NCBI GenBank assembly: GCA_001512665.1
Contig: LFSF01000018.1
Location: 1 to 57,918, forward strand
DNA length: 57,918 nt
Direction: 5' to 3'
Source of the DNA: Clostridiales bacterium DTU073
GTDB taxonomy: Bacteria > Bacillota > Peptococcia > DRI-13 > DTU073
The notes under the pieces are model-generated. The model was not told the DNA's origin, searched no databases, and saw only the letters and a list, made by a program, of their open reading frames with translations. Below are positions 1-57,918 of the stretch, piece by piece. Within the stretch, counting starts at the first letter, position 1. Each line of letters opens with the position of its first letter. The position numbers and the translations under genes were made by a program.

Positions 1-46
1 AAAAAGGAACAAGGAATAGCCCAAAACTATACCTTGTTCCTTTTTT
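1..46 (-). terminator. Rho-independent terminator, possibly bidirectional
   Basis: A 14-bp perfect inverted repeat (AAAAAGGAACAAGG at 1-14, its complement at 32-45) flanks a 17-nt loop, with A-runs and T-runs on the outer sides. It lies just downstream of the minus-strand DUF378 gene and could end transcription from either side. Confidence 0.75.
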
Positions 47-69
47 AAGCCTAATTCAATTAATTCGTT

Positions 70-285
70 CTAGTCTTTTTTGGTATCCGTACCCGTATGC
101 AGACGATTGCCCATCAAGAAAGTTATCGAGTACAGACCTGCTAACCCCACAAGCGAATAAATAATCCTGCTCAGCATTGCGGTTTGACCACCAAACAAAG
201 AAGCTACAAGGTCAAAGTTAAATAATCCTATAAGTCCCCAGTTAATTGCACCAATAATTACAAGAATTAGAGCTAAGGTATCCAA
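70..285 (-). CDS. DUF378 family small membrane protein
   Basis: This is a short hydrophobic protein of about 71 residues. The N-terminal motif ALILVIIGAINWGLIGLF, with its NWGL core, is the signature of the DUF378 family. Two membrane segments are visible (about residues 4-24 and 40-58), followed by a short charged tail ending in TKKD. I prefer the TTG at 285 because AAGGAG lies 8 nt upstream; a GTG at 294 overlaps that Shine-Dalgarno. The family has no established function. The gene stands alone and is followed by a strong terminator. Confidence 0.8.
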   Translation of the reverse strand: MDTLALILVIIGAINWGLIGLFNFDLVASLFGGQTAMLSRIIYSLVGLAGLYSITFLMGNRLHTGTDTKKD

Positions 286-371
286 ATAATCCACTCCTTT
301 TTATTAAAACTCACTTCTTCTCTTTATAATGGCGCACTTTACTTGGTTTTATACATTTCTTGTGTTCATAA

Positions 372-1481
372 TTAAAAATTTATCATTTCTGAGCGTTGTT
401 TCAGCTTAATCAAAACTCTTTCAGCTTCTGCTCCTTCTAAAACCTTAGGCTGAAAATCATTCAAACCTGGACTTGTGGTCATCGAACATGGGATAACCTT
501 ACTCGATGTGCTAACTAATTCCCCATCATTAAAAGTAAAAGTCTGTCGATAAATCATGGTATCACGGTCATAAGGCTGCCGATTTGCGCCAAAGCAAAAG
601 TTACCCAAACTAAAAACAATTGGTTTACCTTGATACTCCTTAATTCCCTGAAGCACATGAGGATGATGCCCTAAAACTAAGTCCGCACCACTGTCAATAG
701 CTAATTTAGCTAACTCATATTGTTTTTTTGAAGGTTTTATCTCCCGTTCATTGCCCCAATGAAAACTCACTATAATTAAATCCGTTTGCTCCTTTAAATC
801 CTCGATTAACGTAACAACTTGTTCTTTTAAAGTATCAAAAGGTTGCCATACACCTTTATAAGAAAACTGATTAAACCCTAAAAATCCAACCTTAATCCCT
901 TTGCTTTCTTTTATTAAAACATGATCAAAGCCACAATAGTCAATCCCCGCTTTTTCTAAACTAGCCAAAGTCTCTATATAACCATCTTCACCATAATCAA
1001 AAATATGATTGTTGGCAATATTTACAACTTCAACGCTTCCTTGGGTAAGAATCTCCGTATAATGAGGCTCTCCTTTTAACCAATAGGCAACTTTCTCATA
1101 ACTCTTATCCTTCCTTTTCACAGCCTTAGTTAAACAAGTCTCCAGATTAGCGATAGTCAAATCATCTTCAGCCAAAACATCCTTGACATTCGCAAAAAAG
1201 TAACTACTATCCCCATTATTCTCTGCAAAGACGGAGGCAAAGGTATGACCTCGCTGAGCATATTCTACACCTAGAGCACAATCCCCGATCGCACTTATAG
1301 TGATCATCACCTGTTCTTCTTCCTCTTCTGCTGCGATTATCGGCTGGACATGCGAACTAATTACCTCTGCTTCTCCTCCGGACACAGCAAACGAATCTGT
1401 AAGAAAAAACTGTACAAAAACACCTGAGAATAAAAAAATAGGTAAAAAAATTAAGGAAATTGTGGTAACTTTTTTTGACAT
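372..1481 (-). CDS. CapA family protein (PGA_cap metallophosphatase-like)
   Basis: A 369-residue protein with an N-terminal signal or anchor (residues 8-30) followed by a CapA/PGA_cap domain. Visible family motifs are the AIGDCALG start of the domain, NLETCL, NIANNHIFDYG, FHWGNE, LVLGHHPHVLQG and FSLGNFCFG. The metal-coordinating Asp/Asn/His residues of the calcineurin-like fold are therefore present. Family members are linked to poly-gamma-glutamate capsule or other envelope processes, but no capB/capC neighbours are present, so the substrate is unknown. The ATG at 1481 has GAGGG upstream. Confidence 0.85.
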   Translation of the reverse strand: MSKKVTTISLIFLPIFLFSGVFVQFFLTDSFAVSGGEAEVISSHVQPIIAAEEEEEQVMITISAIGDCALGVEYAQRGHTFASVFAENNGDSSYFFANVKDVLAEDDLTIANLETCLTKAVKRKDKSYEKVAYWLKGEPHYTEILTQGSVEVVNIANNHIFDYGEDGYIETLASLEKAGIDYCGFDHVLIKESKGIKVGFLGFNQFSYKGVWQPFDTLKEQVVTLIEDLKEQTDLIIVSFHWGNEREIKPSKKQYELAKLAIDSGADLVLGHHPHVLQGIKEYQGKPIVFSLGNFCFGANRQPYDRDTMIYRQTFTFNDGELVSTSSKVIPCSMTTSPGLNDFQPKVLEGAEAERVLIKLKQRSEMINF

Positions 1482-1582
1482 AAGAATCCCTCGAAACTAG
1501 ATATTATTCTTGGTAAATTCTACATTATCTCTACTTTTCTATAACTTTCCTTAATAATCCTGCTTTTATCTTCTTTTGTCCA

Positions 1583-3628
1583 CTAACCTGATAAAGCTTT
1601 TTTAAATGTAGCCAGTTCTTGTATCGGTGTTTGACACTTCTTATTTTGACAAAAATAAGCCGTAGTCTTGCCCTCTAAAGCTTGATAATCGGTAAGGAAA
1701 GGAATAACTTCGATAAGCTCCCGAGTTTCCGCGGACAGATAAAGGCTAACCGTATGCGGTAGAAAACTTTTTTGTAACAACGCTAACATTGGCAAGGATT
1801 CCTCTTGTACCTCTCCTTCCACTACCACAACTGTAGATATAGGTGTTTGCGAAAATAGATACGCCTGTAAGAGATAAGTATGGCCCATAGGATTCGCCTT
1901 GATTTCCTCGCCACAAGAATAAAAAAACTCTTGAGCCTTATTTTCTAGTTCATATTCACCTGTCAAATTAGCTAATTTTAATAAGTTTAAAACAGCTACC
2001 GAAGCACCGGCCGGAAGAGCTCCATCATAAATCTCCTTAGGGCGAACTAAAATTTTCTCACTGTCTCTACCGGTTAAATATAAACATTTTTGCTCCTCAT
2101 CCCAGAATAAGTCAAGCATCTCTTTATTTAAAGCAAGAGCCTTATTCAGATACTTCGGTTTATACGTACTCGCATATAGTTCTAATAGAGCCCAAATTAA
2201 AAAAGCATAATCATCCAAATAGGCCGGATAAGCAGCCTCCCCATTGCGATAACGAACAAGAAGCCGGCCCTTTTGATCGGTTAATTTATTTAAAATAAAA
2301 GCAAACGCCTTTTCGGCAGCAGAAAGATATTGAGCATTATCCAAAATGCGACCACCCATCGCCAAAGCGGCAATCATTAAACCATTCCAAGCCGTCAGGA
2401 TTTTATCATCCTTAAAGGGATGCTCACGTTTGTCTCTCACTTGATAAAGCTTTTCTCGCTCCTCTTTATACTCCGCTTCAATCTTAGCCAAATCCTCAAG
2501 CTTACTGTTTATGAGATTAGGAATATTGCTCCCTGCAAAATTACCCTGTTTAGTGATGTCATAAATTCGGCAAAAGCTATTACCGGCATCATCCCCCAAG
2601 ATTTCCTGAATCTCTTCCGGAGTCCAGAGATAAAATTTTCCTTCAACCCCTTCTGAATCAGCATCTTCGGCCGAATAAAAAGCCCCTTCCGGTGAGGTCA
2701 TCTCCCGCAATACATAAGCAAAAATCTTCTCCGCTATTTCCCGATATAAATCCTGAGCCGTAACCTGATAAGCTTCTAAATAAGTCATGGCTAAAAGAGC
2801 ATTATCATAAAGCATTTTTTCAAAATGGGGAACCAGCCATTTTCTATCCGTAGAATATCTGGAAAAGCCAAAGCCGATATGATCAAAAATTCCTCCCTTA
2901 TACATCTGCTCCAAAGACTTTTCCACCATTGCCAGAGCTTTTTTCTCCCCTTTTACCACATAGTAGCGTAAGAGAATGGTTAATTGGTGAGGTGTCGGAA
3001 ATTTTGGAGCATGTCCGAAACCGCCATATTCCCGATCAAAATAATGCTCTAATCTCTGATAAGCATCATCTATTACCTTAGCCGATAAGTCTCCGGCGCT
3101 AAATTCTAAACTTTCTTTAATCACAAAAGTGGTAAGCTCATCACCGGTACTGATCAACTTCTCCCTTTGACCGACCCATAAAGCGGCAATCTTAGTTAAC
3201 AGTTCTATCAACCCGGCAAGCCCTCCCCTGCTGTGTTTGGGGAAATATGTCCCGGCAAAAAATGGCTTTTTTTCCGGGGTCATAATAATTGTTAAAGGCC
3301 ATCCACCTTGACCGGTAAGCACTTGACAAAAAGTCATATATAAATGATCAAGATCTGGTCTTTCCTCCCGATCTACTTTGATAGAGATATAATTATCATT
3401 CAACACCTTCGCTACTTCTTCATCTTCAAAAGATTCCCTTTCCATCACATGACACCAATGACAGGTAGAATAGCCGATAGAAAGAAAAATCGGCTTATCT
3501 TCTTCTTTGGCTTTGGCAAAAGCCTCTTCACTCCAAGGATACCAGTCCACAGGGTTGTACTGATGTTGCAGAAGATACGGGCTTTTTTCCTTAGCTAATC
3601 TATTGGGTACTCGTGTAATTGTTTTCAA
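1583..3628 (-). CDS. Thioredoxin domain-containing protein (DUF255, YyaL/SSP411 family)
   Basis: A 681-residue full-length member of the YyaL/spermatogenesis-associated protein 20 family. The N-terminal DUF255 thioredoxin-like domain begins with the family hallmark NPVDWYPW and carries the CHWCH motif near residue 58. The rest is an alpha/alpha-toroid like that of N-acylglucosamine 2-epimerases (for example [34 protein letters not shown]). The biochemical role is not established. Translation probably starts at TTG 3628, which has GGGAGGTGA 8 nt upstream. Confidence 0.9.
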
Positions 3629-3683
3629 GACATCACCTCCCCCAATTTAAATATATTATCTAATATATTTTTTCCAAAAGAAA

Positions 3684-3707
3684 AGAAAAAATCCCAAGAG
3701 AGGGATT
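3684..3707 (-). terminator. Terminator of the ABC transporter operon
   Basis: On the minus strand AATCCC and GGGATT form a 6-bp stem with a 6-nt loop, followed by TTTTC and further T-rich sequence. It lies directly after the last gene of the ABC operon. Confidence 0.6.
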
Positions 3708-3715
3708 ATATATAG

Positions 3716-4288
3716 TTAGCCCATTGTTATAAGCCTTCCGTGCAAAGCTTTTACCTCTTCCATACTATGGGTTACCATGATCACGGTCTTGCCTTGTATG
3801 TTCTCCTTTACGTACTGCATAACGTCTTTTTTGGTATCAACATCAAGACCTTTAAATGGTTCATCAAGAAACAAGACATCACTTTTGGCCAGTATAGCTC
3901 GCACTATGGCCACCCTACGCTTCATACCACCGCTAAATTCCCTTACCTGCCGGTCAAGACTGCCCTTAAGGCCTATTTTTTCAAGGTGTGAGATAATTTT
4001 ACCAGTATCAACTTTTCTGTCACAAATAAGTCTAATATTGGAAACAGCATTAAAACTTTCGCAAAGCCGGTCCTCCTGAAAAACAGCACTTTTAAGCTTG
4101 GGAACTCCTCTGACAGTTCCTTTATCCGGGTGTATAAACCCCATCAAAATCTTTAAAAGAGTAGTTTTGCCGCAACCTGATGGCCCCATTATACAGGTTA
4201 TCTCATGCTCAGGGAAAGTTATATTGAGATCAACCAGGACCTGATTTGTACCAAAACTTTTTGAGAGATTCGAAACTACGATATCCAT
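3716..4288 (-). CDS. ABC transporter ATP-binding protein (SsuB/TauB-like)
   Basis: A 190-residue ATPase of the nitrate/sulfonate/taurine importer class. Walker A is GPSGCGKTTLL (about residues 34-44), the signature is EFSGGMKRRVAI, Walker B is DVLFLDEPFKG, and the H-loop is VMVTHS. It is shorter than typical SsuB proteins (about 250 residues), lacking much of the C-terminal tail, but all nucleotide-binding motifs are intact. It begins 2 nt from the permease stop codon, so the three genes form one operon. Substrate cannot be deduced. Confidence 0.9.
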   Translation of the reverse strand: MDIVVSNLSKSFGTNQVLVDLNITFPEHEITCIMGPSGCGKTTLLKILMGFIHPDKGTVRGVPKLKSAVFQEDRLCESFNAVSNIRLICDRKVDTGKIISHLEKIGLKGSLDRQVREFSGGMKRRVAIVRAILAKSDVLFLDEPFKGLDVDTKKDVMQYVKENIQGKTVIMVTHSMEEVKALHGRLITMG

Positions 4289-4289
4289 C

Positions 4290-5066
4290 TTAAGCCCTCT
4301 CCAATCTCTTAAAGAAATACCTTAAAAGAAATAAAAACAATTTTTCAAAGGCGATACTGGCTAAAATAATCACAAAGGTCCAGGCTAATAAATCACCGGA
4401 ACTAAAATAAACCTTTGCTTCGTAAAGTTTCTCCCCTATGGAGCCTTCGGGAATACCTATAACCTCAGCTGCAGTACCGGCTTTCCAGGAAAGTCCGATT
4501 GATACACTACAAGCTGAAATAAGATAAGGTTTAAGTTGCGGTAAATAAATGTATTTCAGTTTTTTCAGCCAGTTTACATTAAAAAGCTCTGCCATCTCCA
4601 GCAGGTTATTATCTGTACTTTTAATACCCTGAAGCACATTGGTATAAATAATGGGAAGCACCATTAAAAAAGCTATAAAAACCGAAAGACTCCGAGAACT
4701 CATCCAGATTAAACACAGGATAATGAAGGAAGCTACCGGTACAGATTTAATCGTCACAATAAACGGCCAAATCACCACTTCCGCAAAATGAAATTTTCCG
4801 GCGATACCTGCTAGAATGCTCCCTGTTATCAAAGCAAACAGAAAACCTGAAACAATTCTGATAAAGGAAAAACTCACTGCACTTAAAAAATCACTTTCCA
4901 GGCAAAGGCTAAAAAACCTTTTAACCATAGTTAAAGGGGTGACAAGAAGCATACTGTTATTAAGCAGCATTGCCCCTGCTTGCCAAACAAGCAGGGCAAA
5001 TACTACTGCAAAAATCTTTTCTGTTATATGTCTTCGGGAATTATTCTTTTTCATAATAAAAATCAT
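4290..5066 (-). CDS. ABC transporter permease (SsuC/TauC-like)
   Basis: A 258-residue inner-membrane permease with about six membrane segments and a binding-protein-dependent transport EAA-type loop (EMAELFNVNWLKKLKYIYLP). The start of the gene overlaps the end of the substrate-binding protein gene by 26 nt; an internal ATG at 5054 would shorten the overlap to 14 nt. The C-terminus ends next to the ATPase start. It belongs to a three-gene importer with the genes on either side. Confidence 0.88.
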   Translation of the reverse strand: MIFIMKKNNSRRHITEKIFAVVFALLVWQAGAMLLNNSMLLVTPLTMVKRFFSLCLESDFLSAVSFSFIRIVSGFLFALITGSILAGIAGKFHFAEVVIWPFIVTIKSVPVASFIILCLIWMSSRSLSVFIAFLMVLPIIYTNVLQGIKSTDNNLLEMAELFNVNWLKKLKYIYLPQLKPYLISACSVSIGLSWKAGTAAEVIGIPEGSIGEKLYEAKVYFSSGDLLAWTFVIILASIAFEKLFLFLLRYFFKRLERA

Positions 5067-6042
5067 CTCTTGGAAGTTTGCCGCCTATTGCTTTGGGATT
5101 TTGTTCATAGAGTACTTTTAAATATCCCTGCATAGCAGTCTTCATTTCAGTACCGTCCATATAGTAAATATTACAGTATGGTATTGCTTTTTCTGCAACT
5201 GCAGCCTTCACTATACCGTATTTTTCCACCAGCTTTGCCGCTTCCGGAATATGGGCGTTTACATATTCGGTGGACTGTTGATATTCATCAAGAAAGGTAG
5301 CAATTTGTTCCGGATATTTCTCGGCAAAATCCTTTCTCACCACTAATACTCCGGTAATCAAAGTACTATCATTACTAAGAGCACGCCATTCCTTGGTAAG
5401 ATCTAACGCTATACGCAAACCCTCAATCTGGGTTTGGGCTACCGTAACATAAGGTTGAGGCATCAGCGCAATACCTTTTTCCAGTTTGGAGAAAAGAGCC
5501 ACAATCTCAGTGGGTTCAGACTTCCATTCCAGCTTTACATCTTTATCGGGATCAATGCCGTTTGCAGAAAGAAGATATCTTAAAATGTATTCAGGAATTG
5601 AACCCTTACCTGTTCCATAAATTGTCTTACCTTTCAAATCAGCAAAAGACTGTACTTCATCTCCCTTATTAACAATATAGTTAACACCCAAAGTATTAAT
5701 GGCCAGAAGCTTGACTTCCCCATTCGTATTATTATACAGAACAGAAGCAAGGTTTGCAGGTACTGCTGCCATATCAAGCTCACCCTTAATAAGTTTTGGT
5801 GTTACTTCATCAGCGGATCCTGAAATAGTGAACGTATAATTATTAGCAACTTCTCCTGCTTCTGCCAACTCCATAAGCCTAACCATGCCCATGGATGTCG
5901 GACCTTTAAGCCCACCTATTCTAATATCCACGGCTTCTGTTTCTTTTTCATCCTCGATTTTAACGGGAGAGGGTGTTTGACATCCTGCCAACATAATAGT
6001 TAAAAGAACTATGGTCAAAACTGCAAATAATCTTTTCCTCAT
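5041..6042 (-). CDS. ABC transporter substrate-binding lipoprotein (NMT1/THI5-like)
   Basis: A 333-residue solute-binding protein. It has a lipoprotein signal peptide with lipobox LAGC (Cys about residue 21) and an NMT1/SsuA-like periplasmic-binding fold (RIGGLKGPTSMGMVRLMELA near the start, then DLKGKTIYGTGKGSIPEYILRYLL). It is the first gene of the operon with permease and ATPase. The family binds sulfonates, nitrate, pyrimidine precursors or similar ligands; this member's ligand is unknown. No recognisable riboswitch was found in the 240-nt upstream region. Confidence 0.88.
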   Translation of the reverse strand: MRKRLFAVLTIVLLTIMLAGCQTPSPVKIEDEKETEAVDIRIGGLKGPTSMGMVRLMELAEAGEVANNYTFTISGSADEVTPKLIKGELDMAAVPANLASVLYNNTNGEVKLLAINTLGVNYIVNKGDEVQSFADLKGKTIYGTGKGSIPEYILRYLLSANGIDPDKDVKLEWKSEPTEIVALFSKLEKGIALMPQPYVTVAQTQIEGLRIALDLTKEWRALSNDSTLITGVLVVRKDFAEKYPEQIATFLDEYQQSTEYVNAHIPEAAKLVEKYGIVKAAVAEKAIPYCNIYYMDGTEMKTAMQGYLKVLYEQNPKAIGGKLPRDDFYYEKE

Positions 6043-6290
6043 TTTTATCCTTCCTTCTTATTATTTTCTTGTTATTTTGTTTCTCCTTGACTTCCATCCG
6101 GAACTTACCCAAATCCATCAGATAGAACAATTAATAATTACGCATTAATGATATTATAACAAATATTACGAACAAAGATACAATTACTTATGTCAACCTA
6201 ACACATGAAATTATTACAGATATAATAAAAATATTTGAAAGGCTTAAAATTAAATGTTAAAATACAGGTAAAAGTATACCACAGAATCAA

Positions 6291-6569
6291 TTGAACTGCA
6301 TCTTTGGTCGATACCGGCAGGTAGACATGCCCTTTAAAAAAATCCATGAGGGAAGCGGAATTGGCTTATCATTAGTTAAATCCCTTGTTGAAAAACATAA
6401 TGGAACTATTAAAGTCAAAAGTGAATTAGGAAAAGGAACAGAATTTATTATTGAATTGCCACGTGTAACTATACCCATAGTTAAAACTAACTCTATTCCG
6501 GAAAACAACCTAGAAATCCAAAGCCATGTGGAAAAAATCAAAATAGAATTTGCGGATATCTACCTATAG
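6291..6569 (+). pseudogene. Sensor histidine kinase C-terminal remnant
   Basis: About 90 codons encode only the end of a histidine-kinase ATPase domain: IFGRYRQVD (F-box region), then EGSGIGLSLVKSLVEKHNG (G2 box) and SELGKGTEFIIELP. There is no dimerisation/phosphoacceptor domain, N-box or G1 box upstream; the frame is open only to about 6261 and lacks a start codon with a ribosome binding site. It is best read as the 3' debris of a lost plus-strand sensor kinase gene. A 20-bp-stem terminator follows at 6624-6668. Confidence 0.75.
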
Positions 6570-6623
6570 TATTAATAACAACAGCAAAAAATCTGATGGA
6601 TAGTTTTATGTATTTAGCAGATG

Positions 6624-6668
6624 AAAAAGAAGCCAATCCTTTGGTTATCAAAGGATTGGCTTCTTTTT
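6624..6668 (+). terminator. Strong hairpin terminator
   Basis: A perfect 20-bp stem (6624-6643 with 6649-6668) and a 5-nt loop, T-rich on the plus strand and A-rich on the other side, so it can work in both directions. It separates the kinase remnant (plus) from the convergent surface-protein gene (minus). Confidence 0.85.
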
Positions 6669-6713
6669 GATATTCGCAACTTATCTTAAACACATTTTTC
6701 TAACACAATCAAA

Positions 6714-7745
6714 TTAAAGATAAAAATTATAAGTTATGGTTATCTCCCTGGTTATACCGTTATAGTTCACTTTTGTCTCCAAAGCTTCACAGAGAAAACG
6801 CAAAGGTACATAGGTAATACCAGGCGTCTTCAGAAGCGGGGCAGTATCCAACATTTGTTTTTCCTTATTAACCAGAACCTCTTTAGAACCTATCGTTAAA
6901 ACAATCCTCTGCTCATCCTTGCTGATTATTACCTGCTGCGTAGCTTGTATCCATTCTACCTCCGCACCGATAGCTTCACTGATAAAACGTAACGGCACCA
7001 TTGTTCTGCCAACACTTTCTTCAATAAAGGGTGTTCCGGTAAGGAGATAATTACTACCATCAATTAGTGCTGTAGACTCTCCTATCTTCAATCTAATCAC
7101 TTTTACTTTGAATTCTGTGCTGAAAACAGCAAACTTAGTTAGGTGGTTTACTTTTACTACGGCATAAGGCTGTCCTGTTTTTTCATCATATTCTACCTCT
7201 GTCTTCAAGGGTATCCATTTCCCTAAAAGCGGATCATAGTAGTGGATAACCGCTATTTCGCCCGGCGCAATATTCCGGAGAGCAAAAGGAATCCTGATTT
7301 TAATGAAGTTGGTATCACCGAATTCGCTCTCCCCGGAGGTAGTTATTTCATAAATTTCACTGGTTAAGCTATTAACAGTTTCTTCTGTTAATAAGCCAAG
7401 GGCGATTAACTCTTTTTCTGCCAACTTAGTAACAGTAATCACCGCATTATCAGGTAAAACTAAAGCAGGAATGATTATTACTACCCCTTGAGAAGCGATA
7501 ATGCCACCAAGCTCCCGGTTGATGGAAAATCTATGTTGTGGGAAGAAAACGCCGCCTCCACCACCACTTACCGGTCTCTCCGGTTTTTCCGGATCCTTCG
7601 GAGGTGGTTTGAGAAAGGTCCAGTGTTCAATATCCCCTTGAGGATAGTGATAGGTAGAACCATATGCAATAATGACTCGATCATAACCGGCCCCACCAAT
7701 TAAAGTATTATGACCGCTTCCGGAATACAATATAAATACCGTCAC
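6714..7745 (-). CDS. C-terminal part of a frameshifted surface repeat protein (ZU5-like plus copper amine oxidase N domain)
   Basis: This 343-codon frame continues the upstream repeat protein in another reading frame. It opens with repeat-type sequence (SGSGHNTLIGGAGYD), then a Pro/Gly linker, a beta-rich ZU5-like region (about 80-195) and a pair of copper amine oxidase N-terminal (PF07833) motifs (RTMVPLRFISEAIGAEVEW and ITYVPLRFLCEAL). Its apparent Met start has no ribosome binding site and lies inside a repeat, so it is almost certainly not an independent gene: a one-base indel near 7710-7745 separates it from the 765-codon frame. PF07833 occurs in two other secreted proteins here. Confidence 0.7.
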   Translation of the reverse strand: MTVFILYSGSGHNTLIGGAGYDRVIIAYGSTYHYPQGDIEHWTFLKPPPKDPEKPERPVSGGGGGVFFPQHRFSINRELGGIIASQGVVIIIPALVLPDNAVITVTKLAEKELIALGLLTEETVNSLTSEIYEITTSGESEFGDTNFIKIRIPFALRNIAPGEIAVIHYYDPLLGKWIPLKTEVEYDEKTGQPYAVVKVNHLTKFAVFSTEFKVKVIRLKIGESTALIDGSNYLLTGTPFIEESVGRTMVPLRFISEAIGAEVEWIQATQQVIISKDEQRIVLTIGSKEVLVNKEKQMLDTAPLLKTPGITYVPLRFLCEALETKVNYNGITREITITYNFYL

Positions 7746-10005
7746 TCTTCAGGAGAATACGCATAATTTCCTGCACCCTGGAGAAATCCAGAAGGTTCTG
7801 TTCTCCACCCAGGAAAATCGTGTCAGCATTCCAATTGTCCGTAAAGATAAAGGTATTATTAGCCTTTTCGTGGCCGATAAAGACATCCTTATAGGGTGAG
7901 CTTACCAGGTTTTGAATGTTCTTAATGCCACCAGCTTCGCCGTTATTGACGGCTGTCGCTGAACCTGTGTTCAGGTCAACAACTACGCCGCTGCCATCTC
8001 CGTGATCATAAGCACTGTAATCCAGCGTGTTCTGTCCTTTACCTCCGTCGATTAAGCCGGTTAGATATCCATTCCCGATAAAGGCAAAAGTATCGTCCAA
8101 ACTGCCGCCGGTCAGATTCTCGACGGCCGCAAAATCTATACCCGTAAAACTATCAGCAATCTCCGGAATAATCTGTCCTGCATTCTCGACCGTTATCTTG
8201 TAAGTCGTATTTGTATTCAGACCAATAATGGTGTCATTATGGTTACTACCGATAATGCGGTGAATCTGGCTGAATCTGACCAGCCCGGTAGCAGTGAGTT
8301 TTTCTAAGTTGAAGACTACCTCGCTGTCATAAGTGCTGTAATCAAGGGTGTTGTACCCGGCTCCGCCGTCAACGAGCCCCTCAAGAGAGCCGTTGCCGCT
8401 GAAGACAAAGGTATCATTGCCGTCATGACCGTACAGATCATAACGGTTTTCACCTGCGGAAGAAACGATAAAGGTATCGTCACCGGAACCGCCCTTAATC
8501 ACCTTTATGCCGCTAAATTCAACCAGGTTCACACAATCGCTCCCTGAAACATTAGTCAAATCGCTGATAATGGCTTGTGCCAAATCGATCCGCAAGTCGG
8601 CGGTAATCGCGGTGAAATCAAGAGTACCCAGACCGGAAGCGTTGATAACTATATCCTTGCCCCAGTTTTCCTTGAAGAAGAAAGTGTTGTTACCGCCATT
8701 ACCTGCTAAGTAATCATCCCCTGCTCCGCCGTCAAAGACATTGTCCTGATTATTGCCGATTAAGATGTCGTTATATTTACTTCCGATTAACCGGCTGATA
8801 TTCCGAACGCGATCGGCTTCACCGTCGGCTACGCCTGTCGCGGAACCGGTCAATAAGTTAACGGTAACACCGCTGTTATCCCCAAGTTCATAAGCACTGT
8901 AGTCCAGGGTGTTCTGGCCAAGGCCGCCGTCGAGCAAGCCGGCCAGATGACCGGTGCCCTCAAAGATAAAGGTATCATCGGCAGAACCGGCAATCAGATG
9001 ATGATAATTAGCAAACACCAAGGTATGACCGGCAACGGTGACACTATACTCGGTAGCAGTGAATCTATATATGCTCGCTTCATTTAATCCCCGCAAAGTA
9101 TTTTCCGCCGTTAAACTACCCTTTATCTTATCAATACCGGCAAAACCGGCGGTTATTGCTGCTTGTGTCCCGGCAAAGCCCTGCTCATCTGCTGCCGTTA
9201 ACGTAACGTTGCTTGCACTTAGATACGCGGAGAAGTCTAACTCATCCGTACCCAAGCCGCCGTTGATTCTCCCCTGGAGAACGGCTCCGTCGCTAAAGGT
9301 GAAGCTATCGTCACCGGAACCACCTTGCAAGGAATAAAGTACACGGCCGTTGATGACAAAGCTGTCTCCCTGCTCACTGCCGGCAATGATTTCGATGCCG
9401 GTTAAGGTTAAGAGAACATCTCTATAGATAACGGTATTACCGTTCAGCTGCCACGTACTCTTTTCGTTCAGCCCTTTAATGACATCACCGTTTCTATTAC
9501 TACCAATAAATTCACTGATATTGGTAAAACCTACACTAATGGTTTCTGCTTCCCTTCCGGCAAAGCTACCTACTATTACTCCTGCATCTCCTGTTTCTCC
9601 CGCTTCGCCTGCTTCTCCTGTTTCTTCTGCGCCGTCTCCTTCTCCCGTTCCTTCAAGTACAGTTACTGCGGTCAAAATAATGTTCCGTACGGAAGAATAA
9701 CGGGAATAATCAAGGGTATTTCTCCCCTTTCCGCCATCAATGGACCCGTTCAAACGGGCATTGTTGTAGAAGACAAAGATATCGTCACCGTCTCCTCCCT
9801 TTAATTCATAGGTGCATTCTCCCTGAATCTCAAAGCGATCCGCCAAACGGCCACCGATTAAGGTGGTAAAGCCGCTGAAGTTCAAGGTACGTCCGCTGCT
9901 GCTATACGCTGCATTTTCCCCTAAAGCAAAGGTTGCCTCTGCATCTAAACCGATAAAGGTATTATTCCCGTTTCCGCCTAACAAGGTTGTGATATTGGTA
10001 AACAT
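7708..10005 (-). CDS. Large RTX-like beta-repeat surface protein, 5'-truncated and frameshifted
   Basis: 765 codons made of about five imperfect repeats of 110-150 residues. Each has a hemolysin-type GGxGDDTF motif and a following DGGxGxNTLDYSxY motif (for example LVDGGAGYNTLDYSTY and LIDGGKGQNTLDYSAY). The pattern resembles calcium-binding parallel-beta-roll proteins. No signal peptide is present: the frame begins inside a repeat (VGMFTNITTLLGG, compare VGFTNISEFIGS later) and reaches a stop at 10023-10025, where an unrelated truncated gene starts in the opposite direction. The 3' end runs out of frame where the next segment continues the repeat. Probably a decayed adhesin or S-layer-associated protein. 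Confidence 0.65.
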   Translation of the reverse strand: MFTNITTLLGGNGNNTFIGLDAEATFALGENAAYSSSGRTLNFSGFTTLIGGRLADRFEIQGECTYELKGGDGDDIFVFYNNARLNGSIDGGKGRNTLDYSRYSSVRNIILTAVTVLEGTGEGDGAEETGEAGEAGETGDAGVIVGSFAGREAETISVGFTNISEFIGSNRNGDVIKGLNEKSTWQLNGNTVIYRDVLLTLTGIEIIAGSEQGDSFVINGRVLYSLQGGSGDDSFTFSDGAVLQGRINGGLGTDELDFSAYLSASNVTLTAADEQGFAGTQAAITAGFAGIDKIKGSLTAENTLRGLNEASIYRFTATEYSVTVAGHTLVFANYHHLIAGSADDTFIFEGTGHLAGLLDGGLGQNTLDYSAYELGDNSGVTVNLLTGSATGVADGEADRVRNISRLIGSKYNDILIGNNQDNVFDGGAGDDYLAGNGGNNTFFFKENWGKDIVINASGLGTLDFTAITADLRIDLAQAIISDLTNVSGSDCVNLVEFSGIKVIKGGSGDDTFIVSSAGENRYDLYGHDGNDTFVFSGNGSLEGLVDGGAGYNTLDYSTYDSEVVFNLEKLTATGLVRFSQIHRIIGSNHNDTIIGLNTNTTYKITVENAGQIIPEIADSFTGIDFAAVENLTGGSLDDTFAFIGNGYLTGLIDGGKGQNTLDYSAYDHGDGSGVVVDLNTGSATAVNNGEAGGIKNIQNLVSSPYKDVFIGHEKANNTFIFTDNWNADTIFLGGEQNLLDFSRVQEIMRILLKSDGIYIVFRKRS

Positions 10006-10028
10006 ACCTACTTCTAATTCACTTATTT

Positions 10029-10304
10029 ACTGATTCGGAAACACAAGCAATAACCGATAAATGTGAAAAATGTGAAAACAAATGTACTTTTACATTAACT
10101 CAATTATTTTGTGTACAGATTCCAATTGCCTTTGATGTGGATGTAGACATCAACGAGGGGATTGTCTGCTGCGGCAAGCCGGCTTTCGGTCCTTGTAAAC
10201 CTAAGTGCTATCCATGCACTACAGAAGAAAACGAAGAAATTACCAATAGCAATCAAACTGATGAAACAGATCTAACGGATAAAACAGAGATAATTGATCA
10301 TTAA
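10029..10304 (+). pseudogene. 5'-truncated cysteine-rich protein fragment
   Basis: A plus-strand frame of 91 codons ends at TAA 10302-10304 but has no start codon; it is open from 10002 without ATG, GTG or TTG. It encodes clustered cysteines (DKCEKCENKC, then QLFCVQIPIAFDVDVD, CCGKPAFGPCKPKC) and an acidic tail. The FCVQIPIAF segment matches ICVQIPLTF in the intact gene downstream, so the two are paralogues. The missing 5' end coincides with the truncated end of the divergent repeat-protein gene, marking a rearrangement junction. Confidence 0.7.
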
Positions 10305-10400
10305 GTAAATCCCATCTCAATCTTTTTAAAAGGTGCTTGACCACATACTGATTACAACTGAATAAATAACAAATCAATAATATAGAAAGGTGTGATTTGC

Positions 10401-11183
10401 TTGAAAAATTGTCCTAAGTGCGTTAATCCAGATGAAATTACTATAAAACCACTACAACAAGAACAAACAGGTTGTCAAAAAATAGTTCATGAAACAGTGT
10501 GTGTGCAAGGCACCGTAACAATTACGGGTAATGTAGAAAATGGAGACAGTCGATCCTTTTGTGTGGGAGATCCGATGATTGGCAGCTGTCCCGGAGAATT
10601 AGTTGACTCTTGTGTATTTACTGTTAGCCAGAATATTTGTGTCCAGATTCCGCTGACCTTCTCAGCAACAGCTTCCGCAGTTTCTGATGGATTAGTTTGC
10701 AATACTCCGGAACCCGGACCATGTCCCGGAGTAGTAGAAGATTGTACCCACTCAATCGGCACTTTTAGAAACGACCCTGATTTTACCAATCAATTAATTA
10801 CAGATGCAGGCGGCTCAATCACACTAGGTACCGGTTCAGGTCTTAGTTTTGTAGTTAATACAGCTAATGCCAACGATGTCTTGAACTTTAATGTGCCTTC
10901 GCCACCAGCACCGGAAGATCCTCCTTTTGCTCAACAATATCAAGTACTATATGCCCAACTGCTAGCAGCAAAACTTAATGTCTTAAATCTTCAAGCTCAA
11001 GGTGTTCCCATTTGTACTTTTGCTACTGAAGCTATCGCAGCAGCAGATACCTTCCTGGATAACTCTCCTGAGGGCGGCATGTCCGGAGCTCCGAACGTTC
11101 AAGAAGATTTGGAACAATTCAATGCTGGAAATGCTCCCGGCTGTCCCCCACAATGTGAAGATGATAATAATAATTCAACCTAA
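10401..11183 (+). CDS. Cysteine-rich protein of unknown function, possible spore-envelope component
   Basis: 260 residues starting at TTG 10401, with GAAAGG about 10 nt upstream (a GTG at 10392 overlaps the ribosome binding site). It has no signal peptide. The N-terminal half is rich in paired cysteines (KNCPKC, ETVCVQGTVTITGNV, FCVGDP, GSCPGE, DSCVFTVSQNICVQIPLTF, GPCPG), a pattern seen in uncharacterised clostridial proteins and some coat/exosporium proteins. The C-terminal half is Ala/Pro-rich and ends in an acidic Asn-rich tail. I do not recognise a named family. The adjacent fragment at 10029-10304 is a related gene. Confidence 0.75.
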   Translation: MKNCPKCVNPDEITIKPLQQEQTGCQKIVHETVCVQGTVTITGNVENGDSRSFCVGDPMIGSCPGELVDSCVFTVSQNICVQIPLTFSATASAVSDGLVCNTPEPGPCPGVVEDCTHSIGTFRNDPDFTNQLITDAGGSITLGTGSGLSFVVNTANANDVLNFNVPSPPAPEDPPFAQQYQVLYAQLLAAKLNVLNLQAQGVPICTFATEAIAAADTFLDNSPEGGMSGAPNVQEDLEQFNAGNAPGCPPQCEDDNNNST

Positions 11184-11221
11184 AAAACAGGTCTAGCCGT
11201 AACTTTGCCAATACAAAGAAA

Positions 11222-11270
11222 AAGAGAGGGTGTTGCATATTACTAGGTAGTTATGCAGCACCCTCTTTTA
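11222..11270. terminator. Shared terminator between convergent genes
   Basis: AGAGGGTGTTGCAT (around 11224-11239) pairs with ATGCAGCACCCTCT (around 11253-11267), followed by TTTTATCTT on the plus strand. It lies between the cysteine-rich gene and the convergent permease gene and can serve both. Confidence 0.75.
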
Positions 11271-11293
11271 TCTTATCTAAACTCTCTTGAACA

Positions 11294-12652
11294 CTATATT
11301 TTCTTTTTGGAATCCCTAAGCATCATCCCCAAGACCATAACCACGGCGTAAATAATAAGAAAGAAAATTACGTCCTGACCATGAGCATAACAAGCAGCAA
11401 TCATCATGAAAATACAAGCACAAATAGAAAGAAAAGGCATTAAGTAACGATTAAAAAAGCTCAGAGATTTCTCTTTTACCATAATCATTATAAAAATAGG
11501 AATATACATTGCATAAATCGTCACGATGGGAAGTTCTGAACTGTCAAAACTAAAGGGACCAAACCACGGGGTAGGTACCAAGTTTGCCCCGAAAAAGTAC
11601 AATAGCCATACAGCAGTCAGTAAAGCACCCATAATTGAGGAATTTGTCGGCATATTGGTTTTGGAGTCAATAGTTTTTAAAACCTCTGGCGCAGGTCCCA
11701 TGTCTCTGGCTGCCAAAGAATAAAATCCCCTAGTACAACCCATCATCAAGCCATTTAAAGTACCCAAACAAGAAATAACCACAAAGACAAATAATACTGT
11801 CCCTCCAATGTTAGAGAATACATTGGCAAAAGCGATTTTAGCTCCTGTTTCACCGCCCGCCATAATCACGCTATTTTCTACAGCTCCTGCAAGTCCCGTG
11901 TAGTAAAGTATATAAATTAAAGCAATAAACAGAGTACCAAAAGTAAGCGCTAGAGGCAGATTCTTCTTGGCGTCTCTAAGTTCCGCATTGATACTAGTAG
12001 CAATAATCCATCCTTCGTAAGCAAAAGAGGTAGCTACCACAGCAGTAAAAAGTGGATTGCTACTTGTAACATCAGCAATAACACCACTGGTGAAGTTGCT
12101 AATCAAGATGCCGTTCTTAAGACCAAAAACTGTTCCCACAACAGCCATTAAAACTAATGGAATAAGCTTAATAATCGTTGTGGAGACCTGGAACTTACCG
12201 GCAAGTTTTGGCGAAAGTGTATTTAAAGCATAGATTGCTACGAGATAAAAACAAGAAATAGCCAAAGCTTCACTACCTACAATATCCCATCCTAACAATA
12301 CACAGGTGTATCTGGCAGAAACCCAAACCAATACAGAGGTTATCGCCGGATAGTAAATACATACCAAAAACCAACCCATAAAATAACCATACTTACTGCC
12401 CAAAGTAACCTCAGCATAATCGACGATGCCATTTACTTTTTCATATCTAGTGGCCATAACAGCGAAAACATAAGCACAAATAATCATGATTAATCCGCCG
12501 ATTGCCCAGGCTAATATTCCCTGAGGAAGATTACCCCCGGTAGTCGTTAAAATTTTTTCGGCTTTAAAAAATACACCACTACCAACTACAATACCTACTA
12601 CCATTGCTATAGCGGTCAAAAGACCATACTTTTTCTTTAATTCATTCCCCAT
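11294..12652 (-). CDS. APC family amino acid permease
   Basis: A 452-residue integral membrane transporter with about 12 hydrophobic segments. The first segment has the APC signature GIVVGSGVFF, and segment 6 carries FAYEGWIIATSINAELRD followed by KKNLPLAL, typical of the L-type/SteT amino acid exchanger branch. It probably moves a neutral amino acid across the cytoplasmic membrane; the substrate is not resolved. The ATG at 12652 follows GGGGAGAT at good spacing. It appears monocistronic. Confidence 0.9.
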   Translation of the reverse strand: MGNELKKKYGLLTAIAMVVGIVVGSGVFFKAEKILTTTGGNLPQGILAWAIGGLIMIICAYVFAVMATRYEKVNGIVDYAEVTLGSKYGYFMGWFLVCIYYPAITSVLVWVSARYTCVLLGWDIVGSEALAISCFYLVAIYALNTLSPKLAGKFQVSTTIIKLIPLVLMAVVGTVFGLKNGILISNFTSGVIADVTSSNPLFTAVVATSFAYEGWIIATSINAELRDAKKNLPLALTFGTLFIALIYILYYTGLAGAVENSVIMAGGETGAKIAFANVFSNIGGTVLFVFVVISCLGTLNGLMMGCTRGFYSLAARDMGPAPEVLKTIDSKTNMPTNSSIMGALLTAVWLLYFFGANLVPTPWFGPFSFDSSELPIVTIYAMYIPIFIMIMVKEKSLSFFNRYLMPFLSICACIFMMIAACYAHGQDVIFFLIIYAVVMVLGMMLRDSKKKI

Positions 12653-12693
12653 AACTCTATCTCCCCATATCCAAATTTCAAATATCCTTTCTA

Positions 12694-12733
12694 AATCTTA
12701 TAACTATAAATGCAATCTTATAACTATAAATGC
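12694..12733. repeat. Perfect tandem duplication of 20 nt
   Basis: Two adjacent identical copies (12694-12713 and 12714-12733) of AATCTTATAACTATAAATGC lie in the upstream region of the permease gene. The duplication may alter its promoter; no function is evident. Confidence 0.85.
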
Positions 12734-12809
12734 AATACTTATATATTAACAAGATCTCCCTCTTCCGTCTAGAGATATCTAGTTAATAATTTAAAAAACA
12801 TTTTATAGC

Positions 12810-12844
12810 AAACCTCCTATCTTAAAATGAGATAGGAGGTTTTA
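12810..12844 (-). terminator. Terminator after the SDR gene
   Basis: AAACCTCCTATCT and its complement AGATAGGAGGTTT form a 13-bp stem with a short A-rich loop, flanked by T-rich sequence. It lies 48 nt past the stop of the minus-strand SDR gene. Confidence 0.75.
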
Positions 12845-12891
12845 TAGATAATTAATTTTTAAGCTTAGCCTATAAATCAGCTAAGTCTGAA

Positions 12892-13659
12892 CTAAATCGT
12901 AGTCCATCCACCATCTACCGCCAAAATTTGACCCGTAGTATAGCTGGAGGCATCAGAAGCGAAGTAAATGATCGCACCGTCCAGTTCGCCCTTTCTACCT
13001 ATTCTCCCCATAGGACAATAAGTCCTAACCACTTGTTCAAACTCCTTATTTCCAACAACAGCACTGGTCATTTCACTTTCAAAATAGGCCGGTGCGATTG
13101 CATTAACCGTAATATTATATTTAGCCCATTCGTTTGCTAAGGCTTTAGTCAACATCAAAACCCCGCCCTTAGTTGCACAATAAGCTGTAAGGGGTAAGCC
13201 GGTCATTGCTACTAAACTATGTATGGAGCCCGTATTAATAATTTTCCCATAATTGTTTTCAATCATAATCTTGCCAACTTCACGAGCGAAATAATAAACG
13301 CTATTCAGATTTATCTGCATCATTTGCTCCCATAATTCATCTGATTGTTCTTCCGCCGGTCCGAATAAACCAATACCTGCATTGTTTACCAGAATATCAA
13401 TTTTCCCGTAATGCTCCTTAATAGTAGCTACAGCAGCTTTGATATCTTCAACTTTAGAGTTGTCACATCTAACTGCTAAACAACGTACGCCCATTGCTTC
13501 TATTTCGGCTTTAACTTCATTTAATCTTTCTACTCTTCTGGCCACAATAGCCAAATCTGCCCCCTGACCTGCTAACGCCTTAGCAAATTGTACACCTAAA
13601 CCGGAAGAAGCACCGGTTACTAAGGCAACCTTACCGGATAAATCAAAAAGATTCCTCAT
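12892..13659 (-). CDS. SDR family oxidoreductase (gluconate 5-dehydrogenase/FabG-like)
   Basis: A 255-residue classical short-chain dehydrogenase. The cofactor motif TGASSGLG, the NNAG motif and the catalytic tetrad (Asn, Ser in GSIHS, YCATKGG with Tyr and Lys) are all present; an Arg after the second strand (VARRVERL) suggests NADP(H) preference. Closest in style to gluconate 5-dehydrogenase and 3-oxoacyl-ACP reductase-like enzymes. I chose ATG 13659 because GGAGGA lies 8 nt upstream; an upstream in-frame ATG at 13674 overlaps that site. It stands alone, so the substrate is unknown. Confidence 0.88.
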   Translation of the reverse strand: MRNLFDLSGKVALVTGASSGLGVQFAKALAGQGADLAIVARRVERLNEVKAEIEAMGVRCLAVRCDNSKVEDIKAAVATIKEHYGKIDILVNNAGIGLFGPAEEQSDELWEQMMQINLNSVYYFAREVGKIMIENNYGKIINTGSIHSLVAMTGLPLTAYCATKGGVLMLTKALANEWAKYNITVNAIAPAYFESEMTSAVVGNKEFEQVVRTYCPMGRIGRKGELDGAIIYFASDASSYTTGQILAVDGGWTTI

Positions 13660-13827
13660 TAAAAATTCCTCCATTTAATTTTTATATTATACAAACAATT
13701 ACATCATATAAGTAATTTTTTGTCAAATCAAAATTGTCTCCCTAAATAAATATCTTTTTCAGCAATTAATGTGATTTGTTTTATTCTTTAATATCTTAAA
13801 AATATTTTCCCTTTACATGAAAAATTC

Positions 13828-13857
13828 TTGCCTGATTAGATATAGATTATATATAAT
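13828..13857 (+). promoter_or_regulatory. Candidate sigma-A promoter for the M-box/corA transcript
   Basis: TTGCCT at 13828-13833 and TATAAT at 13852-13857 are separated by 18 nt, placing a start site about 25 nt before the riboswitch. Confidence 0.6.
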
Positions 13858-13889
13858 AATATTAATAGAATCTTATGTTCAACATTTAA

Positions 13890-14040
13890 CTCCGTTAGGT
13901 GAGGCTACTATACAAAAAAATGCTACTGCCCTGAAATATCGAGAGATGCCAAAGGGTCAACAGGCAACATCGGCTTAAGGTGTTACCTAATGTAGCTGGG
14001 ATATCCCTACGTTGTATAGAGTCAAAGCTTTTACGAGGGG
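13890..14040 (+). ncRNA. M-box (ykoK) magnesium riboswitch aptamer
   Basis: The conserved M-box blocks appear in order: CCGTTAGGTGAGGCTACTATAC, CTGCCCTGAAA, ATCGAGAGATGCCAAAGGGTCAACAGGC reduced to its core here as GTCAACAGGC, GGCTTAAGGTG, AATGTAGCTGGGATATCC, and the closing GCTTTTACGAGG. M-box RNAs bind Mg2+ and shut off Mg2+ uptake genes. The gene downstream is a CorA-type transporter, which agrees. The terminal TACGAG (14032-14037) can pair with CTCGTA in the terminator (14069-14074), giving an antiterminator that excludes the terminator. Confidence 0.93.
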
Positions 14041-14064
14041 AATAAATTATTGATGATAATTTAT

Positions 14065-14088
14065 CCTGCTCGTAGAAGCAGGTTTTTT
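14065..14088 (+). terminator. M-box expression-platform terminator
   Basis: CCTGCT and AGCAGG form a 6-bp stem with a 6-nt loop, followed by TTTTTT. It sits 25 nt after the aptamer and overlaps the predicted antiterminator pairing, as expected for Mg2+-induced transcription termination. Confidence 0.85.
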
Positions 14089-14110
14089 GTTAGAAAGGGC
14101 GGTGATTTAT

Positions 14111-14239
14111 ATGGACAGTGGACCTGAGCATAGTTGCAGTTGTCTTAACACTAAATATATGGATATAGACTACAAAATAATACTGACTATATTAGGAGAA
14201 AATGTCGTATATAAATCACTGTTTACGACAACCTCCTAA
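14111..14239 (+). CDS. Short leader ORF (42 aa) between M-box and corA
   Basis: ATG 14111 follows a good ribosome binding site (AAGGGCGGTGA, 7 nt spacing) and the frame ends at TAA 14237-14239, 17 nt before corA. The peptide begins MDSGPEHSCSCLNTKYMD and has no recognisable domain. Its last codons contain CCTCC (14232-14236), which can pair with the corA Shine-Dalgarno GGAGG (14245-14249). Ribosomes ending at this stop would disrupt that hairpin, so the ORF may act as a translational coupling switch. Inferred; not shown. Confidence 0.5.
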   Translation: MDSGPEHSCSCLNTKYMDIDYKIILTILGENVVYKSLFTTTS

Positions 14240-14249
14240 ATAATGGAGG
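14232..14249 (+). promoter_or_regulatory. Shine-Dalgarno-sequestering hairpin of corA
   Basis: CCTCC 14232-14236 and GGAGG 14245-14249 form a five-pair GC-rich stem with an 8-nt loop that holds the leader-ORF stop codon. The 3' arm is the corA ribosome binding site. Confidence 0.5.
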
Positions 14250-14256
14250 GGATTTT

Positions 14257-15186
14257 ATGCTCACTATTTATCATAGCCCAACTGATGAACAACTCATCCA
14301 AATAGACCATTTTGAAAAAGGGTCTTGGATTAATCTTGTTAATCCTACCGAAGAGGAAATTAACACGGTAGTTGAAAACACCCAAATTTTCCATGATTTT
14401 ATTAGATATCCCCTGGATGAGGAAGAAAGGCCACATATCGAATATGAGGATAACCAACTTTTAATTATCATCAGCGTGCCAATAATTCAAAATGCTGATG
14501 TAATGTATGATACAATTCCTCTGGGAATTATTCATACGGAAAATCATTTAGTTACTGTTTGCCTGCAAGACCTTGATCTTATGCAGGAATTTGCTCAGGG
14601 GAGAGTTAAAGGATTAGCAACTTATAAAAAAACTCGCTTTCTTTTGCAAATTCTCTATAAAAACGCCCAATTATACCTAAAATATTTACGCCAAATCGAT
14701 CAAAGATCTACAGAGTTAGAACTAGAATTGCATAAATCTGTACAAAATAAAGAATTAATTGCACTTCTCAACCAAGAAAAAGCTTTAGTCTTCTTTACAA
14801 CCTCTTTAAGATCCAATGAAATAGTCCTCGAAAAATTACTTAGAGGAAAATTTGTAAAAATGTATGAAGAAGACGAAGACCTCTTACAAGATGTAATCAT
14901 CGAAAATAAACAGGCAATAGAAATGGCGGACATCTACAGCAACATCCTTAGCGGAACCATGGATGCTTTCGCTTCCCTCATTTCTAATAACCTTAACATA
15001 GTGATGAAATACTTGGCCATCGTTACAATTATTCTGGCTTTACCCACGATGGTTGCCAGCTTTTTCGGCATGAACTTTGACTTGCCTTTCCAAGATTCAC
15101 CTTACGGCTTTGCCATCGCCGTAGGAATTTCCCTACTCTTATCCTTAACGGGGGTAATCTATCTAATCAAAAAGAAATTATTTTAA
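14257..15186 (+). CDS. corA: CorA family magnesium transporter
   Basis: A 309-residue CorA-type channel. The long N-terminal cytoplasmic region is rich in acidic and helical segments, and the two C-terminal membrane helices are joined by the GMNF signature (Gly-Met-Asn selectivity motif) at about residue 272. It ends with a basic KKK tail. The family forms pentamers that import Mg2+ (or Co2+/Ni2+). Regulation is visible: an M-box riboswitch and terminator lie upstream, then a leader ORF and a hairpin over its ribosome binding site. Substrate assignment to Mg2+ is supported by the riboswitch. Confidence 0.95.
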   Translation: MLTIYHSPTDEQLIQIDHFEKGSWINLVNPTEEEINTVVENTQIFHDFIRYPLDEEERPHIEYEDNQLLIIISVPIIQNADVMYDTIPLGIIHTENHLVTVCLQDLDLMQEFAQGRVKGLATYKKTRFLLQILYKNAQLYLKYLRQIDQRSTELELELHKSVQNKELIALLNQEKALVFFTTSLRSNEIVLEKLLRGKFVKMYEEDEDLLQDVIIENKQAIEMADIYSNILSGTMDAFASLISNNLNIVMKYLAIVTIILALPTMVASFFGMNFDLPFQDSPYGFAIAVGISLLLSLTGVIYLIKKKLF

Positions 15187-15259
15187 ACTGTGCATAAGTG
15201 CAGTTCATTTTAAGGCTAAGACTCTATATCACTAAAAGATAGTGTTGTTAAACGGAAAC

Positions 15260-15284
15260 GGAGTGTTCAGACACTCCTTTTTGT
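15260..15284 (+). terminator. corA terminator
   Basis: GGAGTGT and ACACTCC form a 7-bp stem with a TCAG loop, followed by TTTTTG, 75 nt after the corA stop. The remaining gap to 15436 is A/T-rich leader sequence with no other feature seen. Confidence 0.85.
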
Positions 15285-15436
15285 TTTCTACACCAGGTCA
15301 CAAATTAACAAAATAATTAATTACCAAAAAGTTCATTAAACCTACGTAGCTAAAATTAAAAGTTAATTATATAATGAGGATAATGTTCTTATGACGTTTT
15401 AGTTTTTTTAGTTAATTTTATTAGGAGGCGAAATCT

Positions 15437-16855
15437 TTGGTCTTTTCAAGTTTGGTTTTTCTTTATGCTTTTTTACCACTCAACTTAATCTTTTATTTTA
15501 TTTGCAAAAACCAAACCTATCGCAACTGGGTTCTAATCATTTTTTCCTTATTGTTTTATGCCTGGGGAGAACCGGTCTGGGTTAGTTTGCTTATAATTAG
15601 TTCACTAGTTGACTATTTCCTCGGATTAACTATAGAAAAATACCGTAAATCTTGGCAAAGCAAAGCAGCTTTGCTTGCCTCTATTACTGTAAGTCTTTCT
15701 CTATTAGGATTTTTTAAGTATTTCGATTTCCTCATACAAAATATTAACTATTTCTTTGGCATGAATTTTCCTATGCATCATTTTGGACTACCTATTGGTA
15801 TTTCCTTTTATACTTTTCAATCTATCTCCTATATTGTAGATGTTTACCGCGGAGAAATAGCAGCACAAAAATCATTCCCTAAATTTCTACTGTTCATCTC
15901 CCTTTTTCACCAACTGGTAGCCGGTCCCATTGTTCGCTACAAAGATATTGCCGAAAATATTGAACAGAGAACACACTCCGTCAGCTTATTTAATGAAGGA
16001 ATTAACCGCTTCGTTATCGGTTTAGCCAAAAAAGTACTTTTAGCTAATACGGCCGGAGAAGTGGTTGAAGTATTTTTAGATGGAGATTTTTCTACATTAT
16101 CTATTTTAGGTGCTTGGTTTGGTATTAGCTTTTTTGCGCTACAAATTTATTTCGATTTCTCCGCTTATTCCGATATGGCTATCGGTCTAGGAAAAATGTT
16201 TGGTTTCACCTATAAAGAAAACTTTAATTATCCCTATATTTCCCGCTCTGCTACGGAATTCTGGCGTCGATGGCATATTTCCTTAGGTAGCTTTTTCCGG
16301 GACTATGTCTACATTCCTTTAGGAGGAAACAGAAAACATCACCTACGCAATCTTCTGATCGTCTGGTTTTTAACCGGATTATGGCATGGTGCCAGCTGGA
16401 ACTTTATTCTCTGGGGTTTATTCTATGGAGTACTTATTGCTATAGAAAAAATCTTCCTCCTCAAAATATTGGAGAAATTGCCGCGCTGGATTGCTCACAG
16501 TTACTTAATCTTTGTAATGCTTATCGGCTGGGTAATCTTCTATTATACAGACCTTAACAGTATCGGCAGTATCCTGGGGATTATGTTTGCCTTCGGTTCA
16601 CGAGAACTTATTAATACTGAATTAATCATTTACTTTTCCAATTACTTTTTCTTCCTCATAGTCGCTCTATTTGCCTGTACTCCCATCACTAAGCTGATAC
16701 GCCAAGGTATTGCTTCGCTAATAAATAAAAATATTCCTCACACTCTTCTTCCGACTAAATTTTTCCACCCTACCTTAAATTTCATCTTACTGTTCATGGC
16801 AACTATTCTCTTAGTAGGGAAATCATATAATCCTTTCCTCTATTTTAGATTTTAA
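15437..16855 (+). CDS. MBOAT family O-acyltransferase (AlgI/DltB-like)
   Basis: A 472-residue membrane-bound O-acyltransferase with about ten membrane spans. Family motifs include GISFYTFQSISYIVDVYRG, FPKFLLFISLFHQLVAGPI, the RSATEFWRRWHISLG block and the invariant His in LTGLWHGASWNFILWG. TTG 15437 follows AGGAGGCG at 9 nt. It is followed after 12 nt by a DHHW-type esterase/transferase gene. In such pairs the MBOAT protein passes acyl (usually acetyl) groups across the membrane and the partner transfers them to an exopolysaccharide. The polymer is unknown. Confidence 0.92.
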   Translation: MVFSSLVFLYAFLPLNLIFYFICKNQTYRNWVLIIFSLLFYAWGEPVWVSLLIISSLVDYFLGLTIEKYRKSWQSKAALLASITVSLSLLGFFKYFDFLIQNINYFFGMNFPMHHFGLPIGISFYTFQSISYIVDVYRGEIAAQKSFPKFLLFISLFHQLVAGPIVRYKDIAENIEQRTHSVSLFNEGINRFVIGLAKKVLLANTAGEVVEVFLDGDFSTLSILGAWFGISFFALQIYFDFSAYSDMAIGLGKMFGFTYKENFNYPYISRSATEFWRRWHISLGSFFRDYVYIPLGGNRKHHLRNLLIVWFLTGLWHGASWNFILWGLFYGVLIAIEKIFLLKILEKLPRWIAHSYLIFVMLIGWVIFYYTDLNSIGSILGIMFAFGSRELINTELIIYFSNYFFFLIVALFACTPITKLIRQGIASLINKNIPHTLLPTKFFHPTLNFILLFMATILLVGKSYNPFLYFRF

Positions 16856-16867
16856 AAGGTGATTACG

Positions 16868-18172
16868 ATGAAAAAACAGCAATTAAATATTATCTTCTTT
16901 CTTCTACCGCTTTTTCTCCTAGGAGTGCTTAATCTTCTCGCTCCTAATAAACCGATCATCTCTGAACTGGAAAACCGTGCTCTTAAAACAAAACCTCAAT
17001 TCACCGCACAAAAACTATGGAGCGGAGAGTATTTTCGCGAATACGAAAACTACTTTGCGGATAATTTTATTTTTCGTGAAAATTTCGTCAAAATTAGTGG
17101 TACAGTAAACAACCTCTGGAGCTTACCCAGTCAAGAAAAAGTAACAATTGTCCTTAATCAAGGGGCAAATGTGGCCGCCAAACAAAATAAAAATAACAAT
17201 GACCAGAACACAGGAAGTGAGGAAAGGGAAAAACCCGATGAAGAGATAAAAAATAATGACAATCAGCAAGATAGCCTCAAAGAAGAAAAAGGAAGTGTAA
17301 CAGGCAAAGTCCTTGTCCTCAATGATAAGGCCATGGAAATCCACACTTTTAATGCTGAAGCCAGTAAATACTATGCTGACTTTATTAATGATTTTCAAAA
17401 AAGACTGGCTGATAAAAATTGTCAAGTTTACTCCTTAATTACTCCTACGCAAATTGAATTTATGAACGACTCAAGATACAAAGAACTTTCCTCACCCCAA
17501 AAAGAAACAATCGATTATGTTTATGAACTCTTGAATCCTAGTATTACAACTATTGATGCCTATCAAGCTCTAAAGCAAAACACGGATAAATATATCTACT
17601 TCCGCTCAGATCACCACTGGACCGCTCTGGGAGCATATTATGCTTATACAGCCTTTATAGAGGCAAAAAGCGAAAAACCTATACCCATTGAACAATATAA
17701 AGTCGAGCAAGTAAAACCATATCTTGGTTCTTTATACTCAACAACCTTAAGTAAAGAAATCAAAGGCAATCCGGACACTGTCTACCTCTATCAACCCTTA
17801 ATCGACTATGAATATACTGTGTATTATGAAAATCCTATTAAAATTCCTCTTTTGGATATGCGCCATGCCGAAAATACCAATAAGTACGGCATCTTTTTAG
17901 GTGGTGATCACCCTTGGGGCAAAATAACCACTGCTCAAAAAAACGGCAAGAAAATCATGGTCATCAAAGATTCCTATGCCAATGCTTTTGTCCCCTTTCT
18001 TTTACCGCACTATGAAGAGATTTATATCGTTGACCCACGGCAGTTTACCTTGGATATCTTCGCCTTCATTGAGGAAAATAACATCCGAGAAGTCCTCTTT
18101 TTAAATTATGTCTTAGTTACCGACAATAACGGCTTTACAGACCTCCTCCGTGAAATGTCCGGTTTTAATTAA
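16868..18172 (+). CDS. DHHW family protein (AlgX/AlgJ-like O-acetylation partner)
   Basis: A 434-residue exported protein. The N-terminal signal/anchor (residues 7-25) is followed by NPKPIISELENRAL-like and FREYENYFADNFIFRENF motifs, a long Asn/Lys/Glu-rich low-complexity insert (about 100-150), then the SGNH-hydrolase-like core: YFRSDHHWTALGAYYAY (the DHHW motif) and MVIKDSYANAFVPFL (catalytic Ser). ATG 16868 is preceded by AAAAGGTGATT; an upstream GTG (16859) overlaps it. It works with the upstream MBOAT gene in O-acetylating a cell-surface polysaccharide. Confidence 0.9.
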   Translation: MKKQQLNIIFFLLPLFLLGVLNLLAPNKPIISELENRALKTKPQFTAQKLWSGEYFREYENYFADNFIFRENFVKISGTVNNLWSLPSQEKVTIVLNQGANVAAKQNKNNNDQNTGSEEREKPDEEIKNNDNQQDSLKEEKGSVTGKVLVLNDKAMEIHTFNAEASKYYADFINDFQKRLADKNCQVYSLITPTQIEFMNDSRYKELSSPQKETIDYVYELLNPSITTIDAYQALKQNTDKYIYFRSDHHWTALGAYYAYTAFIEAKSEKPIPIEQYKVEQVKPYLGSLYSTTLSKEIKGNPDTVYLYQPLIDYEYTVYYENPIKIPLLDMRHAENTNKYGIFLGGDHPWGKITTAQKNGKKIMVIKDSYANAFVPFLLPHYEEIYIVDPRQFTLDIFAFIEENNIREVLFLNYVLVTDNNGFTDLLREMSGFN

Positions 18173-18233
18173 ACTCCACATAATTCTTCAAATAACAACT
18201 AAAGATTATCACGCATACCTGGCACATCAAAAA

Positions 18234-18263
18234 GCAGACCTTACCACTCAAGGAAAGGTCTGC
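18234..18263 (+). terminator. Hairpin after the MBOAT-DHHW operon
   Basis: GCAGACCTT (18234-18242) pairs with AAGGTCTGC (18255-18263). The following T-run is weak (CTTGCTTAT), so termination efficiency is uncertain. Confidence 0.55.
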
Positions 18264-18287
18264 CTTGCTTATCTATAGGGCAATTTT

Positions 18288-18335
18288 GGTGGCAGGGGGA
18301 CGTTTCAGGTGGCAGGGGGACGTTTCATTTGCCAT
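18288..18335. repeat. Dispersed GTGGCAGGGGGACG repeat, copy A1 (tandem half-units)
   Basis: Two direct 20-nt units of GGTGGCAGGGGGACGTTTCA (18288-18307, 18308-18327), the second followed by TTTGCCA. This is a half-site form of the palindromic family seen at 19535, 21113, 22294 and 26891. It lies between convergent genes. Confidence 0.8.
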
Positions 18336-18360
18336 ATTTTAATCAGTGGAAGTAGTATAA

Positions 18361-19104
18361 CTATATAGGAATCAGCTCAATCTCGCCTTGTACGGCCATT
18401 TTATCAGCTAAAATAGCTACCGCCCCTAACACCCCGGGGATTGCTACCGCCCATTCTACTGCCTTAGCTAAATCCGCTTCCTCCTGTACCAAATTACAAG
18501 TAGCTGTAGCCACCGCATCAGCCAATACCGCGGAAGACGCAAGAATTACCACCGCGTCGGCGCTGCCAAAGCTCAAACTATGTCCCACCGTCCCCGAAGA
18601 AGTACAAATACCTAATGGTGTGGTTTCCGCTTTTATTTCCAGCCCAATTCTTTGAGAAAACGGGGAGTTCCCGGCATAAATACAAATATTACGCGGTTGG
18701 GTAGATTTTAGCCAAATATCTCCCCCGTTTTCTACAAGCACATCAGAAGAAAATGAGCTTAAATACAAACCTACCTGTTCCGCGAAAAAACCGGCTACGG
18801 CAGCCATCGGCCCTACTCCGGCAAGACGAGCAGCCTCACACATTGCTTTTACCGCATACGGAACTATTTCCTCTGCTTGATCCCAAGGTTCGAGTGTCGT
18901 CACGAAAGCCGGATATCGTTTAATATATTCTTTTAAATCCTGTCGCTGTTCAGCAAGAAAAAGCTCAACCTTCTTTTGTAAATCAGAAGTATAGAGCTCT
19001 TTTTTTATGCCTATATCTAAATCCGTTTCGTCTAGCACTACCTGAAAATGATGCAGATCCTTCTCCTGATGCAAACTTCGATACTTACGAGGTTCATACA
19101 CCAC
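18361..19104 (-). CDS. UPF0280 family protein (COG2122, ApbE-like), homocysteine pathway
   Basis: A 247-residue UPF0280/COG2122 protein, structurally ApbE-like. Visible motifs are GPMAAVAGFFAEQVG, ENGGDIWLK and GTSGHS-like SGTVGHSLSFG near the end of the core. COG2122 proteins co-occur with DUF39 (COG1900) and NIL-ferredoxin proteins and have been implicated in sulfide-dependent homocysteine formation in anaerobes. Here the GTG start lies immediately after the stop of the NIL-ferredoxin gene, and the operon begins with DUF39 behind a SAM riboswitch, which strongly supports that role. Confidence 0.88.
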   Translation of the reverse strand: MVYEPRKYRSLHQEKDLHHFQVVLDETDLDIGIKKELYTSDLQKKVELFLAEQRQDLKEYIKRYPAFVTTLEPWDQAEEIVPYAVKAMCEAARLAGVGPMAAVAGFFAEQVGLYLSSFSSDVLVENGGDIWLKSTQPRNICIYAGNSPFSQRIGLEIKAETTPLGICTSSGTVGHSLSFGSADAVVILASSAVLADAVATATCNLVQEEADLAKAVEWAVAIPGVLGAVAILADKMAVQGEIELIPI

Positions 19105-19506
19105 TTATATCCTTACCTCCATAGCATGAACAGGACATATTTTTACACACATCAAACAAACAACACATTCATCTCCATTAAATTTCACTTCCATAGAAGG
19201 TCGTTCAATAAAGAGTGCCCGTGTAGGACAATGAGCAGTACAATTACCACAATGAGTACATTTATCTTCATTCCTCACTACTTCCTGGGTTAAAGGATGA
19301 ACAGTTACCCCTTGTTTTTTTAAATAATTTATCCCTTCCTCATAACGAGTGCCAGTTAACTCCAATACCATTGTCCCTTCCTTATGAGGGTTAATCGAAG
19401 CCTTGAGTATATTGATAATCAAATCATAATCCTTTACTAAATGATAAATAATCGGTTGATCAGCATTATCTGCGGAAAAACGTAGGACAATTTTTTGCGG
19501 AGCCAT
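19105..19506 (-). CDS. NIL domain plus 4Fe-4S ferredoxin protein
   Basis: A 133-residue protein with an N-terminal NIL domain (residues 1-70, as in methionine ABC ATPases) and a C-terminal two-cluster ferredoxin domain (CTHCGNCTAHCPTRAL and CVVCLMCVKICPVHAM). ATG 19506 has GAGGAG 10 nt upstream and is preferred over GTG 19515. In methanogens and anaerobic bacteria this protein partners DUF39 in making homocysteine from aspartate semialdehyde and sulfide, probably as the electron donor. The operon context agrees. Confidence 0.9.
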   Translation of the reverse strand: MAPQKIVLRFSADNADQPIIYHLVKDYDLIINILKASINPHKEGTMVLELTGTRYEEGINYLKKQGVTVHPLTQEVVRNEDKCTHCGNCTAHCPTRALFIERPSMEVKFNGDECVVCLMCVKICPVHAMEVRI

Positions 19507-19534
19507 TCTCCTCACACTCCTCTCATATATTTTG

Positions 19535-19624
19535 TGTGGCAGGGGGACGCTTCATCTGCCACATTACCACCCAAGTAAAATTCGCCGGCTAGCTGATGTG
19601 GCAGATGAAACGTCCCCCTGCCAC
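19535..19624. repeat. Dispersed palindromic repeat, copy A2
   Basis: Inverted arms TGTGGCAGGGGGACGCTTCA... (19535-19563) and ...GAAACGTCCCCCTGCCAC (19597-19624) flank a 33-nt centre. It lies between the DUF39 gene and the NIL-ferredoxin gene, inside the presumed operon, so it would fold as a hairpin in the transcript. Confidence 0.85.
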
Positions 19625-19644
19625 CACCGTCCCCCCTAACACAC

Positions 19645-20805
19645 TTATCTGGGTAATAATTGAATCGGTTCGCTCAACAAAAACTCACCTTTAAGAATCC
19701 AATCTTTCAGAATCCCAGCTATCTCCTGTGCTCGGAAATAACTACTGACCGGCGAAGTTGGTATTTCTTTTCCTAACACCTTTATTTTTCCACTCTTCAA
19801 TTCTGCATAACTAACCAAAGCTAATTCTTCCGGTTCTCCCTTCGGATACCCCTCCCCATAATCAACAACCACAGTATATAGCTCCTCATCAGATTTAGCT
19901 GCATTAATCAATATTTCTTCATTAAGAATCGGAATCGGCACACCTATTCCTACGGTTAATGTAACACCATATCCTATATAACTGGTACCCACCAGCCAAC
20001 GGGCACTCATTTGTTTGAGATCTCCGATAACAGCTAAAGTTCCTCCAGTACCCGTTAATTCTCTACCCTCTTCATCTTTTAGAAATCCTGGAGAATGTTG
20101 TGTCCCATGCCAAGCCACATAGCCAATACCTCCACCTAAAAAAATCCGTGTTCCGATTCCAATAGTTTGAAAATACGGGTCTTTAAGCAAAGGACTAAGT
20201 TGTCCGGAAGTCGAATAAGTAGCATTTCCAAAATGGGGTTTTAATACTCCCATATATGTATAAATCAGACGATCAGCGGAATTCACCGCACAATTATAAT
20301 TCTGATAGCAATTTCGCGGATTAAAAAGAATCGCCTCATTAATCGAATCCAATGTAATTGTCGTTTCCAATTTAGTACGCGGATAACAATCAGTACCATA
20401 ACTAGTAGCTCTCAACCTAACCTCTCTCCCCGCTACAAGATCTTCAATTACATGAGCTCCTCCATACCGAAACTCGCCCGGATATTTAGTGTTGCGGGGG
20501 TCCTGCTCCGGTAGTTCCGTTGCCCCCAAAAATGCATCCACGGCAGCAATTCCTGCATAAGCCGGAACATCATTCAGCCAAATTTTACTCATTCTCATCC
20601 GCGGTTTAGTATGACCGAAATTAAAAAAAGCCCCTGATGAACACATAGGACCGAAGGTCCCAGTAGTAACTACATCTACTTCTTTTGCCGTTTTCGTGAC
20701 TCCCTGTTCACGAACCTTTCCGATTACCTCTTCAGCAGTTAAGACTACGGCTTTCCCCGCCTTAATGCGCTCATTAATTTCTTCATACGTGCGCTTAACA
20801 GACAT
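19645..20805 (-). CDS. Homocysteine biosynthesis protein (DUF39/COG1900)
   Basis: A 386-residue DUF39 protein of full length (YEEINERIKAGKAVVLTAEE at the start, GAFFNFGHTKPRMRM, FLGATELPE, PRNCYQNYNCAVN with the conserved cysteines, GIGTRIFLGGGIGYVAWHGTQH). The family acts with a NIL-ferredoxin partner to convert aspartate semialdehyde and a sulfur donor to homocysteine, bypassing homoserine. It is first in the operon with the NIL-ferredoxin and UPF0280 genes. ATG 20805 follows GGGAGGG. An SAM-I riboswitch lies immediately upstream, so expression should fall when SAM is abundant. Confidence 0.92.
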   Translation of the reverse strand: MSVKRTYEEINERIKAGKAVVLTAEEVIGKVREQGVTKTAKEVDVVTTGTFGPMCSSGAFFNFGHTKPRMRMSKIWLNDVPAYAGIAAVDAFLGATELPEQDPRNTKYPGEFRYGGAHVIEDLVAGREVRLRATSYGTDCYPRTKLETTITLDSINEAILFNPRNCYQNYNCAVNSADRLIYTYMGVLKPHFGNATYSTSGQLSPLLKDPYFQTIGIGTRIFLGGGIGYVAWHGTQHSPGFLKDEEGRELTGTGGTLAVIGDLKQMSARWLVGTSYIGYGVTLTVGIGVPIPILNEEILINAAKSDEELYTVVVDYGEGYPKGEPEELALVSYAELKSGKIKVLGKEIPTSPVSSYFRAQEIAGILKDWILKGEFLLSEPIQLLPR

Positions 20806-20836
20806 TTCTTACCCTCCCTAATCATGCGATTAGTAT

Positions 20837-20866
20837 AAAAATAGCCTCTTCGCAAGAGAAGAGCCC
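20837..20866 (-). terminator. SAM riboswitch terminator
   Basis: On the minus strand GGGCTCTTC pairs with GAAGAGGC around a TCTTGC loop, followed by TATTTTTAT. It lies between the SAM-I aptamer and the DUF39 ribosome binding site. Confidence 0.75.
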
Positions 20867-20881
20867 TCATCTTATTGCTAG

Positions 20882-21022
20882 GTCTCTTATCTATCAGAAG
20901 ACTAAACTCCTGCAGGATTTAGCACCAATTTGACCTTTTAAATTAGCAATAACTAGCGTGCATAAAGTCAAACGGTTGCCGGGTTTCATCGGGCCAGTCC
21001 CTCCGCCACTCTGGATAAGAAT
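20882..21022 (-). ncRNA. SAM-I (S-box) riboswitch
   Basis: Read on the minus strand, the region begins CTTATCCAGAGTGGCGGAGG, continues with GACTGGCCCGATGAAACCC and GGCAACCG, and closes with GATAAGAG, which pairs with the first bases as P1. These are the defining S-box blocks. It precedes the homocysteine operon, which fits SAM feedback on methionine biosynthesis. Confidence 0.95.
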
Positions 21023-21055
21023 ACATTATAATAATATTATTTTAATATGGATAAT

Positions 21056-21084
21056 AGTCTATCAAGTGTAAGAAATGTTGTCAA
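21056..21084 (-). promoter_or_regulatory. Candidate promoter of the SAM-riboswitch operon
   Basis: On the minus strand TTGACA (21084-21079) and TAGACT (21061-21056) are spaced by 17 nt, about 35 nt upstream of the aptamer. Confidence 0.6.
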
Positions 21085-21112
21085 TGAAAAATAATCCTTA
21101 ATATCAAAAACA

Positions 21113-21201
21113 GAGGCAGGGGGACATTTCATCAGCCACATTATCACCCAGTAAAATATAACTGACAAGCTGATGTGGCAGATAAAACGTCCCCCTGCCA
21201 C
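21113..21201. repeat. Dispersed palindromic repeat, copy A3
   Basis: Inverted arms GAGGCAGGGGGACATTTCAT (from 21113) and ATAAAACGTCCCCCTGCCAC (to 21201) around an AT-rich centre that resembles that of copy A2 (ATTATCACCCAGTAAAAT versus ATTACCACCCAAGTAAAAT). It lies between the lplA 3' end and the riboswitch promoter. Confidence 0.85.
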
Positions 21202-21216
21202 GCTGCCCCCTCCACA

Positions 21217-22200
21217 TCACGGGAAAAATAACAAAAGCAGCTCTTCCCGACTAACCTGCCCAAAATACTTTTCTATATCCTCTGCTTTGATAATGGCAGC
21301 TAATTCTTCCTCTTGATATTTTATACCCACAAATTTTTGCTCTAACTTCTCGATGTTTTCATTACTAAAAAAATCTCCGTAAAATTTACACTCTTTGATT
21401 ATACCGGATGTAATCTGTAAACATATCTCAATCTTGCCGCAGGGAAAACGTTGACTGTTTTTAAAATTAAAAGCCGGGGAATGACCATAATTCCATGACC
21501 AGGTAAGATATTTTTTCGTCTTTAAACGCTCAATCTGTTCATAATCCTTATCCGCTAATTGATACTCACGTACCGCTTCACCTTGGAAGATATGGGTTAA
21601 AAGTAAAGACTTAAATTCCTGTATGCTGATAGGTTTCGGTAAATACTCACTAATATTAGTAACACGGCTTCTTACCGATTTTACCCCTTTAGATTGAAAT
21701 TTATCACTTTTAACATTTAGAGCCGCTTGCACAGCATCAAGATTTGAAGCAAAAAGCAGGGTTCCATGATGCATAGTTTTCCCACGGAAATTGTATTGAG
21801 AATTACCGGAAAACTTCTTTCCATTAATCGTTAAATCGTTTCTGCCACTATACTTAGCTGGAACTCCCATCTCCCGTAATGCTTTAATCACTGGCTCAGT
21901 AAATTTACGAAAATCCAAAACCTTTTCTTGATGTTTGGCGATAAAGGTATAATTTAGATTGCCTAAATCATGATAAACAGCACCACCGCCCGTGATGCGT
22001 CTAACCACATGGACATGGTGCTGTTTAATATATTCCTGATTTATTTCTTCCAGCGTATTTTGAAAACGCCCCACAATGACAGAAGGTTCATTTTGCCAAA
22101 GGAGCAGACAGGGCTCGTCAAAAGACAAATTATGAAAAACATACTCTTCAAAAGCTAAATTGTAATGCGGATCATGACTATTATTAGCAATATAAAACAC
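21217..22200 (-). CDS. lplA: Lipoate--protein ligase
   Basis: A 327-residue LplA-type ligase. The catalytic domain carries the lipoate-binding loop RRITGGGAVYHDLGNLNY (about residues 67-84), the Lys-containing NDLTINGKKFSGNSQ and HHGTLLF; a C-terminal LplA accessory domain (about 250-327) is present, so it should activate free lipoate with ATP and transfer it. Expected targets are GcvH or 2-oxoacid dehydrogenase E2, none of which lie in this window. The GTG at 22200 has AAGGAG about 12 nt upstream. Confidence 0.92.
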   Translation of the reverse strand: MFYIANNSHDPHYNLAFEEYVFHNLSFDEPCLLLWQNEPSVIVGRFQNTLEEINQEYIKQHHVHVVRRITGGGAVYHDLGNLNYTFIAKHQEKVLDFRKFTEPVIKALREMGVPAKYSGRNDLTINGKKFSGNSQYNFRGKTMHHGTLLFASNLDAVQAALNVKSDKFQSKGVKSVRSRVTNISEYLPKPISIQEFKSLLLTHIFQGEAVREYQLADKDYEQIERLKTKKYLTWSWNYGHSPAFNFKNSQRFPCGKIEICLQITSGIIKECKFYGDFFSNENIEKLEQKFVGIKYQEEELAAIIKAEDIEKYFGQVSREELLLLFFP

Positions 22201-22293
22201 TTAGCTAAAACACTCCTTGCTTTTTCAATACTCGATTATTTCATCTTTAAATAAGCACCTCCATTATAGCGCATAAATTGTTTAAATAAAACA

Positions 22294-22399
22294 GTGTGGC
22301 AGGGGGACGGTGGCAGGGGGACGTTTCGTCTGCCACATTTTTCATTTGTCAGTTGTTCTTATTGAAAATGTGGCAGATGAAACGTCCCCCTGCCACACT
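22294..22399. repeat. Dispersed palindromic repeat, copy A4
   Basis: GTGTGGCAGGGGGACG, a second half-unit (GGTGGCAGGGGGACGTTTCG), TCTGCCACA, a centre, then TGTGGCAGATGAAACGTCCC and its closing bases to 22399. It fills most of the gap between lplA and the beta-propeller gene. Confidence 0.88.
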
Positions 22400-22431
22400 T
22401 TTGTTCTCCTTGTTTGCTTTTGTTTTTTCTT

Positions 22432-25035
22432 TTAAGGTAATTGTACCGCCTTTCTTTCCACCAAGTCAACTAAACCGTGGGCCTTGACCATCCCGTCAGA
22501 AAGGGTATATAAGGTATCACCTATGTACAAGATCCGTTTTACTTCGTTTTCCCGATTATAGGAACGATACCCTGCCTTTAACAAGTCCTCTTCACTTAAA
22601 TGGGTAATTCTACCTCTTAACGTAAAACCATCTTTTAGATTAAGTTGATAGATATAGGCACCTTGATAAGCAAACTGCCCATACATTATGGCATTTGCAT
22701 CTTTTTCTTTTTGTTCCGCCGGTATCTTCATCACCGTAACCGGGAAAGCCAACAACTCCTTTTCCTTATCAAAAAGCAAGGCTTTATGATTTCTTAAGAG
22801 TTCAGATTCTGTACCGCGATCCCCAATAATCTCTTTATACAGCTCTTGGGGATTATGCACATCACTCACATCAAAGAGAGCTAGCTTCATTCCTTGATAA
22901 TAAGCCTGAGTGCTTACTACTTCCCCCTGAGCATTCTTATTTTCTATCTCAATCGTATCTTTGCCAAAACCAATTAAATGATTTTCATCATAAGGATGGA
23001 GATAATCACTGTAGCCGGGAATCTTCAAGGCTCCTAAGATTTTCGGCTCTGTTGGTTTCTTTAAATCAAGAACAAATAAAGGATCCGTGTTTTTAAAGGT
23101 TACTAAATAAGCTCGATCACCCATAAACCTGGCGGAATAAATCCTTTCCCCAGGAGCAATATTTTCTATCCTGCCCACAATACTCATACTCTCGTCTAAA
23201 ACATATACATTGTTTTGGGACATATTCTGACCCGTTCCCCAGGTACTACCGGTAGTAGTGGCAATCCGCAAATACTCCCGGTTTTCATCCATGGAAAACT
23301 GGTTCAGCAAAGTCCCCGGAACCTCTCCCTTAGTCAGATAAGTAACCTTGCCCTTATCCAGAGAGAACTTATACACCAAGGTAGTATCCCTTACCTGTCT
23401 CGGCAATAATCTCTTAGCAGCAGTACCCTGCACTAGTGTATCCTGCACTAGTGGTAGATAATTGTATTTTCTTAAAGCAATATAAAAATTGTCTTGGGAA
23501 ACATAGATGTTCTGTCCGGCACCTAAATATGTAGATACCTGAGCAGGTTGCTCATTTTTCGCCAAATCCAAACCGACAATTATCAAATAATTGGGCTCAA
23601 CAAGCGGAGGAATGTAACGAATATCCCGGCAAGAAACAGGAATGGATTCCTCTTGAATCGCTGTATCCCGATATGAAGGCGTGAGTCCTGCTTCTTCCAA
23701 TGTTGATACAGCTCCTCCGGAGTTTTCTGTTGCCTGGGTATTTTCAACTCCCTTTTCCATAATTACCGGGTAGTCTGGATAACGGTAATAATTAATCGGA
23801 TCATTAGCCACCAGATACAAATAAGAGCCTATCTTCCGGGAAGATAAATAATTCCCGTCAATCTCCACTTCTCGTAATTTTGTTAAGTTACTTTTATCCT
23901 GAAGGTCATAAATAATCGCCTTTACCCGACTCTTTGTATAACGGGGTGGCCAAATCTCCACTACTTGCGTTTGCAGCTTTACCTCCGGAACTCCAGCGGA
24001 ATCTTGGACCATAGGCTGATCCAGATAATAATATTTATGTTGCCTGCTCCCGATAACAACCAGATTTTTTTCATCAACATATAACTCTAAAGGTTGAAAA
24101 TCCTCCTTGGTAAAATCTAAAACAGAGACGACCTCCATTTCCGCAGCAGGATAAGCCTTGAGGATAATGACCCGGTCTTTATTGACCTGATAGATATATT
24201 CCCCGTCTGTTTTTACCAAGTCCGCCTCATCTACCCCGGCTACCTGCACATTGGTTTCCGAATAATCAACCGCCTGAGCACTTTCCGAAAGCCTCGTTTT
24301 TGCGGCAAGGCCATTGGTTGCAGTTTGCAAGCCACTTTCCGCTTCAGCCACATCCAAACCTATATCCCCACTCCTGTAATAATTATCCGGACTTATTCCC
24401 GCCAATAAATTACGCAACTGTTCTTCCGAACCAATCTTGGGCAGATTATTCACCTTCGCAATTAAGGCATCAAGCAAGGTCTTTTCTGTTTCCGGATGAA
24501 AAGAATTTTCTTTTTCACTAATCACAATCAAGCCCCGGTCGTAAAAGACCTTCTTACCCAAAGCCTCATTAATAGCCCGCACCGGCACAAAAGTCCTGTC
24601 ATTAATAATTTCCGGCGCACAATATATCGCTAGCTCATGATTATCAATTAATATCTTGGGAATACCTACTGTAAAACGCACCGTCTTGTTTTTCGTGGTC
24701 AGCGTAACGGCAGAAGTCTGCGCATCCCAGACTACTTTTGCCTGCAAACTTTCCGCAAGGAAACGCAAAGGGACAAAAACACGCCCCTCTTTTGTATAAG
24801 GGCAAATTTCGGCATTTGCCTCATCCACCTGGCTTTCCGTATTATTGACTAATGCTAACGGACTCCCTGTAAAAAGCACGATCGCTTCTTTCAGCCTTTC
24901 TTGCAAGATTGCTTCCACATCATCTGCATCAGCCTGAGCCACTAGCAGCTTAGGACTTAAAAAGACCGCTAAACCAATGACTAAAAACATAATAAAAGGA
25001 AAAATCAGATATTTCCGCCTAGCTCCCTGCTTCAC
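22432..25035 (-). CDS. Secreted beta-propeller domain protein with copper amine oxidase N domain
   Basis: About 867 residues. A signal peptide or anchor (residues 8-30) precedes a copper amine oxidase N-terminal domain (PF07833; RVFVPLRFLAESLQAKVVWD and RTFVPVRAINEALGK, about 55-150). The long remainder matches the secreted beta-propeller family (PF09826): VDEADLVKTDGEYIY, KIGSYLYLVAND, YVSQDNFYIAL and GRIENIAPGERIYSARFMGDRAYLVTF. Likely cell-surface attached; function unknown. GTG 25035 has GGGGTGG just upstream; GTG 25044 is the alternative. The PF07833 module recurs in two other proteins of this window. Confidence 0.88.
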   Translation of the reverse strand: MKQGARRKYLIFPFIMFLVIGLAVFLSPKLLVAQADADDVEAILQERLKEAIVLFTGSPLALVNNTESQVDEANAEICPYTKEGRVFVPLRFLAESLQAKVVWDAQTSAVTLTTKNKTVRFTVGIPKILIDNHELAIYCAPEIINDRTFVPVRAINEALGKKVFYDRGLIVISEKENSFHPETEKTLLDALIAKVNNLPKIGSEEQLRNLLAGISPDNYYRSGDIGLDVAEAESGLQTATNGLAAKTRLSESAQAVDYSETNVQVAGVDEADLVKTDGEYIYQVNKDRVIILKAYPAAEMEVVSVLDFTKEDFQPLELYVDEKNLVVIGSRQHKYYYLDQPMVQDSAGVPEVKLQTQVVEIWPPRYTKSRVKAIIYDLQDKSNLTKLREVEIDGNYLSSRKIGSYLYLVANDPINYYRYPDYPVIMEKGVENTQATENSGGAVSTLEEAGLTPSYRDTAIQEESIPVSCRDIRYIPPLVEPNYLIIVGLDLAKNEQPAQVSTYLGAGQNIYVSQDNFYIALRKYNYLPLVQDTLVQGTAAKRLLPRQVRDTTLVYKFSLDKGKVTYLTKGEVPGTLLNQFSMDENREYLRIATTTGSTWGTGQNMSQNNVYVLDESMSIVGRIENIAPGERIYSARFMGDRAYLVTFKNTDPLFVLDLKKPTEPKILGALKIPGYSDYLHPYDENHLIGFGKDTIEIENKNAQGEVVSTQAYYQGMKLALFDVSDVHNPQELYKEIIGDRGTESELLRNHKALLFDKEKELLAFPVTVMKIPAEQKEKDANAIMYGQFAYQGAYIYQLNLKDGFTLRGRITHLSEEDLLKAGYRSYNRENEVKRILYIGDTLYTLSDGMVKAHGLVDLVERKAVQLP

Positions 25036-25136
25036 GAAAACCACCCCGTTTTTTAATCTTTAAATTAATTTTCTATAAGATATAGACTTTTCCTGCCCCT
25101 ATTTGTTCCCCCTAAATAAAGCAGCAAAGATTAAAA

Positions 25137-25277
25137 CGATAAATGTGCAAAATTTCAAGTAATGTGCAAGTTTTTACCATTTTATGGTAGATGTGCTGCC
25201 TAAAATATGTAATCTATCCATGAATTAGGGTGTTTTACCCAAAAATTATGCATTATTTGAAATTTTGCACATTTTGC
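25137..25277. repeat. Inverted-repeat element, copy B1 (MITE-like)
   Basis: About 140 bp. The left arm CGATAAATGTGCAAAATTTC (continuing AAGTAATGTGCAAGTTT) and a right arm with GAAATTTTGCACATTTTGC are near-perfect inverted repeats of about 28 nt. The left 35 nt are identical to copy B2. No ORF is inside. Confidence 0.8.
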
Positions 25278-25286
25278 CGGGACGGA

Positions 25287-25316
25287 TGTGGCAAGGGGAA
25301 AGTTCCCCGCCACCAC
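25287..25316. repeat. Degenerate A-family half repeat
   Basis: TGTGGCAAGGGGAAAGTTCC followed by CCGCCACCACG resembles the A family with substitutions. Together with B1 it occupies the gap after the beta-propeller gene. Confidence 0.5.
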
Positions 25317-25333
25317 GTTTATCACCTTCAAAT

Positions 25334-25502
25334 CTAATCATTTTTTAAAATACTATCACAAACATTAAGAACTTCTTTATCAGTTAAATTTTCTAATAAT
25401 GCATCTTACCACTAAAATTGTTTTCAAAGCTGCTGCCTGTAAATCATTTTTCGCATATTCGAACCACCGTAATGCCAGTTGTCTATTGATCTGTTCGCTC
25501 AT
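25334..25502 (-). pseudogene. HEPN-domain (toxin-like) gene remnant
   Basis: From ATG 25502 the frame reads MSEQINRQLALRWFEYAKND, typical of the first helix of minimal HEPN proteins, then LQAAALKTIL before losing register. The 3' end, in another frame, reads ALLENLTDKEVLNVCDSILK and stops at 25334. An internal deletion is likely. Its start overlaps the last codons of an MNT-type nucleotidyltransferase remnant read in a second frame (about 25483-25584, GTALREGKVVYERTDQ then stop). That overlap is the usual MNT-HEPN gene order, so this was probably a toxin-antitoxin pair. Confidence 0.6.
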
Positions 25503-26632
25503 AAACTACCTTCCCCTCCCGTAAGGCAGTTCCATAAATATAGCCCGGCAAATCTTTTTTTTTGCTGCCATTTAATAATAATATCCTGTGACAAGGTATA
25601 TATTTTATCTGCCCTTATTGGTGATACTAAATCCAAGCGGTCTGTTTGGATACCACTTACCCGGGGATAGCCGGAAGCAAAACTGTTCTTTGCTTCTTCC
25701 TCTACTTCACTAGCTTCATCACCGGGTTCCTCACTAGCTTCTGGTTCCTCTTCCTCTATAAGTAAATCAGTAACCCCTTCCGCTATTTCTATGCTCTCAG
25801 GTTGGGTGGCAAGGGTGACGTCAGAGCTGTTGATATAAGCTTTTTGAATCACGCCTTCCCCCCTAACCGCTACAGGGGTATCTATCACTACCGTATTAAG
25901 CTGGGTCTCCGGGGAAAGATAGAGCTCCGTTCCCCCTTTTATTTTCACTGTCCCTAGAACTTGTACATTATCTAAAGAAAGCTGCCCTGCTTCTATCCCC
26001 GCACTCAAGTAGAGATCACCAGTGATGATCATGTTTTTCAAAGTAATCTCTTGTGTAGTAAGGGTCACGTTCCCTTCTACAGTGGTAGTGGTTAGTAAAG
26101 GCCCATATGTCCCTTTTTGGTTGTAGAGTACACCAAGGGCACGATCTAAAGCCGAGATCGCTTCTGCTCGGGTCAAGGGTTGGGCTGGGCGAAAGCTTTC
26201 ATCAGTATAACCACCCATGTAGCCGCTAGCAACAACAGCACCAATCGACCCCAGACTCCAGAAAGGAATCTCGGCTTCGTCTTTAAATTTTTTGACATCT
26301 TCTGTTGTTCCTGCAAGAGAAAGGAGCTATGAGAGAATAACGGCTACTTCCTGACGGGTAATGGTTTGCTCCGGTCGAAAAGTACCGTCAGGATAGCCGT
26401 TAATATAGCCGGCAGCTACAGCTTTAGCGATATCGTCTATGTACCATTCCTCAGGGGAAAGATCCGTAAACTGAAGCGGCGCTTTTTGCGTATAATTAAA
26501 GACCCTGTTCACCAAAGCCACGAATTCGGCTCTGGTCAGGCTTTGGTCCGGTCGGAAAGAGCCGTCGGGATAACCACCTACTAAGCTTTTTTGTCGCCAT
26601 TTGCTGATAGCCTTTTCGACCCAGTGATTCAT
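25499..26632 (-). pseudogene. SLH-domain surface protein, decayed (in-frame amber stop, truncated at both ends)
   Basis: Three S-layer homology units are recognisable: NHWVEKAISKW...GGYPDGSFRPDQSLTRAEF, then FTDLSPEEWYIDDIAKAVAAGYINGYPDG and FRPEQTITRQEVAVIL, then GAVVASGYMGGYTDESFRP. The frame is interrupted by TAG at 26327-26329 but continues in the same frame on both sides (AVIL-S-stop-LLSLAGTTEDVKKFKDEAEI). There is no signal peptide; a TGA directly precedes the first Met. The C-terminus, after an acidic linker and a GYPRVSGIQTDRLDL Fn3-like start, runs into the nucleotidyltransferase remnant. A dead relic flanked by B1 and B2. Confidence 0.8.
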
Positions 26633-26728
26633 TCAATATAATTGGGGAATTTTCCTTCCTTTTCGGGAAATTTGTAAAAATCCCGCTACATAACCAAGCG
26701 GAGAGTAAAAAATTATACCATCCCCTAA

Positions 26729-26860
26729 CGATAAATGTGCAAAATTTCAAGTAATGTGCAAGTTTTAGGTGAAATCAGGTCAATTTTACACCGATTTTCC
26801 GCTATTTTGCCAGGAATGGCAAAATTTTGCACACTACTTGAAATTTTGCACATTTTGCAC
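26729..26860. repeat. Inverted-repeat element, copy B2 (MITE-like)
   Basis: About 132 bp with terminal inverted repeats of about 28 nt (AAATGTGCAAAATTTCAAGT from 26733; the complement reads CTACTTGAAATTTTGCACAT near 26833-26852). It matches copy B1 over the left arm. It lies just upstream of the SLH relic; no target duplication is obvious. Confidence 0.82.
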
Positions 26861-26890
26861 GGGGCCAAGGTGCATGTCGACCAGTGGCAA

Positions 26891-26933
26891 TGTGGCAGCT
26901 GAAACGTCCCCATGCCACGGTCCCCATGCCACG
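26891..26933. repeat. Dispersed palindromic repeat, copy A5
   Basis: TGTGGCAGCTGAAACGTCCC continuing CATGCCAC, then GGTCCCCATGCCACG. It directly abuts the stop codon of the aminotransferase gene (TAA 26934-26936). Confidence 0.8.
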
Positions 26934-28148
26934 TTACTGACGATAATCCTCCAAAAACTCACCCAACCTGCTTAAGGCAATTTCAAGTTTATGTTCATCA
27001 GGAAGAAAAACAATTCTAAAATGGTCGGGATTAGGCCAGTTAAAGCCTGTTCCTTGTACCAACATGACCTTTTTCTCCTTCAAAAAGTCCAAAACAAATT
27101 GATAATCGTCGGTGATATTAAACCTTTTCGTGTCAATCTTCGGAAACATATAGAAAGCCCCTTTAGGTTTTGTACAAGTTATTCCGGGGATATTATTGAG
27201 CATTTCATAACAAAGATCCCGTTGTTTCCGTAAGCGCCCACCAGGTACTAACAATTCCGTCAGACTTTGATATCCACCTAAGGCCGTCTGAATCGCATAC
27301 TGTGCTGGAACGTTGCTGCACAAACGCATATTTGAGAGTATATCTAAACCCTCGATATAATCCTTAGCGATAGCTTTATTTCCGCTAAGCACCATCCACC
27401 CCGCCCGAAAGCCAGCAATACGGTGAGATTTGGACAAACCACAAAAAGTAACAAACAGCACTTTATCAGACAAAGTAGCCGTAGAAACATGTACGGCATC
27501 TTCATAAAGAACTTTGTCGTATATTTCATCAGAGAAAACAATTAAATTATGCTCTTCGGCAATGTCCACAATACTCTGCAAAACTTCTTGAGGATATAAG
27601 GCACCCGTAGGGTTATTCGGATTAATAATTACTATCCCCTTAGTTTTATCAGTAATTTTACTTTTAATATCAGCTACATCCGGAATCCAATCTGACTGCT
27701 CATCACAAAGATAATGTACAGCTGTACCGCCAGAGAGATTAATAGCTGCAGTCCACAGAGGATAATCAGGTGCAGGTACCAAAATTTCGTCACCATTATT
27801 TAATAACCCTTGCATGGCCAAGACAATCAATTCACTTACTCCATTACCTGTATAAATATCATCAATGTCAACTCCGGGAATATTCTTCTGCTGACAATAC
27901 TGCATAATTGCTTTACGTGCTGAAAATACACCCTGGGAATCGCTATAACCCTGTGCTTTCGGCAAATTAAGAATAACATCACGAATAATCTCATCAGGTG
28001 CATTAAAGCCAAATGCCCCCGGATTGCCAATGTTCAACTTAATAAGATGATAACCGTTTTCCTCTAATTTTTTTGCTTCTTCCATAATCGGACCTCTGAT
28101 ATCATAACAGACATGATCCAATTTATTGGACTTTTGAAATGACCTCAT
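26934..28148 (-). CDS. alaA: Pyridoxal phosphate-dependent aminotransferase (AlaA-like, glutamate-pyruvate)
   Basis: A 404-residue fold-type I aminotransferase very close in sequence pattern to E. coli AlaA (YfbQ): HVCYDIRGPIMEEAKKLEE, LNIGNPGAFGF, AQGYSDSQG, DIYTGNGVSELI, APDYPLWTAA and the PLP-lysine region GLSKSHRIAGFRAGW. It should interconvert pyruvate plus glutamate with alanine plus 2-oxoglutarate. I chose ATG 28148, which follows GAGGGGGTGA; the GTG at 28157 overlaps that site. An A-family repeat is attached directly after the stop. Confidence 0.92.
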   Translation of the reverse strand: MRSFQKSNKLDHVCYDIRGPIMEEAKKLEENGYHLIKLNIGNPGAFGFNAPDEIIRDVILNLPKAQGYSDSQGVFSARKAIMQYCQQKNIPGVDIDDIYTGNGVSELIVLAMQGLLNNGDEILVPAPDYPLWTAAINLSGGTAVHYLCDEQSDWIPDVADIKSKITDKTKGIVIINPNNPTGALYPQEVLQSIVDIAEEHNLIVFSDEIYDKVLYEDAVHVSTATLSDKVLFVTFCGLSKSHRIAGFRAGWMVLSGNKAIAKDYIEGLDILSNMRLCSNVPAQYAIQTALGGYQSLTELLVPGGRLRKQRDLCYEMLNNIPGITCTKPKGAFYMFPKIDTKRFNITDDYQFVLDFLKEKKVMLVQGTGFNWPNPDHFRIVFLPDEHKLEIALSRLGEFLEDYRQ

Positions 28149-28240
28149 CAGGGTCACCCCCTCTATTCAATATAACATAGTTAAAATAAATTATATTACA
28201 TATATTATCACAATACACTATTCTTGAATAATTATTTTTA

Positions 28241-28277
28241 AAAAAACCGAGGTTTATTTAATTAACCTCGGTTTTTT
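28241..28277 (-). terminator. Terminator overlapping the end of the NamZ-like gene
   Basis: AAAAAACCGAGGTT and AACCTCGGTTTTTT (28241-28254, 28264-28277) form a 14-bp stem with a 9-nt loop. On the minus strand the 5' arm is the end of the coding region, including the last codons, and a T-run follows. Confidence 0.85.
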
Positions 28278-29877
28278 CCGTTATCTTTACCGTACTGGTC
28301 CGGTCATCCCAATCAACCTGCGCCCCAAGAAATTCACCTACATAGCGTAATGGAAGCATCGTCCGCCCGTCTTTAATAACCGGACAGGTATCCATTGTTT
28401 TAATCTCGCGGTTTACCAAAGCCTCCTGACTATCAATAACAAAAAGCACTTCTCTTCCCTCTTTACTAAACTTAGCAACTCTCGCCTCTTCATCCCAATC
28501 AATTTCCGCTCCCAAAGCTTCGCCAATCGCCCGCAAAGGAACCATAACCCGATTGTTGCCATCAATAAAAGGTTCTACATCAAAAACAACCTGTTGTCCC
28601 TGAACATAAACAGCAATGACCCGGTTAGGCTGAGCATCATAAATCAAATATTTGGCTCTTTCCGCCTTAAAACTGTTCAAGCGTGGTAACATTTGCGCCT
28701 CAATCTGTTGCGGAGTGTAATACTGCTCCAGATAAATGCCGATTTTATCTGTTCCCATAATCTTATCAAACATCACCATCGTCTTACCACTCTTAGGCAC
28801 ATTAAAATGATTCAAAGTCCGGGCATAAGCGAGAGCATAAAGACCTGTTTTGGCCGGGTTAAAAGTATGATAATCAGTAATCTTAAGTCTTACCCCTCCG
28901 GCAGAACCCTTAACTTCGGGAATAAAGGTTACCCCAGGCAAGCCCGCATTATTTAACAAATTAGCAAACTTCACTGCATCAATACCCTTACCGCCAATCC
29001 ACTTAAACTTATCAGCTTGATAAATTCCTGTTCCTTCCCCCAAACCGGTAGCCATATAGCCAAAAACAGAATCAAGGTCTGGAATATTAGGTGAAGTAGC
29101 AATCCAGGGAAGACCCGTATCCTGATAAATCATCTGTCGTGTATAACCTTCCATGGGCACAACTCTTACATCTGCCCCAATTTCCCGGTTAAAATACAGA
29201 GCCAACTCCCCCACTGTCATGCCATGAGCCGTAGGCAATTCATCTACACCCACAAATGTTTCAAATGCTTTCTCCAAAACCCATCCGTCGACGATTTCCC
29301 CGCCGACCGGATTGGGTCTATCCAAAACAATCAGCGTTTTCCCATATTTTTTTGCAGCCTGCTGACAATAGTTGAGAGTGGAAATGTATGTGTATGTTCT
29401 TGCCCCAATATCCTGAATATCATAGACCAATACATCTACATTAGCCAACATTTCAGCAGTAGGCATTCTTGTTTGTCCATAAAGACTATAGACAGGAATC
29501 CCTAATTCCGGATGAATATAAGACTCCACATAAGCACCTGCACTAGCCTGTCCATCAATCCCGTGCTCAGGTCCATAAAGTGCTGTTAACTGTACGGTAG
29601 GATCATTCGCCAAAACATTAATGGTACTTTCACCTTTACTGTTCACACCGCTCTGATTAGTTATCAGCCCCACTCTTTTACCGGCAATAAGATGATGATA
29701 TTTACTCATCAAAACTTCATTCCCTAATTTAAAAGATAATGGAGTAATCTGGTTAGAAGAGAGCGTTAACTGCGAAGATTCAGCCGCTTCCGAAGCAACT
29801 GACTGTTCTGAAGCCACAATCCAAAAAAAGGGCAGAAGAAACACTATCGCCACAATAAAAATAAGCCTTTTTCTCAT
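28258..29877 (-). CDS. DUF1343 protein (NamZ-like exo-muramidase) with C-terminal copper amine oxidase N domain
   Basis: 539 residues starting at ATG 29877 (AGGAGGA 6 nt upstream; the ATG at 29892 overlaps it). A signal peptide (residues 1-28) is followed by a DUF1343 domain: LITNQSGVNSKG, YGPEHGIDG, YDIQDIGARTYTYI, VLDRPNPVGG, DELPTAHGMTVGE. DUF1343 members include NamZ, an exo-beta-N-acetylmuramidase acting on peptidoglycan fragments. The last 110 residues are a PF07833 module (VMVPLRAIGEALGAEIDWDE and RTMLPLRYVGEFLGAQVDWD), presumably for wall attachment. Acts outside the cell in wall recycling; substrate inferred from family. Confidence 0.9.
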   Translation of the reverse strand: MRKRLIFIVAIVFLLPFFWIVASEQSVASEAAESSQLTLSSNQITPLSFKLGNEVLMSKYHHLIAGKRVGLITNQSGVNSKGESTINVLANDPTVQLTALYGPEHGIDGQASAGAYVESYIHPELGIPVYSLYGQTRMPTAEMLANVDVLVYDIQDIGARTYTYISTLNYCQQAAKKYGKTLIVLDRPNPVGGEIVDGWVLEKAFETFVGVDELPTAHGMTVGELALYFNREIGADVRVVPMEGYTRQMIYQDTGLPWIATSPNIPDLDSVFGYMATGLGEGTGIYQADKFKWIGGKGIDAVKFANLLNNAGLPGVTFIPEVKGSAGGVRLKITDYHTFNPAKTGLYALAYARTLNHFNVPKSGKTMVMFDKIMGTDKIGIYLEQYYTPQQIEAQMLPRLNSFKAERAKYLIYDAQPNRVIAVYVQGQQVVFDVEPFIDGNNRVMVPLRAIGEALGAEIDWDEEARVAKFSKEGREVLFVIDSQEALVNREIKTMDTCPVIKDGRTMLPLRYVGEFLGAQVDWDDRTSTVKITEKTEVN

Positions 29878-29934
29878 TATTCTCCTCCTCATTCAAGCTT
29901 TTCAACTACTTAGCTTTTCTAAACTGACTTTCTC

Positions 29935-31629
29935 TTAAAACAGTCCTGATACTTTACCGTTGGCATCAACGTCAATCAACTCTGCCGAAGGTATTTTCGG
30001 TAATCCGGGTAAAGTCATAATTTCTCCGGTCAAGGCCACAACAAAACCTGCTCCGGCTGACAATCGCACTTCACGCACCGTTAATTCAAAACCTTCCGGC
30101 GCCCCCAAAAGTCTAGGATTATCAGAAAAAGAATATTGGGTTTTAGCCATACACACAGGTAAATTATGATAACCCAGTTCTTCAAACAAAGCGATACTTT
30201 TCGCGGCCTCTTTACTGAAAACCACACTACCTGCCCCATAAATCTCTTTGGCGATAATCCTGATCTTTTCAGAAATACTCTTGTCTAATGTATATAGATA
30301 GGAAAACTCCCTTTTTTGTTCCTGCTTATTTGTGGAATTTTGCTCGATTATCTCCAAAACCTTTTGGGCTAATTCTACTCCCCCTAATCCTCCTTGAGTA
30401 AATACCTCGGAAACAGCAACCTCAACTCCTGCTTCCGCACAATATTTGAAAACAAGCTTTAACTCATCATCGGAATCCGTGGGAAAATGATTAAGTGCCA
30501 CGACTATGGGTAGATTGTATTTACGCGTTAAATTAATAATATGTCTCTGCAAATTGGTTAAGCCTTTTTTTAGGTAAGCAAGATTTTCCTTGCCCCACTC
30601 TTCCTTAGGACAACCACCATGATGTTTCAAAGCTCTAATACTTGCAACCAATACCACCGCATCCGGTTTGATTTGCCCTGTACGACATTTGATATCCAGA
30701 AATTTTTCCGCACCCAGATCAGCACCAAAACCGGCTTCCGTAACTACATAATCAGCTAATTTCATCGCTAACTTTGTAGCCACTAAACTATTACAACCAT
30801 GAGCAATATTGGCAAAAGGCCCGCCGTGAATAAAGGCAGGGGTTCCTTCTAAAGTCTGAACAAGATTAGGATGAAAAGCGTCCTTCAACAACATGGTCAA
30901 AGCACCTTGTACTTTCAAATCTCCACAAGTAACCGGTTTACAATCAAAAGTATAAGCAACGATCATCCTAGCCAGTCTATCCTTCAAGTCCTGTAAATCC
31001 TGAGCCAAACAAAAAACAGCCATTATTTCCGAAGCTACTGTGATATCAAAACCATCTTCCCGCGGCATACCATTGGTTTTCCCACCAAGACCATTGACAA
31101 TATACCGGAGCTGACGATCATTCATGTCTACAGCCCGACGCCAAGTGATTTTCCGCGGGTCAATCTGTAAACTGTTGCCATGATAAATATGGTTATCAAG
31201 CGCCGCAGCCAAAAGATTATTAGCAGCACCAATAGCATGAATATCCCCGGTAAAATGCAGGTTAATATCCTCCATAGGAACCACCTGGGCATATCCGCCA
31301 CCGGCAGCCCCTCCTTTGATCCCAAAAACAGGGCCAAGAGAAGGCTCACGCAAACAAACTGCCGCCAATTTCCCTAGCTTTTGTAATGCATCACTCAACC
31401 CTATCGCTACAGTCGTCTTTCCTTCTCCTGCCGGTGTAGGGTTAATGGCTGTCACTAAAATAACTTTACCGTCCTCTTTATGAGTAAGCTTTTTGATTAA
31501 CCGATAATCAACCTTAGCTTTATAATCACCATAATAGATAAGGTCTTCCTCATCTACAGCTAATTTTTGGGCTATATCCCTAATACGTTCTAATTTTGCT
31601 TCTTGGGCAATTTGAATATCTGTTTTCAT
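29935..31629 (-). CDS. fhs: Formate--tetrahydrofolate ligase
   Basis: A 564-residue full-length enzyme. The ATP-binding motif is [10 protein letters not shown] (about 66-75); other signatures are [23 protein letters not shown] and the [13 protein letters not shown] block. It converts formate, tetrahydrofolate and ATP to 10-formyl-THF, the entry step of the methyl branch of the Wood-Ljungdahl pathway and of purine/C1 metabolism. The gene stands alone here; folD and other C1 genes are not in the window, so acetogenesis cannot be concluded. Confidence 0.97.
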
Positions 31630-31678
31630 TAAATATTGTTACCCTCCTTGAAAATATAAGCTAATTATTATACTAGAA

Positions 31679-32272
31679 TTACAACTGCAATTTTTGGTTC
31701 ATCCCGGCCTGTAAAGCCTTTAAATTCAACTCATACAATTTAGGCGGAAGATATTGTTTTAATATTTCTTCCCAAGCCAAATTTACTAAACCCAGCGCTT
31801 TAATTAACGCACCAAGCAAAACGATATTCTGTGCCTTAGTATTACCTAACTCCATGGCAATATTATTGGCAGCTATAATTGAACACTTCTTTGCTTTTTT
31901 CTGTAGAAATTCCAGAACATTAGACGGATACTCTTCCTTTCCGGTTAAAACAGGCAAAGGATAAATTTCATGGTCATTGACTAACAATGTCCCCTCTGCC
32001 TTAAGATATGCTAAAGATCTAACTGCTTCTACTTTTTCAAAAGCAACGATCGCATCAGCTTCTGCTAAACCAATAATGGGGGAAGCTACTTTTTCCCCAA
32101 ATTTAATCTGTGTGGTAACACTGCCCCCTCTTTGGGACATTCCGTGTATCTCCGACATTTTCACATCATAACCTTCGCGGACCAATCCTTCACTTAGGAT
32201 CTTGGAGGCCAAAATCGTACCCTGTCCGCCTACACCCACCAGCAATAAAGCCTTAGTCCTTATATTTGTCAT
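31679..32272 (-). CDS. iorB: Indolepyruvate:ferredoxin oxidoreductase, beta subunit
   Basis: A 197-residue gamma-domain (POR_N/COG1014-type) subunit: GVGGQGTILASKIL near the start, MSEIHGMSQRGGSV, and LGALIKALGLV at the end. It pairs with IorA, whose gene overlaps its start by 4 nt. The complex oxidatively decarboxylates indolepyruvate or other aryl pyruvates to the acyl-CoA, reducing ferredoxin, in amino-acid fermentation (or the reverse in aromatic amino acid synthesis). Confidence 0.93.
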   Translation of the reverse strand: MTNIRTKALLLVGVGGQGTILASKILSEGLVREGYDVKMSEIHGMSQRGGSVTTQIKFGEKVASPIIGLAEADAIVAFEKVEAVRSLAYLKAEGTLLVNDHEIYPLPVLTGKEEYPSNVLEFLQKKAKKCSIIAANNIAMELGNTKAQNIVLLGALIKALGLVNLAWEEILKQYLPPKLYELNLKALQAGMNQKLQL

Positions 32273-34071
32273 TTCTCTTCACCAACCTTAGTAATCGCCG
32301 CAAATTTACAGACCTGCTGACAAAGACCACAACTATTACACATCTCTCGCTCGATAATCACCTGTTCTCCTTTTAAAGCGAGAGCCGGACAACCGATGCG
32401 CAAACAAGCCTTACATTGCTTACATTTCTCTGCATCAATCACATAAAATTGTCCGCTTCTGGCCTGCCGTACCTCTTTCAATAAAGCACAAGGTCGTTTG
32501 GTAATAATCACAAAAGGCTCTGTAGCCGTATAAGCATCCCGAACCGCCTGTTCTGTTGCAGCAAGATTATAAGGGTTAACTACCCTGATGTTTTCTTCTT
32601 TTACACCTACTGCCCGCACAAGCTGCTCAATCTCGATTATCGGCGCCTTTTCACCCTGTAAGGTCTTACCTGTTCCCGGATTTTCCTGATGTCCGGTCAT
32701 CGCCGTAATCCGATTGTCCAAAATAACAATCTTAAGGTTACTCTGATTATAAACAGCATCAATTAAGCCTGTGATTCCGGAATGGAAAAAAGTTGAGTCA
32801 CCAATACAACTAAAGACCTTCTTCTCCACTCCACCTTGCTGAAAAGCCTTTTCCATGCCATGCCCCGCGGAAATACTGGCCCCCATACAAATTACTGTAT
32901 CCGTAACCTCTAAAGGTGGCATTAAACCTAAGGTATAACAACCGATATCACCTGAAACCACCACATCTTTCAGCTTGCTTAAGGCAAAGAAAATTCCGCG
33001 ATGCGGACACCCGGCACAGAGTACAGGAGGTCTCGAAGGTACCTGCAAACTTTCCATATCCGCAGCATTGGCATCCACATTCCCAAGCACAGCTCCGTTT
33101 TTCCCTGCCTCCTCAGGGAAAAAAGCACGCCGAATAATCCCGGGATTCAATTCATCACAAAGTGGAAGCAATTCCTTACCCCGACACTTAATCCCTAAAG
33201 ACTTTACGTAAGTCTCCAAATAAGGGTCATTTTCTTCGATAATCAATACTTGCTCTACTGCCTGGGCAAATTCCTGAATTAACTTATCCGGCAAGGGATA
33301 GGTCAAACCTAGCTTCAAATAAGAAGCCGTTTCCCCGAAAACTTCCCGGGCATACTGATAAGAGATACCACTGGTAATAATTCCGATTTTTTTCTCGCCC
33401 CACTCTATTTTATTTAAAGCGGTGCTATTACTATATTCCCGTAAACGAAGCAGCTTGTCCTCAACGACCAAGTGCCTTGCTTTAGCATGAGCAGGAGTCA
33501 TGGCATATTTCTTAACATCCTTATGATATGCCTTAACCCCTACTTCTTCTCTTTCCTCCAGCTCCACCACACTCTTGCTGTGACAAATTCTCGTAGTTAC
33601 CCGTAACAATACCGGAGTATCAAATTCTTCACTTAAGTGAAACGCCAGCTTGGTAAAATCCTTGCATTCCTGACTATCTGCCGGCTCCAACATCAATACC
33701 TTGGCATGTGGAGCATAATATCTGTTATCCTGTTCATTTTGTGAACTATGTGTCCCGGGATCATCAGCGGTTACAATAACCAAACCCCCGTTGACTCCTT
33801 CATAAGCCATCGTAAACAAAGGATCAGCGGCAACATTAAGCCCTACATGCTTCATAGCCGCCAATGCTCGCGCCCCGGCAATAGCTGCCCCACTAGCAAC
33901 TTCTACCGCTACCTTTTCATTAGGTGACCATTCTGAATATATTTCTTGATAATTAGTGATATTCTCCAGAATTTCCGTACTGGGAGTTCCCGGATAAGCC
34001 GCCGCCACTGTACAGCCGGCTTCATATGCACCTCTGGCAATGGCTTCATTACCAGTTAAAAGTTTCTTCAT
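32269..34071 (-). CDS. iorA: Indolepyruvate:ferredoxin oxidoreductase, alpha subunit
   Basis: 600 residues, typical length. The N-terminal pyrimidine-binding region begins GNEAIARGAYEAGCTVAAAYPGTPSTEI. The TPP-binding domain has CPHRGIFFAL, GDIGCYTLG and the GDSTFFHSGITGL...LDN motif. The C-terminus has two 4Fe-4S clusters (CKQCKACLRIGCPAL and CNSCGLCQQVC); the first has the CxxxGCP variant common in this family. Overlaps iorB by 4 nt and is translationally coupled to it. ATG 34071 follows GGAGGAGATAG. Confidence 0.95.
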   Translation of the reverse strand: MKKLLTGNEAIARGAYEAGCTVAAAYPGTPSTEILENITNYQEIYSEWSPNEKVAVEVASGAAIAGARALAAMKHVGLNVAADPLFTMAYEGVNGGLVIVTADDPGTHSSQNEQDNRYYAPHAKVLMLEPADSQECKDFTKLAFHLSEEFDTPVLLRVTTRICHSKSVVELEEREEVGVKAYHKDVKKYAMTPAHAKARHLVVEDKLLRLREYSNSTALNKIEWGEKKIGIITSGISYQYAREVFGETASYLKLGLTYPLPDKLIQEFAQAVEQVLIIEENDPYLETYVKSLGIKCRGKELLPLCDELNPGIIRRAFFPEEAGKNGAVLGNVDANAADMESLQVPSRPPVLCAGCPHRGIFFALSKLKDVVVSGDIGCYTLGLMPPLEVTDTVICMGASISAGHGMEKAFQQGGVEKKVFSCIGDSTFFHSGITGLIDAVYNQSNLKIVILDNRITAMTGHQENPGTGKTLQGEKAPIIEIEQLVRAVGVKEENIRVVNPYNLAATEQAVRDAYTATEPFVIITKRPCALLKEVRQARSGQFYVIDAEKCKQCKACLRIGCPALALKGEQVIIEREMCNSCGLCQQVCKFAAITKVGEEK

Positions 34072-34175
34072 CTCTATCTCCTCCCCAAAAAATAAGACAA
34101 TTCTATTGTATCATTAAAACAGTGAAACTTGGATTAAAAAATAATGAAATAAATAACCAATAAAAGTATATATGA

Positions 34176-34226
34176 AAAGGGGACTTACCGCTACTGATAA
34201 TTTTTGCGGCATGTCCCCTGAATTTT
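34176..34226 (-). terminator. Terminator after the DUF5305 gene
   Basis: AGGGGACATGCCGC and GCGGTAAGTCCCCT pair with a small mismatch around an AT-rich loop, followed on the minus strand by TTTTC. T-rich sequence on the other side makes it possibly bidirectional. Confidence 0.65.
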
Positions 34227-34263
34227 TTATGATACTTAAAAACAGTAAACAAAATAGCCTTTA

Positions 34264-35439
34264 TTACAGAAACGGCAAGGTCTCGTTTGGTGCGAAAAGA
34301 ACATTGGTATTTTCTGCTTCTAATTGATATGTATAGACCTTGTTTTCGCTAAGAACGTAGAACAGCAGAGCCTCATCCCCGAAACCTGTTCTGTGAAAAT
34401 AATAGATCGGTCTACACAATTCATCCGCTAATAGCACCATATCGTCTATAGATTTTATCCCGATAATTTTTTCCCGAGGTAAAGAAATTTCTTTTTCTAA
34501 ACCCACTAGTCTTTCGCCATGCTTCTTAAAAATTTCTTTTACTTTCTCTTCCCATAAACTCGGGGTAACAACCTTAACAAATCGCCATAAATAAAGCAAC
34601 GCTAAAAGGCAAAACGCTATTCCACCGTTTAATAAGATCATTCTATTTTTATTTATGGGAACTTGTGTTACAATCTGCTCTTCGATAGCCCCTGTTTTTT
34701 CCGGTTCTAAATCTCCAGTAATCTCAAAATACTTCTTACCTAAGGGCATAATAAGCTTTGGTGTTAATTCATCCATGATTAAACCATCTTCATTTTCCGC
34801 TTCCACCTGAATATGCCATTTTAAAGATAAAAATACATTAGAAACGATTTCCGTTACCTTTTGCACCTCGTCGGCAAATTGATTAAAAACATCATAGGAA
34901 ACAGAAAGCTCTTTTTCCAGCTTAACCTTTCCTTCAGGACTATTAAAATCAGTTTTCGGTACTAGTTGAAAATCCTTCGACCATAAGATTTTTTCTTTTT
35001 TTTCCTCCGTCTGTACTCCCGCGACTGTAGCGACTACGGAATAATTGCCCTTAACATTTGCCGGTTTGTCCCCGTTAAATTCATAAGTAAGGGTTGGCTG
35101 TAAATAATTTACAAAGAGAGAGGGGTAGACCTGTCCCATTTCCAATACCCCTTGTTCATATAACGGATTAGGCTTTAAAAACACCTTATAATCAAGCTTG
35201 GCTTTTTGCACATATTGATATTTTACGATAGTATTTTGTTCTATACCTGCACTTAAACATGTCCATACCGTCAATGCGGTTAATACTATTAAACCAAACG
35301 TAACCACAACCATAAAAATTGTCCTGGTTCTTTGCGTCAAGGAAATTTGCAATTTTTGCAAAACGTTTTTTAAATCTGACAACATAATTTGTATATCCAA
35401 GATTAAATTACTTAAACCCTGGCCCTTTCGCCTCCCCAT
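34264..35439 (-). CDS. DUF5305 domain-containing membrane protein
   Basis: A 391-residue protein with two membrane segments (about residues 40-65 and 265-285) bracketing an extracellular beta-rich region (YKVFLKPNPLYEQG, LTYEFNGD, NYSVVATV, WSKDFQLVP) that fits DUF5305, and a C-terminal cytoplasmic tail of about 100 residues. DUF5305 genes are regularly found beside SipW-type signal peptidases in Firmicutes and archaea. It is the last gene of the sipW cluster and probably takes part in export or assembly of the SipW substrates; the exact role is unknown. Confidence 0.78.
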   Translation of the reverse strand: MGRRKGQGLSNLILDIQIMLSDLKNVLQKLQISLTQRTRTIFMVVVTFGLIVLTALTVWTCLSAGIEQNTIVKYQYVQKAKLDYKVFLKPNPLYEQGVLEMGQVYPSLFVNYLQPTLTYEFNGDKPANVKGNYSVVATVAGVQTEEKKEKILWSKDFQLVPKTDFNSPEGKVKLEKELSVSYDVFNQFADEVQKVTEIVSNVFLSLKWHIQVEAENEDGLIMDELTPKLIMPLGKKYFEITGDLEPEKTGAIEEQIVTQVPINKNRMILLNGGIAFCLLALLYLWRFVKVVTPSLWEEKVKEIFKKHGERLVGLEKEISLPREKIIGIKSIDDMVLLADELCRPIYYFHRTGFGDEALLFYVLSENKVYTYQLEAENTNVLFAPNETLPFL

Positions 35440-35478
35440 ATTTCTTCTTTTCCTCCCATCACTTCTAAAATTAAACTA

Positions 35479-36639
35479 TTAAACCTCATAATTTGCGGGT
35501 AAATCGCCTCTGCTTTTTAAAAGAAGTGTTAACCAACCCAACTTGGGAATTGTCGCTATAACCTTTCCTTTAACCTGTTCTAACATAACAAGGTCAGAAT
35601 CGACACTCGGATTATTATCACCTTTAGTCAATAGTTTTTTCCCCTCGCTTTCATCTATGTCTATAATGCGATGGGTAATAATTATTTCTTCCTCCAGATG
35701 TAAATACTGAATAACATCGCCTATGTGTGTCTCCTCGCCCGGGGTCTTTTTTACCAGTACAATATCTCCCGGTTTGATCAAAGGCTCCATACTACCGGTC
35801 ACAATTACCGAAGGATAGAGCGGAAAAACACCAACCGCAAACCAAATAATCAAGACAGAAAAAATACTGGTAACCAGCCATCCAAAAATCTGCTCTCCAC
35901 CTGATATTATTCTTTTTAGCTGTCTTGTTTTTAATAAATATAGATGCTGGACAAAAAGCAAACTAAAAATCGGTATAAAGCAACCTAAAAATGCCTTCAT
36001 CAGCCAATTTAAATTAGGTAAAATAGGGCAGAACCACTCAAAAGCCAGCAAAACTCCGTGGTAAATAAACGCCGGAACAAACCCTCCTAAAAAAGCAAAA
36101 TAGGAAGTTAAAATGCTTTCAGCTAAAGCCGGGCATAAAGTTCCACCAATGTATTTTAAAGCTTCAAAACCACTGCGGATATTAAAAAAGCCCTTAATTG
36201 ACACTTCAGTAAAAACAAAAAAAATACTGAGTAAACCCACAAAAAAAAGAACTTTTTTCCCTTTATAACTATTAATCAAATAGGCTCTAACCGCTTCTAC
36301 ACCTAAAGAAAAAGAAACAACATAATACAAATTAAGCAAGATTGCTACTGGGGTAAAAGCATAAGGACTCCTGCCAAAACCCTGAACCATTCCTGCAGTC
36401 ATTTGAAAAAGAAAATAAACAATTCCTGCACCCAAAGCTAATTGCGCAATATATCGCCGCAAACTCCAACGAGCAATCGGTCTGACGCGTGGAAATAAAT
36501 ATACTAAACCGGCAACCCCAAGCCAAAGTAAAGGTCTTATATAATAAATAAAATTTATATTTTTAGTGAAGTTAAACAAATCTGTTTCTTTCAAAAAAAG
36601 AATAGCTGTAACCAGGAGAAATAAAAACCATTTCTTCAC
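35479..36639 (-). CDS. sipW: Signal peptidase I, SipW (archaeal/ER-type) with multispan N-terminus
   Basis: 386 residues. The N-terminal 260 residues contain about eight hydrophobic segments, unusual for a signal peptidase. The catalytic domain follows: SVIVTGSMEPLIKPGDIVLV (catalytic Ser), EEEIIITHRIIDID (His replacing the bacterial Lys, the ER/SipW-type dyad) and LLTKGDNNPSVD. SipW-type enzymes process TasA-like fibre proteins. The two genes upstream encode small proteins with matching signal peptides. GTG 36639 follows AAGGGAG. The long membrane region may be an extra scaffold; this is inferred. Confidence 0.9.
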   Translation of the reverse strand: MKKWFLFLLVTAILFLKETDLFNFTKNINFIYYIRPLLWLGVAGLVYLFPRVRPIARWSLRRYIAQLALGAGIVYFLFQMTAGMVQGFGRSPYAFTPVAILLNLYYVVSFSLGVEAVRAYLINSYKGKKVLFFVGLLSIFFVFTEVSIKGFFNIRSGFEALKYIGGTLCPALAESILTSYFAFLGGFVPAFIYHGVLLAFEWFCPILPNLNWLMKAFLGCFIPIFSLLFVQHLYLLKTRQLKRIISGGEQIFGWLVTSIFSVLIIWFAVGVFPLYPSVIVTGSMEPLIKPGDIVLVKKTPGEETHIGDVIQYLHLEEEIIITHRIIDIDESEGKKLLTKGDNNPSVDSDLVMLEQVKGKVIATIPKLGWLTLLLKSRGDLPANYEV

Positions 36640-36642
36640 CGT

Positions 36643-37032
36643 TTAATGCTCCCTTTCCTTATCGGCTTCATTTGCAGCTTCATTATCTTTCTCTTCTTTT
36701 GGAGTTTCTTTTGTTTCCTCTTTCTCTCCCTTATCTTCACCCTCTGCTCTGTCAATATCCCCTGAGCTGTCTGCATACTCAGCTCCACCTACTTCCTGCG
36801 TCACATTTAAGCCTTCAACCACGTCTGAGTCTGCTTGCCCAGTGAAACTCTCACTTTCACTCAATTCATTGCCATAACCTTGCTCATGACCATATCCTTT
36901 ACCTTTTTTCTCTGCCGAAATCTCTACGTTTCCCATGATATTTAAATCTTTCCGCCAAAGAGAATAGGTACCGGGGATAAGAAAAACCGCCATTAAGAAA
37001 CAGCATAACAAAACAGTTATATATTTACGCAT
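36643..37032 (-). CDS. Small exported acidic protein, probable SipW substrate
   Basis: 129 residues. The signal (residues 1-26) ends in GTYSLWRKDLNIMGNVEIS, the SipW-substrate pattern (T/A-Y-x-x-(F/W)-x-D plus GN). The rest is a low-complexity acidic tail (ETKETPKEEKDNEAANEADK) with no fold evident. It lies 3 nt before sipW, so the two are co-transcribed. Possibly a truncated or intrinsically disordered matrix component. Confidence 0.75.
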   Translation of the reverse strand: MRKYITVLLCCFLMAVFLIPGTYSLWRKDLNIMGNVEISAEKKGKGYGHEQGYGNELSESESFTGQADSDVVEGLNVTQEVGGAEYADSSGDIDRAEGEDKGEKEETKETPKEEKDNEAANEADKEREH

Positions 37033-37118
37033 AATCTATCACCTCACTTCACCAAGCTTTAAGCAATCATACTCACTATTGGAAGCATCTTCACCTAACC
37101 AAATAATAAAAGACCTTA

Positions 37119-37634
37119 TTACAATACAGTAATCTGTCGAAAAAAAAGCTGTGCCATAAATGCATTAGTACAATCTTCTTTTACCTTTAATACTTTGATT
37201 CTGATAGTACCTTCAGTAAAATCTTGTCCATCAATAATACTTTCCGGTTCATGAATAAACTTGATGTCCAAAGCATCCCCGGAACATAACACGAGCGACT
37301 CTGTTTCCACCGGAACTGTTCCTTCATTTTTAACCTTAAAATTTAAAAAATATACATCACCATGCTCAGCATCAATGATATCTACATAAAGCCTTTTACC
37401 TTGTTGAAACAAGTAGACTTGCCCCGAGCCTTTACATCCATTACTACATAATTCTACATCGCAAAAAACTGGTTCAATATAACCGGTAGATACCGTTCCC
37501 TCAATAGATAATAAGTCGTTCCACGCAGCATAACCAACGCCTACTGATCCTAAAAACAAAATAACAACTAAGCTTAACAGAATCTGATAATATAAATACC
37601 TTCTAGCTTTTTTTCTCCTTCTGGGGTTTAGCAT
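37119..37634 (-). CDS. TasA/CalY-like exported protein, probable SipW substrate
   Basis: 171 residues. A long N-terminal membrane helix (residues 15-38) is followed by GYAAWNDLLSIEGTVSTGYI, the SipW-type processing region of TasA/camelysin-like proteins. The mature part has beta-type sequence (VYFLNFKVKNEGTVPVETESLVL) and four cysteines (CDVELCSNGC, LCSGD), unusual for TasA. It is first in the cluster with the acidic protein, sipW and DUF5305, pointing to an extracellular fibre or surface layer. Confidence 0.75.
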   Translation of the reverse strand: MLNPRRRKKARRYLYYQILLSLVVILFLGSVGVGYAAWNDLLSIEGTVSTGYIEPVFCDVELCSNGCKGSGQVYLFQQGKRLYVDIIDAEHGDVYFLNFKVKNEGTVPVETESLVLCSGDALDIKFIHEPESIIDGQDFTEGTIRIKVLKVKEDCTNAFMAQLFFRQITVL

Positions 37635-37838
37635 TTCTTACCCACCGCTTTCCCTTCTTCAACTAAACAACTCATCTTTAGCTAAATGTAAATTTATTGT
37701 TTTTATATATTGGTAAATTTAGTAAATCCTTTTTTAGTATTATACCTGAAACTATGTGAAAGATATGTCGTTTTTTGTTAATAATAAAAGTTTTTATTAA
37801 TCTTTGTTAATTTATATAAACATAAAATAGGGTGAAAA

Positions 37839-37869
37839 GTGAGTAAGAGTTAATCAACCCTTACTCACC
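37839..37869 (-). terminator. Terminator of the 31-codon gene
   Basis: GTGAGTAAG and CTTACTCAC form a 9-bp stem with a 12-nt loop and a short T-run on the minus strand. It lies 18 nt after the stop of the small gene. Confidence 0.7.
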
Positions 37870-37886
37870 TTTCTTGTTTAAAAAGA

Positions 37887-37982
37887 TTAGCGATTAAATT
37901 GTTGCCATTCATAGGTAATAGTAAGACCGATTGATTTACCTTCTGTTGTATCATTAGAAACTAACATTTTGGTTTTTTTCAT
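37887..37982 (-). CDS. Small protein of 31 residues, unknown
   Basis: ATG 37982-37980 is preceded by a strong AGGAGGA ribosome binding site at 8 nt, and the frame ends in TAA at 37887-37889, just before a terminator. The peptide starts MKKTKMLVSNDTTEGKSIG and ends TYEWQQFNR. It has no signal peptide, membrane segment or cysteine. The frame is open upstream without a clear ribosome binding site, so a longer form starting near ATG 38027 is less likely. It is a good candidate for an overlooked small gene; function unknown. Confidence 0.6.
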   Translation of the reverse strand: MKKTKMLVSNDTTEGKSIGLTITYEWQQFNR

Positions 37983-38079
37983 TTGTTTTCCTCCTAAAAT
38001 TAATTTTTCTACTACGTTTTGCAACATCGATGATACAAACAAATTAAAATTTTCTCCTCTGTTTCTTTATTATCGCCTC

Positions 38080-38189
38080 CCTTATACGTAGCGCGCATAC
38101 GTAAGGTTTTATTTATAGTCCAACTACCTATCCAAAAGTAGTTGAACCATAAAAACTTAGATAACACCTTGTCCCTCACAGGAACCTGT
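38080..38189 (-). other. Hairpin-rich leader upstream of the 31-codon gene
   Basis: On the minus strand three consecutive stems occur: ACAGG/CCTGT (38178-38189), CAACTAC/GTAGTTG (38121-38144), and CCTTACGTA/TACGTAAGG with a two-base bulge and GC-rich loop (38080-38106). The region holds no convincing ORF and does not match a riboswitch class I recognise. The rest of the gap up to 38501 holds a terminator at 38412-38445; no other gene was supported. Confidence 0.4.
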
Positions 38190-38411
38190 CAGTCTGTAAA
38201 AAGCTATAAATGCAGAGGAAGTATAATGAAATATTCTTGTATCCCAACTTTGAATCGAACACACCTTGTATTATACAAAACTATACTTGTAAATTTTGTA
38301 AATTTATGGAAGTAAAAAATATTTTTTATTGACAAATTTTTCCTTTTTATTTGCTGGTTACTTTGTATTTTTTTCTATGTTGCTATTATTACCATTTTTA
38401 ACCAAAATAAA

Positions 38412-38445
38412 AATGAGCCAAGCAATTTTCATTACTTGACTCATT
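38412..38445 (-). terminator. Terminator of the citrate/isocitrate operon
   Basis: AATGAGCCAAG and CTTGACTCATT form an 11-bp stem with one wobble pair, followed on the minus strand by TTTTATTTT. It lies 57 nt after the isocitrate dehydrogenase stop. Confidence 0.8.
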
Positions 38446-38501
38446 ATTTTTTCCCCTATACTTTTTATACCATGGTCTGATTAGCTAAAAAAGAACTAAA
38501 T

Positions 38502-39716
38502 TTATGCGAGAAGTTCCTCTAAACGGCTCTTTATTTCTACTAAAAACCTCTCCGTATTCACTATTTCCGGCACAGCTGTTTCGGCAATCGCCGCTAAATC
38601 CTTAGTCAAATACCCAGCTTCAACAGTCTCAATAGTGGCCTTTTCCAAAGAGCGGGCAAAGGATACTAACTGTGGAAGCTGATCAAATTCTCCCCGTTTT
38701 TTCAAAGCTCCACTCCAGGCAAAAATCGTCGCCACCGGGTTCGTGGAAGTCTTCTCTCCTTTTAGATATCTGTAATAATGACGCTGTACCGTGCCATGAG
38801 CTGCTTCATATAAATATTCTCCCTGTGGAGAAACCAAAACAGATGTCATCATCGCCAGACTACCAAAGGCTGAGGCCACCAGATCAGAAAGAACATCACC
38901 ATCATAATTCTTACAGGCGAGAATCATACCTCCATCCGAACGCATCAACCGAGCAACCGCATCATCAATCAAAGTATAAAAATATTTGAGCCCTGCTCTC
39001 GCAAATTTTTCCTGGTATTCCTCAGCGAATATTTGAGCAAAAATGTCTTTAAAAGTATGGTCATATTTTTTCGAGATAGTATCTTTTGTGGCAAACCACA
39101 AATCCCGTTTCTGAGCTAAAGCATACCGAAAACAAGCCCGGGCAAAACTGCTAATAGACTGATCCAAATTATGCATACCCAGGACTACACCGGACCCGAC
39201 AAAATTATGGATGACCTCTTTGCTTACCTGACCATTAGCGGCAGTAAACACAAGCTCAACCTTCCCTGCTCCTTCGATCCGTTGTTCTACATCCTTGTAA
39301 ATATCACCATAGGCATGACGGGCAATAATAATAGGTTTCGACCAGGTTTTTACCAAAGGCTTAATATTTTGCACTAAAATAGGCTGACGAAATACGGTCC
39401 CATCTAAGATTGCTCTAATCGTCCCATTGGGGCTTTTATACATCTCCCTTAAGCCGTACTCCTTAACCCGCTCAGCATTAGGAGTAATTGTCGCACACTT
39501 TACCCCAACTTTATGAATTTTCACAGCCTCCGCTGCCTCCAAGGTCACTCGATCAGCGGTTTTTTCTCTGTTGGCAAGTCCTAAATCATAATAATCTGTC
39601 TGCAGATGAAGATAAGGTATTAGCAGTGTTTCTTTGATCATCTGCCACAGTACGCGTGTCATTTCATCCCCATCTAGTTCTACCAGAGGATTTTTCATCT
39701 CTATCAATGAAGTCAT
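38502..39716 (-). CDS. icd: NADP-dependent isocitrate dehydrogenase (type II)
   Basis: A 404-residue enzyme of the homodimeric, eukaryote-like NADP-IDH group: NPLVELDGDEMTRVLWQMIK, TPNAERVKEYGLREMYKSPNGT, GTVFRQPILVQNI, IIIARHAYGDIY and a C-terminal EAAHGTVQRHYY with an ENAAHG-type motif. ATG 39716 has AAGGAG 10 nt upstream; the ATG at 39725 is too close to it. It converts isocitrate to 2-oxoglutarate for glutamate synthesis. Third in an operon after a NifV-like synthase and aconitase, which explains its metabolic role. Confidence 0.93.
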   Translation of the reverse strand: MTSLIEMKNPLVELDGDEMTRVLWQMIKETLLIPYLHLQTDYYDLGLANREKTADRVTLEAAEAVKIHKVGVKCATITPNAERVKEYGLREMYKSPNGTIRAILDGTVFRQPILVQNIKPLVKTWSKPIIIARHAYGDIYKDVEQRIEGAGKVELVFTAANGQVSKEVIHNFVGSGVVLGMHNLDQSISSFARACFRYALAQKRDLWFATKDTISKKYDHTFKDIFAQIFAEEYQEKFARAGLKYFYTLIDDAVARLMRSDGGMILACKNYDGDVLSDLVASAFGSLAMMTSVLVSPQGEYLYEAAHGTVQRHYYRYLKGEKTSTNPVATIFAWSGALKKRGEFDQLPQLVSFARSLEKATIETVEAGYLTKDLAAIAETAVPEIVNTERFLVEIKSRLEELLA

Positions 39717-39730
39717 TATTGTCATACTCC

Positions 39731-41677
39731 TTACTTTGTTTTATTTTCTCCTGCCATCTTTTTCGTATAGGGTAAAAGCCCCCCGGCCAATAAAATTTCT
39801 TTCTGACGTGCCGAGACTGTTAGATTAACCTTAAAAGTAAATCCTTCGCTTTTATTCTGCACCGTAAGTATCTCCCCGGCTAATATTTGTTGAGGTAAGT
39901 CCACGATTAGCAATTCATCGCCCATTTTCAAACGCTCATAATCCTCTTTATTCACGAAAGTAAGCGGTAAGATGCCTGAATTAACCAAGTTAGCTTTATG
40001 AATACGGGCAAAAGAAACTGCGATTACTCCTTTAACTCCCAGATACAACGGTACTAGTGCCGCATGTTCTCTGCTTGAACCTTGTCCATAGTTCTCTCCG
40101 GCTACCAGAAATCCGCCTCCTTTTTCTCGGGCCCGTTCCGGGAATTTGGGATCAACCGGAATCAAACAATGTGCAGATAGAGCCGGAATGTTCGAACGTA
40201 AAGGCAAAAGGTGAGCCGGCGAAGGCATAATATGATCCGTAGTAATGTTATCCTCTATCATCAGTAGTACAGAACCATGCAAAGAAGCAGGAAGTTCTTT
40301 ATTCTGAGGAAACTCTTTAATATTGGGGCCCTTAATTATTTCTACCTTTTCTGCCTCATCAAAAGGAAGCGGAGGCACAATCAGATTATCATTAACCAAA
40401 TACCTTTCCGGTTGATTAACCACAATAGGTTCTAAAATACGGGGATCCGTTATTTCTCCCCGCAACGCTGAAACGGCGGCGACCTCCGGACTACACAAAT
40501 AAACATCAGCACTGGCAGTACCACTGCGTCCGTAAAAATTCCGGTTAAAAGTACGTAAGGACACCGCTCCTGTAGAGGGAGCTTGACCCATCCCAATACA
40601 AGGTCCACAGGCACATTCCAAAATTCTCGCTCCCGCATTAATCAACTCTGCCAAAGCTCCATTGTCTGCCAGCATAGATAAAACCTGCCTAGAACCCGGA
40701 GAAATTACTAAACTCACCTCGGGAGGAATTGTTTTTCCCCGCAAAATAGCAGCCACTGTCAGCAAATCAACATAAGATGAATTTGTACAACTCCCAATAC
40801 AAACCTGATCAACTTTTGTTCCGACAAGCTCTTTAACCTTAACCACCTTATCAGGACTGTGCGGGCAAGCTACTAAAGGTTCCAGAGCAGAAAGATCAAG
40901 CTCAATAATTTCATCATAAACAGCACCTTCATCAGCCTTTAATTCACACCAATCCTGATCACGTCCTTGGGCTTTTAAAAACTTTAAAGTCACTTCATCA
41001 CTGGGAAATATCGAGCTTGTAGCCCCCAGTTCTGCTCCCATATTGGCAATAGTGCCTCTTTGCGGAATCGACAAATGAGCTAAGCCCTCTCCGGAATATT
41101 CAAAAATCTTACCGACCCCACCTTTAACTGAAAGTTTAGCCAAGATGGTCAAGATGATATCTTTCGCACTTACCCAAGGGGGCAAATGCCCCTTTAAGTG
41201 CACATTTACCACTTGCGGCATATTCAAATAATATGGTCCGCCGCCCATAGCTACGGCCACATCCATACCCCCAGCACCGATAGCCAACATCCCTACCGCC
41301 CCGGCTGTAGGTGTATGACTGTCGGAACCGAGCAAGGTCTGTCCCGGAACAGTAAAACGTTCCAAATGTACCTGGTGACAAATCCCATTCCCGGGGCGAG
41401 AATAATAAATTCCGTATTTAGCCGCTGCCGATTGAATAAAACTATGGTCATCGGCATTCTCATAACCGGTTTGGAGAGTATTATGGTCCACATAAGCTAC
41501 TGATCTTTTAGTTTTCACCCGGGGGAAACCCAGAGCTTCAAATTCCAAATAAACCATGGTCCCTGTCGTATCCTGAGTTAGCGTCTGGTCGATACGTAAC
41601 CCAATTTCTTCTCCTTGTTTCATTGTTCCCTCTACTAAATGAGCCTCAATTATTTTCGTCGTAATATTTTTCGTCAT
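39731..41677 (-). CDS. Aconitate hydratase
   Basis: A 648-residue aconitase. Substrate and cluster motifs are QVHLERFTVPGQTLLGSDSHT, GTIANMGAELGATSSIFPSD, and the Fe-S ligands in VCIGSCTNSSY and ACGPCIGMGQAPS; the C-terminal swivel domain has ENYGQGSSREHAAL. The architecture is that of the short (about 640-residue) bacterial aconitase related to mitochondrial aconitase. It sits between a homocitrate-synthase-like gene and NADP-IDH, spaced 37 and 15 nt, so it most likely isomerises citrate to isocitrate. Homoaconitase activity cannot be excluded by sequence. Confidence 0.93.
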   Translation of the reverse strand: MTKNITTKIIEAHLVEGTMKQGEEIGLRIDQTLTQDTTGTMVYLEFEALGFPRVKTKRSVAYVDHNTLQTGYENADDHSFIQSAAAKYGIYYSRPGNGICHQVHLERFTVPGQTLLGSDSHTPTAGAVGMLAIGAGGMDVAVAMGGGPYYLNMPQVVNVHLKGHLPPWVSAKDIILTILAKLSVKGGVGKIFEYSGEGLAHLSIPQRGTIANMGAELGATSSIFPSDEVTLKFLKAQGRDQDWCELKADEGAVYDEIIELDLSALEPLVACPHSPDKVVKVKELVGTKVDQVCIGSCTNSSYVDLLTVAAILRGKTIPPEVSLVISPGSRQVLSMLADNGALAELINAGARILECACGPCIGMGQAPSTGAVSLRTFNRNFYGRSGTASADVYLCSPEVAAVSALRGEITDPRILEPIVVNQPERYLVNDNLIVPPLPFDEAEKVEIIKGPNIKEFPQNKELPASLHGSVLLMIEDNITTDHIMPSPAHLLPLRSNIPALSAHCLIPVDPKFPERAREKGGGFLVAGENYGQGSSREHAALVPLYLGVKGVIAVSFARIHKANLVNSGILPLTFVNKEDYERLKMGDELLIVDLPQQILAGEILTVQNKSEGFTFKVNLTVSARQKEILLAGGLLPYTKKMAGENKTK

Positions 41678-41714
41678 CCCATTCTCCCCCTTTTTTCTGT
41701 CTACACTAAACTGT

Positions 41715-42875
41715 CTATTCTCCGGTAGAAAGCTCCTCTTTCAATTCCTGATATAACTGCACCAACTCTTTATCAAACAAAGGACGTTTTAATTCAATCG
41801 CTGATTTTCTTACTTTTTCTAAAAGCATTTTGCTTAATTCTTTAGAAAGATCTAAATTGAACTCTTGGAATTTATTAATTAAAGTTGCCGTTCCGGAATG
41901 TTTTCCTACGAGAATCTGTCTAATCAATCCTACCTCTTCAGGGTCAAAGGCTTCATAAGTTTTGGGGTTCTTATATGCCCCATCGGCATGAATTCCGGAC
42001 TCATGCGTAAACATATTTTTCCCTACAATTGGTTTGGACAAAGGCAAAGGTCTGCCTGAAGCATTAGCTACATAATGTGAAAGCTCCAAAAATCCTTTCG
42101 TATTTAAAAGCATTTCACACTGCAATAAATGCTTTAAAGTCATAGCCACCTCTTCTAAAGCTGCATTTCCTGCCCTTTCTCCCAATCCGTTCACCGTGAC
42201 TCCGGCATGTGTTGCTCCGGCTTTTATTCCGGCAATAGTATTAGCAGTAGCTAATCCAAAATCATTATGCATATGCATTTCCAAATCAATATCTACTGCC
42301 TCAAGTAAGCGCTTAATTTTGGCATAGGCTTCAAAAGGTTCAAGAATACCTACCGTATCACAATAGCGCAAACGATCAGCCCCTGCCTCCTTGACCGTTT
42401 TCGCAAACTGCACCAGAAATTCCTCATCGGCGCGCGAAGCATCTTCGGCATTAGCGGAAACATAAAGATTGTTTTTTTTGGCAAAGTCGACCGCTCTGGC
42501 TATCTGTTCTAAAACCCGTTCCCTTGTAGATTTAAGCTTATATTCGATATGAATATCGGAAACCGAGATAGAAATCGCCACAGCATCTACACCACAATCA
42601 AGAGATTGTTTGATATCCTCAACTACGGCACGATTCCAAGCCATAATACTACAATTAAGCCCTAAGTCTACAATGGCTTTTAAGGTCTCCTTTTCATCCC
42701 CGCCCATTACGGGAATACCGGCCTCAATCTGGTCTACTCCCAGATCGCAAAGCATTTTAGCGATCGTGATTTTTTCCCGATTAGCGAAAACAACACCGGC
42801 AGTCTGTTCACCATCCCGTAAAGTAGTATCAACTATATAAATCTTCCTTCCCATATATTCAGTCGCAACCATCAT
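41715..42875 (-). CDS. NifV-like homocitrate synthase family protein, candidate Re-citrate synthase
   Basis: A 386-residue DRE-TIM metallolyase. Motifs: YIVDTTLRDGEQTAGVVF (substrate/metal Asp and Arg), the HMHNDFG metal His pair, NGLGERAGNAALEEV and FTHESGIHADG. By sequence it is NifV/homocitrate-synthase-like. No nif genes or lysine aminoadipate genes lie nearby; instead it leads an operon with aconitase and NADP-isocitrate dehydrogenase. In anaerobes, Re-face citrate synthases belong to this same family and sit in the same context, so oxaloacetate plus acetyl-CoA to citrate is the likely reaction. Length is close to NifV rather than to the longer clostridial Re-citrate synthase. Confidence 0.88.
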   Translation of the reverse strand: MMVATEYMGRKIYIVDTTLRDGEQTAGVVFANREKITIAKMLCDLGVDQIEAGIPVMGGDEKETLKAIVDLGLNCSIMAWNRAVVEDIKQSLDCGVDAVAISISVSDIHIEYKLKSTRERVLEQIARAVDFAKKNNLYVSANAEDASRADEEFLVQFAKTVKEAGADRLRYCDTVGILEPFEAYAKIKRLLEAVDIDLEMHMHNDFGLATANTIAGIKAGATHAGVTVNGLGERAGNAALEEVAMTLKHLLQCEMLLNTKGFLELSHYVANASGRPLPLSKPIVGKNMFTHESGIHADGAYKNPKTYEAFDPEEVGLIRQILVGKHSGTATLINKFQEFNLDLSKELSKMLLEKVRKSAIELKRPLFDKELVQLYQELKEELSTGE

Positions 42876-43022
42876 TCAGTACCTCCTCATACAATCTATC
42901 TTAATAGAATAGCTAATCTATATATTCCGTCATTTGATATTACGCTATATAATATCCATCCCTGTAGAAAAAAACAACACTTTTTCGTGAAGTATTTAAT
43001 ATACATTCTGATACTTTTCCAG

Positions 43023-43056
43023 AAAAAAACATCTTAGTGTCTACCACTAAGATGTT
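43023..43056 (-). terminator. Terminator after the CofE-like gene
   Basis: A 12-bp perfect stem (AACATCTTAGTG, CACTAAGATGTT) with a 5-nt loop and a T-run on the minus strand. Confidence 0.9.
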
Positions 43057-43092
43057 CTTTATCTTTTATATAGATGAAAACCTTACTCTTTC

Positions 43093-44292
43093 TCACTCTG
43101 TAGCATAATTATCAAAATAACCTTGAATCAAAACAACCGGTGTACCTTTATCACCACTACCACTCACCAAGTCACAAAGACTGCCTAAAAGATCTGTTAA
43201 TTGACGAGGAGTCGTCCCTTGTGAAGCTGAAGTCCCTTTCATATTAGCTTTCTTTTGCCGAATATATTCTTTTATCGCATTCTGACAAGCTTCACCACTT
43301 AGATCCTGTAGCTGATTATCCGCCAAATACTTTAACTTAACCTCATTAGGAAGACCTTGAAGACCTGGGGTAAATGCCGGAGCCACAACGGGATCCGCTA
43401 ATTCCCAGATGCCTCCTACCGGATCTTTAAACGCTCCATCCCCATATATCAACACTTCGATCTGTTTCCCACAGATTTCTCGTAAGCCTTTTTGTACCGC
43501 TGTAACAAACTCCTCACCGTCACGCGGAAAAAGCTTAGTCTTCGTATCCGTAGCTTTATTTGAACCAAGTAAACCATATTTTTCATTATAGCCGCTACCA
43601 TTAATTGGTGCAGTGCAAATATCATCAAGCCCCAGAACAATCTGAGCACCGGCGCCTTGTAAAATTCTTTTAGTTCTAAATCTACTGTGAACATCTGCCG
43701 CCAAAACATAAGGAGTATAATTTAAAATCACCCGCGGGTCATTAGCTAAGATAATTTCCAGTTCAACCCCTTCTGCTTCCACCAGTTCACGATACATCTG
43801 CACATAATCCATGCCCGTAAAAGGATGCTTAACGTCTTGCCCAAATAATTCCCGGTATTTTTCTTCAGTAAGAATATCTGTATAAGGGTTAAGACCCAAT
43901 TCATCCATTTTTTCTATAGGCATTAAATGGTTGCCGACCTCGTCTGCCGGGTAGCCTAACTGCAAATAAAGCTTTTTGGCAGCACGTGCTATCCCTTTGA
44001 GGATAATAGAAAAACGATTGCGACTTAAGATCGGAAAGATAATTCCAAATTCTTCGTTCCCATTAAATTTCCGACGTACATCTAAAGCAATATCATCTAA
44101 AGTAACATAATTTCCTTGTGCTCTAGCTACAGCTGATTCGGTAATACCCACCACATCATGGTCGCGTAATTGATAACCCTCCGTTTCTGCGGAAGTTTTC
44201 ACAGCTTGTACCACAATATTAACTAAATCATCACCCGACTTAATAATTGGTAATCTTATGCCTCGGGCAACCGTTCCAACAGTTCTAACCAT
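43093..44292 (-). CDS. Coenzyme F420-0:L-glutamate ligase family protein (CofE-like)
   Basis: A 399-residue protein of the COG1478 family. The N-terminal portion carries RGIRLPIIKSGDDLVNIV, DHDVVGITESAVARAQG and later FGIIFPILSRNRFS, with GSNKATDTKTKLFPRD and GDGAFKDPVGGIWELADP further on. CofE adds glutamates to F420-0 in methanogens and actinobacteria, but F420 synthesis genes are not in the window. Clostridial homologues of this length are annotated only by similarity. Glutamylation of another acceptor, for example a folate or pterin, is possible. ATG 44292 follows AAAGGAGCG. Confidence 0.78.
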   Translation of the reverse strand: MVRTVGTVARGIRLPIIKSGDDLVNIVVQAVKTSAETEGYQLRDHDVVGITESAVARAQGNYVTLDDIALDVRRKFNGNEEFGIIFPILSRNRFSIILKGIARAAKKLYLQLGYPADEVGNHLMPIEKMDELGLNPYTDILTEEKYRELFGQDVKHPFTGMDYVQMYRELVEAEGVELEIILANDPRVILNYTPYVLAADVHSRFRTKRILQGAGAQIVLGLDDICTAPINGSGYNEKYGLLGSNKATDTKTKLFPRDGEEFVTAVQKGLREICGKQIEVLIYGDGAFKDPVGGIWELADPVVAPAFTPGLQGLPNEVKLKYLADNQLQDLSGEACQNAIKEYIRQKKANMKGTSASQGTTPRQLTDLLGSLCDLVSGSGDKGTPVVLIQGYFDNYATE

Positions 44293-44377
44293 AAGCTATT
44301 ACGCTCCTTTACGAGTTAAATCTATTTCCCCCTAACAAATTCTAACAGACTTCTATTAAAGTAGCTATATAAAATTA

Positions 44378-45403
44378 TTAATTATCTATAATTTCCTGTG
44401 TTGTTTTAAAATGCAATTTGGCGATTTTCCCCATTTCTTCCTTCCCATACTTAGCCGCAATCTGCTTTGCTACAATTTTGACTTTCTCATTACAACCTTT
44501 AGGAATAGTGACACCGTATTTCAAAGATAATTCCTCCAGCTTTGTCAAAAAAACATCCCTTGCTAGCACCGAAGCCGCAGCAACAGCAATATCCTTTTCA
44601 GCACGTGGCGTTTGAATTAACTTGATTTGGCGTCCTTTCTTCATTAAAGCTTGTTGAATAAATTTATCATCTCCAAATTTATCCGCGATTATATATTCAC
44701 AATCTACTATTTGCAAAAGGTTCTCCATCACCCGGGCATGTCCCCACGCCAATAACTTATTTAAATTAGCTATTTTAGCATACAACTCATTATACTTTTC
44801 CGGATTAATTAAAACGAGATTATACTTAATCTGTGCAAGCACCCGCAATTTTTCCGCAACCACTTTTATCTTTGCATCACTAATCATTTTACTGTCAGCT
44901 ACGCCAATTTCCTGTAAAAGGGGAAGGTCATCAGCTTCCACATAAACTCCGGCGATAACCAATGGTCCGAAATAATCACCTTTCCCTGATTCATCTGTAC
45001 CAATGTGCGCTTCAGAAATAAGCATACCTTGTATTTTAGACACACCAAATCCTGCAAACTCGTCTGTATCAGCTATGCCCTGAGCAACTGCCACCAGACC
45101 TTGAGATTGTTGATTTTTACACGCACCTGATGATGATACTGTAGCTTGTCCCAGTTTTTCCGCCAGCAGCTGCTCGATTTGCTGTGAACCTTTTTCCAAT
45201 ACTATTTTCGACGAATAGTTATTCTTATTAAAATAAATAACGGCAGAAAAATCACTGCCCTGATACTTTCCTTTTAATTTCTCACCATAACCGGAGTTAA
45301 GTGTCTTCTTGTCCAACCACTCAACCGGCAGTCCGGAAAACAGGGCTTTAAAACTATCCACCGCTTCCTGACGAGAGTGCACAAATTGATAAATTTTACT
45401 CAT
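44378..45403 (-). CDS. rnhC: Ribonuclease HIII
   Basis: A 341-residue RNase HIII. The N-terminal DUF3378/TBP-like substrate-binding domain (about 1-110, with a variable insert) is followed by the RNase HII/HIII catalytic domain: GTDESGKGDYFGPLVIAGVY (catalytic Asp/Glu), IADKFGDDKF and AEKDIAVAAASVLARD. The enzyme removes RNA from RNA:DNA hybrids in the cytoplasm. ATG 45403 follows GGGGGAT. Confidence 0.93.
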   Translation of the reverse strand: MSKIYQFVHSRQEAVDSFKALFSGLPVEWLDKKTLNSGYGEKLKGKYQGSDFSAVIYFNKNNYSSKIVLEKGSQQIEQLLAEKLGQATVSSSGACKNQQSQGLVAVAQGIADTDEFAGFGVSKIQGMLISEAHIGTDESGKGDYFGPLVIAGVYVEADDLPLLQEIGVADSKMISDAKIKVVAEKLRVLAQIKYNLVLINPEKYNELYAKIANLNKLLAWGHARVMENLLQIVDCEYIIADKFGDDKFIQQALMKKGRQIKLIQTPRAEKDIAVAAASVLARDVFLTKLEELSLKYGVTIPKGCNEKVKIVAKQIAAKYGKEEMGKIAKLHFKTTQEIIDN

Positions 45404-45435
45404 AACATCCCCCGTAAATTCTTATTTTTCTTTTG

Positions 45436-46320
45436 CTAATCCATACCCCATTTAAGACTTAATTTATCCATATACAATGCTCCGAGAACTCCAATGATAA
45501 AACAGCTAGCATAAAGTAATATATCGGAGATACCATACGTTGCCTTAAAAGGAATAATCGCTAATGTAGAAGCAACAACTATTCCAAACAGCCCATGAAA
45601 AACAAGAGAGTGAGCCAATTCAAACAGCCAATTGATCAGTCGGGCAAAAAGCAGTACCACCAGAATATTACCAAATAAAAAAGGAATAAGTACCGGCAAA
45701 GACAAATCAGCTATTCCTGCCGCTAAAGGTTGATATAATCCCAGATAAATCAGAAATGTGGAAGCACTCAACCCCGGGATAATCACCCCGATACCCCAAA
45801 GTAAACCACTAACCAGCCACCAGAAAAAAGAAGGCTCTATAGCTATGGTTGTCATTATGCGCAGCAAGAACATCCACGCCAGAAACAAAGTAAAGCACAC
45901 CCCACAAGCAATCCACGAACCAACCGTACGCCCCCTTTCCCCCGCTAAACGTAGCAAGGAAGGAAACGTACCAGAAATTAAACCGATAAAAAGCCAAATC
46001 GCCGTTGTTTCGTAAACACGAAACAACACCTCAACTACCCTTGCCAAGCCCAAAAAACCCAACGCCCATCCAATAAATACAGGAATAAATAAAAGATAAT
46101 AAGTGCGAAAAGTCCTAAAGGGATGAGCAAGAAAGCTCATCATCGGCTTGTAGATACCAAACACCACACATAAAACACCGCCGCTAATACCGGGTAAAAT
46201 TGCACCCACACCAATTGCGGCTCCTTTACAAATGTTCACGGGAGCCTGTTTCAACAATGCCGCTTTACGCATTTTTAACTCTTCTGCGTTATTGTGATGA
46301 GATGTTTTTTTTACTTTCAT
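45436..46320 (-). CDS. DUF368 domain-containing membrane protein
   Basis: A 294-residue integral membrane protein with about eight spans. Family signatures include the repeated GAILPGISGGVLCVVFGIY and GVIIPGLSASTFLIYLGLYQP motifs. DUF368 proteins have been linked to polyprenyl-phosphate (C55-P) recycling in Gram-positive bacteria (PopT-type). The gene lies between rnhC and a polysaccharide deacetylase; a role in envelope lipid carrier recycling is plausible but inferred from family. Confidence 0.87.
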   Translation of the reverse strand: MKVKKTSHHNNAEELKMRKAALLKQAPVNICKGAAIGVGAILPGISGGVLCVVFGIYKPMMSFLAHPFRTFRTYYLLFIPVFIGWALGFLGLARVVEVLFRVYETTAIWLFIGLISGTFPSLLRLAGERGRTVGSWIACGVCFTLFLAWMFLLRIMTTIAIEPSFFWWLVSGLLWGIGVIIPGLSASTFLIYLGLYQPLAAGIADLSLPVLIPFLFGNILVVLLFARLINWLFELAHSLVFHGLFGIVVASTLAIIPFKATYGISDILLYASCFIIGVLGALYMDKLSLKWGMD

Positions 46321-46425
46321 ACTACCATGCTCACTTCTCCCGTTACATTATCTACATAAAAACATAAAAACCTTTGCCGAAAAACATTTTACCTTTATTC
46401 TATTGGGAAAACAAGATGAATATTA

Positions 46426-47571
46426 CTATTCCTCTAATTCATAAGTTTTCAGTGTTCTCTTTCCTATCTTTTGTTCAGCAAGCTGTTCTTTATAATCCTC
46501 CGGCACTGTCACCGTATCGGCATCTCCGTCTGAAACAAACCTGGTTAAGCTTCCCTTATCAAATTTTTCTAACCAATCATACATCCCTACATGCTGGACA
46601 TATTTTTGAATTTCACTGGCTCTGATGCGGTGAATCGCAAAAGGATTAAAATCCTGATGATATGGAGACTTATCAGGGTCCCAACCTACATTTAGAATCG
46701 CGATGTTTTTATAGCTTGTCCCCTCATAACTCCCTTGTTCAAGATAAGTGTAAAGCTCCTTATCTTTAGGTCTTGAACCGAATGGTAAAGCCAAAGTATT
46801 AATTTCATAGTCAGGCAGATACTCCCCCACCATCTTCACGACGCCGACAATTTCCTTTTGAATCCTTGACGCATCGGCAGTAGAAAAATTAACATGAGTA
46901 TTAGTGTGATTACCAAGATCCATCCCTTTGTCTACTATATATTGTAATTTATAAGCCACATGCTCTGGTTGCCCGAAGGGCGTATTGTTATTGATAAAAA
47001 ACGTAGCTTCTAAAGGGAAATCAGGATGTTCGCGATGAAACTCCTCAAGAATAGCCACGGCACAATTAGGATTGAGCTCCCATTCACCCTGAGCATTTTT
47101 AATCAACTCAAAATTATTCTGTAAGCCATCATCAAAGGTTAGGACAACAGGCGTATATCCTGCCTCAGTAGTAATATTTCCTGAGACATAATCCTTTAAG
47201 CTGATTGGTCTATAGCCTTGGTCATACAATACTTGCAAATCCTTACGTAGATTATCAGGCGTCCGCACCCATTCCGCTTCCGGTTCGGAAATACCGTGAT
47301 ACATCAATACCATGATTCTCCCGGCTTCATTGGGTTTTATTTTCGTAAAATCGATTTCCGTTTCTACTACTGGGGATTCTGAGGGGGCCATACCCTGCTC
47401 TTCAGACTGATCTCCCGACAATTCCCCAGACTGTCCGGTTGACTGTATAAAATTACTACCATTAGTGCAACCGGCTAACCCATAGCCCATTAACAGAATT
47501 ACATTTAACAGAAGAAAAACGAATAATACCGGCGGAACTAAAGTTTGCTTAAATCTATGCTGTTTTGTCAT
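46426..47571 (-). CDS. Polysaccharide deacetylase family lipoprotein
   Basis: 381 residues from ATG 47571 (GGGGAAT upstream; the upstream in-frame start at 47607 lacks a site). A lipoprotein signal ends in LAGC. After an acidic linker, the NodB-type domain shows MVLMYHGIS, VVLTFDDGLQN (catalytic Asp) and LGNHTNTHVNF (metal His pair), so the catalytic residues are intact. It likely deacetylates a wall or exopolysaccharide at the outer face of the membrane. Confidence 0.9.
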   Translation of the reverse strand: MTKQHRFKQTLVPPVLFVFLLLNVILLMGYGLAGCTNGSNFIQSTGQSGELSGDQSEEQGMAPSESPVVETEIDFTKIKPNEAGRIMVLMYHGISEPEAEWVRTPDNLRKDLQVLYDQGYRPISLKDYVSGNITTEAGYTPVVLTFDDGLQNNFELIKNAQGEWELNPNCAVAILEEFHREHPDFPLEATFFINNNTPFGQPEHVAYKLQYIVDKGMDLGNHTNTHVNFSTADASRIQKEIVGVVKMVGEYLPDYEINTLALPFGSRPKDKELYTYLEQGSYEGTSYKNIAILNVGWDPDKSPYHQDFNPFAIHRIRASEIQKYVQHVGMYDWLEKFDKGSLTRFVSDGDADTVTVPEDYKEQLAEQKIGKRTLKTYELEE

Positions 47572-47745
47572 ACTTATTCCCCTAACACTATTAATATAGT
47601 ACATCATAATAATGATACTTTACTTACATTAATTTAATTTGACAATTATGCGTATTTACCTCTAAAAAATACCGAGCAGTCTTGAATATGTATTTGGAAT
47701 AAAACTTATTTCTTAACAGATACTATCATTAAGGAGGTGTTTATA

Positions 47746-48306
47746 TTGGCACTAAATCTAACCCAAAAAGAACAATTATTATTACAAGATCAAAAAAAGC
47801 ACGAACAACTCTGTGTGCAAAAATACCAAAGTTATGCGGAACAAGCCCAAGATCCTCAACTTAAACAGCTTTTTAATTCTTTAGCACAACAGGAGCAGCA
47901 ACATTTGAACAGTGTTAACCAAATCCTTAGTGGACAAATACCCAATATGCAACAAAATCAACAGCAACAACAACAGCAGAATCAGCTACAGCAGCAACAG
48001 CAACAACAACTACAGCAGCAACAACAAATAAATACGCTACAGCAACAAACACAGCCGCAACAAACACAACAACAAATGTTTGAAATCGGGCAAATGCAAA
48101 GGGGAATGGCTAACAAGCAAGACGCTGATTTATGTAACGATATGTTGTTAACAGAAAAATATGTTTCCAATACTTATGACACCACTATTTTTGAATGTAC
48201 GAATAGTCAAGTTCGCCAGACCTTAAACCACATTCAAAAAGAAGAGCAAGAACATGGTGAAAAAATCTTTAACTACATGAAAAACAACGGCATGTATAAT
48301 CCTTAG
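47746..48306 (+). CDS. Spore coat protein CotF-like (ferritin-like fold) with poly-Gln insert
   Basis: 186 residues from TTG 47746, which follows AAGGAGGTG at 7 nt. The N- and C-terminal helices (LNLTQKEQLLLQDQKKHEQLC, KQDADLCNDMLLTEKYVSNTYD, HIQKEEQEHGEKIFNYMKNNG) form the CotF/ferritin-like four-helix pattern found in spore coat proteins. Between them (about residues 66-110) is a Gln-rich low-complexity run encoded by mixed CAA/CAG, a site prone to length change. It is the only obvious sporulation gene in the window. Confidence 0.85.
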   Translation: MALNLTQKEQLLLQDQKKHEQLCVQKYQSYAEQAQDPQLKQLFNSLAQQEQQHLNSVNQILSGQIPNMQQNQQQQQQQNQLQQQQQQQLQQQQQINTLQQQTQPQQTQQQMFEIGQMQRGMANKQDADLCNDMLLTEKYVSNTYDTTIFECTNSQVRQTLNHIQKEEQEHGEKIFNYMKNNGMYNP

Positions 48307-48323
48307 TAATAATAAAGGTCCCC

Positions 48324-48359
48324 AAAAACATAGACCCCGAAGCAATTTCGGGGTCTATG
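48324..48359 (-). terminator. Terminator of the DUF296 gene
   Basis: CATAGACCCCGAA and TTCGGGGTCTATG form a 13-bp stem, followed on the minus strand by TTTTT. A closely similar hairpin occurs at 53811-53852. Confidence 0.85.
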
Positions 48360-48362
48360 AAT

Positions 48363-48785
48363 TTATAAAAACTTATACAAATTTAAACCTACTTCACTGC
48401 TAAATTCTCGATCTACATTTCCCTCTATTACTTCAATGACAAACTCTCCCGTAGCACTGATATAAGCTTCATTTAAATGTCCACCCCAGGTTTTATATTC
48501 TTCATCAGCCAAATTAATATGTAAATGGAGATAAACCTCGCCATTCATAGTGCTGATATTACCCATAAGGCTGGCTATTTCAAAATTGCCCTCCAACACA
48601 CTGGAGTGGTATTCCTTGGATTTCACATCAAATAATCCTATCTTAGCCTTATTAACTGCCCCAATTCCTGTAATCCAACCTAAAGTAATCCCTTGTTCTT
48701 GGCAAAATTCCTGCAACGTAGCGACTACTTCTTCTGGTTTGTCCAAGCGAAGCACATAGTTGTTCCCAAATTTTCTAAATTCCAT
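48363..48785 (-). CDS. PPC/DUF296 domain protein
   Basis: 140 residues from ATG 48785 (GGAGG upstream). It is a complete PPC (DUF296) domain: ITLGWITGIGAVNKAKIGLFD, EIASLMGNISTMNGEVYLHLHINL and GGHLNEAYISATGEFVIEV. The HLH and GGH histidines form the metal site. Bacterial single-domain PPC proteins are trimeric and of unresolved function, although the domain in plants binds AT-rich DNA. Confidence 0.87.
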   Translation of the reverse strand: MEFRKFGNNYVLRLDKPEEVVATLQEFCQEQGITLGWITGIGAVNKAKIGLFDVKSKEYHSSVLEGNFEIASLMGNISTMNGEVYLHLHINLADEEYKTWGGHLNEAYISATGEFVIEVIEGNVDREFSSEVGLNLYKFL

Positions 48786-48883
48786 GCTATAACCTCCAAA
48801 TTTTTTGTTTGTTTTACTATATATTGATTTTACACAATACACAACTTCCCCTATGTTCCCATAAAAACATCAGCTCTTTACCC

Positions 48884-51800
48884 CTACCCAGAGGATATAG
48901 GTAAAATATCAAAATAAAGTTCAGGTAAAATAATTTTAACTTCTTGTTCTGTGTTTTCTTTTTTCCAGTAAACAATAAACCTAATTCTCGCTTGCTTAGG
49001 TATATACTTTTTTGATTTTAAGATTTCAATTTGCTTATTAAACTGTTGGGAAAATTTTAACACTGCTTGTCCTTCAGCATTACAGCAACCATCCCCGTCG
49101 AAATAAAGAACGTCACCACTATTAAGTGTAGAAATTAGTTTTTGCCGATATAAAAAGAAATCTAACCATACATCTTTAAAAGTCAACTGCTTCACTAATT
49201 GACTAGGCGGCAAATAAACTTCAGAATCATTTACTATTTTTAAATTCTCAGTTTTTAGGAAGTCTAGGTAATTTTCATTATAATGAATCATCAAGTTGTC
49301 TTTCGCTCTAGTCATAGCAACATACAGTTGTCTAAAATCTTCGTCTGTTAGAGGAGTAAATTGATCAAGCAGTAAAAAGATATTATTAAACTCCCGCCCT
49401 TTAGCTTTATGTATAGTGGAAACAAAGATAGTTTCGTTATTTCCCCCATAAAAATCCTCCAGATTTGATTCGCGAATAAAGATATGCAGATCTGATTTGT
49501 ATTTATATTTAGGATTCACTGTCTCAAAATTGGTAATGATGTTCTGACAAATCTCTAAATTTAAGCTGTGAGCAAATCTTTGCTTCAAATTTCGTTTAGC
49601 GTTTTCCCAAGCATCATCGCTAATTAAATATGCATTCTCAATTAAATTGAGTTGATTGAGGAAATAACGAACTTCGTAAAGATTGTATAAATTAAACCCT
49701 TCATTAGACTGAATAAGTTTGGACTTTACTCCCTTCTTCATCAACAATCCTGTAATCTGTAATGCTTCTTCATTAGTCTTGGTTAAAATGCAAGTAGTGC
49801 CCACAAGCTTTGCAGATAGCACATCATTTACTAAGGGTGTGGTTAGATTATTACTTCTATAGCGAACCAATTTTATTTTTCCGTTGTCACCCTGTACAGC
49901 CACAAGCGGTGTATCCTTTAAACGATGGCTAATTTTCTGAACAAACTGGTTGGTAAAATCAACCAAGTTCTTTTTACTCCTATAGTTTTCAACTAGTTCA
50001 TACTTAACAGCATTATACTCTAACAATAGTTTCTCCAGATATTTAGAACTAGAGCCTCTAAATTCAAAAATATTCTGATCATCATCTCCTACAGCAATGA
50101 CCCGCATTTCCTCATTATATTCCATCAATGCTTCGATTAGAGTAAATTCATCAGCATCCATATCCTGAGCTTCATCGATAACCAAAACTGTTTTCACAAT
50201 TCTACTTGGTTCCACTTCTCCACTCTTAATTTTCGTGATCGCTTCTTGAATTATTTCATCCGATTTGTCTAGGGTACCTACCTTCCCTAATAAATCAAAA
50301 CAATAGGAATGAAATGTTTTTATTTCTACAAAACGAGCAGCATTACCAATCAATTGAAGCAAGCGTTGTTTAAACTCAGTAGCCGCTGACCTGGAAAAGG
50401 TCACCATCAGCAGTTGTTCAGACTTGACATCTTCCATTAATAATAAAGAAGCCAGCTTATGTACTAAAATGCGGGTCTTGCCGCTGCCAGGTCCGGCAGC
50501 TACAACAATATATTTTGATTCATTGTCGTTAATAATTTTAAGTTGGGTTGGTGATAATTCACCAAAGATTTTTTTAAACTTAGCAGGTGTAATATTTCTG
50601 TTTATTTCGTTTCGCCTACTGCCTTTGAAATATTTTTGCAAAAATGAGTTGTAATTCAATTGAAAATAATCATCCACAAATTGTAGGGCAGCTTTGTAAT
50701 CACTAATCATTTTCCTAGCATACTCCCCTACTATATGAATCTGCTGTATTTTATTTTTGTAAAACTGATCCAGCTTCTGATAATCCTCAATTTTGTACCG
50801 TTTTTTAATATCCAACTCAATACGTTCAATAGTAAGTGGATTATATAGAATAAAAAAACCGCCTTCCATTTTTAAAGCTTCGATTTTTGATAAGTAAAAA
50901 AGAGCATTTTCTATATCCTTAGAAGTAGCTTTATTAAACAGTCCTGCACTTTCAAATTTATTCTTCAATTCTAAAACTGAAAATTCAACTAAGACTTCTT
51001 CCTGAGCGATTTCATCCTTATCTAAATTTGTACTTTTTTCCTGGAAAAGATACTCTAAAATAAACCGGGCTATTTCATAGCGATGATGCAGATTTTCCTG
51101 AAGCTCCTCCTTTTTCTGCAATAACAGAACGGCAACATGATTTTTAGTAAAATCCACTGTTTCCTTTTTTATCCAGTTTTTAATTGCCCAGAAATTTAAG
51201 ATTGTTTTCAATTTATTTGGCGTTACCTCACAATAACCCTCTTCTTCTGCTTGCTCATTAAGTTCTTTAATGTGTAGTATTTGTTCTTCATCCGAGATAA
51301 CTGTTAATAAAAATTTTTCAATATCTATAAATGTTTTTAGGATACTCAACGACCGGTTTTCGTTCTCTTTTCTCCTAATAAATGCTGTGATATCTTTCAT
51401 ATCAGCTAAAATCTTTTCCTCACGAAGAAGAGTTACAATTCTTATTACTTCTTCTTTTGGAATACCCAGATGGTCAGAGATGTAATCAACTCTTGATTCT
51501 GGCTCTTCATCATTTAGATGTTTCCTACTTTTACTAGAAATAAGCTTTTTAATAATGCGAATTGCCTGGGTTTTCTGCTTCTCATTAAATTTTTTTGATG
51601 CATTAATTTTATTAATTGCTTCTGCAGCATTCTTAGCCAGAATACTGTCGGCGAATAATCTTGGTGCATTATGACTACGCTTTACATATCCGGCTTCTTC
51701 CAAAGCCGCAATAGCCGTTTTTACTCTTGCTTCAATATCGCCAATTCGATCATCCCAACCAGCCTTTCGAGCAATCTCCAAAGCGGATTGAGAAACTTTT

Positions 51801-53695
51801 AAGCGAAATTTGGTAATATCTTTAATTGCTTTCCAGATCTGCTGAATTTCACGAATGTTAAGTTTAGTTTGGTTAAGAAGAATAAAATGTTTGTTTAAAT
51901 CTTCATCATTAAAGAGTACATAGCAATCTGCAGAAATATTTTCATCACGTCCTGCTCTTCCAGCTTCCTGAATGTAGTTTTCCAAAGAATTGGAGATTTC
52001 ATAGTGAATGACCATTCCCACATCTTTCTTATCTACTCCCATACCAAAAGCAGATGTGGCCACCATGATCTGAACCTCACCCTTCATAAAGGCATCCTGG
52101 TTTTCTGTTTTTTCCTGCTTATCCATCTTGCCATGATATGGTCTTGCTGAATAACCGTCTTGTGATAGTCTTTCGGCTAATTTGTATGCTTTTCTTGTTC
52201 GTGAAACATAAATGATAGTGGGGCAATTTTTTGCATCAAGTAAATTTCTAATTGTGCTGTATTTTTCTTCATCATTTTCTTTAGGAATCACTTGGTAAGA
52301 AAGATTACTTCTGGTTACATCAGTCTTGTAAACTTCCAGATCCAAAGATAGTTTTTTCTTAAAATAATCCCGAATATCTTCAATAACCTTTGGCTTAGCA
52401 GTAGCAGTAAAACAGGAGACAGGAATCCCCATCTCCATATTTTTCTTTTCTTGAAACGATTTAATAAAATCACCAATATATAAGTAATCAACCCGAAAAT
52501 CTTGCCCCCAGGCTGAAAAACAATGTGCTTCATCAACAACGAAGCGGACAATATTTCTACTTAAAAGCAAACGTTCAATAGTTTTTAAACGCAAAGACTC
52601 AGGAGTAAGATAAAGGATGGAAGCCGTACCGTTTTCCACTCTTTCTAACGCTTTTGCCCTTTCGATGGGATCAAGTAAACCATTTATGGTAACTGCTTCT
52701 GTTATGCCCACTTTCTCCAAATTATCTACTTGATCCTTCATTAATGATTGTAAGGGAGAAATAACTACGGTTAAGCCCTTAGAATTACGTCCACTCATTA
52801 AGGCAGGTACTTGAAAAGTAATTGATTTTCCGCCACCGGTAGGGAACACCGCTAAAAGCGATTTGTTGGCTATAGCAGCTTTTACAACCTCCTCCTGTAA
52901 AGGTTTCCCGGCAAAGGTTCTATATGCAGTATATCCAAAGAATTGCTTCAATCCTTTATGAATATCCAACGCGTCATTACAGTAAATACAGCCTTCTAAA
53001 CATGGATTGTTTCTTAATAAAAACATAACCCGTTCCACAGCAGGAAAATTCTTAATAACCCAAGGAGGAGTGATTGAATACCGACTTTTTGTGTTGAGCA
53101 AAGCTAGGCAATAAGCTAACTCAACAGGATTTTCTATGATAATTTTAGACAAATTGACCTTTTCGCAAATTTGCGAATAAAACTTTTCTCGAATAACATT
53201 TTCAAGAAGTATATCTTTTTCTTCATAATCAAGAAAATAAAAAAAGGAGCCAAACTCTTTTATATTTTTTAACAGGGAATAATAGATTTGTTTTAACACA
53301 TAATCTGCCTGCAAAAAAGCCGTTACTTCGTCAAAGAAAAGATCTCTTGCTTTTTTGGCATCATTCAGCGGATTGTTAAGTTCATCTGTTTGTAACTTAT
53401 CATCTTTAAGCAAAGCATGATAAGGTTTAGCAGGAAAAAGAAGCGGAGAAAGGAACAATGTATCAATATATTTTAGGTTATTAAGACCAGCTGAATCGAT
53501 CGCATTTTGCAGATATTTTAAATCATGTTTAAAAATATTATGTCCACAAATATACTCTGTCCCTTGCAAAAATCCAACAAAATCAGCAATGGAATTAGAG
53601 TGAAACGAACTTCCATCCCCTTTAACGCTACCAATATCGAGAATCTTTCCAGTATTCATCTCAATTTCGATATCAATAAAAGCGATAGATTTCAT
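48884..53695 (-). CDS. Giant fusion helicase: DnaQ-like exonuclease + RecQ helicase + UvrD-type helicase
   Basis: 1603 residues from ATG 53695 (GGAGGGGA upstream). Domain order: DEDD-type exonuclease (1-125; FIDIEIE, GHNIFKHDLKYL, NDAKKARDLF); RecQ-like helicase (about 255-620; Walker A FPTGGGKS about 283, DEAH about 386, AGRAGRD); a helical/winged-helix linker (620-1040); a UvrD-like superfamily 1 helicase (about 1040-1470; AAGPGSGKTR about 1065, IDEAQD about 1170, STIHKAKGREFN about 1425, VAMTRAKDNL); and a 100-residue tail. Exonuclease motif III has Asn where His is usual. It lies beside DNA methyltransferase genes. Confidence 0.88.
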   Translation of the reverse strand: MKSIAFIDIEIEMNTGKILDIGSVKGDGSSFHSNSIADFVGFLQGTEYICGHNIFKHDLKYLQNAIDSAGLNNLKYIDTLFLSPLLFPAKPYHALLKDDKLQTDELNNPLNDAKKARDLFFDEVTAFLQADYVLKQIYYSLLKNIKEFGSFFYFLDYEEKDILLENVIREKFYSQICEKVNLSKIIIENPVELAYCLALLNTKSRYSITPPWVIKNFPAVERVMFLLRNNPCLEGCIYCNDALDIHKGLKQFFGYTAYRTFAGKPLQEEVVKAAIANKSLLAVFPTGGGKSITFQVPALMSGRNSKGLTVVISPLQSLMKDQVDNLEKVGITEAVTINGLLDPIERAKALERVENGTASILYLTPESLRLKTIERLLLSRNIVRFVVDEAHCFSAWGQDFRVDYLYIGDFIKSFQEKKNMEMGIPVSCFTATAKPKVIEDIRDYFKKKLSLDLEVYKTDVTRSNLSYQVIPKENDEEKYSTIRNLLDAKNCPTIIYVSRTRKAYKLAERLSQDGYSARPYHGKMDKQEKTENQDAFMKGEVQIMVATSAFGMGVDKKDVGMVIHYEISNSLENYIQEAGRAGRDENISADCYVLFNDEDLNKHFILLNQTKLNIREIQQIWKAIKDITKFRLKVSQSALEIARKAGWDDRIGDIEARVKTAIAALEEAGYVKRSHNAPRLFADSILAKNAAEAINKINASKKFNEKQKTQAIRIIKKLISSKSRKHLNDEEPESRVDYISDHLGIPKEEVIRIVTLLREEKILADMKDITAFIRRKENENRSLSILKTFIDIEKFLLTVISDEEQILHIKELNEQAEEEGYCEVTPNKLKTILNFWAIKNWIKKETVDFTKNHVAVLLLQKKEELQENLHHRYEIARFILEYLFQEKSTNLDKDEIAQEEVLVEFSVLELKNKFESAGLFNKATSKDIENALFYLSKIEALKMEGGFFILYNPLTIERIELDIKKRYKIEDYQKLDQFYKNKIQQIHIVGEYARKMISDYKAALQFVDDYFQLNYNSFLQKYFKGSRRNEINRNITPAKFKKIFGELSPTQLKIINDNESKYIVVAAGPGSGKTRILVHKLASLLLMEDVKSEQLLMVTFSRSAATEFKQRLLQLIGNAARFVEIKTFHSYCFDLLGKVGTLDKSDEIIQEAITKIKSGEVEPSRIVKTVLVIDEAQDMDADEFTLIEALMEYNEEMRVIAVGDDDQNIFEFRGSSSKYLEKLLLEYNAVKYELVENYRSKKNLVDFTNQFVQKISHRLKDTPLVAVQGDNGKIKLVRYRSNNLTTPLVNDVLSAKLVGTTCILTKTNEEALQITGLLMKKGVKSKLIQSNEGFNLYNLYEVRYFLNQLNLIENAYLISDDAWENAKRNLKQRFAHSLNLEICQNIITNFETVNPKYKYKSDLHIFIRESNLEDFYGGNNETIFVSTIHKAKGREFNNIFLLLDQFTPLTDEDFRQLYVAMTRAKDNLMIHYNENYLDFLKTENLKIVNDSEVYLPPSQLVKQLTFKDVWLDFFLYRQKLISTLNSGDVLYFDGDGCCNAEGQAVLKFSQQFNKQIEILKSKKYIPKQARIRFIVYWKKENTEQEVKIILPELYFDILPISSG

Positions 53696-53810
53696 ATCCT
53701 CCCCTCCAAATCCATTATACATTACTAAAACAAACAATACAAAAAAGAGACTGTTAATCATGCTTAAGAAATAACAGTATGAATATTCCACTACGACAAT
53801 AAAAGTTTAA

Positions 53811-53852
53811 AAAAACATAGACCCCAACGAAAATTCGGGTTCTATGTTTTTT
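53811..53852 (-). terminator. Terminator of the methyltransferase operon
   Basis: ACATAGACCCC and GGGTTCTATGT pair with one wobble around an AT-rich loop, with T-runs on both sides. It resembles the hairpin at 48324-48359. Confidence 0.75.
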
Positions 53853-53864
53853 ATTAAGGTAGTT

Positions 53865-54611
53865 TTACTTGCGAAAAACAAACAAATACTCATGAGCGAT
53901 CAACAAAAAATTATATTTTACACTGTTAGTCTTCCAATAACCCGTAGCCTTACAGTTATGTTGTTCTTTGATAATAAGCTCTTTCAACTTAAATCCTTGT
54001 TCTTGAAAAATCTTCATAACCTCAAAACTCATGGGAATCATATGCCCTTTTTGCCTTGTATCCCCCATTAAAATAGCACAAAACTTATCCTTTTTTAAAA
54101 CTCGGTAGCTTTCAGCAGCTACTTTTTTCATTTCCTCTAAAAAAGCAGGAACTTTTAAATGTGATAAATCGCCCTCTAAATCTTCGCTATACTGAATAAT
54201 ATTGGCATAAGGCGGATGTGTACAAATAAAATCTATCTGTTCATTGTCGATAAAACTAAGGTTGCGAGCATCACCTTGCTTTATATATACCTCACCACAA
54301 TTTTCTCTTGTAAAATCAACAGCCTTTTTGCATAAATCAAGAGAATCAGAGTTAATATCCACACCAATAATATTGCGGTTTAAAAGTTTTGCTTCAATAA
54401 GTGTAGTTCCGCCACCAGCAAACTGATCAAGCACTAAATCTCCTTCTTGCGAATATCGTAAAAGTAAATTACGAGGAATATACGGCGACCAATTTCCCCT
54501 ATATTTTGAGTTATGTGTTGCCCAATCTCCACGTTCCGGAAAAGACCACACTGTTGTCATCTGCAATTCAAAATTATCAGGTTCCCATTTTATTTTCTTG
54601 TTTCTGCTCAT
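53865..54611 (-). CDS. DNA methyltransferase (DpnA-like, second methylase of a DpnII-type system)
   Basis: 248 residues from ATG 54611 (ATG 54656 lies inside the upstream gene). Motif I is VLDQFAGGGTTLIEAKLL and motif IV is CTHPPYANIIQYS (HPPY rather than DPPY); an NxxxT-type VLKKDKFCAILMGD follows. It ends in KYNFLLIAHEYLFVFRK. It follows the restriction-gene remnant directly, overlapping it within 2 nt. DpnII-type operons carry two adenine methylases of this kind (DpnM and DpnA), the second active on single-stranded DNA. The assignment to GATC is by context. Confidence 0.85.
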   Translation of the reverse strand: MSRNKKIKWEPDNFELQMTTVWSFPERGDWATHNSKYRGNWSPYIPRNLLLRYSQEGDLVLDQFAGGGTTLIEAKLLNRNIIGVDINSDSLDLCKKAVDFTRENCGEVYIKQGDARNLSFIDNEQIDFICTHPPYANIIQYSEDLEGDLSHLKVPAFLEEMKKVAAESYRVLKKDKFCAILMGDTRQKGHMIPMSFEVMKIFQEQGFKLKELIIKEQHNCKATGYWKTNSVKYNFLLIAHEYLFVFRK

Positions 54612-54612
54612 A

Positions 54613-55012
54613 TCATAAACCTCGAGTAATAATTTCCTCCAATAACCCATTTTCAATCATTTTTATATTAATAACATAATCTGTTGCATTAAATGTTTCA
54701 AGCAACGGATGTTGGGCCGTTAACCAACCCTGTCCATCAGTAACCCAAATAAAACCAACCTTAGGCTCTTGTTTTATAAGTTCATAAAGACTTTTAAACT
54801 CACCTGCCACAGATTTTAATTTTGTGCCTCCACCACTATAATAATTAACTTCAAGTAAATAAATATTATCCTTTGCTTTAATCGCAAAATCAAAACACCG
54901 TTTTAATTTATCCGTAGGAACATCCCGTATCTTTTAAATGTGTTATAAAATATTCAAATGCTTCTTTTTCGGAAAATACACCAAATTCCTTATATTTATC
55001 TATCAATTTCAT
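54613..55012 (-). pseudogene. DpnII/MboI family restriction endonuclease, broken
   Basis: ATG 55012 starts an in-frame N-terminal piece (MKLIDKYKEFGVFSEKEAFE) that ends at a TAA after about 34 codons. In another frame the sequence continues with the DpnII catalytic region (FDFAIKAKDNIYLLEVNYYS, GGGTKLKSVAGEFKSLY) and the C-terminus (GFIWVTDGQGW, YVINIKMIENGLLEE), stopping at 54613. The total of about 133 codons is half the DpnII length of about 290, so there is both a frameshift and an internal deletion. The nuclease cannot be made as a whole protein. Confidence 0.85.
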
Positions 55013-55023
55013 AAACAAACACC

Positions 55024-55929
55024 TCAATAATTGCTAATTAGCAATTCGCTTATTTCTCCACGACGTTCACTATTGCAGTTAATCATCCTTTTAGCTATAA
55101 TTCGCTTTATATTGTATTTATTATAAATTTTATCAAAAAAGTTATCGTCTTTATCCATGTTCTTAGGATCAGAATTACTAATTACTACCTTAGCCCCTTG
55201 CCGATGAATCTCATCTACAAATTTACCTAAGGCGATCTGTTCATGATCATCAAAGACATTTTCCGTATAAGCTGTAAAATTTGCAGTTATAGAAAGAGGG
55301 CGATAAGGTGGATCAATATAGACAAAAGTATTTTTATCTATAAAGTCTGCACACTCTTTATAATCACCACAACGAATTTGTACGCCTTGTAACAATTTAT
55401 TAATAGCGAGTAAATTTTTTTTATCGCAAATAAGTGGTTTTTTGTACGCCCCCATCGGTACATTAAACAAGCCTTTCTTATTTACTCGAAAAAGACCGTT
55501 AAAACAAGTTTTATTTAAAAATATAAACAAAACTGCTTTTTCTAAGTTAACCTGTTCATTACTGTTTACTTTCAGACAATTGAAACGTTCGCGTATTTCT
55601 AAATACATTTTCTTTCGTTCAGTCTTAGCCAGCGGCCAATAAATATCCTGCAAATATTCCAGCCTTTGCAATAACTCCTCTACCTGATTTTTTATCTGAT
55701 TATATGTATTAATAAGTTCCGCGTTAATATCATTAATTAAAACTTCTTTAAAACTGTATGTTGAAAGGAGGTCAAACAAAACAGCTCCACCTCCAACAAA
55801 AGGTTCACAGTATCTGTTTATACTTTTTCCTAAATCTTTGGGGTATTTTGCTCTAATCTCGTCTAAAAGTTGTCCTTTCCCACCGGCCCATTTAACAAAA
55901 GGCTTAACTTTTACGTTTCCCTGATTCAT
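55024..55929 (-). CDS. dam: Dam/DpnM family DNA adenine methyltransferase
   Basis: A 301-residue D12-class N6-adenine methylase. FVKWAGGKGQLLDEI is motif I (SAM binding), RYCEPFVGGGAVLFDLL follows, and TFVYIDPPYRPL is motif IV (DPPY catalytic). ATG 55929 begins the operon, with a promoter at 55968-55996. Target most likely GATC as in DpnM; not proven by sequence. It remains intact although the restriction gene downstream is broken, so it now acts as an orphan methylase. Confidence 0.92.
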   Translation of the reverse strand: MNQGNVKVKPFVKWAGGKGQLLDEIRAKYPKDLGKSINRYCEPFVGGGAVLFDLLSTYSFKEVLINDINAELINTYNQIKNQVEELLQRLEYLQDIYWPLAKTERKKMYLEIRERFNCLKVNSNEQVNLEKAVLFIFLNKTCFNGLFRVNKKGLFNVPMGAYKKPLICDKKNLLAINKLLQGVQIRCGDYKECADFIDKNTFVYIDPPYRPLSITANFTAYTENVFDDHEQIALGKFVDEIHRQGAKVVISNSDPKNMDKDDNFFDKIYNKYNIKRIIAKRMINCNSERRGEISELLISNY

Positions 55930-55964
55930 ATTTTTAAACCCTTTCCTCTACAGATGATGTCATC

Positions 55965-55996
55965 TTTATCATATGGCAAGACTTATGATAAATCAA
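55965..55996 (-). promoter_or_regulatory. Promoter of the methyltransferase operon with overlapping inverted repeat
   Basis: On the minus strand TTGATT (55996-55991) and TATGAT (55973-55968) are spaced by 17 nt. A perfect inverted repeat, TTTATCATA (55965-55973) and TATGATAAA (55984-55992), overlaps the -10 and reaches the -35. This could be an operator. Confidence 0.6.
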
Positions 55997-56149
55997 GAAG
56001 GAGACAAACAAACCCCATCTTTAGATTTAACACTTAAAAAAATTTCGATTTCATCATAGCCCTTTTTTCCTAAATCTAATAATAAAAAACAAAACCTATA
56101 GTATTTTTTCGAAAATAATGCTACTGTCAAAGCAAACGTATATAACAAT

Positions 56150-56197
56150 GCCCCAAGCACAAAGTTAATTGTACTTGGGGCTTTTATTATTTTTTTG
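56150..56197 (+). terminator. Hairpin terminator with no recognisable upstream gene
   Basis: GCCCCAAG and CTTGGGGC form an 8-bp stem followed by TTTTATTATTTTTTT on the plus strand. The surrounding gap 55997-56470 contains no supported ORF; I see only AT-rich sequence. Confidence 0.65.
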
Positions 56198-56471
56198 ATA
56201 CCCTTATTTTATCCCTTCCACACAATTGATTCTAAATATATCGAATTTAAATCAATGTTTATATTACCAATAAAAAAGCAACTGTTAATGATAAATATTA
56301 TACGATGCTGTTTATAATGGTAATTTAAACAAAAAAATTCTGAAATTATTTTAAAAATATCGGATTAGATACAATAAATACATACGCACAACAATTTGAT
56401 CAATATCATCATGCACTTTCACACTTTGTAAAAAATCAAGCAAACATTTGTTATATGAAAGTAGGTAAAAA

Positions 56472-56518
56472 TTAAACCACCTACCGATAAATCCTTTTTA
56501 TCAATAGATGGTAGATTT
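56472..56518 (-). terminator. Putative terminator after ssrA
   Basis: On the minus strand CTACC...GATAAA pairs with TTTATC...GGTAGG around an AAGGA loop, followed by TTTAATTTTTAC. It lies immediately downstream of the tmRNA 3' end. Confidence 0.55.
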
Positions 56519-56520
56519 TC

Positions 56521-57163
56521 TGGTGGAGGTGAGGGGACGTGCTCTTCCTTGTTTTCACAAGGCACTGACTATATCTTCGACTCCCGACTATTGCGGTAGC
56601 CGTCTGGCGTATTATGAAGGCATATTATTGTGTTTTACCTCCATCCCAGCACTCCATGCTTTAGGAAAGTTTAGGAGTCTGTGAGTCGATACAGAGCTGT
56701 AGGCTTTCGCCACATACCCCTCGGTGTTGCCTTGGTTAAGCAATAAATAGTTGTCTCGTGCCCAACTTTAGGTTTCACCGATAAAGCCAGATTATCACCT
56801 ATAGGTTACCCCATAGGGCGACTCATCTTGAATCGAACCCCTGTCCGAAGGACCGACCACAGAAGCTTCTCCGAGTGCAGCCTGTATTTTCCTTCTTGCC
56901 TTCAGGACTCCTACAGGCGGGATTCCTTCAGGCCAGTCTCCTTAATTTTCCCTAGAGTTAGGAGACAATGGCTCTAGAGTAGCCTGGTATTATGACCTCT
57001 TATCCCTCACCCCAGGCACAGAAGGTAAGAGGTTAGGCTGCAATTAAGCAGCTAAAGCGTAATTTTCGTTTGCGTTTAACTTTTGCGCACCGTTTTGCGG
57101 GCTAGTGCAACCCCGACTCGCTTCTTCTGCCACCGCTTCCCCCGTCGAAACCAGTACACCCCC
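56521..57163 (-). ncRNA. ssrA: tmRNA (ssrA), interrupted by a group I intron
   Basis: Read on the minus strand, the 5' end is GGGGGTGTACTGGTTTCGAC, and the 3' end CACCTCCACCA carries an encoded CCA and pairs with it as the acceptor stem. The tag frame is at 57044-57073: resume codon GCA then AACGAAAATTACGCTTTAGC, GCT, TAA, giving ANENYALAA. The T arm is split: AGGGGTTCGAT (exon 1 ends at 56832) and TCCCCT (exon 2 is 56521-56537). Joining restores a 5-bp T stem and a normal TTCGATT loop. Mature length would be 349 nt, typical of bacterial tmRNA. smpB lies 84 nt upstream. Confidence 0.95.
56538..56831 (-). ncRNA. Group I intron in the tmRNA T-loop (294 nt, no ORF)
   Basis: The 5' exon ends in U (…TTCGAT) and the intron ends in G, as group I rules require. 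P1 is visible: GAUUC pairs with GAGUC nine bases on, giving a U-G wobble exactly at the splice site. Conserved core blocks are TATCGGTGAAACC with its partner CACCG (P4), ACAGACTCC (R-like) with AAGATATAGTC (S-like, P7), and a 3' P9 hairpin CCTTGTGAAAACAAGG. No homing endonuclease frame is present. Splicing is needed for a functional tmRNA. Confidence 0.92.
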
Positions 57164-57246
57164 AATATTTAATTCTTTAATCATCATTTATACTTTCATT
57201 ATTATTTATCTTAAATCTAGCTAACATATATTATATCACATGCATA

Positions 57247-57714
57247 TTAATATTGTTCCTTCCCACGCAGAGCCCGCTCCATTTCACGCTTAGCATCTCG
57301 CTCCGCCATGGCACTTCTTTTATCATAAATCTTTTTCCCTCGGGCAAGGGCTAGTTCTACCTTAGCCCGGCCTTTATGGAAATAGACTTTAAGCGGCACC
57401 AGTGTTAGCCCCTGCTGCGTAACTTTGCCAAAAAGTCTGTTGATTTCACTTCTATGCAAAAGCAACTTACGCGGGCGCACAGGATCCACATTAAAACGAT
57501 TACCCTGCTCATACGGACTGATATGCATATTAAAAAGGAACATCTCGCCATTTACCACCTGAGCATAGCTATCCTTAAGATTTGCTCTGCCTGCCCGTAA
57601 AGATTTAACCTCAGTACCTGTTAAGGCTATTCCGGCCTCATAGGTTTCCTCAATAAAATAATCATGACGGGCTTTGCGATTGTCTGTGACAATTTTAATC
57701 GGCTTTTCCACCAT
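57247..57714 (-). CDS. smpB: SsrA-binding protein SmpB
   Basis: A 155-residue protein of standard length. Signatures are [64 protein letters not shown] and the basic C-terminal tail ([20 protein letters not shown]) that enters the mRNA channel. It delivers tmRNA to stalled ribosomes. It is adjacent to ssrA on the same strand, the usual arrangement. A 7-bp hairpin (57729-57748) lies upstream and may affect the leader. Confidence 0.97.
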
Positions 57715-57728
57715 TAATCTTCAACTCC

Positions 57729-57760
57729 CTCAGGCAAAATCGCCTGAGATTTTATTTTAT
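57729..57760 (+). terminator. Hairpin upstream of smpB
   Basis: CTCAGGC and GCCTGAG form a 7-bp stem with a 6-nt loop, followed by ATTTTATTTT on the plus strand. No plus-strand gene precedes it; on the minus strand it would be in the smpB leader. Confidence 0.45.
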
Positions 57761-57831
57761 CATAATTGACCACAGTTTTCAATACAACAAAATTCTACTT
57801 ATACACTATAAAATCCCAACTAAATACCGTT

Positions 57832-57918
57832 CTACCTGTCCCTAGGCACCGGGGTGGTGTAAATATCGTCATACATACTGCCATGAATAAGTACCGTCTT
57901 AGTTAAACAAGTGTAAAG
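57832..57918 (-). CDS. Possible 3' end of a gene running off the window
   Basis: A minus-strand frame is open from the window edge to TAG at 57832-57834 (28 codons, ending IHGSMYDDIYTTPVPRDR). It might be the last codons of the gene upstream of smpB, but it is too short to identify and could be chance. Confidence 0.2.
   Translation of the reverse strand, partial: LYTCLTKTVLIHGSMYDDIYTTPVPRDR

What the first reader, a model, noticed from the sequence alone, without database searches (positions are those of the whole stretch)
56521..57163. tmRNA gene split by a self-splicing-type group I intron in the T-loop
Without the 294-nt insert, the RNA folds as a normal 349-nt tmRNA with an ANENYALAA tag; with it, the T arm is broken. 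The splice junction can be placed to the base: exon ends in U, intron ends in G, and P1 gives a U-G wobble at the site. Core P4, P7 and P9 blocks are seen. Group I introns in the tmRNA T-loop are known from a few Clostridia, so the class is not new, but this copy has no endonuclease, lies in the last 17 nt of the RNA, and makes ribosome rescue depend on splicing.
Basis: partly seen in the sequence, partly recalled or inferred. Interest (0 to 1): 0.85.

Follow-up and report, generated by a model that had tools for sequence, protein, structure and literature searches.

The report
Group I intron in tmRNA T-loop
The only gene in this genome for tmRNA, the RNA that rescues stuck ribosomes, is interrupted by a 294-base self-splicing-type intron; the reading is right, but hundreds of bacteria are already known to carry an intron at this same place, so it is an ordinary new example.

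Summary
Minus strand 57163-56521 is ssrA (tmRNA), directly downstream of smpB. A 294-nt insert (56831-56538) lies between T-loop bases 6 and 7. With the insert, ARAGORN finds nothing; without it, it finds a 349-nt tmRNA with tag ANENYALAA. The spliced 3' 45 nt equal those of an intronless tmRNA of the same order. The insert matches Rfam Intron_gpI (46.4 bits, E 7e-11, just under the cut-off of 50) and aligns with 25 other tmRNA introns from Bacillota at the identical site. A hand-drawn P1-P9 structure is 93.4% paired across these 26 sequences (34-39% when slid by 1-3 columns), with 42 compensated pairs; the -1U.G pair and terminal G are invariant, and a covarying P9.0 fixes the 3' splice site. 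The genome has no second tmRNA. It belongs to the known tmRNA position-7 class: 883 unique intron-form sequences in 21 phyla are published, most without an endonuclease, and the C. botulinum relative is reported to self-splice. So it is a new member of a known kind. Splicing here is inferred, not shown. Presence is patchy: six relatives in its family lack it, and near-identical tmRNAs in the order differ in having it.

The parts
56832..57163 (-). tmRNA (ssrA) 5' exon, 332 nt: acceptor 5' strand GGGGGUG to T-loop U59
   Evidence: RF00023 156.9 bits; ARAGORN on spliced sequence
57044..57073 (-). tag reading frame GCA..TAA, ANENYALAA*
   Evidence: ARAGORN on spliced sequence
56538..56831 (-). group I intron, 294 nt, between T-loop nt 6 and 7 (site 7)
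   Evidence: RF00028 46.4 bits E 7.3e-11; aligned with 25 introns at the identical site
56819..56835 (-). P1: exon CGAU + intron UC with internal guide GAGUCG; U.G at the 5' splice site
   Evidence: U.G in 26 of 26; inner two pairs covary
56798..56817 (-). P2, 8 bp, with GNRA-type loop GUAA
   Evidence: 7 of 8 pairs changed on both sides, 98% paired
56786..56791 (-). P3 5' strand UCUGGC (3' strand 56608-56603)
   Evidence: 100% paired, 3 pairs compensated
56721..56781 (-). P4 (56781-56776 / 56726-56721) and P5 (56772-56770 / 56732-56730)
   Evidence: 100% and 87% paired
56693..56720 (-). P6/P6a with GAAA loop
   Evidence: 96% paired, 5 compensated pairs
56684..56687 (-). P7 5' strand GACU (3' strand AGUC 56570-56567), guanosine-site helix; crosses P3
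   Evidence: invariant in 26 of 26
56614..56678 (-). P7.1 and P7.2, peripheral helices of IA-type introns
   Evidence: 97-98% paired with compensated changes
56579..56601 (-). P8
   Evidence: 6 of 7 pairs compensated
56539..56565 (-). P9.0 GUGC/GCAC around the P9 hairpin, placing the terminal G (56538) at the 3' splice site
   Evidence: P9.0 covaries: GUG/CAC, GUA/UAC, GCA/UGU, GCG/CGU
56521..56537 (-). tmRNA 3' exon, 17 nt: U60, T-stem CCCCU, acceptor CACCUCC, ACCA
   Evidence: pairs with AGGGG and GGGGGUG, with G3.U70
56467..56514 (-). likely intrinsic terminator of ssrA: long hairpin followed by a T-rich run
   Evidence: read by eye
57247..57714 (-). smpB, the protein partner of tmRNA, directly upstream
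   Evidence: Pfam SmpB E 5.9e-66

Best explanation
The sole ssrA gene carries an IA-type group I intron at the known T-loop site 7. The gene is transcribed as one 643-nt precursor. The intron folds into P1-P9, with its guide sequence GUCG holding the T-loop bases CGAU of the 5' exon. A free guanosine bound at P7 attacks after U59; the freed 3'-OH of U59 attacks after the terminal G, which P9.0 places at the core; the exons join to a normal 349-nt tmRNA, whose T-loop UUCGAUU can then form. Only then can it act with SmpB in trans-translation. Shown here: gene, insertion site, conserved group I fold, single copy, intact smpB. Inferred: transcription, splicing, and self-splicing without proteins.
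For: RF00028 match E 7e-11; 25 other introns at the same base in other Bacillota tmRNAs, all with -1 U and terminal G; 71-pair structure 93.4% paired, 42 pairs and 302 cells with changes on both sides, 0 of 500 shuffles as high, slid versions 34-39%; intron z-score -5.2; exact in-silico removal yields an ARAGORN tmRNA whose last 45 nt are identical to the intronless tmRNA of G014 in the same order; one tmRNA in the genome; exon structures intact, which argues for continued function; the C. botulinum tmRNA intron (287 nt) is stated to have been shown self-splicing (PMC2729099).
Against: No RNA data. The RF00028 score is just under the curated cut-off. P10 is weak (about two pairs). The most stable single-sequence fold does not show P3/P7, as expected for a pseudoknot, but that is no support either.
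Confidence: 0.95

Rival explanations
1. The intron is decayed and no longer splices; ssrA is then non-functional and the cell relies on RqcH-type rescue.
For: No RNA data; an NFACT/RqcH-type gene is present.
Against: All core helices, U.G, terminal G and P9.0 are intact and fit 25 relatives; tmRNA exons and smpB show no decay.
Confidence: 0.03
2. The split tmRNA works unspliced or as two pieces nicked in the T-loop, like permuted tmRNAs, without exon joining.
For: T stem and acceptor stem can still pair across the insert in the precursor fold.
Against: Exact group I splice signals at both ends, and the same site in 25 relatives.
Confidence: 0.01
3. Assembly or binning artefact: the insert was joined to the gene by misassembly.
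For: The genome is a draft of 52 contigs.
Against: The insert sits at exactly the known intron site, its guide sequence matches its own exon, smpB and ssrA lie in order, and its closest introns are in the same order.
Confidence: 0.01

Closest known systems
tmRNA group I introns at T-loop position 7 (tmRNA_intron form; PMC11915505; Williams 2002)
   Same: Same host gene, same internucleotide site, same -1U/terminal-G rule, similar size, no endonuclease as in most members
   Different: Only in sequence details; a somewhat longer P5 loop than its relatives in A1
Clostridium botulinum tmRNA intron (287 nt; PMC2729099)
   Same: Site class, size, exon lengths; stated there as self-splicing
   Different: Different species; not aligned here
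Phage T4 td intron (group IA2)
   Same: Recalled: the P7 strands and the P7.1/P7.2 arrangement look alike
   Different: td lies in a protein gene and has an endonuclease; the comparison is from memory, not run

Membership tests
Group I self-splicing intron | Significant match to a group I model | tested here: met
   RF00028 E 7.3e-11, full length, but 46.4 bits against a curated cut-off of 50
Group I self-splicing intron | Core P3-P8 with P7 crossing P3 | tested here: met
   P3, P4, P7 100% paired in 26 introns; P7 never varies, so it gives no covariation
Group I self-splicing intron | U.G in P1 at the 5' splice site and terminal G at the 3' end | tested here: met
   26 of 26
Group I self-splicing intron | Guanosine-initiated splicing | not testable with these tools
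   needs RNA
Group I self-splicing intron | P10 pairing of guide with 3' exon | tested here: inconclusive
   only about two pairs, UC of the 3' exon with GA of the guide, read by eye
tmRNA intron form, T-loop site 7 | Insertion between T-loop nt 6 and 7 of ssrA | tested here: met
   site numbering as I read it from PMC11915505
tmRNA intron form, T-loop site 7 | Score above 150 bits with the published tmRNA_intron covariance model | not tested
   model is in a supplementary file, not held here
Functional tmRNA | tRNA-like domain with G3.U70, resume codon and tag, pseudoknots, CCA | tested here: met
   RF00023 156.9 bits and ARAGORN after splicing; G3.U70 read from sequence
Group IA subgroup | P7.1/P7.2 between P7 and P3 | tested here: met
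   both helices covary; the exact subgroup was not assigned by a model

The most novel reading that the evidence does not exclude
tmRNA introns without endonuclease turn over quickly among close relatives: near-identical tmRNA genes differ in having the intron (G015 with and G008 without it, two Neobacillus niacini genomes, two Caldicoprobacter species), while introns of one order group together. That would need frequent precise loss or endonuclease-free regain, for instance by reverse splicing or recombination of the gene.
Probability: 0.35. Interest if true: 0.4.

Novelty: new member of a known kind. Interest (0 to 1): 0.2.

Why it matters
It indicates that in this Bacillota-type lineage the single tmRNA must be spliced before it can work, and it adds a clean aligned set of 26 introns. 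Practically, it shows that ARAGORN as run here misses the gene and that the Rfam group I model stays below its cut-off, so such genomes may be wrongly annotated as lacking tmRNA.

Tried and rejected
A second group I intron in the genome: the only other RF00028 match (C18:59893-60230, 20.9 bits, E 0.003) lies over a repeated palindrome between genes, with no tRNA; judged chance. A phage or plasmid source: no similar DNA in phage records, and the one plasmid-collection match touches the exon only. A copy of the tmRNA 3' end as an attachment-site repeat: none in the window. Endonuclease: no sense-strand ORF over 48 aa overlaps the intron. Williams 2002 was not held. First attempts to extract T-arms by script used a wrong pattern and were redone.

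Full report
What is there. On the minus strand, smpB (57714-57247; Pfam SmpB, E 5.9e-66) is followed by ssrA at 57163-56521. Rfam tmRNA matches at 156.9 bits, but its alignment collapses in the T-loop: the 3' T-stem strand and 3' acceptor strand are missing. They lie 294 nt further on, as TCCCCTCACCTCCACCA at 56537-56521. ARAGORN finds no tmRNA in the window or in the 643-nt precursor, but finds a 349-nt tmRNA with tag ANENYALAA when 56831-56538 is taken out. The last 45 nt of the spliced form are identical to the intronless tmRNA of G014 in the same order.

The insert is a group I intron. Rfam Intron_gpI matches along its whole length, E 7.3e-11, 46.4 bits, a little under the curated cut-off of 50. 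It folds more stably than all of 200 shuffles (z -5.2). From relatives I took 25 further distinct introns of 241-346 nt; all lie between T-loop bases 6 and 7, follow a U and end in G. Of 62 empty-site loci read the same way (some are the same gene fetched twice), 24 have U at that base, so the site base matters, as expected for P1. On the alignment a hand-drawn structure with P1, P2, P3, P4, P5, P6/P6a, P7, P7.1, P7.2, P8, P9.0 and P9 is 93.4% paired; slid versions give 34-39%; 42 of 71 pairs have compensated changes and no shuffle reaches the observed values. The structure was drawn on the window's sequence with the alignment in view, so the percentage leans towards it, but the compensated changes in the other 25 do not come from that. 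P9.0 covaries (GUG/CAC, GUA/UAC, GCA/UGU, GCG/CGU) and fixes the 3' splice site. The Rfam alignment seems to set P7 a few bases off; GACU 56687-56684 with AGUC 56570-56567 is invariant in all 26.

Copy number and dependence. The genome (1.67 Mb, 96% complete) holds one tmRNA; the other RF00023 matches score 30 bits or less and are mostly tRNA-sized. So trans-translation should need splicing. The statement that ribosome rescue as a whole depends on it goes too far, because an NFACT/RqcH-type gene is present. In the precursor the T stem and acceptor stem can still pair; what is lost is the T-loop, whose CGAU is held in P1.

Distribution. All six other genomes of the family lack the intron. Its nearest introns are in G015 and G016, two other families of the same order (branch 99/98). 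G015 and G008, in one genus, have nearly identical tmRNA exons, with and without intron; the same holds for two Neobacillus niacini genomes and two Caldicoprobacter species. On the exon tree the label needs 18 changes, about as many as shuffled labels (17.3), so presence does not follow host kinship, while the introns themselves mostly group by order and class. The loci were not drawn at random, so this count is only indicative. Loss, or local regain, must be common.

Comparison with what is known. The expanded tmRNA database (PMC11915505) reports 883 unique intron-form tmRNAs in 21 phyla, mainly Bacillota, mainly at T-loop position 7, with endonuclease genes in 23 of 844. The C. botulinum tmRNA intron, 287 nt, is cited as shown to be self-splicing (PMC2729099). 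The present intron meets the tested features of that class, apart from a weak P10.

Noticed in passing
window 19543-19617, 21120-21194, 22317-22389 (also single arms at 18316 and 26891); own genome, 68 arm matches: A dispersed palindromic REP/MITE-like repeat with arms GGGGACGTTTCATCTGCCACA facing each other about 30 nt apart; 36 forward and 32 reverse arm matches in the genome, none for the reversed control.
   Followed up: partly
L064, L123, L144 (introns): Palindromic GGGGACATTCCCC elements sit in the outer loops (P7.2, and P8 in L144) of tmRNA introns of three genomes; one of these genomes, G038, has 7 such matches in all. Small repeats seem to nest in the introns' peripheral loops.
   Followed up: partly
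window 13884-14048 (+): M-box magnesium riboswitch (148.8 bits) ahead of a 309-aa protein at 14257-15186 that looks by eye like a CorA-type magnesium transporter.
   Followed up: no
window 21021-20884 (-): SAM riboswitch (82.6 bits) ahead of a 386-aa ORF and a ferredoxin-like gene at 20805-18361; a repeat pair at 21120-21194 lies just upstream.
   Followed up: no
window 48884-55929 (-): Downstream of ssrA: two DNA methyltransferases (MethyltransfD12 and N6_N4_Mtase) and a 1635-aa protein joining RecQ-like and UvrD-like helicases, apparently behind an exonuclease-like start; the RecQ part matches PADLOC DpdF models. Possibly a defence or modification island next to tmRNA.
   Followed up: partly
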